A DNA stretch of 64,000 bases from positions 30,119,501 to 30,183,500 of the forward strand of contig OX485805.1 of the NCBI GenBank assembly GCA_950295325.1, given 5' to 3'. This stretch comes from Polytrichum commune (lineage: Eukaryota > Streptophyta > Polytrichopsida > Polytrichales > Polytrichaceae). The position numbers were made by a program, and so were the translations under genes. Positions 1-64,000 of this stretch are shown here, one piece after another. Within the stretch, counting starts at the first letter, position 1, and every line of letters begins with the position of its first letter. The notes beneath the pieces were generated by a model. The model was not told where the DNA came from. It ran no database searches and saw nothing but the letters and a program-made list of their open reading frames with translations.

Positions 1-2736
1 TTTGTAAGTGTTGTTGGAAGTAACCTAAGGATGTGGAGCCAAGGGGGATCACAAGCTATAGAGTTTTGTAACCATGTGCGGTTGGAGGTTAATAAAGATG
101 GGGTATTTATCTAGATTTTTGAATAATTGGCACCCTACTAGTAGATAAAATGGTACTTTGAGGTATTTTCAAGACCCTATAGGTAAATATAATTTACAGC
201 ATGAATTTATTTTATAAACTCCATTTTCTTTGTAAACCATACCATCTATCAAAATATTAGAATTTTGACTTAAATTGATGTTAATCCATAATGAAATGAC
301 AACAATACATCACTAGTACATGTAAACAACATTGAGTAGTACATGGTTGCAACACTATCTTGAAACTCTTAGTGACCTCCCCAAGCTTGCCAACATCTAA
401 AATCAATGACTTTTAGTCAACTGAGGCAACTTCTCCATCCAAATCAAAGACATTCTTCATTCCTCACATAAATTCTTCATTCTTCCAAATATAACAAACC
501 CTATTGTATTAATAAAAAAGAAATATTACCTATATTTTTCACCTACCTTATTTTAGATATAATATTGTATTGGTCATTTCATCCAAGCTATAGTATTTCC
601 AATATTTGTATCATTTTTTTATGACTTGAATTGAACATATCCTATGTTTTTTCTCACATGGTTTAATAAAATTTCAACAATGACCTCCCCATGATGTGGA
701 GTTACCATCCTCTTGCGCACAACGCGGGGGTGTAGTGCCTCGTGGTGATGAGTGTTAGCCATCTTGCTTGAGTGTTGGAGTGAGGTGAACATGGTGGGGG
801 TGCGCCGCCTAGATCTAGAGGCACAAAGAGAGCAATGTGTGAGGTCAAAGAGTGTAGTTAGGATGGTATGCATAGAGTGATGAGCAAAATGAGGTGATGG
901 AAACTTACATTCTGTGAGCCTGTGTATGAATGAGGAAGATTGGAGTGGTTGTGTGAGGTTTTTATGATGGTTTTGGGTTGTACAGTGGTGGAAGAATCAT
1001 TTTGTTGGGTATGTGGAGTGAGGTGGAGCATCTAAGGAGTAAGGGATGCACAATGAGTGAGGGTTATCAATGTGACCGTGGTGGGAGAGTAGTGTTGTGG
1101 AATATTTGTGGATGAGGGGAGAGGATCGAGTAAAGGAGATGGGAATTGTGGTTGCATGCCGAGAATGGAGAGTTTGTTGAGTGAGGAAATCAAGATGTTT
1201 GTGCATGTAAGGGTAGATGTGTATTCTTGGGGTGTATCGTGTGGTGATCCCATGTTAGGGGGATGCAAGCGAGGATTTGGCATGTGGCTGGGGGCCGGGG
1301 GGGGGGGGGGGGGCAGCTTGAGAGGACGTGCTCAGATAAAGATCCAGGGTGTTGGGGAGTGAAAATGAGGATGTTGTGGAGTGGGAGCAAACCTAACGGC
1401 ACAACGGCCATGAAGTGGGGTATTGAGTCGAGCAACAAGGGCGGAGCCCTAGAGTGAGATCCTAGGTTGAGCATAGGAGCGGGGTTCATGAGCGATGTCC
1501 TAGGGCAGGCAACATGAGCAAGACCTTGGAGCATAGGGGGGAGGGTGGATGGGTAGTGTTGCAGGGTGTAGTGAAGGGGAAAACAACGATAGCTGCTACC
1601 CATGTGTAAAGTAGGAAGTGTTGGATGTAGTGAAGAAAGGGAGGACTAGTGTAGAATTTTGAGCGTTTGTAGCTCTACATTATAATGTTGTTGGGAAGGC
1701 AATGTAGTGGGGAGCCGCTACTCCTAGGTTCGGTGATGAATATAATTGTGGTTGCCGAGATAGTGGTGTCGGTGTTGTGGCCGTGTGGTAATGAGTAAAG
1801 TTGTTGTCGTCAAAATATGGGTGCCAGTATTGTGGTGTGCAGGAGCATTATGGGAGTCAAGTTTCTCAGTGTGCACTTGTTGGGTCTTCTGAGATGTTGG
1901 GTCGCTTGGATCTAGTCTTGGTAGGGTGCACTTGTTTAGATCGTCCGGGTTGCAGTCAGTTGAATTGGGTGATAATAAGGTGCACTTGGTTGTGGGAGGA
2001 GATGTATCTAGGCCAATGTGTGTGTTTCATTGATGTGTTTTGCAGAGAGCATGCTTGGCTTCAACTTGTGGCTGCCATGTTGCAATTGTCTGTGCTTGAG
2101 TTGTGTCTGTTTAGCACCAAGTTTAGCGGAGCTCCTCCATTGCCCCTCCGAAACTTGAGTAACTTAGTTTACAATCAAATTTCTTGAGAAGTGTGCTTGC
2201 ATTGCAGATCCAATGTCTATCGTTCCCGACTCCATATTATATGTACCATAATACAACAACATTCTCAACTCACATCCAATATAAATCACATCATACGTGG
2301 AACACAAGGATAAGCTACTAGAATTGTTACATTGGAATAAGTTTGATCCAAGTTAATTAGTTGTATTCTCTGGCTTCAATTTGGCCCTCCATAGAGTAGG
2401 TAGACTTCCACATAGATTAATAAAAAAAAGAATTCAACTAGCAACAGTCTAAAGTCACTAAGTCACTAAGTTACTCCACTCATCTGGGCATATTCATTCA
2501 AAAACAAAGTTATGGGACTATTAAGAGGCCGTGGACATCGAAAGCTCTCCTCAAATAAGAGCCGATAAAATATTGTACTGGTCACTTCATTGATAATGCT
2601 ACACCATACCGATGTCTGTAGAATTTGCCTCAGTACTGAAGAACAATGCAAATAAATTGTGCACTAAACAGATGAGATCCCTATATTCTGCACTGTGAGT
2701 ATAATCACGTTCCTGTTGTGTGCATGCCTAACATCA
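1..2736. other. no gene recognised; G/T-rich stretch
   Basis: I see no exon that matches a known family here. From about 700 to 2100 the plus strand is strongly G/T-rich, so the minus strand gives long proline/histidine-rich open frames that look like composition artefacts. A 17-base G run lies at 1297-1313. The stretch is probably decayed transposon sequence plus the 3' flank of the Nudix gene that ends at 2737. Confidence 0.4.
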
Positions 2737-5700
2737 TCAGTAGTTTGATTGGGGCAGACTGAAGGTTTGATTAGCCCAAGAAGAAATCAAATGGTGTGCA
2801 ATCGCATAGGGCCCTGGTACAAAAAGTGGGCTACTGGTTTCACTGCTCTCCTGTTTCACATCTGACAAGGGTTTGTGCAGCTTCTTAATTTCTCTATCTT
2901 CGATTGTTGTTGTTGCTGCCGCCTTTTGGATCTTCAACATGGCCTCCAACTGGTCCTTCTTAAAAGGAATCTGTTGAAGTGCGTTCCTTATTTGTTCCCG
3001 AGGGTGCCACCTGGCATCTGGCCAGTCAAACAACAGATGCATTAAATTCATGAAACATGATTACGTTGATTATAGTAAACAGGGTGGACCACACTATTGA
3101 GCTTGTTTCCACACTAAAAGCGCTGGGGATATTACTGTGGGTGCACATTATTTACCAGCCCACAGAATTTAACATCAAAGGTCCATGTTGTAAGGTAGAT
3201 GGGTCTTGTAACGTTCCTCTTTCCAACTAGCCCACTTCTCCTAGGATATGAAACACACGATTAGTACAACATGGTTAGCAAATCCAAATCAAGTCTACAG
3301 CCACTTTCCTCATGATTTTCGGAGCTCATATGAATATCTTATTCATTATCAAAGTGAAGGTTTCCATGCTCATTGAATAAACTTGACTAGACCCTAAAAT
3401 GGTTAGCATATTTTAACCATGAAGTCCAATCTCTTTTGAGCACATGTCTTTCTAGTATCCATTCTTGGAGCCACACCAACCACATACCACTCAAATATAG
3501 GTGTCCTAATAAGAAAAGCAACTGAATAAGGGTTGTCTACCTTAGGTTACAATATTTCTATTGGACTGAAAATAGTGCACTTTTGAAAAACTTCAATCTA
3601 GGGGAAGGACGTGGCTACATCACAGAGCCATGACAGATTAAACTAGGGCTGCAAACTATTTTCTTGCGAAGTGGTGTAGCACTGTCAAATTTTACATTTT
3701 GGCTGCACATAAATTACACATACTTGAATTATCCCTCCAGTAAGAGGACCCTCAAAATGATCAATACTTGATATTAATTTACAAGCTACAATAGACCCCA
3801 GGCATGAAGCAACATGATGTAAATTGATCCAGAGTTGCAAAGAAAAGAATAATCTGTCACATAATTACATACCTTCCAGCTCCTTTCCGTCCACTTTAAT
3901 GTCAAAAGTTTTGGCATATGCAAAGAAGCCTATCATGAGCTGGCACGACATTGAGCTAGGTCCTACTGCAAATCAAAGCAACACATAATTTCAGTGGTTC
4001 AGCTATGTACCCAATTATAACAGTATGCAGTGACAAAATTTTGTCCATAACGGCTTCAGAATTAGCATATATTCTTTGCATTAAGAGCAAAACTTAGCCT
4101 ACTCATCAAAATATTATTGCATGAGGTAAATAAACCTTAAATGGTTACTATTTTCCAACTAGCCCACTTCTCCTAGGATATGAGACATGTGACTGTGTGT
4201 GATGGTTAGCAAATCCAAATCAAGGCCGTAGTCACTTTCCACATAATTTGGAGCTCACACGAATATCTTATTTATTTTCAAAGTGAAGATTCTTATGCTC
4301 ATGAAATGGTCATATAGGTTCCCCCCAATTATGTTGACTATTAAGCCAAGAATGGATATCATATTTTGAGTACGTAGTCCAATCTTTTTAGAACATGTCT
4401 TTTTGGTATCTGTTCTTGGGGCCACACCTAGCCACACCACTCAAAAATAAGTGTCTGTTTAAGATAAGTAACTAAATAAGACATATCTACTTTACCCATG
4501 CATACAGCAGCCATTGAAATAAGAAATGATTTGGTGATGTCTAGACAGAAAATGTTTGATGAACTAAAGATATATATCTTAACACACGGAATCAGTTTTC
4601 TATTTTTGAAACTCTTTATTATTGCACATTATTAACCTGTGAGCTGCACAGAAAAAAATTACCTGGCCAAGGTTGAGAGCTATGGTATACTATGTCACCA
4701 ACTTCAATACCTACTTCCTCCCGAGTTTCACGGTGAACTGCCTCCTCGAGACTTTCACCAGGCTGTAAACCAACAAGATGAAATTATCACATTTCAAGTC
4801 TGTTCCATGACTGAACGTTGAGCAAAATTTGAATCAGGATAATTGGACAACTGGCTTAGAGATTTACACTTAAAATTCTTAGAATACGGACAACCTAAAT
4901 TCTTGTAAAGCAGATCGCATCGGTTGACATGCAATGATCATCTATCTGCCAATGAATGTTGACCTTTTAGGGTTTGATTGACATTTCTATATTTGGTTCA
5001 ACCTAGGCAAAACAGGCGTTCAACGAACTGACCTCGATGAAGCCTGCTAGGCAGCTCCACATGCGTGGCACAAATCGCGATTGCCTGGCCAAAATTGCAC
5101 AGTCACGCTCTTTGTCAATGACAAGCATTATTACAACCTGCAGCCAGAGTACAGCCCCCGAAATTGTCATATGCATTGAATTACAACTGCATCCCTATTG
5201 ACTTCTCACCATCTACAACAACAGAGTGTAAATGACACAAAAAACACTGCCAGAAATACAGGGTTGTATAGAAGTTGATAGAGATTGCACCTAAGATGGC
5301 ATCACCAATTCTGTCAAGGTAGGATGAAAGTCAAAATTTATGAGAAACAAATCTCAAACAAATAGACTTTAAACCACATGTGCGCACACTCTTAATTCAG
5401 TCAATCTGGATATGTTCTCAAACTCTGGACTTCTTGATTGCCTTGATTCTATGAGCGGGGATCCATTGGCACACTTCCATACACCTAAATTTTATGGGAG
5501 GTATGTGAACCCTTAGTGGTTGCTTGAATGTTATGATATTGAAATATGATGGAAAAAATCAAATTTATACTCCCTGATCTTAAATCTAAATGATTAAATT
5601 AGAGATAATCAAAATATAATCAAAAAAATTGCTAAAATATTATCATAACCATCTATGTATATTCCATCAGAGGATCCTACCATACAATTGTATCAGAGGA

Positions 5701-8645
5701 TCCTACAATAAAATTCAGCATTTTGTAAATCTGGACTGGGACTTAGCCCAGTTTTACTTAAATATCAGCAGTGGAAGACTTACAGGATCAATCCGCGGGT
5801 ATAATTTATGGTTGCACTTAACGTTAGAGCACTGCCTCCTTTGCCCACATAAAATGGGGCTGGTGCTACTCCCACAGCGTCCACAGAAAGCAGCCTGCTT
5901 GTGCCATTCTAACATAGCCCTAGCCTGTAGAAACCACACCAGACCAGTACATCATATCATTGATCTTGCCATTTTTTGGTAGTATAGAAAGGGAATTAGC
6001 CCAAAAATTGGTACATGAGCCCTGCACGGCTTCAAAACTGTACATGAGGCTTCCCCCATACGCAGCTCTCAGGATTTCCCAAATTCCCACTTGTGTTCAA
6101 CATGGACTGGCTTGTCCAGAAAGTTAAACGTTGTGTTCTACGAAAAAGCATGGATTTCACTTTGATGTGGTCCACATTTATTTCCTCGTGGATTTCTAAC
6201 ATCTTTAGGCAATTTACTGAACAAGATGATGTATCACACAAGGATTCTGCTCTAAGGTGTTCCATACCTGTTGCTCTTGAATGGTTCCAAATTTACACAG
6301 ATGTAATTTACCTTGAGCAGTGATGCGTCAAACACACATTATTGTTTTCAACAAGAAAATTTGAAAATGATTCCTGAAAATGATCAACGGACACATATTT
6401 CGGTTCTTTCATCCTTGTAAAAATTATTAATTAGCAACCATGAAGCTCAGAATTTTTCCATCGCAACATATATCAGAACATATGTTTTGACGCGAATCTG
6501 AAGCAAGTGCTTCATTCAGAACTACTTCAAAATTTGGTAACGGATGCAGATAAGTTTAATCTATGTGGAGAAAATCACCCACCACACATAGAAATAGAGG
6601 ATTACTGTGGTTAAATCTGATTTCACATTCTGAGTTCAAATATTGAGTTCTATCTTCAGTTCACAGGGGTTCAGAAGCTTCACTCCACCCTGAAAAAGAG
6701 AGAATTCTTCAAGTAGGTTGCCACCTAATTCTATTCACAAAGTAAACATCACCCCAGTAACAATAACAAAGTATTTTCCGGTTGTTATCTGTTTTAAAAG
6801 TGGTATCCTAGCTGTAGGCATGTGAAGAAAATGTCTACTTGAAAATGGTAAGGAAAAATGCAAATAAATGTAATCTATGCGGAGAAAATCCTAATCAACT
6901 AAAGATAGAGCTCATTTGAACTCAGAATACGAAACTTGCAGATTGAACACCAGTAAATCATCTGTTTCTGCATGTGATGGGTGAGTTTCTTCACATAGAT
7001 TAACTTATCTGCATCTCCCCTTACCAAACTTATTTCTTGACATTCACTTCAGGTTCCTACTAACTATCTTTATGATCGTAGTTACCAAATGAAGAATACA
7101 CTCTGTTACTGTGGTTCAATCTGCTTTATACATCCTGATTTCAGATATGAGTTCAAACATCTTCAATTCACAGAGTCCAAAGGGTGATCTCCACCCACAA
7201 AAAACAAAGAATTCTTCAAGTGGGGTCGATTAGAAAGAGACAATTCTTCAAGTAAATCCAGGGTATGAAAGCAGATTGAACAGTAACCCTCTGTTTCTGT
7301 GTGCGGTGGGTGATTCTCTCACAAATATTATACTTACCTGCATCTCTGCTTACCAAAATTTTCAAGTATTTCTTGATATTTGCTTAAGAATCTACAGTTA
7401 TCTTTATGAAAAAAGGTATCAAATAAAACCTACACACTGATACTGTGGTTCAATCTGCTTTATACATTCGGAGTTTAAATATGAGTTTAATCTTCAATTC
7501 ACAGGGTTCACAGGGTTCATTCTCCATCCCAAAAAACAGAATATTCTTCAAGCAGGTTGATGCAAGAAATTCAAGGAGAAAATGCTTTAAGAGCAAACGA
7601 GTAAGGTAGGTTATTTGGCCAGCAATGGACATAAGAAGAGATGCAGAGAGGCTCAACCTATGAGGAGAAATCCACCCACCCCACCCACACAGAAACCAAA
7701 AACAAGAAAATTACTGAGTCTCAATCTGCTTTCACATTCTGAGTTCAAATAGAAGTTCTATCTTCAAATCACGGGGTTCAGAGGGTTCATTCTCCACCCA
7801 CGATAACAGAGACTTCTTCAAGTAAGTTGCTGCAGATTACCCAATTCAGCACAAACAGTACCAGAGTAACTTTCACTTGTTATCTCTTTTGAGAGACCTG
7901 CTGGAGGAATGCGAAGCGAATGTCAAGAACTATTCAAAATTTGGTAAGAAGAGATGCAGATAAGAAAATGTATGTGGAGGAAACCTCTCGCCAAATACAG
8001 AAACAAAAGATTTCTGCTTCCACACCCTGAGTTCCAAAAATGAGTTCTATCTTGAATTCACAGGGCTCAAATGGTTCACTCTCCACCCACAAAACACAGA
8101 ATTCTTCAAGCAGGTTGATGCAAGAAATTTAAGATAAAAATAAAAAAATAAAAAAGGGGGTATTTGTGATGAACGGTAATTAAGCTTACATGGCCAGCGA
8201 TGGCCAACTCGCCCATAGCATCCTGACTCGCCCAATCCGAAGCCTGCATGAGAGTCCTCACATCAGAAAAAGTGAGATCCTGCTGCCCAAACACATCCGC
8301 CAACCTCTTAGTCTCATGCCGGTCTGCGGAATCTTGGACTGGAACGTCGATTGCAAAGTATGCAACTCCATCTCGGTCTCCAATGTACACCATATGCTTG
8401 TTCCTGTCTTCAATTGTGCTGTAGTAGTGATGGATGTCATCGATGTGTTGCCATGCCAGATGCCAATGCGAGCTCTTCTCATGGCTGGGAGCGATTACCA
8501 AGGGTTTGCCATCGCAAATTGGTAAAACTTTAAGGATATGGTCTCCTGGGGTTTGGAGGAGGAATTCCAAAGCCTCCTTCTCTTGCTTCCCCCCTATTAT
8601 GGGATTTCCTGCAAAAGCGTTGATGGTCTCCCTCATTCTCAACAT
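2737..8645 (-). CDS. NUDT19-like Nudix hydrolase (NADH pyrophosphatase type), 6 exons
   Basis: Predicted to hydrolyse NADH/NADPH-type dinucleotides to mononucleotides. Exons on the minus strand: 8190-8645, 5784-5924, 5033-5137, 4663-4762, 3873-3965 and 2737-3017, all GT-AG and in phase, giving about 391 aa. The start could also be the in-frame ATG at 8636. The N-terminal domain carries the AFAGNP motif of plant NUDT19. A zinc ribbon follows in exon 2 (Cys166, 169, 184, 189). The complete Nudix box spans exons 3 and 4 (Gly231-x5-Glu237-x7-Arg245-Glu246, then Glu249-Glu250-x-Gly252). The NADH pyrophosphatase signature SQPWPvGPSSM is at 263-273. The C-terminus matches the family (FVPGPYAIAHHLISSW). 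Arabidopsis NUDT19 is plastidial, but I see no clear transit peptide here. Two MITEs sit in the 3' introns and a degenerate tandem array fills most of intron 1. Family identification is firm; exon edges were placed by eye. Confidence 0.9.
3193..3542 (+). mobile_element. MITE, TA-target family (full-length copy)
   Basis: A 350-bp element in the intron between exons 5 and 6 of the Nudix gene. It begins TA-AGGTAGATGGGTC and ends GTCTACCT-TA, so short terminal inverted repeats are flanked by a TA target duplication. The inside is shared with about ten other places in the window: a segment around TCCTAGGATATGAAAC, then ATATCTTATTCATTAT, then GTCTTTTTGGTAT-like text, then ACTCAAATATAGGTGTCC. It has no coding capacity. 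The TA target suggests a Tc1/mariner-type helper, but that is inference. Confidence 0.75.
4130..4495 (+). mobile_element. MITE, TA-target family (diverged copy)
   Basis: Same internal order as the copy at 3193-3542 (ATGGTTACTATTTTCCAACT, CTCCTAGGATATGAGAC, GAATATCTTATTTAT, CATGTCTTTTTGGTATC, ACTCAAAAATAAGTGTC). Both ends are eroded, and the right end reads TATCTACTTTA. It lies in the intron between exons 4 and 5 of the Nudix gene, so neighbouring introns of one gene each hold a copy. Confidence 0.65.
6530..8125. repeat. degenerate tandem array in Nudix intron 1
   Basis: A unit of about 280-330 bp recurs about five times with heavy divergence. Recognisable pieces are GATGCAGATAAG, TCTATGTGGAGAAAATC, CACATTCTGAGTTCAAAT, TTCACAGGGTTCA and GAATTCTTCAAGCAGG. 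The last piece can be followed at about 6700, 7208, 7540, 7808 and 8099, so the last copy ends about 65 bp before the intron donor. The array accounts for most of the 2.3-kb intron. It shows no coding potential. Confidence 0.6.
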
Positions 8646-9931
8646 CCTTAAGCCCCTCAAATAGCAGACACCTCGAATTCCAAGTAATGGGATTGAGCAA
8701 AAAATAGGACAAATATGTCACCGAAAAAAAAACTCCAAATTCCACCAGGGAAGTTGGCCAAGAATCAAAGTACCAAGCCTGCTGCCAATGTTGCACCGAG
8801 TGGGTTAATGAGAGGGAAAAGCCCCACTCAACAACTTTTTTTTGTCTCGCTAATCGCTAATAAGAGAAGACTGCAATTCAAACAAACGACACATAATTTC
8901 CTTTTCTGGGATGATAATGATGATGGGTCACCCACTTTGCAAGCTTTTTGGTCACGGCATCAGAAGAAAGCAGTCGTTGTAGTTCAGTAAGCCACTTGTT
9001 CGGCCATTGTCAATCTCTCATGGTGACCCCACATGTCTTTTACTCCTGGAGCCATCCTTCCACGGCACGTGAAGGGGAAGGAGGCACGACACCAACCGAA
9101 CACATAATTTCTCTTCAATAAACGTGAATTTTTTCCCTGGCAATTTCAAAGAACCTTCTGCTGTTTTTTCCAGAATTTACTACAGATACACTATAAAAAG
9201 TTTCACCTCACTGCATGTAAGTTAATGTCACCACATGCATGTAATGTGCTTGCTGCTGTGTATTTATAGTGACTTTGGGTAAGTAGGACCAACTAGACTT
9301 TCCTCACAGCTCATACAACCTTTTTCAAAAAGTGGGTCCACCTGCCAATTTTCTCCAAAGAACCACCATGCAAACCTATCTCCCACAATTCATCTAATAA
9401 GTTAAAGTTAAGTGAAGCCAAGAACAATTCCTCCAATCCTCAATTCCTCAAGCCTTGTAGGAAATACAAACCCATGGGACGTCTGCAAATGATCATATGC
9501 ACCTTCGGTTGAGTAATGTAAACCAGCAGTAATCTGCAGAAATGAAGAGTTTTTAACCGTTGTGCATGTGACAAGATTGCAACAAGTGTACATGCTTCGG
9601 TCCCTTGTGACAGATCGCATAAAGGTTGCTTCATTCTTTGGCAGATTGCTGGTGTGATCCTAGAGTGTTGATGTCCATCACGCTGCTCTCCGGCCGAGTA
9701 AGTAGCGGTGCTGTCACCGGTTTGACATGCTGGAGAAAGAGCGCGGTAGAGGGTCTCCGAACCTTCAGACTTCAGCAGCGACATAGCTACGCTAACAGTA
9801 CCTGCCAACATTCCTTCTTCGACAGAGTTTTGTGGAATTTCGTTGGATTGAGCAGTGATCGGAGAAGTCGCAGATCGACATCTTGTGCTCACGGGATCGG
9901 ATTGGTGAGGAAGTTTAAAGTAGACGCATCC
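8646..9931. promoter_or_regulatory. shared intergenic promoter region with a G-box
   Basis: The Nudix gene (minus) and the dehydrogenase (plus) start 1.29 kb apart and diverge. A perfect G-box core CACGTG lies at 9066-9071. A TATA-like CTATAAAAAG at 9191-9200 faces the plus gene but would imply a 5' leader of about 700 nt. The plus-strand reading frame stays open from 9626 through the dehydrogenase ATG at 9932, so part of this region could encode an N-terminal extension. Co-regulation is inference from the layout alone. Confidence 0.4.
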
Positions 9932-12447
9932 ATGGAAGATTCTAGGTGTGCTATCATCACAGGAGTCGCTCGTCCTCACGGGATCGGCCATCAACTCGTG
10001 TACTCATTTTTGAAACAGGTGAGTGAGTGCACAGGAATGACATGTCACTATATTCTTGAGATTTCAATTTTGATTCCTTAGCATATTCTTAAGTTGTGGA
10101 GCATGTATCGAAGCAATCTGAGACCAATTGGTGAGCAGTGTTGGCAGAAATTGTTCTGTTACACGCTTAGGGTATAGGGTTTAAAGTTTTAGGCGTTGTA
10201 CTCATTCTCGAAACAGGTGGGTTGCACAGGAACCACATATCACAACATCCTTGAAATTTCAGTGTTCATGTTGTCGGATTCTTAGAGCATTCTTAAGGTT
10301 GCGGAGCATGTGTCGAAGCGATTTGAAATTTGATTTGTGGGCAGTGTTGGAGGAAATTGTTCCGTTACACGCTTAGGGTTTAGGGTTTAGGGTTTAAGGG
10401 TTTGGGTGTGGAGTCTGTTGTGAAATTTCGTGGTTGAAGGTTTGTTGCTGTTTTTTTTTTATGGCCAGGGCTACAATGTTGTAGGTGCGGATGTGCAAGA
10501 GCTCAACAAGGACGAGAAGCTTGATGATGGAGCTTTCAAGTTTGTGCTTGCAGACATCAGCAATCCTGTAGATGCCAAGCGAGTGGTCGATGCGTCGGTT
10601 GAGGCTTATGGTGGTCAAATTCATGTGCTCATTAACAATGCAGGTAGGCTCTTTGATTGGCACCGAGAGAGATCACAAGTATGACGACTTTCAGCAGAAC
10701 CCATTCATCTTCATTTGTGAAGCTTTGGAAGGATGATTTCTAACAATGCAAGTTGATGATTCTCAGCAAAACTCATTCATCTTCATTTGTGAAGCTTTGA
10801 GAGGATTCGAAAAATGCAAGGTGATTGGCAGTCAAATTTAGAGTCATCTTGACTTATGAAGCTTTGAAAAGATTCAAATAATGCAAGTTGATGATTATCA
10901 GCAAAGTCATTTCCATTTGTGAAGCTTTGAAAAGATGATTACTAAGAATGCGAGTTGATGAATTTCAGCAAAACTCCCTCATACCGGAGCAGAGGATCCT
11001 TTGAAGGAGTTTTCGGATACAGTAGCTGTGAATTTAATCGGAGCTTACAATATGTCGCATTATGCGATACCATTCATGCCGCCAGGAAAATCCAGTATTG
11101 TCCACATGTCCAGCACCAGGGCTCATCAAAGTGAACCAGACACCACAGGCTACAGTGCTTCCAAAGCTGGTCTCTGCGGCCTCACACATTCCCAGGTTTG
11201 TTTTTGCAATTGTATAAGTACCGGCAGAAAAGTTTTGCATCCCATTTTTGCACTTCTAAGGAATCCCTGCAACAGTTGTCACCCCACATTTGTCCAACCT
11301 ACTTTTTTCACCTTCTAGATGCACTTATTGATGTGTTGCCAAAGTGGGCCTCAAAGTAAACTGAATCATCTTCCATTATTGCTAAAGTCACTCAAGTTAC
11401 TGTGCAGTTCTAATTGCAGGCAATTACTTCCTTGCATCCCTTTTTATATCTAGAAATTGAAACAGAAACATCAACAATAGTCACTCAAAGTGTTTGCCTG
11501 TTTTCTGCCTTCCTCATCTCTTTATCATACCTCCCTGCTGGAATGCTGAATAAGCTGGGTTTGGAAGTGGTTTTTTGCAATACGTTGATGATTCATAGTC
11601 TCATGTTTGTGCTGTGATTCTTCTGCATCCCCTTCTCTATCTCTTAAGTGAAAGTGAAACATCAACAATAGTCACTCGGAATGTCTGCCTGTTTTCTGCC
11701 TTCCTCACCTTTAAGGTAGATGGGTTTTAAATGGTTCCTTTTTCCCATTAGCCTACTCCTAGGATATGAAATACATGATCAGTACAAGATGGTTAGCAAA
11801 TCTTAATCGAGGTGGTAGCAACTTTCCTTACAGTTTTCCCAACTCATATAAATATCTTATTCATTGTCAAAGTCAACATTCTCGTGCTCTCTAAATGGTC
11901 ATATACGTCCCCCCAAATATGTTGACTACTGAGCCCAGAATGGTTATCATATTTTGAGCACACAGTCCAATTTGTTGTAAGCACATGTCTTTTTGGTACC
12001 TCTTTTTGGAGCCACACCAAGACACATACTACTCAAAACATAGGTGTCCCATCAAGACAGTAACTGAATAAGGATTGTCTACCTTAGCACACCTATGCTG
12101 AATTGCTGAAATTTGTGATTAAACTGGGTTGTGAACTGGTGTTTTCACTACATTAAAGATTCACAGTCCCATGTGTTGTGGTGTAATTCTGCCTGCAGGC
12201 AATCACTTTAGCAGGCAAAGTGCGTGTCAATGCAGTGTTACCAGGGTGGATTAACACGGATGAGCAAGGTGAAGCCGCATTGCGGAGTGAAGATCATGCA
12301 TGGCACCCCGTGGGGCGGGTGGGTGTTCCCCAAGATGTGGCTGAAATGTGTCTGTTTTTGTGTGATGAAAGGAGATCAGGGTTCATCACTGGTCAAGAGT
12401 TTGTTGTTGATGGGGGTGTCTCGAAGAAGATGGTGTACCCCGAGTAA
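9932..12447 (+). CDS. short-chain dehydrogenase/reductase, 4 exons
   Basis: A classical SDR oxidoreductase; substrate unknown. Exons: 9932-10018, 10469-10643, 10993-11195 and 12199-12447, giving 237 aa. Visible motifs are the cofactor loop TGVARPHGIG, the NNAG motif ending exon 2, the catalytic Ser128, Tyr141 and Lys145 (HMSS, then YSASK, with the usual 13-residue spacing), VNAVLPGWINT, and the C-terminal GQEFVVDGG. In this model the NNAG-to-catalytic-Asn spacing is about 12 residues shorter than usual. Using the donor at 10679 (exon 2 ending 10678) and the acceptor before 10995 restores the spacing and gives 248 aa, close to the family's usual length, though that donor is weaker. The frame is open upstream to 9626, with an in-frame ATG at 9671 and a Ser/Arg-rich stretch, so a transit peptide is possible. 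The gene converges with the F-box gene. Confidence 0.85.
9997..10400 (+). repeat. 198-bp tandem duplication copying the exon 1/intron 1 junction
   Basis: The end of dehydrogenase exon 1 with its donor (ACTCATTTTTGAAACAG, then GTGAG) is repeated 198 bp downstream as ACTCATTCTCGAAACAG followed by GTGGG. The following sequence is also repeated (TTCTTAAG...GGAGCATGT...CGAAGC, then AAATTGTTC...TTACACGCTTAGGG). The second unit ends in a short run of TTTAGGG repeats at about 10374-10400. The copied exon end is a decoy, because the real exon 2 follows at 10469. Confidence 0.75.
10660..10990 (+). repeat. short tandem repeat array in dehydrogenase intron 2
   Basis: Four imperfect copies of a unit of about 65-75 bp, recognisable by GCAAGTTGATGATT, CAGCAAAACTCATT and CATTTGTGAAGCTTTG. 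The last copy runs up to the exon 3 acceptor. No coding role is visible. Confidence 0.65.
11414..12198 (+). repeat. duplicated block before exon 4, second copy interrupted by a MITE
   Basis: A block of about 200 bp (11414-11620) with CATCAACAATAGTCACTC, TTTTCTGCCTTCCTCA and CTCATGTTTGTGCTGTG is repeated from about 11625 to 12198. The first copy opens with GCAGGCAATTACTT, mirroring the real exon 4 acceptor GCAGGCAATCACTT at 12195. The second copy is split by the MITE at 11714-12084. Confidence 0.7.
11714..12084 (+). mobile_element. MITE, TA-target family (full-length copy)
   Basis: A 371-bp element starting TA-AGGTAGATGGG and ending TGTCTACCT-TA, in the last intron of the dehydrogenase gene. 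It interrupts the second copy of a duplicated block. The uninterrupted first copy (CTCATCTCTTTATCATACCTCC, around 11515-11535) approximates the empty site and supports a TA target duplication. Confidence 0.8.
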
Positions 12448-13816
12448 CTCGATTACGTGTTGATATATATAGTTCATTTTTAAAACAAGTTCTGTTGCAT
12501 TTATTGTTGTTTTTGCTGTGAGATTGCAAGAGTTGCAGTTTGCTCTTTAACTACACCGATGATGGTAAATAGTAGCTAATTCCAGCTAATATATGACAAC
12601 TGTGCACTAAAGAGAATTGCGCTAAAGAGAATTGCACTATAGAAACCTTTTAATTCCACATAACCTGGCAGTGCTAACCTACATTTACCCCTAAAGGCCC
12701 ACGAGGACCTTTTTGTCTCTGGCCCTCGAAATCCCATGAAACCTTGTTAGCCATTTTCCTCCCTAGTCATAGCTATTGAAGTTGTCTGTCAGCTCCAAAA
12801 GCTTGATCATGGAATTGCATGCATGGTTATTCTCTAAACCTCATGAAGTGCCCACATCTCAATAGACAATTCGACACTTTGATCACTTAAAGATCATGCT
12901 TGCAACCCTCCACCACTCTATAATGTGCGTAATTTCAACCGATTTCTCGTCAAAATAACGAGATTGATGATTATAGTATAACGACCAAAAATAACATGTG
13001 ATTTGTGTTCGTAATCGTATGGATATGATATCTCACCATTTCGTTTTGGAACACCTCTCAAGACACCCTTAGATTTGTTATCTATCTTAGAAAATGCTTC
13101 ACCCTTCATGTCTTCGTAGGCCTTTAGGGATTAATTGATGGCCAGTCGATACAAAGGAATTTAGTCACACTTGCTTAAAATCTGCTAATTGCGGTGCACA
13201 ATTGACATGGGACATTCTCACCACAAATGAATGGGTAGTACTTACTAGGTATTCTTCTCCGACAAAGAAACTAAGAATTTGAGCATGAAGCCCAGCCGGA
13301 AGATAATATTTTTCCAGATATGTAGCCAACTCTAGAAGACCAAGCTCTCAAATGTGTCTTTGTCTTCAAAGGAATTATTTGGTTCCTTGAATCTTGGTAA
13401 CCCCTAGTCATACGAAAAGAACTAAGCACAAGCATAACTTGGCATAACACGGGATCCACAAGAATTTTGCAGAAGTTGTGCCCATCCCAACTCCATAGAC
13501 AAAATCCAAAGCCAAGCCAGAGTTCGAATCAAGTCCTGTTTCTCAACTGGTATTCACAATTGGGTCAAATTGCCTCTTACAAAATAAAATACCTACATTA
13601 CAATGTCAAGTGAGGTAACATCAGGTGTCTTTCAAACCCTGATGCACACCCAAAAGTAACTTCTGTATTTGCCTGCCCAAAGGTTCATGGTAATTCGAAC
13701 AAAAATGACGGACATACTATAGATCCATCTAGCACTATACAACAGAGCTTGCTCTATACAAGAACATAAAAAAGCACTTATCTTTCAGTTTACCATGTCA
13801 CCCAGACCATACCACC
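12448..13816. other. no gene recognised between convergent genes
   Basis: This is the 3' flank of the dehydrogenase (plus) and of the F-box gene (minus). I see no further exon and no clear transposon ends. It probably holds both 3' UTRs. Confidence 0.4.
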
Positions 13817-15121
13817 TCACATCCATGGGAAATTCTCGTTTGGATGATCCCCTGCAAATTCAATTAGCATTTGTACATCATCTGCACTCACACACCCATT
13901 CGATTTATCCATCGCATAGTCAACAAGCATCTCAAGGTTATCGTCATCAAGCGCATCCTTGGAATCTTTCGGTACTTCGACCGTGCTCCATGTCTTCAAT
14001 GCCATGTTGTAGATCACAAACTTCGTCAAACATTGTGGCGTCCATTCCATTGGACACATTAGGATGTACTCCTCACAGTAAAAAGTCTTCACAAGGTACC
14101 GATTCTGAAATTCTCTGTCCTCAGGCTTTAACCACAAATGCATTTTGTCTGGCATGCTGTCAACCATGCACCATTGTAGACCTGATTGTAAAAATTCCCA
14201 TACGCGAATCAACCCTTCGTCATCCCCGGTCACGTCATACAAAACTCCTTTCCATTCACCGAGCCCGCTGTGATGGCCATCAACACAGCGCTGATATGGT
14301 GCATGTGGAAGAGACGTCCACGAATCGTGCTCAAAATCGTATGCTATTAATGCAGGTTGCATATGCCTCCGAGACTTGATGTATAAAATCCCATTACAAT
14401 GCACGGACACCCCACACTCCAACTTCACGCGGGAAAGCTCGGCGGATTTCAATGTCCATTTCTCCGAAATGCTTTCGTATACGTACGTTTGCATGTTGGG
14501 GTAACCCATCGTGACAAGTAACTTGTACGTGCCGCAATTTTTGTCCACCGCAATCTCGGACAAAGTGATCACCGTGTCCTTGGATGAGTCATGTTCGTAA
14601 AGAGTTGGCAAATGATGTCTCGCTTTCGTATGAATGTTGAACACGGTACCTTGCTGCGGGTTATGCGAAGTCGCACTATATACATACCCATCGGCCACAA
14701 CCGTTTTCCCCTTCTTGAAGGCGAAGTGCGGAAGCGGCTTTCTCACCCAATCACAAAGCCCCACATCGTACACCAACATGACATGATGACACCAAAAGCC
14801 GACCGCCCCAAAAAGGATGAAATAGGGCTTTGGAAAACGAGGCCCCGCGTATTGCTCTAAGAAGTGTCGGTTTCCTGCGAGAACGTTCCACGCCGAGCAC
14901 ACGCAGCGTAGCTGGTAGAAAATTTGAAGTGGGAGCTTCGCATACACCATCTCCAAGTTAATGAACTGTTGAAGGTTGCCCCATAACGCCGAATCCATCA
15001 CCACATTTTGAGTGCTTGCGCTCGAGCTCCATCCTGAGGGTTGTGGTTGTTGATGGTGCTCAAATGGTCCTCCCACTTTTGACCACTTTCTTGCACCTAA
15101 TTCATCTTGGCTACTGGCCAT
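13817..15121 (-). CDS. F-box protein, single coding exon
   Basis: Predicted substrate receptor of an SCF ubiquitin ligase: the F-box would bind SKP1 and the C-terminal part the target. The 434-aa frame starts at the ATG at 15121 (MASSQDEL). The open frame continues upstream, but a good acceptor (TTTGTTTCACAG, exon from 15146) lies just before, so the extra upstream codons are probably intron and the 5' UTR is spliced. The F-box spans about residues 46-88 (LWGNLQQF..., LPLQIFYQLRCVCSAWN). The remainder resembles the F-box-associated/kelch-type beta-propeller region, with repeated blocks such as the WVRKPLPHF segment and YVYESISEKWTLK. An acidic stretch (DALDDDNLEML) lies near the C-terminus. 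The target is unknown. The opposite-strand open frames here are shadows. Confidence 0.85.
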   Translation of the reverse strand: MASSQDELGARKWSKVGGPFEHHQQPQPSGWSSSASTQNVVMDSALWGNLQQFINLEMVYAKLPLQIFYQLRCVCSAWNVLAGNRHFLEQYAGPRFPKPYFILFGAVGFWCHHVMLVYDVGLCDWVRKPLPHFAFKKGKTVVADGYVYSATSHNPQQGTVFNIHTKARHHLPTLYEHDSSKDTVITLSEIAVDKNCGTYKLLVTMGYPNMQTYVYESISEKWTLKSAELSRVKLECGVSVHCNGILYIKSRRHMQPALIAYDFEHDSWTSLPHAPYQRCVDGHHSGLGEWKGVLYDVTGDDEGLIRVWEFLQSGLQWCMVDSMPDKMHLWLKPEDREFQNRYLVKTFYCEEYILMCPMEWTPQCLTKFVIYNMALKTWSTVEVPKDSKDALDDDNLEMLVDYAMDKSNGCVSADDVQMLIEFAGDHPNENFPWM

Positions 15122-15145
15122 TGTTCCCTCATTATCACCAACTCT

Positions 15146-16638
15146 GCTGTGAAACAAACACACACACACACACCGCATTCATGTTTGTATTAGGAGGTAC
15201 AGATCTATAAACAAGCAAGTGACACGCATTGAGGAGGTGATAGCTCTAGAGAGTGAAAGCCAATGTTATGCCACGATAATCTTGGAAATTCCCAAACACA
15301 ACCCCTATGTTATTTTCAAGCACCAAAATGAGAGTATGAGGGACTCTGTAAAATACATCATCCTGATGTTCTATGCTGTAGAATAGCATCAATTCTGACA
15401 ATTCAAATCTAAAAATAAATCCTACCTATGCTTAGAGATTTAACGCAGACGCACAACTTCTTGCTTCAAAAAGTAACCCAACCCAGAAACTAAAGATGTC
15501 ACTCCAATTTTCCAATACGACATCCCCAGAGTTTTTGCTTTTGCATGCATCAGATTTTTTAGGGTTTAGGGTTTAAGGTTTAGGGTTTTAAGACCAGGCA
15601 AAAGATGGGTTTAAGACCAACACTTTCTCTCTAGACAGCAAACTTTTCAGGGAAGGGGTTATGTAGGCAAAATTCGGTGGCCTGGCAATTTTATGGCAAC
15701 AGATTCACCACCAGATGACTTGACTTTGAAACCAAATTTCAATTTCCATCTCAAATGTATGCCTAGAATTTTCTGTACGCAGATACAAAAGAGAAACCAC
15801 AAACACATGGCTGAACACGTGGCTAACAAATCCAGTGAATTATTTTGACCCACATCGACCATGATTCCAGATCCAATGCTGCAAGTCACCACCTCATCCA
15901 AATCGATCCAACATCACCAAACCTCACCGATCGTGCATATTGGGCTACTTACAGATATAACATCAAACTCTGGGTCCGAGTTAAAAGAATACTTATTATT
16001 GACCCAAAAGTTTAAGAGGAGATTTCGTCACCCTTAAACCTTACTTTAAAGAACTTTCCTCCGCCAACTATGACACAAACTCTTACTCTGACTACAGTTT
16101 AACATCCAAGCACACTTCTTAGCACAATTTTTTTCCCAAAAGGAAACGTCACCAAAATTCAGTCAATTTCCAGAACCACCCACACCTTTATCTCAATTTC
16201 GAAGACAAAAATTGAACACATTCATCAGTAGAGAGCCAACAGAACACCAAAATGACACCAAAATGACATGAAATTTAGGTTGAACTCAAATCCATGTGTG
16301 CACATCAACAGCTGCGACAAGGAGAGAAATGGAGAACGTGTCAAAACAAAAACATAACCCAAAACAATTCTCAAGAAAATAAATAAATAAATAAATAAAA
16401 AGCAGAAAGAGCAGACTAACCCAATTCTACCAAGCTGTGGACCCGAGAGAGGATGCTAATATGTCTGCAACATGAAGAAAGTGTCGAAAATCCAAAAGCT
16501 GCATAAACCCCTCCGAACCCAAATGCGATCCAAAATCTGACTCACTTCGGGCCTTCTCCTCCCTTTCAACTCAAAACGGACAAACTTGTGGATCGGTGCA
16601 ATTCTCCTAAGGTGTAACTAAAATCATTCCCGGTTCCG
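15146..16638 (-). other. probable 5' UTR intron and upstream region of the F-box gene
   Basis: The acceptor at 15147-15148 suggests an intron in the leader. A short CA repeat lies next to it at about 15161-15174. A TTTAGGG-type run is at about 15559-15590 and an AAAT repeat at about 16379-16400. I could not place the first exon or a transcription start with confidence. Confidence 0.35.
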
Positions 16639-16730
16639 TTCCGATTGCTTCGAAGCAATCGGAATCCGTGCTTTGTAAGCACAGCCATCCTTGATTCTTT
16701 GCTTACAAGGATGAGATGGATCTGCCGCCG
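16639..16730. repeat. cluster of three short perfect hairpins
   Basis: A 26-base perfect palindrome (half-site TTCCGATTGCTTC) occupies 16639-16664. It is followed at once by GTGCTT-tgt-AAGCAC and then by CATCCTTG...CAAGGATG. Three hairpins sit within about 90 bp in a locally GC-rich patch upstream of the F-box gene. The function is unknown. Confidence 0.6.
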
Positions 16731-16994
16731 CCACCAGCCGTAGGCTTCGACGGGGGACCCGGGGAATGGCCGGGTGACCCTCGGGAACTAGTTTCTTGCA
16801 GGCGGGAATGATACGAGTTCAAATTTGGAGAACCACTTGAGGGTCCGGGCCTAAAGAAACTTGGGGTCCAAAACATCACCCCACCTTCGAACTCAAGATT
16901 GGTTTCTCAAACTAAGAGTATTTGTTTTCAGTCGAGATCATTTAAATTTGGCAAAAATAATGTCACATCAGCGTCACATCAGTTTTTCCATATC

Positions 16995-17165
16995 TTAGAC
17001 CCAAACCTTTGCATAACATTACTCAGATCCATAGCAATGTTTTGTGGGACTGACAGTATTTGCAAATATTCCTCACGTTCAGTTTGAGTGTGGGAATATT
17101 CTCAATCCCACATAACATTATTATGGATCTCAATAATGTTATGTGTGTAAATTTATTGGGTCTAA
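16995..17165. repeat. long imperfect inverted repeat (foldback)
   Basis: Two arms of about 80 bp face each other. The left arm opens TTAGACCCAA and contains CATAACATTACTCAGATCC. The right arm contains GGATCTCAATAATGTTATG and closes TTGGGTCTAA. The middle parts also pair (ATCCATAgcAATGTTttGTGGG against CCCACATAACATTATTATGG). This is probably the core of a non-autonomous DNA element whose outer ends I could not fix. Confidence 0.6.
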
Positions 17166-17989
17166 AATTTTGCTCTCAACCAATAGGATTGGTTCATTCA
17201 ATAGTTATTCTGATCTTGGGCCCTAGTGTGAACTCACCATTAGTATGGATTTGGTTGGGTTCCTTATGCACTAACTTAAGGTGGGTTTACACTTAGATCC
17301 AGGGTCAAAGAAACTCCACAATCAAACAAAATTTTGGACCCAAGAAGTTTACACTAGGGTCCATATCCATAATAGGACCAAATGAAGTGGCATTAATGTG
17401 GCATCACTTTTCCACATGCCAAAATTTAATCAGAGAAATGAAAACAATAATGAGGATCCACATCGTATCAAAAGTGAAGTAGTTCCTAGTCACGAGGCTC
17501 AAGTATAAAACTTGTGATACTTGCACTACACCGTTTCTCGTATGTAGTGTCACATACACTATTTGTGAAGGGCATGAACTAGATGCCTAGAAGTCTGAAA
17601 GTAGCATGTCCTCTTATTGCCAGTTTGATATTCTTTGTCAATGTTAGTTACTTGTTTAAGTGAAAAAATATTTAATAGTTATGACAGTTAGCATAGCACA
17701 TTGGGATATTCGAGATAATGCAAGGGGGAGATATTATTGAGTATACTAATGGCAATTGTCATGTATTTACATTTTAGTATGCAATAGGAAAATATTATTG
17801 AGCATACTAATGCCAAGTATCATTGGTGTGCACTTTAGTAAACTTGTAGACCATTGTGTAACATATGCATACATCACATAACACTATTGAACATACTCAT
17901 GCCATGATATTAATAAGTGTTAAGAGGTGGCACTTTTGGTGAATTTATTGATCATTAGTGTAACCTAGACTATGCCTCAAAATTGGGTA

Positions 17990-18740
17990 AGTGATACTAT
18001 TGCATGTGTGACATTAAATACCATAAATGGTGTAGTTCAATGTTTTTGTGATATTGTTGGGGGGGGTATGTGGAAGCTTTCGAGTAGTTCAATGCTCCTT
18101 GTGTGTATGGAGCCTCGGATACATGTGGTGATTACTATAAGTGGGTTGACTTTTCAACCTTGTGCTTTGATTGCGACAATAAGAGGAATATATCTATTGC
18201 TTTTGGTTAAGATGGCTTGGTTTGTATATCTATCATGCGCGAATGTAAATTATAGTACATGGATTCTTAACTTGGGGTTTGGTGTGTATGCACATGGTCG
18301 TTCTTGTGGTGCACCTTCGACATACATAATGTATGGACAAAGTCTTGTCATACATGTACATTTTGTTGTCGGGCATGTGCATTGTAGTACCCATGATAGG
18401 ATGGCATTTCCTTGTGGGTGTTCACATTTGTTGCAAATGTTTGTAAGTGTGTGGTATCTTGTATGGATACATGATTTATGTAACTTGGCGATTTGTTGAG
18501 TAGGGGCGTTTGTGACGTGCAACTCTAAGTCCTTTAAGGAATTCATGATTGCATAGGGAGAGTAGGTGTGGCCATGTGTCTTAGTCATTGTTACGGCATA
18601 GTTTATAATTAGGGTTTGTAATTTGGGGGGCCATAAGAGGTTTTTTCCTATGGTTGCCCACCTATTTTGCGGATTTGAATTTGAGGATTTGTGTGATTTG
18701 GGTAGAATATACATTTGGCTCACAAAGCCCAACCCTAGCA
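17990..18740 (-). pseudogene. LINE-like element, 3' fragment (copy A, endonuclease-like end)
   Basis: The minus strand reads a decayed C-terminal domain: a Cys-rich CTCPTTKCTC segment, then YVEGAP, then HVL-stop-FTFAHDRY, then GxKVNPLIVITTCIRG and HTRSIELL. The same order appears in copy B at 20.7-21.2 kb. The expected PD is changed to PY and the expected catalytic Glu codon is now TAA, so the fragment is dead. It abuts copy C, which runs the other way. Confidence 0.6.
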
Positions 18741-20160
18741 ACTCAATGGCAAGGTATGGGCCTCACACATCCCACCAATTACCAAAGCATAAGTGAAGCA
18801 ATCCCCTGGACCAAAAATGGCCGCCAAAGCAAACCCAACAACATTACCATACTCATCCTCACCCACAAAGGTTGGTCATCCCCAAAACTATCATTAACAA
18901 AACAAAACATTCTTATCATCACAACCATCCCATCCAATGCTCTCCAATTTACACTAGAACCCGAATGGCCTTCCTATTATAACCGCCCCAAACCATCACT
19001 CAGAACAATTACATGCACACATAGCCTAGACACACCACCCGTAAAACACACATTTACGCCACACCTACAACAAATCATCTAAGAGCAATATAATCTCAAC
19101 ATCCCTACACATCCACAATCATCATAAAAACATACAAAGTAAATGCATCACATAGACGGCTCCTTCATACCCCTAATGGCAAAAATAATGGAAATTTAGT
19201 TGGCTTAGGGTGAATATCTTAATTAATGATATGCAAATAGCAAAAAGACTATCAGGCTTCCAAAACATCCTACTTGCATATCTTCATGCCATCTAGCTAC
19301 ACTAAATATGATATTTAGTGGTGTATGGTACTTTATGTCACTATGGTAACTTTTTTGAGTGACACTTCTTATGAATAAGTGATCAATAATTGTCATGGAT
19401 GATGGATGAGATCATCCATTGGCCAAACCCTATCTTCTATTGTCAACACCTTGTGATGAAATATTGTCATGGGTGATTGAAATTTGGATGAAAATCCACT
19501 TGGTAAGTGACAGTAATTGCAACACTGTAAATCTTTAGTTCCCAAAAAAAATTACAAGGACTGACAAATAATGTTGGGTTAACATTTACTGCTAGTGACA
19601 CTATACTATGGTTTACAATTAATATTGAGCAAGACAATTAGAATTGGTGACACTAAATATCATATTTAGTGTGGCAATTGCCAACACACAAAACATCTTC
19701 CATGATATCCACATATTCACCGATTCTTTAAACAACATCTATTTCCTAAACAACATATAAGACGACCATCTTCCCAACATAATCACCCTAACAAACTACT
19801 TATAGCTTCCATAGTACACCTTATCACATGGATCCCACACAAAATTGTAATTGAAAAAGTTAGAGCTCACACATGTATACATGGAAACAACCAAACAAAC
19901 ACCTTAGCCACTGATGCCACATCTAAACCTATATAACCCCAATGATATGTACCACATATACGCATGGCCCACACCATCCCCTACATACTAGCAAAACCAT
20001 CCTCATTGGCTAACCTCACCTGAATAACAATGAATCTTAAAACATTCGTAAAGAAAGAACACAATAGGATTACAATCACAAAAGCCAAATAACTCCAATG
20101 CATCAACAAGTGTATCACTAATGACCAAATTCGTCACAAGCTATCCAACTCCTTATGGAT
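18715..20160 (+). pseudogene. LINE-like element fragment (copy C: methyltransferase-like and RNase H)
   Basis: The plus strand first reads a domain also found in copy B: FGSQSP, WQGMGLTHP, NNITILILTHKGW, LEPEWPSYY (18715-18990). An RNase H follows with frameshifts: DGSFIP near 19155, IFTDSLNNIYFLNNI near 19705, and KVRAHTCIHGNNQ near 19860. The RNase H is split by a separate insertion (19300-19671). The stretch LQCINKCITNDQIRHKLSN near 20095-20155 continues the element before it breaks off. It is not functional. Confidence 0.55.
19300..19671. mobile_element. small insertion with CACTA-type palindromic ends inside copy C
   Basis: The 372-bp insert is bounded on each side by a 21-base palindrome of the form CACTAAATAT-n-ATATTTAGTG. 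The centre base is G on the left and C on the right, so the two ends are inverted copies. It separates two parts of the RNase H coding region of copy C. The CACTA...TAGTG termini recall the CACTA superfamily, but I see no convincing 3-bp target duplication. Confidence 0.45.
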
Positions 20161-20236
20161 AGAGAGAGAGAAAAGAGAAGAAAGGTTGGTCCTTATGGAT
20201 TAGTGTGATTGAAATGCCCGTTCGACCCACCCTTGG

Positions 20237-20259
20237 TATTATGCCCACTGGGCATAATA
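20237..20259. repeat. 23-base palindrome
   Basis: The sequence is TATTATGCCCA-C-TGGGCATAATA, symmetrical around one C. It lies between two LINE-like fragments, and no function is evident. Confidence 0.6.
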
Positions 20260-20619
20260 ACAGTGGTGCAGGGAAACTAACCCCTCTCGGGTGGGCACTA
20301 TAATAACTAGGGCCATGGAAACTTAGTGACTGGAGGATTTTTGTATAGGTGTTGTTAATGTGGTTGTGATGTTTGTAAGGGTACGTTTTTAAATTTTTTA
20401 AATTTTTTTATTGTGTGGTGGTCACCGAGTGGGTTACTCAGTGGATCTTCAAATATGGGGGTTAATAACACCGGTTTAGTGGTTTGGGTTCCATTCTTGA
20501 TGGCCTCTTACGAGCATTGTATTGTGACGTAAGTGACTTGGCATATGCTATGTGAGTTTACTTGGTGGAACATATCAGCCCTACCATGGGTTGTAACAAT
20601 TCTTTAGCTCTCTTTGGCA

Positions 20620-23480
20620 TTTATTATTTTCTTTTCATCTTAAATATTAATTATTTCTATTTCTATTTTTGTGGGTATTTGGGGTTGTTATGAGGGTTGT
20701 GTGTCTGTTGGTAGTGGTTCATTGTTTTATATTCTCCTTTTGTGTAGGATTATGAACATGGCATATTGTATGGCAATGACGTTGATTTCCTCAAATGTGT
20801 GTTTGATGCTTATTTTGGGAATTTTAAACATTGTTTCAATATTTTTCATAGAAGGGGTGTGTGTGTGGCTGCCCTAGCACCAACCGTGATGACTATTAGT
20901 GGGTCTACCTTCCATCCTCTATTGATAATATTGTCTATTAGTGGTTCATATTTTATGTTTTTCTAATTATGGTATCATATGGTATTCTGTCATTACAGTA
21001 TGTGAATTCCATGAATTGTATTATTAGGTTCTCATTCGATTCTGTTGGTGATGGGGATTGGTATGGTAGTCCTTTCACGCATAAGATGTCCGGTTTGAAT
21101 ATGGCATTGCAATGACATCTTTGTTGACCATATGTGCAAGGTAGTAGCCATGGGGGGACTGTGTTTTCTAGTGGGTTATTATTGAATGTGCATGCATTCA
21201 TGAAAATATAACATCTTGACTTTTTTTATGCCACTATAATTTTTCTTAATTCCCATATTGCCTTATTATGCCTTTTAGTTCGGAGGGCATGTGTGTGGTG
21301 TTGTTTGCACTTTAGAAGTACGTGTAGTCATGTGTCAGGGTCTGGAGAGTTACATATGGGGCATGTGATTGACGGGAAGGCTGACCTGTTGAAGAACAAA
21401 TGTTTATTGGCGTTCCCCATATATTGGCCATGTCTTAGTTTTAGAAGGCATATTTTTTGGGAGTCCGTTATATTTTTGTTTGTTCATAATTTATTTGATA
21501 ATTCATTATCTATTTTCACTATCCACTTATCTATGTTGGGATATAGTATGAGAATTAATTCTACATTTATATTCTTATCATGTTTCGTGAGATGTTTTTC
21601 AAGGAATCTAATAGGTCCTTTGTTTGGGGTTGTTCCCATTGACGACCAATCGCCTCTTTGGTAGTAGTACTTATGAAGTTGAGTGGGCAAATTCATGTGG
21701 TTGTGAGGCGTTGAGGTGTTCTTTTGACGTGCCTTCTTTAGCAAGTATGTTGGCTTCCTCATTCCCCGTGATGTTTGCATGTGTTCTTACTTTATATAGT
21801 GTTGTGGGTTGGGTTCTTTGTAAAAGTAAGTTAACTATTACTTCTAAATTAGTTTTATGTGGGTGGTTGTTATGTAGTGTGGGGTGTTTTATTTGGTTTT
21901 GTTATTACATGTAGGCCATTGAGGCAGTCTGTGAAGATATGTGCGGGTTTATTTGGGAAGTCTTTATTTAGTATTGTAAGGGCGTGGTGTATAGCCATTA
22001 ATTATGCTCTGAAAATGTCTTGTAGGCCTGGTAGTTGTATTGCAAGTTTGATATTTTTTCTTGGTTATATATGCCGTAACCAACTTCTTCCCATGGCCAA
22101 ATATCTCCTATTTTTTTGGAGGGTTGAAGGATTTGTCTGTGTAGAAGCAATATTCGGGAGAGAATTTGTGTGGTTGTAGGGTTTATGTTAAGGTTATTAC
22201 ATATATTTTTTATTGTGTTAATTTGTTCTATGGTACCGATATTGTTATGTCAGTGGTGTATGCAAAGGATTCTAATAGCAAGTGGTTCTATACGTGGCTC
22301 GCTGAGTTCTAGAGGTTTAGTTGGTTCCTCGTATTTCGTGGTATCTACTAGTATATGAGTGATTACATGTGTGTATGGGAGGGGGCCTATATATGGGGTG
22401 AGATTTTGAAACCATTTAAAATATGGGATGGTGAGTATTGTGATGGTGTCTGGGTCATGTTTAGGTACTAACCTAGCCCAATGAATGGCTATTTGGGCTT
22501 CGTTTTCATTGTGGGGGTGAGCATAACCTATTCCTTGCCATTTGTGTGAGAATGCAGTACCAAGAGATCCGAAAATTTTATCTTTGGGGAATGGCGAGAA
22601 GTTTGTTAGTTGAGTGGAGCATGTAACCGGTGAGGAGAAGTAGGAATGGGTAATATTAAAAGAATATTGTGATGTAGTCTAATAGTACATTGGGTAGGGC
22701 ATGGTGTGAGTTTTTGAGTAGGTCATTTTTGGGGAATCTATATTTATATCTTTGATATAGCCAATTTATTTATATTTCAAATGTTTGGGTGGGGGTTATT
22801 AGGTCGTGTAGTTGGTGTAGTATTTGGTTGTATTGGGTCCAAAGCCATGCAAGTCTATCATAAGGAATGGTTATAAGATGTTTGCATGTTTCATCATATA
22901 TGTGGGTGATGTCATCTTGTACTTGAATTTTGTTTATGTTAGTATTGATATTTTTTTCAAGGTTGCATTCGTGTGTTGAATTATTTTTTACGAGGGGGAT
23001 GTTCAAGGGCGGGGATATGTGCCTTGGGTGTTTGTTTTGGGTAGAAAAATCATTTTCTCGTATGATTATTTCATATAGTGTATGTTGTTTCTTGGTAAAG
23101 TATGTGAGTATTATATTTGTATTATGTTGTATGACTCTTGGGGTATTATAGGGAAACAATTCTCTTTGTGGGAGTTTTGTGTTATAAGTTGTACCATTGG
23201 GTAGTATCCATTGGCATAGGTTTGTGTAATTTTTTTTTTATAATTTTATGTTTGTCTTTGATTGGTATCATATAATGGTCTATGATTGAGTGTATAGGGT
23301 ATTTTATTGGGTTGTTTATTATGTGTGTTGGTGTGGGCGGGTGTATTAGATGTGTTAGGGTTGGTGGGTGTGTGTGGGTATCACTATTTAGAGGTTTTGC
23401 CCAAGACTGCAACCATAGGTAGGATAGTAACCATGGGTTATAGGAGGCAATCAAGTCCAATGCATGGAGTTTGACCATAA
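20620..23480 (-). pseudogene. LINE-like element with R2-type C-terminus (copy B, most complete)
   Basis: Read on the minus strand with several frameshifts and stops, in order: an N-terminal part (23478-22770, with YDRLAWLWTQYNQI); a methyltransferase-like block (22580-22200: FGSLGTAF, KWQGIGYAHP, ITILTIPYFKW); RNase H (22085-21700: LMAIHHAL, IFTDCLNGL, KVRTHANITGNEEANILA); a CCHC finger (21363-21307, C-x2-C-x9-H-x4-C, with a TGA where Trp is expected); an R-H-N motif (about 21275); and a restriction-endonuclease-like end (KPDILCV near 21090, IQFMEFTYCND near 21010, then KY and a GWKVDPLIVITVGARAATH-type tail to about 20720). A T-rich stretch at 20620-20670 would be the 3' A-rich tail. I recognise no reverse transcriptase in what remains. 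Confidence 0.6.
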
Positions 23481-23509
23481 ACTAAGGAAAGCATGCCTAA
23501 TTTGTTCAC

Positions 23510-23700
23510 GTAAAACAGACACTCATATTTGAGTGGTATGTCGTTAGGTGTCAAGAATAAATACCAAAAAGACATGTGTTTAAATAAGATTGGACTATGT
23601 GTTCAAAGTGTGTTAATCATTCTAGGTTTAATACTTAGCGTATTTAGAGGATCTTAACCATTTAGTGAGCACGAGAATCTTCACTTTGACAATCTTGCAT
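23510..23700 (-). mobile_element. MITE, TA-target family (partial, reverse orientation)
   Basis: Contains reverse-oriented family landmarks: CATATTTGAGTGGTATG, AAAAAGACATGTGTTTAAA, GATTGGACTATGTG and ATCTTCACTTTGACAAT. The far end is missing. It lies just upstream of copy B. Confidence 0.6.
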
Positions 23701-24965
23701 CACTGAGAGATTATTTTACATCACTGAAAATCTACAAATCTATCATGATGATATACTTGCATACTTGAACCGACTTAGGAGAATTGTCTAGGGCTCATAT
23801 GTTGGTAGTACCTCCATAGGACTCTTGTCTAGGATAAAGATCTCAATCTCTTTCAACACCTTTAAGTTTAATGCACAAGCCTCTCTCTAACTATCTCATC
23901 TATGCTCATGTGGTGGTTGTCCCTAGTGCATTCTCATATTTTCTGGTGAATTAACTTACGCCACTACAAGCATATGAAACTCGTGCAACTCGTTTATGTT
24001 GGTGAAATTTCCTGCAAATCTACTACACAGATAGAATTTTAGGTTTTTTAGTGACAGGAGACAATTTTCAATGACACAAGACAAGTTCCCTAAGTCTCAT
24101 ATGCTTGTAGTGATTTCTCTTCTAATACCATACTTACCAGTATTCTAAATCGTTGAATTCTCACTAGGCACAGACATGCACTCTGATACCATGAGAATTG
24201 ATAATGATGGAGAGTTAGTCTTCTCAATGTGAGGCGCCAAGCTAGTCCGAAGTTGAAATCTACGTTGATTTCTACCTAACTTAGCCAATATATTGACCTG
24301 ACTTAAAACTATATCATCTATATTGTGAATGCACAGAGTCACAAATCAACCATAACTTGAAGGGCCTCGAAAACACTGTCAGATAAAGTTTACAATCCAA
24401 AAAAAGTAAAATATTAGAAACAATACTGCAGGGTGCACTTGAAAGCATTAACGGAACTCAGACCCATTCAGTTTATAGGTAGGCAGGGTTAAGACATGTC
24501 AAGAAAAGCCATCAATAGACAACCCACACAATTGGGAGTGCTGAAATGCAATATGGTAAGGTATACAGTGCTCAGTCAATTTAAGTGCTGAGTGTATATA
24601 TAATTATTAGATCGATGAAGTTTTGAGATGTTCCTTGTTAGCAATAGAAAGGGGATTCGAACACATCAAATATTTGAATCCCACATGCAAAAGGTAACAT
24701 GGATTCAAATTAGTTTTATCCAAGACCCCAAAACCCACAATGGGTATATGTTTTTCCCAGTGAGTAGTTCCAACTTTGTAAAGTGGACATAGAAAGAAAT
24801 CAAGATGCGCAAATCAGTGTGAAATACTTAACAAAATTTAATAAGAGAATTTATGGCCACCTTTACAAGGGGTAAAAGTTTTGTCCTTTGCTTGTATGTC
24901 CTCGTGTAGAGAGAACAAGAAGGTGAAAAAATGTTTCTGGACATATATCAGTCAGTATGGATGAT
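23701..24965. other. no gene recognised
   Basis: This is the flank between the MITE and the malate dehydrogenase stop at 24966. It should hold that gene's 3' UTR on the minus strand. I see no other exon. Confidence 0.35.
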
Positions 24966-29938
<4,973 letters not shown>

Positions 29939-30286
29939 GGTGGAAGATTGGCGATGGAGGCACGAAAAAGATGTCGAGGCAGACCGAAGATGGTGAAGTT
30001 TGCGTGAGAGACGATGATGAAGCACGACTGGAAGGCAGGAATACAAGGGAAGGCGAGGAGAGCATTAGGAAGGAAAGGGAAAGTAAAGCGGGTCCGGTGG
30101 GAGATCGCGGGTCGGGTCGGGTGTGACGTGAACCAGCGGGGCCCATGGACCCGGCCTGCCGACGGCGAACGGTGCCGGGGATGAGGGGTCACATGTTCGA
30201 ACGGCAGGTAGGTTATGTTATAATAGGACGCTCTCATGGTCCACCCTACCAATATAGTCCTTCACTCACCAAACCATAAAGCCTAA
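29939..30286. promoter_or_regulatory. presumed promoter and 5' leader of malate dehydrogenase
   Basis: A comparatively GC-rich stretch immediately upstream of the malate dehydrogenase ATG on the minus strand. No distinct core element was identified. It ends at the target site of a Harbinger-like foldback. Confidence 0.35.
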
Positions 30287-30648
30287 GGGTCGGTTCACAC
30301 TATGCCCAAGTCGAGAGGAGAAGCATCACTTTTCTAGACCAAACTATGTCGAGAGGAGAAGCCTTTGGGTTGAAAAAGTATATTAAAATAATCCACGGCT
30401 AAAAATGTTCGGCCTCTCGACGGAAGTTTGGGTCGAGCATTTTGCTCGACCCAAACTTGGCTCGAGAGGCCGAACTCTTGGCGCCATATCTTCCTAAAAG
30501 TGCTACCACCTAGGCTCTTTTGGAGGCGACGTCCTTTGGACTTCGGCCTCTAGTGTGAAGGCCGAGAGGACAGACTTTGGACATTTCTGCATTTTCATTG
30601 GTCGAAACGCTTCTCCTCTCGAAGTTTGGCCATAGTGTGAACCGGCCC
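30287..30648. mobile_element. Harbinger-like foldback MITE
   Basis: A 362-bp element with terminal inverted repeats GGGTCGGTTCACACTATG and CATAGTGTGAACCGGCCC, flanked by TAA on both sides (30284-30286 and 30649-30651). The inside contains further self-complementary blocks built on TCGAGAGG/CCTCTCGA and GTTTGGGTCGAGC/GCTCGACCCAAAC. A 3-bp TWA target site and GGG-starting termini fit the PIF/Harbinger superfamily. It has no coding capacity. Confidence 0.8.
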
Positions 30649-31138
30649 TAATTACCGTTCTCCCTCTTTAGCACGGCTAATTTTTCACAAAGTTTTTGCC
30701 CGTCCACGTCCAAAAACCTTAAATTGAAAGGCGAAAAAATTGCAACCCGTCCCAAAACCGGTTTAGAAATGAAAATACCCGCCTCGCAATACGTATAAAT
30801 AAGTCTCTTACAATGTTGGTAAAAAATTATTTTAAAAAAAACCAAAAAAACCAAAAGTTGTTGACATGTGACTGTTTGCACTTGGAAACAATAGGATCTT
30901 CACAAATTATGCCTTCAATGCCCGTTAGTTATTTGCCTTTTGCTGTCGATTCTCATCTTTCCAGTACACCCCATTCTAATTTCCTCTGCCACCATCATTT
31001 CTTTTTATTTCTTGTCCTTCAATCTCCCATTTCTTTCCCCACACTCTATCCTCAAGGTGTTTCCATCACCCGTTATCGCCTGTCCGTCACCACCCGCATT
31101 CCCTTCACAAGAGGGGTTTTTCTAAACAAAACCTAATC

Positions 31139-31291
31139 AAGAGTCATCTACGTGCTAGTTTGAAGTTAGAGACTTTAGATGCTTTGATGCACATTTCATG
31201 TGCAAATATTCCAATTGAAAACATCAATTGGAATGCAGTGATGCTTGTTTGGAGAAACATGAAGGGTAGGAGAATTCATCCACTTCTTTGA
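31139..31291 (+). pseudogene. hAT transposase-like relic (C-terminal dimerisation segment)
   Basis: A 50-codon open stretch ending in TGA, beginning KSHLRASLKLETLDALMHIS and continuing ANIPIENINWNAVMLVW. The pattern SLK-x-ETLDALM-x-IS followed by an aspartate/asparagine-rich segment and a tryptophan resembles the C-terminal part of plant hAT-type proteins. Nothing else of a transposase was found around it, so it is a remnant if correctly named. Confidence 0.4.
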
Positions 31292-31725
31292 AGGGTGAGT
31301 AGCTTTTTATTTTTAAATTTTTGAACATGTTTATATATACTAATTCTTCTTCGATTGCTAAGTTTACCTTCAATTATAATCTTTGACATTATGTTAAAAA
31401 GGTTATAAATTTTGTGGTTGATGAATTAATGTATGCAGGTGTATCAAGCACTTCAAGATGGATATTTCGATTGGGTATTAGTGGTTTGATTGCATTATGC
31501 TTATATTCACATGTCATATATGACATAATGTAACTGATATTTGTACCAATTATATTGGTTGGAAAAAATTATCAAAAAAAATTTATTTTTAAAACCCATC
31601 CGAAGTGAATTTGACACATCCAAAAACCGGTTCATTTTCTAAGAACCCGTCCACTGGAAAGGTTTTTTTAATGAACATGTCCCTGGACATGTTGGGGACC
31701 TTCTGAAAAATCACCACTGCTCTTT

Positions 31726-32470
31726 AGTATGACACGTTTGGGATACACAAAAAATTCGTATTATCGAGGTGTCATCTTCTCATTAATATGACAAATGGCG
31801 TAAAGTTGTCGTATTATTGATGGAATACAAAAACATAGGTAATATGAGCTTAAAATTATATACAACAATATAGATGGTATGAAATAATAACTTATAACTC
31901 CAAACAAATACAAATATTCTCAAGAACTCTTGAAATAGCAGTCCAAAGATCTCTGGTGTTGCCTACCCAAGTTAGCAACCGTCGTCTTATGCAAGTTCCC
32001 TATTAACTTTTGAAAACTAATAATTTCATTAACACCAAAATATAAAGAGTTCTCTAATAAGAAACTAGACAACAATGATGCATGGCGATTAACATCAAGA
32101 TACTGGTGATACTATATCACCCGTGTACAAGGTAACATACTAGGTAGGAGGCCACTCTAACCCTAACCATGTCCATTCTACATTAGTAACCCTAATTAAC
32201 ATTGAGTTCTCAATGATAAGTGAAGTTCCCAAGTAGTTCCTACGTGAAAATGGATGTATTTTAGATGTGCGTAACATAGATGAAAGGAATTTTAGCATTA
32301 ACTACCTCTTTAATATGACAAAACGGTGATTCTAAATGTCGCATTATCAAGTGTCGTAGTCGTATAAAAGAGGGAGTTTTGAACCAAAAAGTTTGGTCGT
32401 GCAAAAATGTGTCATAATATCAAGGTTGTCGTATAAACGAGTGTCATATTAAGAAGGTTAGATTGTACTA
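31726..32470. mobile_element. probable non-autonomous DNA element
   Basis: Repeated short text such as TATGACA, GTCGTATTAT, TTCGTATTATCGAGGTGTC and GTCATATTAAGAAGG recurs in both orientations. It is reminiscent of plant Tc1/pogo-like MITEs. I could not pair exact ends. Confidence 0.3.
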
Positions 32471-32472
32471 TA

Positions 32473-33325
32473 TATCCGCCCTTGATATATGATACCCTAA
32501 TAAGTGTTAAAATTGCATATGCGTTAAGGAAAACTGCACCCTACAAATTAATCCAAAAATACATTAGTAAGTGTTAATTGTTAATGTTAAGAGAATTTAT
32601 AAAAGCATGTTACCATGGTCAATGAATTCACCTCAATAAGTGTGAATTGGATGAAAGAGAAGCTACGAAATTTTATTACTTGGATGAAAATTAATAGAAA
32701 CCCTCATCCTAAACCCTAAACTCTAAACCCTACTACCTTACCGGAACAATTGGTATTGGTATATGCAAAGAGTGAAACTAGACCCACTGTGAATGCACAC
32801 AAGCTCATCAATTATGAATCGGAACTTCATCTAAACGATCCTTACATACCTACTAAAGAGGAAAATTATAAATATGCTTGATGAAAGAAATGATGCAACT
32901 AACAATGAACCCATTGAAGAAGTTGACAATGTGCCAATTGGTGATGTGGTGGTAGATAGAGTAGGATTCAAGGATGTTGAAAGTGCATTAATGACCTTGA
33001 ATCAATTCTTGGTGCAAAGACTTGTTGATGTTACATTTCTCATCCAAAGCATTCGAGCACTAATGAAGGAAGTAAGATATTGGTGTGCACAATAATCTCA
33101 TCAGACTACTTTAGATTTGTTCTTTTATTGCGCTTAGATGTACGATGACATTCATATATTACGTATTGTCATCCTTTATCTATATAAGGGTTAACGTTTT
33201 TCACTCCAAAGTCACATAAGTGTTATTCATGTAAGTGTTACAAATTGTCTAGTATGCGACCCCTGATAAATGTTAAAGTGTTACCAAAAAATTCCTTGCT
33301 CCAAAGTGTATATCAAGGGTGGACT
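32473..33325. mobile_element. candidate element with 14-bp inverted termini and a short open frame
   Basis: CCGCCCTTGATATAT near 32477 is matched in inverted orientation by TATATCAAGGGTGG near 33310. Between them a 73-aa plus-strand frame (32874-33095) encodes an acidic then hydrophobic peptide (IEEVDNVPIGDVVVD, then VESALMTLNQFLVQRLVDV). It weakly recalls the C-terminal tails of pogo/Tigger-type transposases. The family call is a guess. Confidence 0.3.
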
Positions 33326-33362
33326 TTACCAACAAATCAATGTATTTTCTTAAGTTTGTTGA

Positions 33363-33740
33363 AGGTAGGTGTGCCTAATGCAATTGCTTCTCTTGATCAA
33401 ACACCCATATTTTAGTGATATTGTATGTGGTTAGGTGTGGCTCCAAGAATAGATGCTAAAAAGACATGTGTTTAAAAGAGATTAACTATGTGCTCCTAAT
33501 AAAATAATTGTTTTAGGTTCAACATCCAACATGATTGGGGAGACCTATATGACCATTTATGAGCATGAGAATCTTCACATGGATAATGAATGAGATATTC
33601 ATATGGGCTCCAAAATTTATTAGGGAAAGTGGTACGGCCTCGATTTGGATTTGCTAACCATATCTCATTAATTGCATGTTTCATATCCTAGAAGGAGTGG
33701 ACTAGTTGGAAAAGGTAACCATTTAAGACCCATCTACCGT
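33363..33740 (-). mobile_element. MITE, TA-target family (reverse orientation)
   Basis: Begins AGGTAGGTGTGCC and ends AAGACCCATCTACC followed by GTA. It contains TGTGGTTAGGTGTGGCTCC, AAAAAGACATGTGTTTAAA, ATGATTGGGGAGACC, GAGATATTCATATGGGCTCC and CATATCCTAGAAGGAGTGG. Almost the whole element is preserved. Confidence 0.7.
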
Positions 33741-33784
33741 AAGGTAGTCATGCTTTATTTGGTTTTTGTTGTTGTTGTTTGCTA

Positions 33785-34030
33785 CCTTATATACTCATAT
33801 TGGGGAGGTTAAAATTTATCGTGCATCTCATTTTGGAGCTAATCATGAACTATTGTGAATTATTCAATTCCAATGACAATGAGTCATAAGAAAGCTAGAT
33901 ATGCCCCCCCCCCCCCCCCACAAACACACACACACAAATTATGTTGATGACTATTGAGCCTAGAACAGTGAACAAATATTGAGCTCGTAATCCAAAATCT
34001 TCTAAACACAAGTTGAATTTGCACTAATCA
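33785..34030 (+). mobile_element. MITE-family relative with a C16 run
   Basis: It shares TTTTGGAGCTAAT...GAATTATT...CCAATG, ATGACTATTGAGCCTAGAA and TTCTAAACACA with the copy at about 53.8 kb, and thus represents a subfamily. An uninterrupted run of 16 C lies at 33904-33919, followed by a short CA repeat. Confidence 0.5.
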
Positions 34031-34194
34031 TTCACCATTTACTTTTAGGTATGCGATCAAGGTAAGTGAATGCATAGGCATGATTGCACTTCTTTTTGTT
34101 AATTTTCATCTCACCCTCTTCCAATGATAGGTAGTCAACTCTCTTAACAATATCCCATGATGATCTTGAGAATGAGTGAGATTAATTTTATAGT

Positions 34195-34470
34195 GATGCC
34201 ACATCATTGGAAGATAGCTATATTTGAAAAAGGACATGAAAACATGTGTTCAAAGGAGATTGGACTAATTGCTCAAAATTCAGTATCCGTTCTAGGTTCA
34301 ATTATCAACATAATTAGGGAAACATATATGATCTTTTAATAAGATGAAAAATCTTCCGTAAATAAGGTATTCATATGAGCTCCAAAATACGGCCATGAGC
34401 ACGAATTGGATTTTCTTATCATTTGCATTAATTGTGATGTTCATGTCCTCCAAGAAGTGCTTGCAAAGCT
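34195..34470 (-). mobile_element. MITE, TA-target family (partial)
   Basis: A reverse-oriented fragment with ACATGTGTTCAAAGGAGATT, TCTAGGTTCAATTATCAAC, GGTATTCATATGAGCTCC and CATGTCCTCCAAGAAGTG. Confidence 0.55.
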
Positions 34471-35619
34471 ATAAGATCTTGTTCATTCTTTCCTTCTCAA
34501 TGCATTTGTTGATTCATCCCTTGGTCTCATATAAATTGTGACGAAGTAAGTTCTAATCAGTTCCAAGATTACAACGTTCCCAAAAAGGAAATATAGAAGC
34601 ATGCAAAATTAATGAACCAACCAAAGAAAATAATAGACATCCAACTACTAGTTAATACAAGAACTATTTGACAACATTGGTTATCTAATGCTTTTGTAGT
34701 TTTAAGGGTTAAAATTGACCAAGAAATGTGCACATAAGCCAATATGCACCTATTCTTATGCCACTATACTTATCTCTGGTCCCAAACCCCTCATGCCCCT
34801 TGCTCTTGTTTTTTTACATTAATTTATTTCAAAAAAATATTAATCTCCACACTAACTATGGGGGAGGTGACTATCATAATTTTAGAAAACCATGTGAGAT
34901 AAAAAAAGGTCAATTTAATTTGTTTAGGGTAGAATATATAATTTTGTAAGATCTACCATAACATTGGAAATATGTCCCCTACATGACTATATGTAAAATA
35001 AGGTGGTGAATAATTCCTTCATTTTAGTCATTAGTAGAAAAAAATAAAAAATAAAAATGTAATAGACCTAGGATCTTACTTGTCTTGCTAGTAGTGTCCA
35101 ATATGCCAACCTTGTATTGATCACCCTTTTGTTACAACAACCACCCTTTCCGGATGATCGATGATGTGCTACAACATTTGGCAACCTCACCATGGTGGAC
35201 TTGGAGGATTGCGCATAATAATAAAATTAAGTTTAATTTTTTTCTACAAAAAAAAAATTTTTTTTTCAAAGAAAAATTTAGTAAAAAAATATAAGTTTAG
35301 CTAAAGGTGGATTATTTAGAGCAGGTGCTATGGATAATGGAGATGGAATAGTTGTTGGTTGGCTAGGTCATGTTGTTCTTAAAGATAAAGAAGGACATGA
35401 ACTTTTTGTTCGTCGTATGCCTACTTTCTTTTGCCTTGGAGGAAGACAAGGCGGAGTGGTTGGAGACTTCGAAGGTTGGCCCCCTCATGCCATCAACTAG
35501 TTTTAGGTATTCATCATCATTGGTGCTAAACCTCTCATAATTTATTAGTTTTATCATGACATTATAGAGGACGTTGAACATATATCTTGACAATATTGGA
35601 GGGTGCATAGTTGTATCCT

Positions 35620-36154
35620 TAGGGCCGCTTTACACTTAGAGGCCGGGCCAATTCGTTGTGTAAGAGGCTTGAAATCCTCATTTGTGATTGGTCAAAAGGC
35701 TCAAATCGGCCCCAACCCCTTTACATCTAGAGGCCGGGCCGATTTGGTGGTATGATTTTTTAAATTAAAAAATGTATGTTATGACACGGCCCAAGCTCGT
35801 TGAATTGGGTGCACCCAAAATGGAAGGCCAATTCTTGGCCTAGAGGCCAATGTCATATTCCACTAAAAAAATCTTCTTAAATAAAGTATAATTTTTTAAA
35901 GTGAACTAGATCCATTGGATTATGTGGAATCTAAAGGCTCTATCTTAGATTATGCTACATCCGTTGGATTAGGCTAATTTTTTTGAATAAGCTTGGCTTC
36001 TTGGCCCGAGGGCCTTTACATATGGGAAAATTGGCCCCCGGTATAATCTTATTATAATGTGTAGTAGAGGCCGGCCTCCAACCCAAAAAAGGCTGAAATT
36101 TTGTGCAATCGGCCTCAAGGGAAATTGGCCCGGCCTCTAGGTGTAAAGCGGCCC
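35620..36154. mobile_element. Harbinger-like foldback MITE (second family member)
   Basis: A 535-bp element with inverted termini GGGCCGCTTTACACTTAGAG and CTAGGTGTAAAGCGGCCC, continuing inward as GGCCGGGCCAATT on both sides. It is flanked by TTA (35617-35619 and 36155-36157). A second internal copy of the terminus lies near 35718. It is similar in style to the element at 30287-30648 but not the same sequence. Confidence 0.8.
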
Positions 36155-37825
36155 TTAGGATAACCCTTCACGTTGTAACCCTTCACATTGTGAATGCTTG
36201 TTACAAGACTTGAATGGGACTATAGTTGAATGTGTTTGTGAACATGCTTAAAGTATTTCTTTCTTTCTTTTTTATATTTAGTTTTCTTGTATGTGAAAGC
36301 AATTTTTTTTAAGTAGGTAATTGTGCAACATCCTTGTCTTGTCACAACTGATTATATTTCTTGTTTTGTTTTATCCGTGCTTACAACTTCTCTATTTCAG
36401 CTTGTATATATATTTTTATCTCCATGTTTATTGGTAACCCTTTAACTAGTATCCAAGTGCTATTGGTTGCGTTTTGAATGGTACTTCGAATGATATGGAA
36501 TATTTGTTGCTCACGTCATCGGTTTCGCAATGCTATAGTATTTGTGTGCAAAAAATTAGCCTCTTTAAATAATTACAAATAAACATAGGGTGTTAAAAAA
36601 TACGTCAAAATAACTTTTATCTACAAATAAGGAGGGGGAAATTTATTGAGAGGTGCATAAATATCCCCCCATTAAATACCCCATTATTACACGTGATTAT
36701 GAAACGTAAGGGGGCGTGATCGCCCTGAGCACTCACAATTTACTTTTGAATCAAGGAAGACTAAGAAGATGTAACCTACACATTCTTCGGAAGTGCCCAA
36801 GAACTCCCCAAATCTCTCCCTAAAAACTTTCATCAAAGATCACTTCAAGTGCCGGATTTTTGATGCTCACTAAGGTAATGCAAACACATTCACATGCATT
36901 CGATCTGCACATTAACTAGCTATTATTTGTCAATCTCCAAAATGGAGAAACATGCAACACCAAAGTCAAGGCAACATGACACATACATAAGAGCTAACCG
37001 CAAGACCACTGAAAAAAAAACCAAGTTGTGCCAAATTCATTGACTCCACATGCCTATAGAGACACAAAGAATTATCAAGTGTTTAAGTTGGTCCAACAAT
37101 GGAAACCAACACCAACATGTGTCACATAAACATCGCCTCAAGTGCCTCCACAAACTTTGTGTTATAGACCCACATACTTTTACACCAACATTGCGCAAAA
37201 CTACAATAAATTTATGTTGTTTGACACCACAACAATCACTACACCTCAAATTTGTAACAACTCTAGTTTTGTCATAACCAACATCTCTTAAAATTAACCC
37301 GTCTTACATTAACCATATTACACTCTAAACTTCATAGTATCACACTATGGCAAGCAAAGTGCACGTGATATTACGGAGTTTTGTAGTGTTAACATGGATG
37401 CATGATAGTAGATAATTAGTGTAGCATGTGACATTATGGAATAACACAAGGTGCAACATTGTAATGTTGAAATTGACGCTCACGTTTGGCCAAGTTAGGT
37501 GGTTAAAGGTTTGAATATCAAGATTTGAAGAAACAAGATGCACATGCATCACCAATGAGAAGCAATCAACAACACTTCCATTACTATGAGTGTGGATGAA
37601 ATCTAGTATGTACTAGAGAAAATTTGTCTTGTTTGCGACAAATGGTACCTTTGGTGCGGATCACATGACGATGTACTAATACTGATCCTCTTGATCGAGA
37701 TAAGAATGCAAGATGGAGAGTGTTGCGGGAAAGCACTTAGTGCTTAAATTATCATACACAAAGAGTGGTGTCGGACTATTAAAATTTGGCTTTCTAACAT
37801 GTCCTACTAGGATGGCTGGGGGCTG

Positions 37826-37908
37826 GGGCGAACCAACCCGTACACTGGTTCCTTGGAGGCAAGGGTTTAGGCATCCAACAAGGAACGAGCGTATGGGTTG
37901 GTTCGCCC
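37826..37908. ncRNA. 83-bp hairpin, microRNA-precursor-like
   Basis: Two 30-base arms (37826-37855 and 37879-37908) pair without gaps at 27 of 30 positions, and one of the three remaining positions is a G-U wobble if the plus strand is transcribed. The loop is 23 bases. The 5' arm starts GGGCGAACCAACCCG and the 3' arm ends GGGTTGGTTCGCCC. Size, pairing and loop fit a plant microRNA precursor. A short foldback transposon remnant is the main alternative, and no mature sequence is recognised. Confidence 0.35.
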
Positions 37909-38734
37909 AAATCGATGAGTGGGCCAAGATAACCTTGCATAGGTCAATCCGGGATTTAGGATGATGGATCCCATGTGCATACCATGTTTTAAATCCTAAA
38001 ACCCTCTCAAAGTTTGAGAGTTGGAAAGAAGAGGTCCCAAAATTTACACCCAAGTTTCAAAATAGGCTCCAATATATGACGAGCTAAGGAGCTCATAATA
38101 GAAAGTTTTCTCAAAGAAGGATCAAATCCATTGTTTCGTCCATCTTTGAGAGACTTTTACGGATAACTTTAATGAAACCTCCCCTCCACATTCAAGATAG
38201 TTTTCCTTCAAAGAATTGCCTCCTTAGTTATGGTAGAAATCTGCCCATGAGTCAAACAAAGGCTAGTCAATTTGGGTAGGCTTTCCAATAGGATTTCTCA
38301 AGTTCATAGAGCAAAGGATAAAGGTGGGAGGCGGTGCATGGACCCACAAAGCCTGACTTGATAAGGTCGTATCCAAGTTGGTCACGAGAAGTTTGCTTTT
38401 TGGCTAAGCTTATTTCCCGTGTGATCAATAAAGCTCTACACAATGTACCTGAGTGCGGTCCCTGCATTCAAGGTACAAGTCCCAATTCCTCTTTTTGTTG
38501 TGAACCAACAATCCCAAGTGAAACTGGGCTTCACAACTAAAACTGAGTCAGGATTCCTCATTATGTCACACTTTGTGAAGATTGGACAAAATTCAACTAG
38601 GGTGCTGATGGTTATTGTCTCTTGATATAATTGATGCAAACAAAAGCCCATAAGCATGTCACTGGAATAACATAGTGCACAACTCATCCAGATTAACGTA
38701 AGCAGGTCTTCAATGGACACTTTTCTCTCTGCAC

Positions 38735-39015
38735 TCACTTCTTAAAGGATATGAAACGCACAAATTTCCTCATGATTCTTGGGGATCGTATTAATATCTT
38801 ATTTATCATCAAAGTGAGATCTATGAGTTACTGTATGATCATCTAGGTCCCTCCCAAGTATGTTCACTATTGTGTTTAGAACAGTTAACAAGTTTTGAGC
38901 ACATAGTTCAATCTCTTTTCAACATGTCTTTTTGGTATGTGTTCTCGATCCACACCCAACCATACATCACTCAAATATGGATGTTTGTTTAAGATCAGGC
39001 ACCAAATTATGCACA
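38735..39015 (+). mobile_element. MITE, TA-target family (truncated)
   Basis: Carries AAAGGATATGAAACGCAC, TATTAATATCTTATTTATC, AACATGTCTTTTTGGTATG and ACTCAAATATGGATGTTTG in the usual order. The terminal AGGTAGA is missing. Confidence 0.6.
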
Positions 39016-40476
39016 TCTTTCTTAAATTATTGAGACAAGTCTTACTCATCTTCATGTCATTTCAACTGTTGCCAGTGGCACAAGACCCACAGCTGAATTA
39101 TCTTCATGTTGATTGCAATCTTCATTCCTCCATGCATCCTCATGTGTGCACATCACGGCTCAGGAAGAACCGGCAGTTAGTTAAAGATGAGCCAGTTGAG
39201 TTTGAGAAATAACCGGTTGAAGTTTGAGACTTCAGGAGGATAACCGATCACTTTAGAGGAATCTATAGAATATACCTCAAAAGTATAAAGCAAAACCGGA
39301 AAATGTCAACATGTAACTGGTTGAATTTAGAATCACTAGGATCTTGACCAACTATGCCCAAAAACTTCCCGGGCACTGGTGCACATCATGTGAATATCAG
39401 GATATTTGTTATGCTTTCTGGTTTGTTTCCAAGGGCTTGACTTGCAAAGGTGATTTTAAAAGCATTAGACATTCATTTGATTGCATCCATGTCCCAGGGT
39501 ATTGTAACTTTGAGTTCGTCTATTTTGCACAAGTTTCATCTGCAAAGCTTTCACCAGCCAGATGATTTATTATGTTATTCTACACATTCATGAGAAGGTG
39601 GACAACTCCTTAATTTCCCACTTCAAGGAAGCTGTCTTTTTCTGCATAATTTACCATTGCATTAAACTCTCAAACTGACAATTCTTGGTGCATGTTTTGG
39701 ATCTAGATTGCTAGGTTACCAAATGCACAAGTACAATGAAGGGGCTATAATGAGGCTGTAATAGCACTATGGTCACAAAGAAGGTTTTCAAACCTAAACC
39801 TGATAACAAGCATGACTTATGAATATAGTTGGCACATCAATCCATGTACTCAATAAAATTGTCAGTGCAAAAAAGCATCTGCATAAAACGAAGCACAACT
39901 TTCAGATGCTTACCTCCTCAACATTCCCCACTCCCTGAGGGTTATCCTTTTCATTGACCAGTTGAACACTTTCCTTGAAACATACATACAGCAGAAATCA
40001 ATGGGATACAAATGTATAATGCATGGTGCAGACCAAGCATATTGCTGCAGAGGATGCAGACATGACATGGGAAGGGACAAGGAGAAGGCTACCAAAACAG
40101 GATCAGTGCATTCTGCCCATAACAAAGAGCATTGAATCACCAAATGTGACAAAAGTGTGCAAACATTTCGAAATCTAAATTTTTTACTAAAACTCAGCAA
40201 GTTGAACTGGATTCCCTGAAGGCCCACTTTGGCCATCACGTTGGGACACTGACAGATATCTTAGTGAGCACATGGCTTGGAAATACAAAACCCTGGCATG
40301 CTGGCCCCCTACCACTAATTCAATCTCACCATCACAAGTCCCAATCAAACCTTGACCAATGTCCACATTAACCACCTACTACCAATCACCCAACTGCAAG
40401 ATTAAATGATGAATCAGATTGCCCTTCTACGCTATAACTACACCCACTCACCCCTGAAAATGACAAACCCTACGTG

Positions 40477-41788
40477 TTACAGGTGCTCAATGGAACGTGA
40501 GCGCCTTTCATGTGTCCGTGACCTTTCGACAGCCCTTTCAGATCCTTTTTCTAGTTTTTCTGCATGAGACTTGCCATCAGCATCTTTCCCACTTTTCTCA
40601 TGTGGCCGACGGTGATGACGGCTGTGGTGATGATGTTCTTTCTTGTGCTTTTTAATTCGAGCCCGTCCTTCATCAGAGACATCATAGCTGTCCCGCCCAC
40701 TAGAGCACTCTCCTTCCTCCTTGCGCCAAGCAGAAAGCTTCAGAGGCTGGATATCATCTGTATCTGTGGACAATAATTACAATGTATAAGTGAATGATTA
40801 CATATCCAAAAACGTTACACTTAATGAACCCTCAATTACTCAGGCCTTGGCTCACTCAAATCTATATTCTCAGCTTACAAGTATTCCATGCTTGCGCAAC
40901 AAATATAATTGAGAATTATCTTCACTTTCTATGGCAATTGGCATACCAAGTAATCACAAATACTAGAACCAAGAAAAGAAAATACACAACCAAAATTTGA
41001 GAACAAGTTTCACAACATTTTGATTTCAAACCCATACAGAGATGGATAATAACTGCAATTCACCTCGAGTCGTCAAATGTGAAAAATGAACAAGTGCAAA
41101 AAGTGATGAACCTTTACACTAGTTTGGTAGTGGATGTGGGATGCACAAGGTCATATGGTGACCTTTAGCTTCAAATAAAACTCAGAACAGTTCCTACTTG
41201 AAGTGAACACAGCACTCACAATGGAAAGGTACAAAAACAGGACTAGTGTGACACAAAATAACGCTCCACAGAAACACTACCACTCTCATATTTTAAAATG
41301 AACATAGCAAATTGGCACACAAACCTCAATCAGGTTGAAGTGTAGAGCCAACTTACAATCCAAAATAGCTTATGACAATGAAATATAAGAACCAGGCCAA
41401 TTAGCAAACCTGATTGATCCTTGTGGTGCTTGCGATTTCGCTCCCGATGAGTGCGCCTCTCTCGACTATCATCAGAGCCACTTTCATCGTTATCCTCTTC
41501 TGATTCAGATCCAGACCCCCGTCGATGCTTTTTTGAGTGTTTGCTCCGCTTGTGCTTCCGGTGTTTTCTCCTTTTCTTTTTCTCCTCAGCATCTTGGTCA
41601 GAGTCAGAATCAGAACTCCGATGCCTTCTGTGCTTTTTGTGAGATTTGTCCTCCTTCACATTGGTATCAACCAATCCCTTGGCTGAAGCCTCCAGCCTCT
41701 GTTCCCATTTCAAGGGGGCTTCCTTCTTCTCAAGAGCTTTCCTCTTCCTTTCCTCAACCAGCTTGAGAAACTGCTTCTGGCTGTCCAT
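40477..41788 (-). CDS. FAM133-like Lys/Ser/His-rich protein, 2 coding exons
   Basis: Probably a nuclear protein connected with RNA processing; the exact role is not known to me. Exons on the minus strand are 41410-41788 and 40477-40763, giving 221 aa, with GT-AG and matching phase. The N-terminus MDSQKQFLKLVEERKRKALE followed by APLKWEQRLEASAKG is the recognisable block. It is followed by alternating basic and acidic low-complexity sequence (SSDSDSDQDAEEKKKRRKHRK, HSKKHRRGSGSESEED) and, in exon 2, a conserved-looking segment DIQPLKLSAWRKEEGECSSG and a His-rich tract. An open frame extends 11 codons upstream of the chosen Met, which I read as leader. Lys/Arg clusters act as likely nuclear signals. 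The name rests on the N-terminal block and composition only. Confidence 0.75.
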
Positions 41789-43099
41789 AAAGTTGATGGA
41801 ACAATAACCCCTTGTGACCAAACCACATCAAAACTACCTGCATTATTGATGTCGGTAGCAGATGCCGGAGAGTGCATCTCACAGCCGAAACACACCCATA
41901 TTAGTGTTTTGCTCCGTCAATTGAAATAAAATGCACAATACAACCAATATAATCCAGGTAGTATCCTATGCAACATCTTGGTGCACCAGTGACTAGTGTT
42001 GCCACGCACATCACATAATACTAGGTAGAGAATAGATCCACAAGAGAGGACAATGTCATGCACCATGGCCAATGCATTGATTGCAATGTGCAGCACAGAG
42101 TTTGAGATGGTTTCATTGCAGATGACTAACTTCTTGCTCAATGGCCAGCTGCATTTCAATGGGTTCAATTAACCCTGCATTTTCTACTCAGATATTTTAT
42201 CACTCTGGGTACAGAGACCCCACATAGTGTATGATACAGTTGTCCAAATTCAACTAAAATTTGAACAGTAAGTACTCAAACTCTACGCTGATGAGGAACA
42301 CAGACTTCCTTTGGCGTTCCTCTCCGCCAGGTTGGAAGAGAAAGCGACACAAGCGCGAGTAAGAAAGATAAAGATGCGACCAATGAGATCTCCAGATAAA
42401 GGGACACAACACTACGTCTTACTGGCTGTGTGCATCAATCAGTATGGACAACTTTACTTCCTATGGATATACATCGATTCCAAGCGACAGTACTAAAACC
42501 CCACAACATGGAGAACTCTACCAACAGAATTGGTGAAATATACTACCTAATAGGTTCACATACCACATAAACCATATGCTTGACTCACCCCAATTCTAAG
42601 ACCAAACCAAAACCCTACTCCAAGCCACACTACACAGCATTGAGATACCCTCAGAAAAGGTTCGAAGAACCTTATATCAAACGTGAAACCTATAATATCA
42701 ACTTGACTTGAAGAACCGGCACAACAAATCACGGAGAATCTCACACTGAAATTCAAGTAGTCTAACCACCTGATGCTCCTAAATTGTCGCCATTTCCAAA
42801 TCTTCACAACGTCGTAAACCCTGGATCTCAAGAAATCCAAAATTCTTCCAAAATCCCTTGTGAATTGCTAAAGGATATCCTATCAAATATCTCATGACAT
42901 CGGTTCCCAATGCTTCCATCTCAGGAAGCTCTGCAAAAATCGTTCAAGTACCATGTTGGCATGACATGATACTTGCAGTTCAACGAGGCAGACTACAATA
43001 AATCGAACTTCCCAACCAACTCACTGAAGAGTGAGCTGCAAAACCTTGTGATGAATCTAGGGGAGAATTTATTGACTGCCTGAACTGACGCTCTACTAG

Positions 43100-43640
43100 G
43101 AAACAAAAAGCCAAACCCTAGAGAGTCCATCATACCAACAGCAGAATCATATGCGAACAACCAAGACAGCAACCAAGGCCGATGGCATCAGCTCCCCAAA
43201 AAAGGGCGAAATCTCCCGCTCACTCCTCCACTACTTCCTTCCCAAACCCTAGAAATTTTAAATAAACAGCAAACAATAATAAAAACTTTAACCCAGGCAA
43301 GAAATGCGGCACTAAACCATAAGCCCTACCTCAAATCGCAGGTCCGAGGGTTCACCCCGCGCACCAGAGGCACCGTCGCGCAATTCCCACTGCCGCCCAC
43401 GAAGGAATCCTCGAAACTTTAAACCCTTGCTTCACGGGTGCGTCTCAATGAGCAGCGGGACGATGTGAAACACATCTGCGTGACATCATGGCCAGTGTGC
43501 CGGAGTTTCTAAATGCGCGGGAGTGAATTTGATGTGGTGCCGCGGAGGTTCGGCGGTGACGGATCGGAGGTGACCCCCCGGCGAACCGATGAGCTGTGCA
43601 TAAAAGTGACGAACGAGCTCGAGGCCGAAGCTTTCTTCCT
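43100..43640. promoter_or_regulatory. GC-rich upstream region of the FAM133-like gene
   Basis: The local GC content rises sharply at about 43330-43640, with several CpGs. AAACCCTAG telo-box-like motifs lie near 43112 and 43245. This is the likely promoter/5' UTR region on the minus strand, about 1.5 kb upstream of the ATG, implying a leader intron that I could not fix. Open frames on both strands here look like GC-driven artefacts. Confidence 0.35.
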
Positions 43641-44925
43641 CCCCACCACCCTTCGCCTCCTTGCGTGGATGGATTAGTGCGAATATTCGTTCGGTGGAAT
43701 ATGCTCGTTCGTTGGATGAATGTATGTGACACGTGGATGACACGAGGCATACATTTAGATATCATGTGATGAGTTGGCGGAGGAATTAGCCAAGGCCATA
43801 AGGTGAGAGATGGGAAAGGGTCTCATGACTTCCTTTGGATTTTCTCATCATTTAGTTTAGAATATAGTTTTGATGGTGTGGCATTTTCCACTTTCTTTTA
43901 TTTTGTAAATACTTTTGGGTGCCACTAAGTTGATTTTTGGGATGACTTGTACACATCTAAGATATAAATACCATAAACCATGAAAATAAGGTGATTCGCA
44001 TTGAAGATATGGTCTTAAAATCATGAGATCATTTTCCAAGAAAAAAGAGAAGGATTCATGAAGAATGCAAGTTGTTTCGTATTTTATTCCCTGTAGAAAA
44101 AAATCAAATCTACAATTTTTCAAAGTGGAAAGTTCGTCAAACCCCCTACTCGTTCCTTGGATTCTCCTTAAACCAAACACAGTATTGCTCATTTCCACAC
44201 AAGACATCACCTAAACCGGTTAACTCATGAGTACATTAAACTCTAATTGATGGTAGTCATACATGTCTAAATTTGGCTAAATTGACTATACACGCATACT
44301 AAGTTGCCAACCTCGCAATTATCGGTTTTAGAAATGGCACTTCACTATTCTGACGGAAGTCTACTGCACGGGTAGAGGGTAGTTCGCGGTTTATAGTGTT
44401 TCTACCTCATACTTCCTTCCCCACCACCCTTCATCTCTTGGCATTGATGGACGGGTTAAATTATTCATTCATTCGAATATGCTCTCATTTGTTATATTAA
44501 TATTTTGACACAAGGCACACATAATAGGTATTGTTGTTTGCTCCTTGTCGTGGATTAGGAATTTTTTGCACCTTCAAGAGGAATTATTATCATATATAGT
44601 TGGGAGATGAGGAAAAGTCTCTTGTCTTCCTTTGGATTCTTCTTATCAATTAAAATAACTTTTGGATGACGTGGCGCTTTTCAACTTTCCTTATTACGAA
44701 TACATCTAACTACCACCTAAGCTAATTTGTGAGACGACATGTACGTGTCTGTGTATATTCTTCCCCGTTGCACTTCATCTCCTTCATCTTGCATGAATGG
44801 ATGAGTCGGAATATTTGCTTGTTAGAGAATCCTCATTCATAAGATGAATTTTTGTGACACTTGGATGACATGCTTGCATACAAAATAAATATCATTGTTT
44901 GCTCCTTTTGATGAACTAGTAGAGA
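43640..44925 (+). repeat. tandemly repeated block, three diverged copies
   Basis: Blocks starting near 43640, 44420 and 44760 share TTCC-CACCACCCTTC-CTC, GATGGATGRRT, GGAATAT, ATATGCTC, TTGTGACAC-TGGATGACA and TTTGCTCCTT. A second shared piece (GGTGTGGC-TTTTCCACTTTC, then GACTTGTACACATCT near 43875-43955) recurs at about 44670-44755. The first copy runs into the GC-rich upstream region of the FAM133-like gene. Confidence 0.5.
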
Positions 44926-45137
44926 AAAGTTGTGCGTCATCCAATGTCGGTGAGCTCTTCCGACCTCTCCCCAAGTTTAGGAGCGTCTTCCGAAATTTAC
45001 GAGCTTTTTGCTAGATGGATTTGAAAATGAATGTTGCTCGATTCCTTTGCCATATCATTTGTCTTTGTATGGGGATGTGAGACTTCAAACTCAAGTGATA
45101 CACCGTTTATGGTATTCAATGCCACTTACTATGATTT

Positions 45138-45332
45138 TTTATTTTATTTTTGGAGATAGATGGTCGACAGGCGAGCGCCAAAACACAAGAGGTAGTTGAC
45201 CGACCACCTGGCAAGTTTTCCGTCAAGTAGAGAGGAGATTTCACAACTAGGAGTCGAACCGCCAACCTCTTCCTTGATATTTGGGTATCTCTCCACCATC
45301 ATCCGGTAGTTTAGGGTCGTCTCGAACCATCT
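45138..45332 (-). mobile_element. tRNA-derived SINE-like insertion
   Basis: About 195 bp. On the minus strand it contains a perfect pol III B-box GGTTCGACTCC (45250-45260) about 72 bases from its 5' end, and an A-rich 3' tail (T-rich on plus, 45138-45150). It is flanked by near-identical 13-base direct repeats CTTACTATGATTT (45125-45137) and CTTACTGTGATTT (45333-45345). A convincing A-box is not clear. Confidence 0.55.
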
Positions 45333-45345
45333 CTTACTGTGATTT

Positions 45346-47380
45346 GGAATTACAATGTTGTAAAATCTTATTGTTAATCTCATTTCTTACCATCAAAGTT
45401 CACATGGGTTCATTAGATATTGTTGAACATATATGGCTTTACGCGGCAAAACATACATCCTCGATAAATAAAGAGTTATAGAATTGTGTAGTTCCAACTA
45501 TTAAGGGACACTAACTACCATAAAAGCATAGCATTCTTGGCACTTTTTTTTATCTACATTTGATAGATTGTTGTGGACATGTTACCAACAAGAAAACGGT
45601 AGAACCGTGAGGCTCTGTTCTTTATTATGAAAGACTACAATTGTAGTTGTCCACTTTGCTCATGCCAATTTATGGCTATTCAATATACCAAACCTTTCTT
45701 GGATTTTGTGCACCTTCTTCTCAAATACGGGTCAAGGATTGAAGCTACTCATTTATCACCCCAAATTTTAAAAATAAATAATCAAGAACTACCGAAATAA
45801 CTATAGTTAACTAGATTTCTTTCAATGCATTTTAGGGAGCACTTATATATAAACTATAATTAACATCCACATTAAATAAAGTGGACCAAAAATAACAAGA
45901 ACAAGTAATGTTCAAGTGTGAACACAAAGTGGTTAGGAAATTTTGCTCTTGAAACGAAGAAGTTGATGCATAGTCTCTGTCCTACAGACAGAGCCAACAA
46001 AAGTTCAAAGGTTGTTTGGACATAGTAGAACATAAATGACTTTGCTTGGAAAAAACTTACGTTCAATCAAAATTTACAGCATTGTGTATCTCTAGATAGT
46101 AAGTGACCCTGGGCACGATAAACAATGTAGCAATCTTGGCATTATATTCTTATCTACGTCAAATAACACAACGTGGTAAGTATTCCGGACTTTTAGTTCA
46201 TGGGCCCTTCCCACATGTCTTGGAACCCACTTTGCAAAGTCCCACTTAGAGGTGAAGGTCTCAACTTCATGGGCTCTAAAATTTGATAAAAATGGAGAAG
46301 AATGCAATGCTCAAGCCTTCACATTCCAATTTCAGGCATTTCCAACATCAGTGTTGAAAATATGTATTATGTAGAAACTATAGTATTTTTTCCTAAAATT
46401 GAATTATACGGATGTGCATTAGACTACCATATATTAATGCTTTGAGAAGTTTAAGTCAATCAGACCACATTAATTTTGCTAAGTCTGATTGACATGTGAA
46501 CAAGGTCTTCATCCGGGAGGCAGCTAGAGAAAACCTTCTAAAAAATTGTCTCATGACCATTTTGGTCATAGTTGTGCTTGAAAAACATATCCGCCAAAAA
46601 AATACCTATTTGAAGCAAGACCTATCCATTTGAAGTTGAGAGTCACATTCTAGAACAAATATGTGTATAAGGGTCAATTGCTTGATTATTATAATGAAAA
46701 AGGTATTAGGAACTTAGCCTTGGAGTTGGGTCAACCACTTTTGATCGACCAAGCTACAAGGCAAAGTCCCAACTACTTAGCACCATATATTGTTGCCATG
46801 TACGATTTTGGGGCATGGTGTTACTTGTAAGAAATGAGTTTTGTAGGGCATTTTGCCACAGGACTTTCGTCTCTACCAATCACATTGCTTGAAATAAACG
46901 TGACTTAAGAAATGTGACATGGTGTAAAGTGGTCATCAATCTAGGTGAATGTATACGTAGTGTAGGAACAATACAAGCATGTGAGTTATTATGTTTACCA
47001 TAGTTAGAGATATATGGACCTTAGTCCCCCACGAGCCACATGACGACCCACCATGGAGCTACCTATTGACTTAGTTACAAAATCAACACCCTATCCACCT
47101 ACATACATGTGTATCATATTAACACACACCCAACTTAGATATTAGGGTCATTTTGCACACATGACCAAGGACCGTGAAAAAAATTTGATTTAGAATTCCT
47201 CTTGGTCAGAGGTCCAAACCAAGGGCCATGACCATGAGAAATCTACGTCATTTTTATGGTTGCCTTGGTCATGGGACATAATGCAAAGAGGACTTAGACC
47301 ACATGAAAAGAGCTAGGTCTATTATAAATAGCATTGTTTTACATTGAGAACGGAAAACTCTTATTATGATATAATAAAAG
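45346..47380. other. no gene recognised; diverged direct repeats
   Basis: No exon was recognised. The text near 45415-45550 (GAACATA...ATGGCTTTACG, then ATTGTGTA, then CATTCTTGGCA) recurs loosely near 46020-46145 (GAACATAAATGACTTTGC, ATTGTGTATC, AATCTTGGCA), which suggests an old transposon pair. Confidence 0.3.
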
Positions 47381-47389
47381 ACCCAATCC

Positions 47390-47684
47390 AACAGCCACCT
47401 AGCCCACACATCCCCATTACGGCACTCTGTAATTGACAACATCCAACACCCCACAAACAACCTCGTACAACACCTAAAATCTTGAACAATACAAGAAACA
47501 AACCGCCACATACATTATCCCAAAATACATGTACGTTGCCAAATGGAACAACATAACCACAACTCTTTCCAACCAGTTTTGAGCAACCTCACACAACACT
47601 AACATGCGAGTTACACAAACCTTCAAATTTAGGCACCCCAATACATGAGCAATGCATACCAAAAACAAAAACAAAAAAACACAT

Positions 47685-47728
<44 letters not shown>

Positions 47729-48400
47729 TCCTTGATTGAGATAAACAACGCACCGTGACATGTCAACTAAGGCACCTCAACAAAATAGACTTATGGGTGC
47801 ACAACCATACACAAAAACATGAGAATATACCCCCACAACTGAACAATGTGGTTGGTATAGAAGTTCATACCATTCCATAACAACCCCAAAGACCTCACAT
47901 TAATGAACACCAACACCCACATGGGCCCAACACCAAACAACTCCATCCTGACATGGCAATACACATATAGGTGCACCACCATATCCACGTGTAATACACA
48001 ACTAAAACTAGACATTTTGATTGTCAGCCCCCAATCCCCACCTCAAAAATCACACCAACACCCCAGATCACCAATGCAATCAAGTTCATTGAATTTTAGG
48101 ATGCCATACAAGCTATCATAAATATCATGAATACCATGAACATTGGGAAAATATCATGAATGCTATACAAGCTTAAAAAAACAAGTACAAACCATGATCG
48201 ACACACTTGAGAGTGAGGATTAGCTCATCCAACTAAGGACCAAGAGTTACACATTAAAACTAGTATAGTTACCATCATCATTGCCAAAATCTAAGGTGGC
48301 ATCCACACCAATTCAATAGACACCTCCACAACCAACTTCATAGCCCCCTTACAATATATACATACATGCATGAGACTAATACCTCATCATGTTAATGCTA
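47390..48400 (+). pseudogene. LINE-like element, 3' fragment (copy D)
   Basis: A weak but ordered match on the plus strand to the end of copies A and B: a KLDILIV segment near 48010, AIKFIEF immediately followed by TAG near 48075-48092, and TIIIAKI-stop-GGIHTNSI near 48270-48325. Frames are broken throughout. The C/A-rich plus strand matches the sense strand of the other copies. A CA dinucleotide tract interrupts it at about 47685-47725. Confidence 0.4.
47685..47725. repeat. CA dinucleotide microsatellite
   Basis: An uninterrupted run of about 20 CA units. It is likely length-variable between individuals. Confidence 0.9.
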
Positions 48401-51400
48401 AACAAATGATGCTTTAAAACCACCAAAACCCATGCACATGGAGGTCACTCCATTGTAAAGTTGAACAACCGCGTGCGAACACTTTACATGTAAAACAATC
48501 CTACTTTTTACATAAAGCATCACCAAAACGGGTCAAACTTTTATCAATTTTTGTTCATGAGTAAATATACAAGGTACCTGTTACATAGTAAAAAATGATA
48601 ACTAATTTGTATTATTTTTTTAATATAAAACATACCATTTCTAGCTAGAATGACACATAATTGAACTAAAACAATTACTACAAAAATGAAGATGACTAAA
48701 ACAAATAAAAAATATATAAAAACGATACTATCAATGGTTATGTATATGTAGAAAAAATATCATAAATTTTAAAATTATCCATGGCATGTAATATAGGGGT
48801 AGCAAACTTTGTTTGCATGTGGTGTTCAACTTGACAATGGAGTGACCTCCCTGTGAACCCATGTACTCTCATGTTCAATGCACCACCCACATTCACACTG
48901 CAAAATGCCAACAAAACTTGAAAATTGCAAAGGTAGTTGACATGCCTAGCCAATAGTCTCAATCTATGGAAAAAAAAATCCTCCCACACACACACAACCT
49001 CTCCAAGGGCCACTCGTGCTTGAACTTGGACCTTCACATTTAACAAACCAAAACTAACACAACCTCAAGAATTTAGTGAGCGGTGGTCACGATCCCTGGT
49101 CGTTAGTGTCAACATGCCCTATCTAGGAGGTGTCATGAAGGCAATGTATTGGGCATGGCACAAACTTTATGCAATTCTATGCAAATTATACTATAATTAA
49201 CATCAATCTATAATTTAAAGATTATGCACAAATGCAAAGCGTTGTTGGCACACGCAAGCTAGTGGCATGTATTTGAGCTCTCTATCCAAAATATACTTTC
49301 ATTGTTTGAACATATTGTCAGTATGATAGTTAATATAGGTTAGACCAAATCAAGAATTCTATGCATTGGTTTGTTATTGGTCAACGAAGAACTTGTTTTT
49401 GTTAATTACGTGGTAATGACCTCAATCAAACTTGGATTTGAAGTGGACAACATAATTTGATCACTTGCAACATAACAAAATTACCATCAATAAGAAGAAG
49501 AAACTCCGTTCTATGAGATGAAGAAGAATTACCATCAACGATTAACCATCCCCATGTCAACATACATGGCTATACATACATTTTGCTAACTCAAAATGAG
49601 CACATAAATATCAAGTTCCCTCAAACCTTACACCCAACACACAAGGTTTGTAGGAGACGGTTTAGGGTACCATGAGATCTAATACCAATTCGGACTAATT
49701 TGTGCAAGGTACCACGTGCTCGATAATCTTGTTCTTTCTTGCATACTCGAATGTAGAACTATCATCTAGAGCATTCGGGAAACATTCCAATGTTCTTTGT
49801 TAAATATCATATCGTAAACAATCATGCATTTCAAAAACTTATTCTTATGAATAAGTAGTGTCTTGTTGACAAGTAGCAAACATGACACTACTAAGTCTCT
49901 AGGCACCTACTTTAGACTGTTCACCAATAATGTACATGACACTAAATACCATAAACCGTGTAGTGGTACCATGTCCCTCTTGTATGTGCGGTATGTGACA
50001 TACTAAAGGAACAGTCCTTGCAATATATTACTCTTTGAAGGCTACAACTACAATCGTGGTTACTTATACAAGTACATGATGTCCCTCCCCTATATGCCCC
50101 TACATGATTTGGAAAGCTTGACAATTGCATGTGTGTGCAAAATGTAAGAACCATGTTCCAATTTGTTTTTTTTGGAGGTTCGTGTAACTCAATCCGGTGG
50201 GTCACACCTTCTTAATACAATGAATTAACATGGGTGATCTTTTTTTAGAATTGCGGGATGTAGGAAACTTGATGGACCAATGAGCCTCAAGCCTCCGCAT
50301 GAATGACGTGGACATTATATTCATGGTCTCCAATTTGTCAAGCTTTGCAATTACCTATGTATGAACATAACAAAAGTGGTAGTGAGTCTCACAACGTATC
50401 GGGAGCAAAGACAGGCGTTGGGTGTACCAATATTAATTACTTATCCTTATGTATGTGTGAAATTATAGTTTGTGGGTTCAAAGTACGATACAATGCAATT
50501 GCCTTTTCCTTTGGTGTCATGTACCATACAGTGAAGGGGACATGGTAAAACTGATTGTATTCCATAGCCATGCTCTATGAACTTGCTTTGGGTTCACATA
50601 TGAGCTTGTGGATAATGATGAAGATGAAGCACATCCCATTTTAACGACATAAGTGGTTGGTGTCGTCTCTCTTACTTCCTTTGCATGCAGTAACCACAAA
50701 CTGCTAAGGGCATATTGAATCCAAGCTTTGTGAGTTTCCTTGACGTGTAATGGGTAGATACATAATAAACATATATGGACATGTGAATTGTGACACCTCC
50801 CACGATTTGTGTCTCATCCATGATATACCATATACACAAACATGAACATATATACTAGGGTTTTACAAGAGATAACATGTGTGTATTATATTGGGCACAA
50901 ACTATTCCATACACGGCTGCTATGGACAATTTAAAACCCCAAGTCAATCATGCAAGACCATGTTGAAGTCGTCTTTAACCACCTTTCAACAGAAAGCCCG
51001 CATCTTGTATTGCATCATGGTCACACATGACCATGATAAGGAGAATGGGCTTAACTTCATGTTGATACACGAATATTGGCAGGTTTCTCTTCTTCTTCTC
51101 TCTTCCTCATTGAAACTCTCGTTATTCCACCAAGTGATTTGAATATTGTAGGAAGATAATTAGGGTAGATTAATTACTCAAGTGTCAACAAATATATCAC
51201 TCCGTACTTCATGGTACATATTGTGTGTAAACATTTGCGTGGTGGACATTCATGAGAGGGCAAAGCTCTCAACTTCATGGAAGATTCTAGTTTCTTACTA
51301 TGCTACTCTTAAGCCTGCCTCTTGGTAGGAATTTGATTCCAATTGCAATAGTTAAAAAATGGTCATTTAATATAGTTTAGGACGCAAGATCATTGAGACC

Positions 51401-53000
51401 AATGGGCTTCCAACAAATGGGTTTGGTTTGAATATCAACATATTTCAATGTACACAAGTTAAATGCTAAAGTCATGCATATTGGATAATGTGACAAACCT
51501 TAGGTTGACTAAGCTCGGGATCGTGTCATAGGGACCTCACTAGTTCCAATAGGTAGACAATATTCAATTGTGTTAGCTCTTAGTACTAGAAGTGCTTTGT
51601 AATGCATTGTCCTTCAAATATCTAGTTACTATTGATGCATGAACATTATTTCACCTTGTGTTAATTCATGATGCATATTTAGCTCCATTGTCATTTCTTA
51701 CCATCTGAGACCCAATTCTACGATAGGTTCACAAGGTCAGGTGGAATCTTGCAACAAACTCCTTCAACAACATAAAAACGCGTGACTCTTCAACTAGATC
51801 ATATTCATTGTGCTCTCGTTTTCACTATCAATTGTGAGTAAGACACTAGATGAAACCTTTTGAGAAGGTGAATGCATAAGAGACCAATCTCACTTCCTAT
51901 GTTTGAGTATCGAGTTAGAAAATCATCAAAGTTAAAAATGAAGAGCACGTGATATTTGAATGGTCATTGCACTCAAATTACCAAGAGTCAGGAGTCAATC
52001 TTGATGTCCATGGGAAGATATGATCAAGCGACTTAACATGATGGATTGTCTATTTGTTGGGAACGAGTAAGATTTGAAGGAGATATCATCACTTGAAGTG
52101 GCTTGAGATGTTTCTCGAAGGTAGTTTTTGATGGTGAACACCACTTTTTACAAGTCATGTACATGCTTCAAGGAGAGACAACCACTTGTCAAACACCTTA
52201 CTTTACATTACTACCCTAACTTATATAAGTCCACATTCAAATCTAAGACATGTTCCCATGAACTTTGTGTTGGCCAAGCTACCCTTCCCCAAATGCATAC
52301 GCATACTCTTACACACACAACATGGTTAATGTTGAAGCCTATTGCAAACCCCAGATTTGTATCTTATTATTGGCGTTGTCTCAAACTTGGGAGAAATACG
52401 TTGGGTACCCAATAGATCTCATCTGAACAAACAGAGAAGGTTGACAGTAAGGACAAGCTTCGAAACTAAATCGAACTTAAAAAGCAAGCTAAATTGGCCA
52501 CAAAATACAAGTTAGTTGTCATAACCTCTTGAAGCAAATCAACTTGTTTGATATAGGGATTTTGTTCACATAGATAGGGATTGTGAACTATGATATTCAT
52601 GAAACCTCATGCATTGCAACGTATGTTTGCGCCACCGTCCATTTAGACCCGTTTCCCAAACAACACAATATGACACTCTAACTTTGTGATGTTTGTGAAT
52701 TGCACCAATACATTGACAACTGCGGCATACGAGAAAACCAAATAAAGCTCAAGAAAACCACCTTGTATATTGTCACATGCAAGTATAAGATTTTGGTGGC
52801 TACAAAAGATGTCGTGTGTACCACTCATTTGCTTCATTGGTTTCAATACTACACACTCTATGAAACTTCAAGGCCACGAGCAAGTCTTTGCTTCATTGGG
52901 TTTCAATAGTACACTCTATGAAACTTGACAACCCCGAGTAAGTGGCATTGTAGTTTATGCGTGTAATTTAGGCATAATAAGCAACTAAGCTAAATTCATC
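48401..53000. other. no gene recognised
   Basis: 4.6 kb without an exon I can name. A motif of the form GACACTAAATACCATAAACCGTGTAGTG near 49938-49966 resembles text at about 18010-18040, hinting at a shared small element. The rest looks like decayed repeats. Confidence 0.3.
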
Positions 53001-53435
53001 CACATCCATCCATGCAGACACACGGTTCATCCATCCATCCGCCCTCCTTTTCTCCTGCCTTGGGAAGAATGCCAAGCAAATTTTCTTCTCGAAGACTCAA
53101 CAAACTGGTAAACATCTCGAAGATTGGTCATCACCTCATTTCTATGGCGATTCAAGCTCAGTCAAAGCAGCTGTGGCAGCCATCCGACGCCTGATCAACA
53201 TGACTTTCCACAAATTTGGTTTCATGCAAATTTCAAGGTGACCGACATGCAGAGAAGAAGAATTTGTCCGATTGAGTTTGCCTCAAGTTGCCGGTGTTTG
53301 ACGCTGGCGATGGAGAGGCAGGGGTTTAAATGCAAGTTTATCCTGGATGAAGAATGGTTGTTTTCTCAGAGTACCGATTTGTGAGCATTGTGTTGGAGCT
53401 TTGAGGAGTTTGAGAAGGAGCGTGTTGTCGGAGCG

Positions 53436-56400
53436 ATGGAGCTTCTGACAGGATTGGTGCTGTTGGCGCTCTTGCTGTTTTTGACTCGAATCTTCTGGGT
53501 GGTGAGGTTTACGGGAAGCCCTCTTTTGGTTTCCGATGCCCAGCAAAGGTCTCTTCGGACCCTCATTGTGCTGGGATCAGGTGAGGAGCCCTACATTCCC
53601 CCCTGTATTTGGTTTCTTGGTTTTGGCTGAAACCCTAAACCTAATGACGTTTTGCTATGGAATTCCACTTACTTTTTTCTGTTTTCTACCTTATTCTACT
53701 TGGATTCTCGAGGTTGAAATCTCTGTGCATCTGCAAATGTATCTGAAGAAGCCCGAACCAATCCCAAAAAAGTTTTGGAGCTAATTTTGAATTGTTATGA
53801 ATTATGAAAGTCCAATGGCAATGAATGAGCTATAAGAAAGCCACATAGGCCCCTCGATTATGCGGATGACAATTGAGCCTGGAATGGTTAAATTATTTGG
53901 ATCCCTTTTAAACACAAGATGCCTTTCTGGTGTCTGTTCTCAAATTTGCACCTAACCATACACCACTCAAAATATAGGTGTCTGACTAAGATAAGTAACC
54001 GAATTAGGCCCTCTTACCTTATGGGAAATCCAAAGTGTGAGGATTGCTCTTTTTATCATATGGCCTCTCATTGGCTGATTTGGCTGCAAATTTTTGTTGA
54101 GCAGCCAGGGTGTCATCGTAGCCCAACTTGAAATTGATTTAGAGTTCAGGAAGCCAAAAGACTCATGGGACTAGAAGTACATCAAGATGGGGTTAAAAGG
54201 GCTAATTGTCTAAGGGAACGTAGTGCTGTGACTTCTGTGAGATAACAGCTAATATCAACCTGGCGATCAAGTTGATAGAAAGATGTGAGACTACCTAGCG
54301 CTACATTTTAAAATAGGGAAGCATACCTTCTGTAATGGAGTTGTAAAGGGGATATCTCAACAAAAAGTGTACTTCATTTTCAAATAAGTTGTAAGAGTAA
54401 AGTGGCATAATCCGTTATCCCTAGGGATTGGTATGGTTGGCCATCAGCCATTTTCAATGGCAATTTTTATAACTCAAGGTGCAGTAGCAACAATGCTTTT
54501 GCGTTGGGATGGTGACAAGGGTTGGTTCAAGTACGCTTCACATGCATAGTTGAGAAAGTGTTGGCGAAAGTAGCCTAGTCGTTCCTGCAACGCGAAAGGA
54601 GTTCCATTCTTGAGCAAGAAAGGCTTGCTGTGGAATTCCACTTTGGGAAATTAGAATTGGGAGGATTGCTCTTTAATCATAAGTTTACTCATCACTTGAT
54701 TTGGCTGCAAATTTTTGTTGAGCAGCAATCATTATCATTGTAGCCCAGTTTGCAATTTACCCTCGCATGTGCAGGTGGTCATACGGCAGAGATGCTGAGC
54801 TTGGTGGGAGCACTGAACCGGCAGTGGTATTCACCTCGGTACTACATTGCTGCAATGACGGACAAGATGAGCTTGATCAGGGCTCAAACAGTAGAATCCA
54901 AGTTGTTGGACCAGGTATGAGTTTATTTGGTCTACTTTATGTGGTGTGCGCAATAAGATTTTCTACCAAGTGCGGATGAGTCTTGAGATACTCCTGTGCA
55001 CCAAGGAATGATGGTGTTTTTGGGAAACTCCTTGCTCTTGTGGATCCACTCTCCAAATTGAGAATCTAGATGGGATGGTTTGGTATTTTCTCGCTAAACC
55101 TCACTTGAGAGGTTTAGTCAGTGGAGAATTGAAAGGGCTGAAGCTGGCAGTATGACAGGGAAACCGGGCGGTGGAAAAATCTACTCTGAAAACTGAATAC
55201 TGCCAAATATATCGAAGTCGCGAAGTGGGTCAATCATATATAACTTCAGTCTTCACAACTTTATGGGCATTTGTTCATGCAATGATTCGAGTCCTGCAAA
55301 TACAGCCAGACGTGGTAAGCTATGACCTTCTTCAATCCTAGACTCTACTTCCTTGTAAATTTCTTTGTAGATAATCTCTTGATCTAGTTGCTACTAAGCT
55401 GACAGTCTACACTCAAGATAGAGTAAGCTGTGGCAATGCAAAGTCTCTGTTTAGAAGTTTTGCATTGATCAGGTCAGGAGTTGAAAGTTGTTATACTTGC
55501 CTGTTTAGCACTTCCATAGAATGCCATTTGTTTGAGAGTAGACTTGTATTTAATATGACTAACTCAATGAAGGTGGAATGTAGGTTGGGATTGGTTTCTA
55601 GACAGTAGAAATTTTAGGAGTTGGTCATCATTACTTGTGTAGACGATTCAGATTGTTGCTTGGTGTATTTACAAAGATGTGTTGCCAATGGCTTACTGTA
55701 GATTTTGTGCAACGGTCCGGGCACCTGTCTACCAATTTGTATCGCTGGTTTCCTACTCAAGGTAATCTCTCTTACAAGCATGAGTTGAGACACATGAATA
55801 TAATCCAGGTCTAAATGAGTAGTCCGGTTTAAAGCCTTCTGTCAGATGTGATGTCTGAGAAGTGTCTAGGAATTTTTATGTGTTGACATTCAGTAAGTCC
55901 TAACAATACTATGTAAGCATGTATGTAGACATTAAGCATGTTCCATTGAGGCGATCCTAAAATTGAAACAGCAAAGTCCTAATTGTTGGTTTCTGCAGTT
56001 GTATACCACATAGTAATTACCTGGGACCTGAAAGAGTCAAGGAAGGCCGTTCACGATGTTCAACCTTCATCCTTGTGGTTGCATGTTGTGAATCTTAGGA
56101 TAAAAGCAGCCTCAATAAATGGTTATCTCCAACTCTCCTCCCTCAAAATGTTTATGATAACTTTTTACAAACTTTTTCACTGGAGCATGAGGTCCTTGAC
56201 TGAGTTCAAACAGTCTTAAGGGTTTTATGACTACACATGGTGGTATCCTGGTGCTAATGGGTTCCCAGCATGCAGGTTGTGGGTTGGAAGTGGGTGGTGA
56301 TTGTTTATGTGGAGAGCATTGCGCGGGTGAAGAGGCTGTCACTTACAGGTCTTTTGCTGTATGAGCTTGGACTTACAGACCAGTTCTTTGTCCAGTGGCC

Positions 56401-56452
56401 AAAGTTGAAGTTGCAGTTTCCATACACCACCTACGTTGGGCGCTTGATGTAA
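53436..56452 (+). CDS. ALG14: ALG14, UDP-GlcNAc transferase membrane subunit, 5 exons
   Basis: ALG14 anchors the catalytic partner ALG13 to the ER membrane. Together they add the second GlcNAc to the dolichol-linked oligosaccharide in N-glycan assembly. Exons: 53436-53580, 54775-54914, 55159-55314, 55702-55761 and 56276-56452, GT-AG and in phase, 225 aa, the family size. An N-terminal membrane anchor (LLTGLVLLALLLFLTRIFWVV) is followed by the GSGGHTAEML motif split by intron 1, then RYYIAAMTDKMS, YRSREVGQSY, ILCNGPGTCLPICI, VYVESIARVKRLSLTG, DQFFVQWP, and a C-terminal YVGRLM. The exon 3 start was chosen because an in-frame TGA lies just before the acceptor at 55157-55158. Intron 1 contains a MITE and a duplicated block. 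The ALG13 subunit is not in the window. Confidence 0.93.
53785..54026 (+). mobile_element. MITE, TA-target family relative (in ALG14 intron 1)
   Basis: The left part matches the subfamily at 33785 (TTTTGGAGCTAATTTTGAA, ATGACAATTGAGCCTGGAA). The right part matches the main family (TGCCTTTCTGGTGTCTG, CACTCAAAATATAGGTGTC) and ends CTCTTACCT-TA. It links the two subfamilies. Confidence 0.6.
54020..54774 (+). repeat. direct repeat of about 110 bp in ALG14 intron 1
   Basis: GAGGATTGCTCTTTTTATCAT, then TGATTTGGCTGCAAATTTTT, then GTTGAGCAGC and TCGTAGCCCA (54036-54130) recur at 54660-54752 (GGATTGCTCTTTAATCAT, the same central block, and TTGTAGCCCA). The second copy leads directly into the exon 2 acceptor. 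The first follows the MITE. Confidence 0.7.
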
Positions 56453-58283
56453 CTCATTTCTAATTAAGTCTGAAGTTACATGCAGACAGCTCTGAATCTG
56501 GTAATCTAGGCAATACACACTTGAAAAAAAATAGAACTATATATTTAAACCATTACTTGTATTCTGTACATTGGATTGGACTTCAAAGGATGAACCCATT
56601 CTAAAATGGATAGCGTGAACAATTTACAATTTACTGTCTTTACTTATGAGGAGAATCCTCTGGGATACAAGGACAAAGCCCACAGTTCTTCATCATTGAT
56701 ATTCTGTTCTTTTGATGTCCTGTGGGAGCCTGGATGACTGCAAGCACCATCTATTCCTACATAGGATATTCTTGGTTTCAGTTTTTGTTTTCTTGGTTGT
56801 TCTTTTTTCAAGCTGAACTTGTAAAGCATTTGTTCAATGCCAGAGGATTGTAGAAACTGGGGATAGTGATGAATTCTTCATGTCTGCAATTGCACTCATT
56901 TGACTCTCGAAAGGATGCTACAAAGGCCTTTTCCTTTTCCGAGATGGAACCATCCCAAGAATTTGTTCCATATGCTGTTAATTTGATGTTCTGGTACACT
57001 GTTTGACAACATTGCTGTCCACTTTGTAAGGTGGGCCTCATTGCACTTGACCACCCACCCTTGTCACTGACAAGATTGTATCAAAGACAAATAGCAGACT
57101 GGTTGGCTTTCATCAATAGATGAATGGAGGCACATTCAGTGCATTTTATGCCCTGCTAGACATGTGATGTTAACCTTAAGATCCTTCTGTATACGAACTG
57201 CTGTTCATTTTTTGTTGCTTTGAACAGTACTTGATCTTTGTACAATGGTTCTCATGGTTTGCCTGCATTCTTTGTTGTAGTGATCAAAACTGTTAAGTGG
57301 GTTACTTAGTGATAGATGTTAGTGAGGCGATTAGAAATAAGTTCTCAAGTAGAAACATGAGAACAGAAGTTGTGTTCTTCACCTACTAGATTCATCAACG
57401 TTCAGCATTGTCGACTTTGGTGATTCTTCTGTGTTCAATTTCAAATCTTGACATTGAAGGGAGTCAATACCATATATGGAGACACTGAAGCCACTATTCA
57501 AGCACCAAGTAAACATAGATTTTGTTCTGGGGAAGTAAATTGTCAAAGTTCCATGGGTAGACTCATGCACAGTGGCACTTGATGCTTGGAAAAGCACCAA
57601 CACCTCATGTTGTGCACAAAGTATATGATTTAGGTTAAGCAATCCTCCAAAACCCTAAATGGTTGCAGGTGACCAGCTGTTCTATTACTGTTGTTGCTGG
57701 ATGCACAATATTGGATTAGGTCTTGAGATAAGGAAAATCCATTACGCGTAGCAGGTGTCCCACTTAACTTAGTGGACTTTGGGGGTTGATATCATGAGCA
57801 TGGTCAAGGTCGCATGATGCCCACTAATTGGGTTGCAAGTCGATTTAGGATTTGACAGGTGTGCTTGTTGAGAGCCTCCCCCACTGCGGAGCTATGAAGC
57901 TTTCCTTTGTTCAATCTCCAAAATTTCTTCTACTCCAACTTTTTGAACCCAGCTAAAAAGCTGAGCTTGAGAGCCTTGAAGGCAACAAACAAGCAAAAAT
58001 CTTGGAATAACAATGGAGTCAACCTTGGGGGTTACTAACTTAGAGCTAAATGAATCGAATTTCCATAGGGGACCAACAAACAAGAAACCTACCTATTGCA
58101 AATAAGAAATTAAAGTAATACTATTCAAACTTAATCTACTTGTACACTGGGGTAGGGTCCCACCCCTCGACATCTGGGTTGGGGACCTCACGGACGGTCC
58201 AGATCTCGTGGCGCTGAGCGGCGTGGTCAGGGGGACGATGGATGGGAGCGATGGGAGGGAAGCCAACCCCCCGGGGTCTCTCC
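56453..58283. other. no gene recognised; ALG14 3' flank
   Basis: No exon of a known family was seen on either strand. Short open frames on the minus strand lack family motifs. Confidence 0.4.
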
Positions 58284-58301
58284 CCTAAACCCTAAACCCT
58301 T
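58284..58301 (+). promoter_or_regulatory. telo-box in the dyskerin promoter
   Basis: Two abutting CCTAAACCCT-type units about 250 bp upstream of the dyskerin ATG. Telo-boxes (AAACCCTAA) are known promoter motifs of plant ribosome-biogenesis and translation genes, which fits the gene downstream. Confidence 0.6.
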
Positions 58302-58545
58302 GCCCTAATTCCCCCCTGCTGCCCCCACATACCTTCCTCCCCCGCCATAGCTCGCCCTTTCCCACCCTCGAGCAAAGGGTGGATGCACACACGGAGGTCG
58401 ATAATACTCCCATTCTCAGCAAGACTGTAGTTTTCATTTACTTACCAGCCGTCATTGCAAGTTGAGTTTGAGTTTCCAAGAGAATTCTCTTCCACCTTCA
58501 AGAGTGCAGGGTTTTAGGTTGAGAGGTTTAGGTGTTCTTTTCGGG

Positions 58546-60222
58546 ATGGCGGGCTCGGAGAGCAAAAAGAAGCGGAAAGACAAGCACCCGGAGGAGGATG
58601 GTGGCGCAGCAGCCAGCACTGCAGTAGATCTCATTGCGAACGAGCAAGCCGACACAGACTACCTGATCAAGCCACAAGCCTCAACTCCACCTTTGGATAC
58701 ATCGAAGTGGCCAATTCTGCTCAAGAATTACGATAAGTTGAATGTGCGAACGGGACATTACACTCCGCTCCCCACGGGACACACACCATTGAAGAGACCG
58801 CTGTTCGATTACGTGAGGTATGGTGTCATCAACCTTGACAAGCCTGCGAACCCCTCATCCCACGAGGTGGTGGCATGGATTCGTCGCATGCTTCGAGTGG
58901 ACAAGACCGGACACAGCGGAACTCTCGATCCTAAGGTGACAGGAAGCTTGATTGTATGTGTAGACCGAGCTACAAGGCTAGTGAAAGCACAGCAAGGAGC
59001 CGGAAAGGAGTATGTGTGTGTTGCGAGGTTGCATTCTGCGGTTGAGTCTGTGGCTAAAGTCGCACAAGCAATTGAAACCCTAACCGGTGCGTTGTTCCAG
59101 CGGCCGCCGTTGATCTCGGCTGTAAAGAGGCAGCTACGTATCCGAACCATATACGAGAGCAAACTGCTCGAGTATGATGCTGAGAGGCATCTGGTGGTGT
59201 TTTGGGTGTCATGTGAAGCGGGGACATATATCCGAACTTTGTGTGTGCATTTGGGGTTACTGTTGGGGGTTGGTGGTCATATGCAGGAGCTTCGTAGGGT
59301 AAGGTCGGGGATATTGGGGGAGAAGGATAATCTTGTGACAATGCATGATGTTTTGGATGCGCAATGGGTGTATGACAACCATAAGGATGAAAGCTACTTG
59401 AGGCGGGTAATCATGCCTTTGGAGGTGCTGCTTACGAGTTACAAGAGGTGTGTTGTGAAGGATAGTGCTGTGAATGCCATCTGCTATGGTGCTAAGCTTA
59501 TGATTCCTGGTTTGTTGAGGTACGAACAAGGGATTGAGGTCGGGGAGGAGGTTGTTTTGATGACCACCAAAGGAGAGGCTATTGCTCTTGGCATTGCTCA
59601 GATGACCACTGCTGTCATGGCAACATGTGATCATGGTGTTGTTGCTAAGGTGAAGAGAGTTGTCATGGAGAGGGATACTTATCCCCGAAAGTGGGGGTTA
59701 GGTCCAAGGGCGACCACGAAGAAGAAAATGATCAATGATGGTCTTCTGGACAAGCATGGTAAACCTAACGAGAAGACCCCTGCAGAATGGTTGAGAGTTC
59801 CGCAGTTTGATTCCATTCCTGCAAAGCAAGATGTGGAGACAACAAGGGCACTTACTGAAGGAGATGAGGTGACACCAGCCAAGGAGAAGAAGGTGAAAAA
59901 GCCCAAGGATGAGTCTGAGGATGGTGACAAGAAAAGGTCGAAGGAAGTGGCCAGCCCTACTCAACAAACACCGGAGACTGCACCGAAGAAGAAGAAAGCC
60001 AAGAAGGATCATGATGCTGATGCTGCAACCCCATTGCCAGCATCCACTCCGGTGACCAATGGCGAAACTACCACGACGGAGAAGAAGAAGAAGAAAAAGA
60101 AATCTGCGGATGTGGAGATGGAAGATGCCCCAGCCGCTGAGGTACCTGCCGCTAATGTAGAAAAGAGTGTAGAGAAGAGTGAAAAGAAGAAGAAGAAGAA
60201 ATCATCAGAAGCTGTGCAATAG
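58546..60222 (+). CDS. CBF5: dyskerin / CBF5 rRNA pseudouridine synthase, intronless
   Basis: The catalytic protein of H/ACA ribonucleoproteins, which turns uridine into pseudouridine in rRNA and snRNA in nucleolus and Cajal bodies, and which also associates with telomerase RNA. It is 558 aa in one exon. The ATG at 58546 (CGGGATGGCG, good context, [11 protein letters not shown]) is preferred over the in-frame ATG at 58462, which would add 28 leader-like residues. Order: basic N-terminus; DKCLD/TruB core with [18 protein letters not shown]; catalytic Asp128 in [53 protein letters not shown]; then a PUA domain from about 300 to 375; and a Lys/Glu-rich tail from about 444, with KKKKKK-type nucleolar signals. 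All hallmark residues are present and nothing is broken. Confidence 0.97.
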
Positions 60223-60378
60223 GGTTATTTTCTTTTATTTTCTTTTATTTTCTGTTCCTACTATGTTTAGTGACTTAAGTAGTCTTTGCCCTCAGAAGAT
60301 GAGATTTGCATCCACATACCTTGAGATTCCCAAATTTTGTGTACCCCACTAACTTATGATGACCTAAATTATGATGAG

Positions 60379-60396
60379 CAGCCGCACACGGGTGCG
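60379..60396. repeat. short perfect hairpin downstream of dyskerin
   Basis: An AGCCGCAC stem and its complement GTGCGGCT enclose a few bases, about 160 bp after the stop codon. It may fall within the 3' UTR. The function is unknown. Confidence 0.5.
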
Positions 60397-60469
60397 GCTA
60401 CTACAACCATGCCACCTTTTTTGGCACCCTTCGCAGATTCAAAGATAGGAACCACAACTTGTTGCTGAA

Positions 60470-61095
60470 AGATGGGTGTATAAAACAGACTTTTCACCAG
60501 GAATTTGAACTGGTCTGAATTGTATTATCTTGAATACCTGCGATCTCTTTTCAATTCTTCCTCTCATGGTTGATGTTGTGGACCTTTGAACTTTTGATGT
60601 ACTGTATTGTGGTTTGTGGAAGGAGTGCAATTTGGATATGTTGGGCATGTTAACTCTCCATGTTGAAATATGGTATTGGTGGAATCAATGCAGTCGTTAT
60701 GTTTCCTGCAGATCAAAACGTTTCTAAGAATGGCTTTGGCTATAAAGCAAACTTCTCACCAGGATTTGAACTGGACTGAATTGTATTATGTTGAACAATT
60801 ATCTTGAACTTGACTGAATTGTATCATGTTCAACAATTATCTGGAACTGGATTGAATTTTACTATCTTGAACAATTATGTTGAGCTGGTCTGAATTGTAT
60901 TATCTGTGAACTCTTTTCAAAGTCATATCCTTTCATGGTTTGGGCGATGTTATGGACATGTAGTCTTGCTGCACCTCATTTTGGTTTGTCGAAGGATTGC
61001 AATTTGAAAAACTAGGGGATGTTCAACTCTTCTATGTTGAGATGTGGCTTGCTTTTATCAATGCAGTGGTAACTTGCCCTGCAGTTTAGCAATTG
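60470..61095 (+). repeat. duplicated block with an internal 36-bp repeat expansion
   Basis: A block with TATAAAACAGACTTTTCACC, TTGAACTGGTCTGAATTG, CTCTTTTCAA, GTTATGGAC-type text, TGTGGTTTGTGGAAGGA and ATCAATGCAGT (60475-60710) recurs at 60745-61090. In the second copy the piece TTGAACTGGACTGAATTGTA with TTGAACAATTATC is amplified to about four tandem units (60763-60905). Confidence 0.65.
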
Positions 61096-63084
61096 GTTTT
61101 GATACAACATCTGATGCTGTGTACTATCAATTGTACATGAAGTGGAAAGAGTGGTATGGGTGCTATATGTTTTGCTGAATGTGAATCCTTGGTACTTGGT
61201 CGTGAGCTTGGTTCAGAACGAACTGAAGCCAAATGTTTTAATTACAAAGCACCTGGCAGCATCTTTGATCAATTTTGTTTGTTTTTGTTTGGTAACACTC
61301 CAACTTGGTACAAACACTGAATGTGTATCTGGAATTGCCACATTGGATTAGGAACTAGTTTTGTATTAGTGTACTATCTGGTTGTATTATGATCTTATGT
61401 TGCAACGTTCCTTGAGCTAACACACTTCAAGCTTGGACTGATTTTTGTCCACGTCTACTTTGGTCTACTGAGGCCATAGGCACCACTTTCTTTTTGTTGG
61501 GAGTCCATCAAACAAGTGTCATTCTATATGACACGACGCAAGAGTTTGACAAGTATCACTGATCCAACACAGCACAGCATTAGCGAGGTTTGAATTCTGA
61601 AGATTTATCTGTATGTTAAAATGAGGCATGCATAACTAAAAAGAGTCTGAATCCTGCAATGGACAATTGATCCAAGCAAGATTATATTAAGGCATTTCTT
61701 AATGTATGTGGTGGGCACTGGGCAGTCATGGAACAAATGGCTTACCCTAAGGTTAAGGTCTTAGAAGAACTGATAAGATGTATGCAGATACTGAGTTTCT
61801 CAAAATCAGATGGTTTCAAAATGACAACTTGTAGAGACTTGGATCATTCAAATGGTAAGATGGTAGTTCTTGGTTCCAAAATTTTTCTCCTTGCTTGATG
61901 CCAGACATCTGGAGTCTTGTCACTTGGTAACATCATTGTGAAGTGTTCATACAATCGAGTGAAGTCTTGTCTTGTCATCAGTAACTTGCTCGTTTGAGGC
62001 TGTCCATTGCTGGCTTGATAAGGCTTTCACCAGAGGTTGTGTAGAAACATCCAGTTTTTAGTCTTGCACTTTTGAAAGTATAAGGTATAAGGTTGTTATG
62101 CAGTTACTTCTATAAATTGGACACCTTTATTTGAAGGCCTCTGTAAGTTGTGTACAGATAAAACCTGTATATGGCAATTTATGGGAAGAGCTGGCAGTCA
62201 CTGTAAAATTAGCCGACCACATTTGGCAAAAAACCGGATGAAATTTGAATATGTAGGCCGGATAACCAATGGTAAATTAGAGTGCATAGGAAATTGATCA
62301 GTCCAATGAAACAAATGACGGTGAATTAGCTGCTGGATATCTAGGGAGGTGGAAATTGGCTGGACCCTCGAGGGTATAGGCAATTCTTAGATGGGATTCC
62401 CCAGGGTATAGCCGAGTATGGTTAAGGGTTCGGTGCTCACTCACTTGGCTCCCCCTACCTTGCTCTGCTTACTTGCTTCCTAACTTCCAATTGCTTCTTT
62501 CTTCACTCCTTTTCTCTATCCCATTCTATCTGAGGTTTCTTAGTGTCAGGATGAGTAGTGGCTGTTGAGCAGTGGGCTAATTGGAAGTTGGTAAGTTAAC
62601 ATGTTCAATATGACATTGGATGTTTATGGAAGCCAATGTTCCTGAGCATGTTCTCGAGCTTGTGGAAGATGATGTATTGGATGTAGGCAAGTTAACATTG
62701 TTATAAGTTGTTGAGAAATCCATTATTGTGGGACACTATCTTGGTAGAGTCATGAGCTCCATGATTGTAATGGTTTCTTAATACAATCATAGACCTTCTT
62801 CTTGTTCCTGCATGTTGTGTCTTCCCCCCCCCCCTGTCAAGAGCGTTAGGGTTTCGTGGTTTCTGATTTTGTGAACTTGACACTTCTTAGAGGATGATGC
62901 TTGTATTGGGAAGATCCTCATATGCCACAGATCTTAATCCTATCTCTCTGTTTATGGCACTATCCCCAAGCATGTCACTAGGTGGTGATTGTAACCGAGG
63001 TGTATAAGAAATACTTGTGCACGAGAAAATAGATTAATGGAAAGAAAAAAATGTTCGAACTCTTGCTGGACTGTTCTTTTGCAG
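61096..63084. other. no gene recognised
   Basis: I looked for upstream CutA exons (the VYVTVPN-type strand) and found none. A 12-base C run lies at 62824-62835. The rest shows no family motif. Confidence 0.35.
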
Positions 63085-63147
63085 GCTCAAAGTTGGCACA
63101 CAACATTATTGAGAACAAGCTTGCAGCGTGTGTCAACCAAATTCTAG
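63085..63147 (+). pseudogene. lone CutA-like exon
   Basis: A 63-bp exon-like segment between a good acceptor (TTCTTTTGCAG) and a donor-like GTCC. It encodes SKLAHNIIENKLAACVNQIL, preceded and followed by split glycine codons. This matches the CutA family segment after the first beta strand (typically ...GKKLA...IIxxxLAACVN...PG), and phase 1 on both sides is as expected. CutA proteins are small trimeric divalent-cation-related proteins, plastidial in plants. No other CutA exon is visible. The next exons would fall in or beyond the satellite. It is either an orphan relic or the middle of a gene with very long introns. Confidence 0.5.
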
Positions 63148-63449
63148 GTCCATTTCCTTCAAACTCATATGAGTACCATACGTTAAGGGCAGCTTCGGCA
63201 CAAAATAATTCTAAAAATAGACGCCGAAAATTTTAGAAAATTATTGACATTTTTTGCCGAATATAAAATTAATTAATTTTCAAAATTGCCGAAAAGTAAG
63301 AAATTTTTACTTCTCACTAGAATTTTACTTACACTGGAAGCATATATGAACTCTGAAGGAGAGAAGGTGCTCCTTTTGTAATCAAGCTCACTTACATTAG
63401 TCCACAAAGAATATGGGTTAAGAAGTAGCAAGACTCTAAGTGAGGCTTT

Positions 63450-64000
63450 TCAAATGTGTTGTACACAATTTTTTGGAGTCCAATTGAGCATAGAAGATGA
63501 AGTTTTATAGAATTTTGTCCAACTAACAAAAGTTGAGAAATCAAGTAATCTTCCACCCCCAACAAGTTTTGTGTCAAAATAAGTCTTTATGCAAAAGATA
63601 TGGACAAAACATTGCAGCTGTGTAAAGATCAAAAAATTAAAATGCGTTCATAACAGTTTTTCGGAGCTCATTTGTGCATAGAAGATCAACTTTTTTGGAA
63701 ATTTATTGCTCTAAGAAAAGTTTAGAAATCAAGTAATCTTCCACCTCCAACAAGTTTTGTGTCAAAATAAGTCTTTATGCGAAAGATATGGAGAAAACAT
63801 TGCAGCCGTGTAAAGATCAAAAAATTAAAATGCGTTCATAACAGTTTTTCGGAGCTCATTTGTGCATAGAAGATGAAGTTTTATAGAATTTTGTCCAACT
63901 AACAAAAGTTGAGAAATCAAGTAATCTTCCACCCCCAACAAGTTTTGTGTCAAAATAAGTCTTTATGCAAAAGATATGGAGAAAACATTGCAGCCGTGTA
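63450..64000 (+). repeat. 188-bp tandem repeat, continues past the window
   Basis: At least three units. The anchor TCAAGTAATCTTCCAC occurs at 63541, 63729 and 63917, giving a period of exactly 188 bp. Units one and three share ATGAAGTTTTATAGAATTTT, while unit two has ATCAACTTTTTTGGAAATTT, so an alternating A-B-A arrangement is suggested. No open frame or transposon termini were seen. Confidence 0.85.

Follow-up and report, generated by a model that had tools for sequence, protein, structure and literature searches.

Introduction

Dualen/RandI LINEs were reportedly described by Kojima and Fujiwara in 2005. Plant L1 LINEs have a poly(A) 3' end, and the trypanosome element L1Tc carries a 2A sequence at an N-terminal place. 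Excerpts of PMC3636483 and PMC4640811 distinguish Dualen/RandI as LINEs that have an APE together with a PD-(D/E)XK-type endonuclease, and an excerpt of PMC8226300 reports Dualen from relatives of Chlamydomonas. The R2-type endonucleases, as set out in a passage of PMC5678591, combine a CCHC knuckle (CX2-3CX7-8HX4C) with an RH, placed at the first helix, and with a PD-(D/E)XK core in which the K belongs to KX2KY.

The window, ie the whole 64,000-nucleotide stretch of moss DNA analysed here, holds a remnant of a LINE which, to judge by longer copies, resembles Dualen/RandI in its APE and PD-(D/E)XK-type endonuclease signature (excerpts of PMC3636483 and PMC4640811) and in having RNase H in the same protein (excerpt of PMC4640811). 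Beyond the Dualen/RandI layout given in those excerpts, the moss element has a PCIF1-like domain, which follows the reverse transcriptase (RT) and precedes RNase H, as well as a 2A motif. With R2 and other RLE LINEs it shares the CCHC knuckle followed by RH, PD, D/E and KX2KY (passage of PMC5678591), and its best RT match is an R2 protein. Unlike them, it has an APE, RNase H and the PCIF1-like domain, and its knuckle, CX2CX9HX4C, is one residue longer than the R2 form given in that passage.

The copy in the window

The preliminary description had placed a LINE-like element at 20620-23480, and all of its motifs were located within that interval on the minus strand (Table 1). The motif set is beyond chance. 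At least 68 pieces of the 407.8 Mb genome itself match the stretch (of 1447 candidates from the first look, the best 40 were scored). The copy belongs to a LINE group that is present hundreds of times in the 408 Mb genome; among the best 40 of the 1447 candidates, the closest are 89-90% identical to it. The interval lies on the element, but comparison with other copies, which puts the element's limits at ~23398 and 20175, leaves its first ~80 bp (at the high end) outside, and ~450 bp of 3' UTR extend beyond its low end.

The window copy is interrupted by stops and frameshifts. Two matching pieces that are 117-134 bp apart in other copies have no gap between them in the window copy, which indicates an internal deletion in the interval between the methyltransferase-like block and RNase H, near 22163-22174. 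Searched against Pfam, pieces of the window matched PCIF1_WW with an E-value of 0.0015 and RNase H with one of 0.0071, both below the curated cut-offs, which longer copies exceed, and the AlphaFold model of two window pieces was poor (mean pLDDT 45.7) and did not confirm the fold. The sense strand of the element is rich in A and C and poor in G (A 41, C 25, G 12, T 22% in the window copy; A 43, C 28, G 10, T 19% in positions 1-8538 of the copy L053), which explains the strong base skew of the stretch and may help to keep long frames open. The remnant lies ~1.5 kb downstream of a lactate/malate dehydrogenase gene, the exons of which are at 24966-28129 on the minus strand, with Pfam matches to Ldh_1_N and Ldh_1_C on two pieces.

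Table 1. Features of the LINE copy in the window. Positions are those of the window; the NPPF of PCIF1 and the longer copy L014 are described in the text.
Feature	Position	Strand	Basis
Whole LINE remnant, 5'-truncated, decayed	~20175..23398	minus	blastn junctions against longer copies; at least 68 genomic matching pieces
Linker from RT to PCIF1-like domain, and N-terminal half of PCIF1-like domain	22659..23398	minus	tblastn, L014 frame aa 1443-1684
Stretch homologous to PF12237 (PCIF1_WW, methyltransferase core)	22420..22800	minus	limits estimated; L014 match projected via tblastn
FGSLGTAF	22550-22573	minus	translated window
GYAHPHNE (site of the PCIF1 catalytic NPPF; Asn to His)	22505-22528	minus	alignment to PCIF1
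Site of ~130 bp deletion relative to other copies	22163..22174	minus	split matches around query 1307/1318
RNase H domain, frameshifted, limits estimated	21690..22111	minus	PF00075 on window piece and L014 projection
HIFTDC (RNase H)	21924-21941	minus	translated window
KVRTHAN (RNase H)	21773-21793	minus	translated window
CCHC zinc knuckle C-x2-C-x9-H-x4-C, in-frame stop inside	21307..21363	minus	translation; conserved in alignment A2
CPICNSPDPDT, then in-frame stop, then LHVLLKC	CPICNSPDPDT at 21331-21363	minus	translated window
R2-type endonuclease signature RHN, KPD, MEFTY, KNIKY	20870..21282	minus	motifs; passage of PMC5678591
RTKRHNKA	21259-21282	minus	translated window
KPDILC	21079-21096	minus	translated window
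IQFMEFTY	20998-21021	minus	translated window
K/Y segment KNIKY (KX2KY), shifted frame	20948-20962	minus	translated window
3' UTR: hairpins and TTTCTTCTC at end, then TC-rich sequence, without poly(A)	20175..20690	minus	

Longer copies and domain order

The copies examined were 14 longer stretches, 30 loci around matches to PF12237 (PCIF1_WW), and L053, which has a very long open frame (naturally 2919 aa, of which 2846 aa lie inside the piece that was fetched). The Pfam matches of L053 are APE (PF14529, 9.8e-8; PF03372, 1.1e-6), RT (7.3e-28), PCIF1_WW (2.5e-13; 50.4 bits against a cut-off of 31.1) and RNase H (1.8e-16). In L014, a single frame with two stops gave APE (Exo_endo_phos_2, PF14529; 1.4e-6), RVT_1 (1.8e-25), PCIF1_WW (1.6e-9) and RNase_H (3.2e-13). 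The order in the longer copies is 2A/StopGo, APE, RT, PCIF1-like domain, RNase H, CCHC knuckle and R2-type endonuclease signature. Judged on sequence, this is the Dualen/RandI layout plus one extra domain, with the second endonuclease assigned by motif, and it bears out the comparison with Dualen/RandI that had been drawn from the window, APE and RNase H both being found.

No RT had been seen in the window, a layout that had been called unusual, and a look upstream in fuller copies had been proposed. There, L053 has an RT in the same frame, as does L014 apart from two stops, and an APE also lies upstream. The window copy begins after the RT, having been 5'-truncated between it and the PCIF1-like domain, and so no RT is visible in it. 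An element truly without RT, which the window copy taken singly would favour, is refuted by the same-frame RT of L053 and L014; of the 30 loci sampled, 26 also have linker sequence from the RT side ahead of the domain, and the chance that such an element exists is negligible.

Between L053 and L014 identity is 77% in the RT, 70% in the C-terminus, 64% in the PCIF1-like core and 63% in RNase H; outside the core, the N-half of the PCIF1-like domain is 51% identical and the tail 46%. L014 and L017 are 98.3% identical over 9.7 kb, upstream frames included, and both have an insert of ~0.57 kb in the 3' UTR that is absent from L013 and L016. The pair arose either by very recent copying or by segmental duplication.

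Identity of the PCIF1-like domain

PF12237 is the family of PCIF1, the writer of cap-adjacent m6Am on mRNA. A title cited in an excerpt of PMC10400116 names PCIF1 as an m6Am methyltransferase. The preliminary description had likened the block before RNase H to an N6-adenine methyltransferase and proposed looking for a significant match; this is supported and can be made specific, the block being PCIF1-like with PF12237 matches above cut-off, the lowest E-value being that of L053. All 150 candidates that were scored in the genome, out of 697 from the first look, lie above the curated cut-off. When the single sequence of L014 was searched against the PDB, PCIF1 was the sole match, weak (E 0.19) and in register, and a 14-copy profile matched only PCIF1 chains (E 0.022 and 0.14). 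With hhalign, the 14-copy profile aligned to the PCIF1 segment with a probability of 89.7 and 29% identity over 100 columns. For the homology to PCIF1, the E-values of PDB sequence searches are thus weak and the strong statistic is that of Pfam. PCIF1/CAPAM (6IRV, 6IRX) is the only family matched, and the order LP...F...SPxxC...FGSxG...motif IV is common to both; Pfam detected no WW domain in the element pieces searched (L014 and L053). The alignment of the domain (A1) comprises 14 of 18 stop-free rows, from 36 rows listed; the stop-free rows left out are L015, L038, L044 and L024, the last being the same place as L053.

RNase H lies on the same strand in all 30 fetched PF12237 loci, and the RT-side linker is also present in 26 of them. 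The PCIF1-like domain therefore belongs to the element, as had been proposed, and the same-strand RNase H rules out a host gene that happens to lie beside LINEs. No clear host PCIF1 gene was seen in the genome with a 108-aa PCIF1 segment, which gave nine weak matches (E <= 0.01; best 5.7e-4, identities 30-40%), six of them at PF12237 places and one more at a place with the His motif, ie seven of nine in the element. No relatives came from viral contigs, whether these were scanned with the PCIF1-like alignment or with the RT, and none from genome contigs scanned with the PCIF1-like alignment.

Motif IV and selection on the domain

In this enzyme class the Asn, Asp or Ser of motif IV holds the N6 amine of adenine. 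The EANPPF of PCIF1 aligns with the G-x-G-Y-A-x-P string of the element, which reads YAHPHN or YAHPHT in most fetched copies and YAHPPN in L023 and L024/L053. Where PCIF1 has NPPF the element accordingly has HPHN, HPHT or HPPN, and differs further in that the domain lies inside a LINE polyprotein. Searching the genome with a degenerate DNA pattern that encodes W-x-G-x-G-Y-A-H-P gave 278 exact matches (reversed control, 0), and the same pattern with Asn or Asp in place of His gave none. The canonical NPPF is not kept; the exact motif matches have His.

Values of dN/dS were obtained for 10 hand-picked pairs among nine sequences, with L041 aligned and unpaired. They are 0.06-0.22 in the PCIF1-like core in 10 of the 10 chosen pairs, 0.13-0.35 in the N-half and 0.15-0.37 in the tail, dS being above 1 in 15 of the 30 values so that those ratios are rough. 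The PCIF1-like core is under purifying selection. Low dN/dS together with His at motif IV indicates that selection maintains the core for a role that differs from standard N6 chemistry or goes further than it. RNA or cap binding is judged its most likely role, and altered catalysis the next; most likely the element has kept a PCIF1 fold, probably a non-canonical one, which would bind capped element RNA.

The domain could instead be a methyltransferase that is active with its changed motif IV (HPP/HPH) and acts on the element transcript or its cap-adjacent adenosine, in which case methylation would make the transcript resemble host mRNA or escape decay. Strong conservation and purifying selection would suit such an enzyme, as would the retention of FGSxG and SPxxC from PCIF1 and the HPP of L023 and L024/L053, one residue from NPP. 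We nevertheless consider it unlikely, given His in all 278 exact matches and none with Asn or Asp, the two replacements searched for, and a second Pro that has also become His in most fetched copies. A decaying passenger without function would explain the altered catalytic motif and the stops within the domain in 18 of 36 listed rows, but it is hardly credible, being largely refuted by the low dN/dS of the core in every chosen pair and by a core as conserved between L053 and L014 as RNase H is, even though the N-half and tail are less so.

A second, far more diverged relative of the element lies at 18052-20167 in the window, scrambled on both strands and with 29-34% amino acid identity. Where motif IV would lie it reads WQGMGLTHPTN; a piece of it matches RNase H weakly (E 0.0015), and Pfam gave no PCIF1 match for its piece. 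Its sequence suggests that the PCIF1-like domain may be older than the split of these two element families.

RT, RNase H and C-terminus

Against the PDB, the RT matches are led by three R2 proteins (6.6e-34, 3e-30 and 4.2e-30), with human L1 ORF2p at a lower rank (~2e-19) and then two Bombyx-type R2 (2.2e-17 and 3.9e-16). Since R2 proteins stand both above and below L1, the ranking leans towards R2 and is not clean. RNase H, which had been read from the window, was confirmed in the longer copies (3.2e-13 in L014, 1.8e-16 in L053), and in the PDB it matches RNase H1, at 1.7e-7.

The C-terminus was aligned in six sequences (A2), namely four stop-free rows of 10 listed, a later-starting piece of L013, and L053. 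The motifs run in the order C-x2-C-x9-H-x4-C, R-H-N, K-P-D, the E of FIEFTY, and K-x2-K-Y, and are invariant except that the D of KPD is Y in one row (L015). The R2-type C-terminus claimed for the window stands in so far as the published motifs (CCHC/RHN/PD/E/K) occur in order, but fails against all profiles and PDB sequences: Pfam gave nothing for it, and the top PDB sequence hit, at E 1.1, was a protein that has no relation to it. It is a candidate R2-type PD-(D/E)XK endonuclease, recognised by its motifs.

Were these motifs not an R2-type endonuclease, the element might be a plant LINE of the L1 type (APE-RT-RNase H) with gained domains. We hold this to be very unlikely. APE, RT and RNase H are all present, RNase H is known from plant L1 (excerpt of PMC4640811), and human L1 does rank above the Bombyx R2 chains; against this, the three best RT matches are R2 proteins, CCHC, RH, KPD, E and KX2KY follow one another in order, the D-to-Y change of L015 being their single departure from conservation in A2, and hairpins, not poly(A), were seen at the 3' ends.

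3' end and insertion

A recognisable 3' end was found in eight of the 15 sequences compared for target-site duplications. In all eight copies read, the 3' end consists of conserved hairpins and pyrimidine-rich sequence of the TTCTTCTC type, not poly(A), and that of L053 is a TATC repeat. The poly(A) end expected of a plant L1 is not found in these copies. For the hairpins 37 pairs are predicted, of which four have a compensated change, with a covariation term of +1.33; covariation support for them is therefore weak. A flanking repeat of 10 bp in L010 resembles a target-site duplication, and L013 may have one of 8 bp; the other six copies have no flanking repeat, or only matches of 6-7 bp, which is chance level.

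The 2A motif and upstream region

The sequence GDIExNPGP lies ahead of the APE-RT part in L011, L013, L014, L017 and L053, ie in five of the 53 loci that were fetched; the remainder are mostly short or 5'-truncated, and the PF12237 loci end before the position of the motif. It is absent from L009 and L019, in which blast matches reach further 5'. The leader of L013, L014 and L017 runs for 30 residues from a Met to NPGP, and L053 is open much further upstream. The motif fits the published 2A/StopGo consensus, (D/G/C/N)(V/I)ExNPGP (section of PMC12846837), and is a putative StopGo site. 2A sequences occur in other LINEs (excerpt of PMC4981915), which the present element resembles in having the motif before the APE-RT part; it differs from the known 2A LINEs in that the 2A is here in a Dualen-like, probably plant, element. 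The same section of PMC12846837, a 2026 survey, reports no natural 2A use by plant viruses.

A coding region further upstream, a candidate ORF1, is conserved in L014 (1-1940), L017 (1-2300) and L011 (1479-2271). Its frames are broken in L014 and L017, and in L053 the upstream frame is open and of low complexity. No Pfam match above cut-off was obtained for the L014 pieces of the candidate ORF1, and none for the upstream frame of L053. An (AT)n-like YIYIYI tract lies just ahead of the 2A leader in L014 and L017.

Discussion

We think it likely that the locus in the window is a dead, 5'-truncated copy of a Dualen/RandI-like LINE, in the relatives of which the PCIF1-like domain is probably a module for binding capped RNA. 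Such an element would move by target-primed reverse transcription. The APE, the C-terminal endonuclease, or both would nick the target, the RT would copy the element RNA starting at its hairpin-bearing 3' end, and RNase H would remove the RNA template. The PCIF1-like domain, most likely without standard N6 methylation, would probably bind the capped 5' end of its own element RNA, a role proposed because PCIF1 acts on the cap-adjacent adenosine, and this binding could favour the capture or completion of full-length transcripts. As to origin, we offer more tentatively the possibility that a LINE lineage captured PCIF1, lost the canonical catalytic residue, and kept the fold, under selection, as a reader of element RNA that is capped or bound to the polymerase CTD.

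Broad surveys of adenine methyltransferases exist. Neither PCIF1 in a retrotransposon nor Dualen in land plants is described in the titles and abstracts of the literature that was covered; as this literature does not extend to the founding paper on Dualen or the main one on 2A in LINEs, an earlier mention is possible.

How a LINE protein prefers its own RNA, and how the capped 5' end is handled at integration, are open questions. A LINE with a conserved PCIF1-related domain is a natural and testable link between mRNA cap chemistry and retrotransposition, and in a genome that is probably that of a plant it combines the dual-endonuclease layout with a 2A motif. As copies number in the hundreds and there are frames open over long distances, the proteins of the element can be studied directly. 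If a captured PCIF1 does serve as a cap reader, the element would be a retrotransposon whose protein has its own cap-recognition module besides two endonucleases and a StopGo site.
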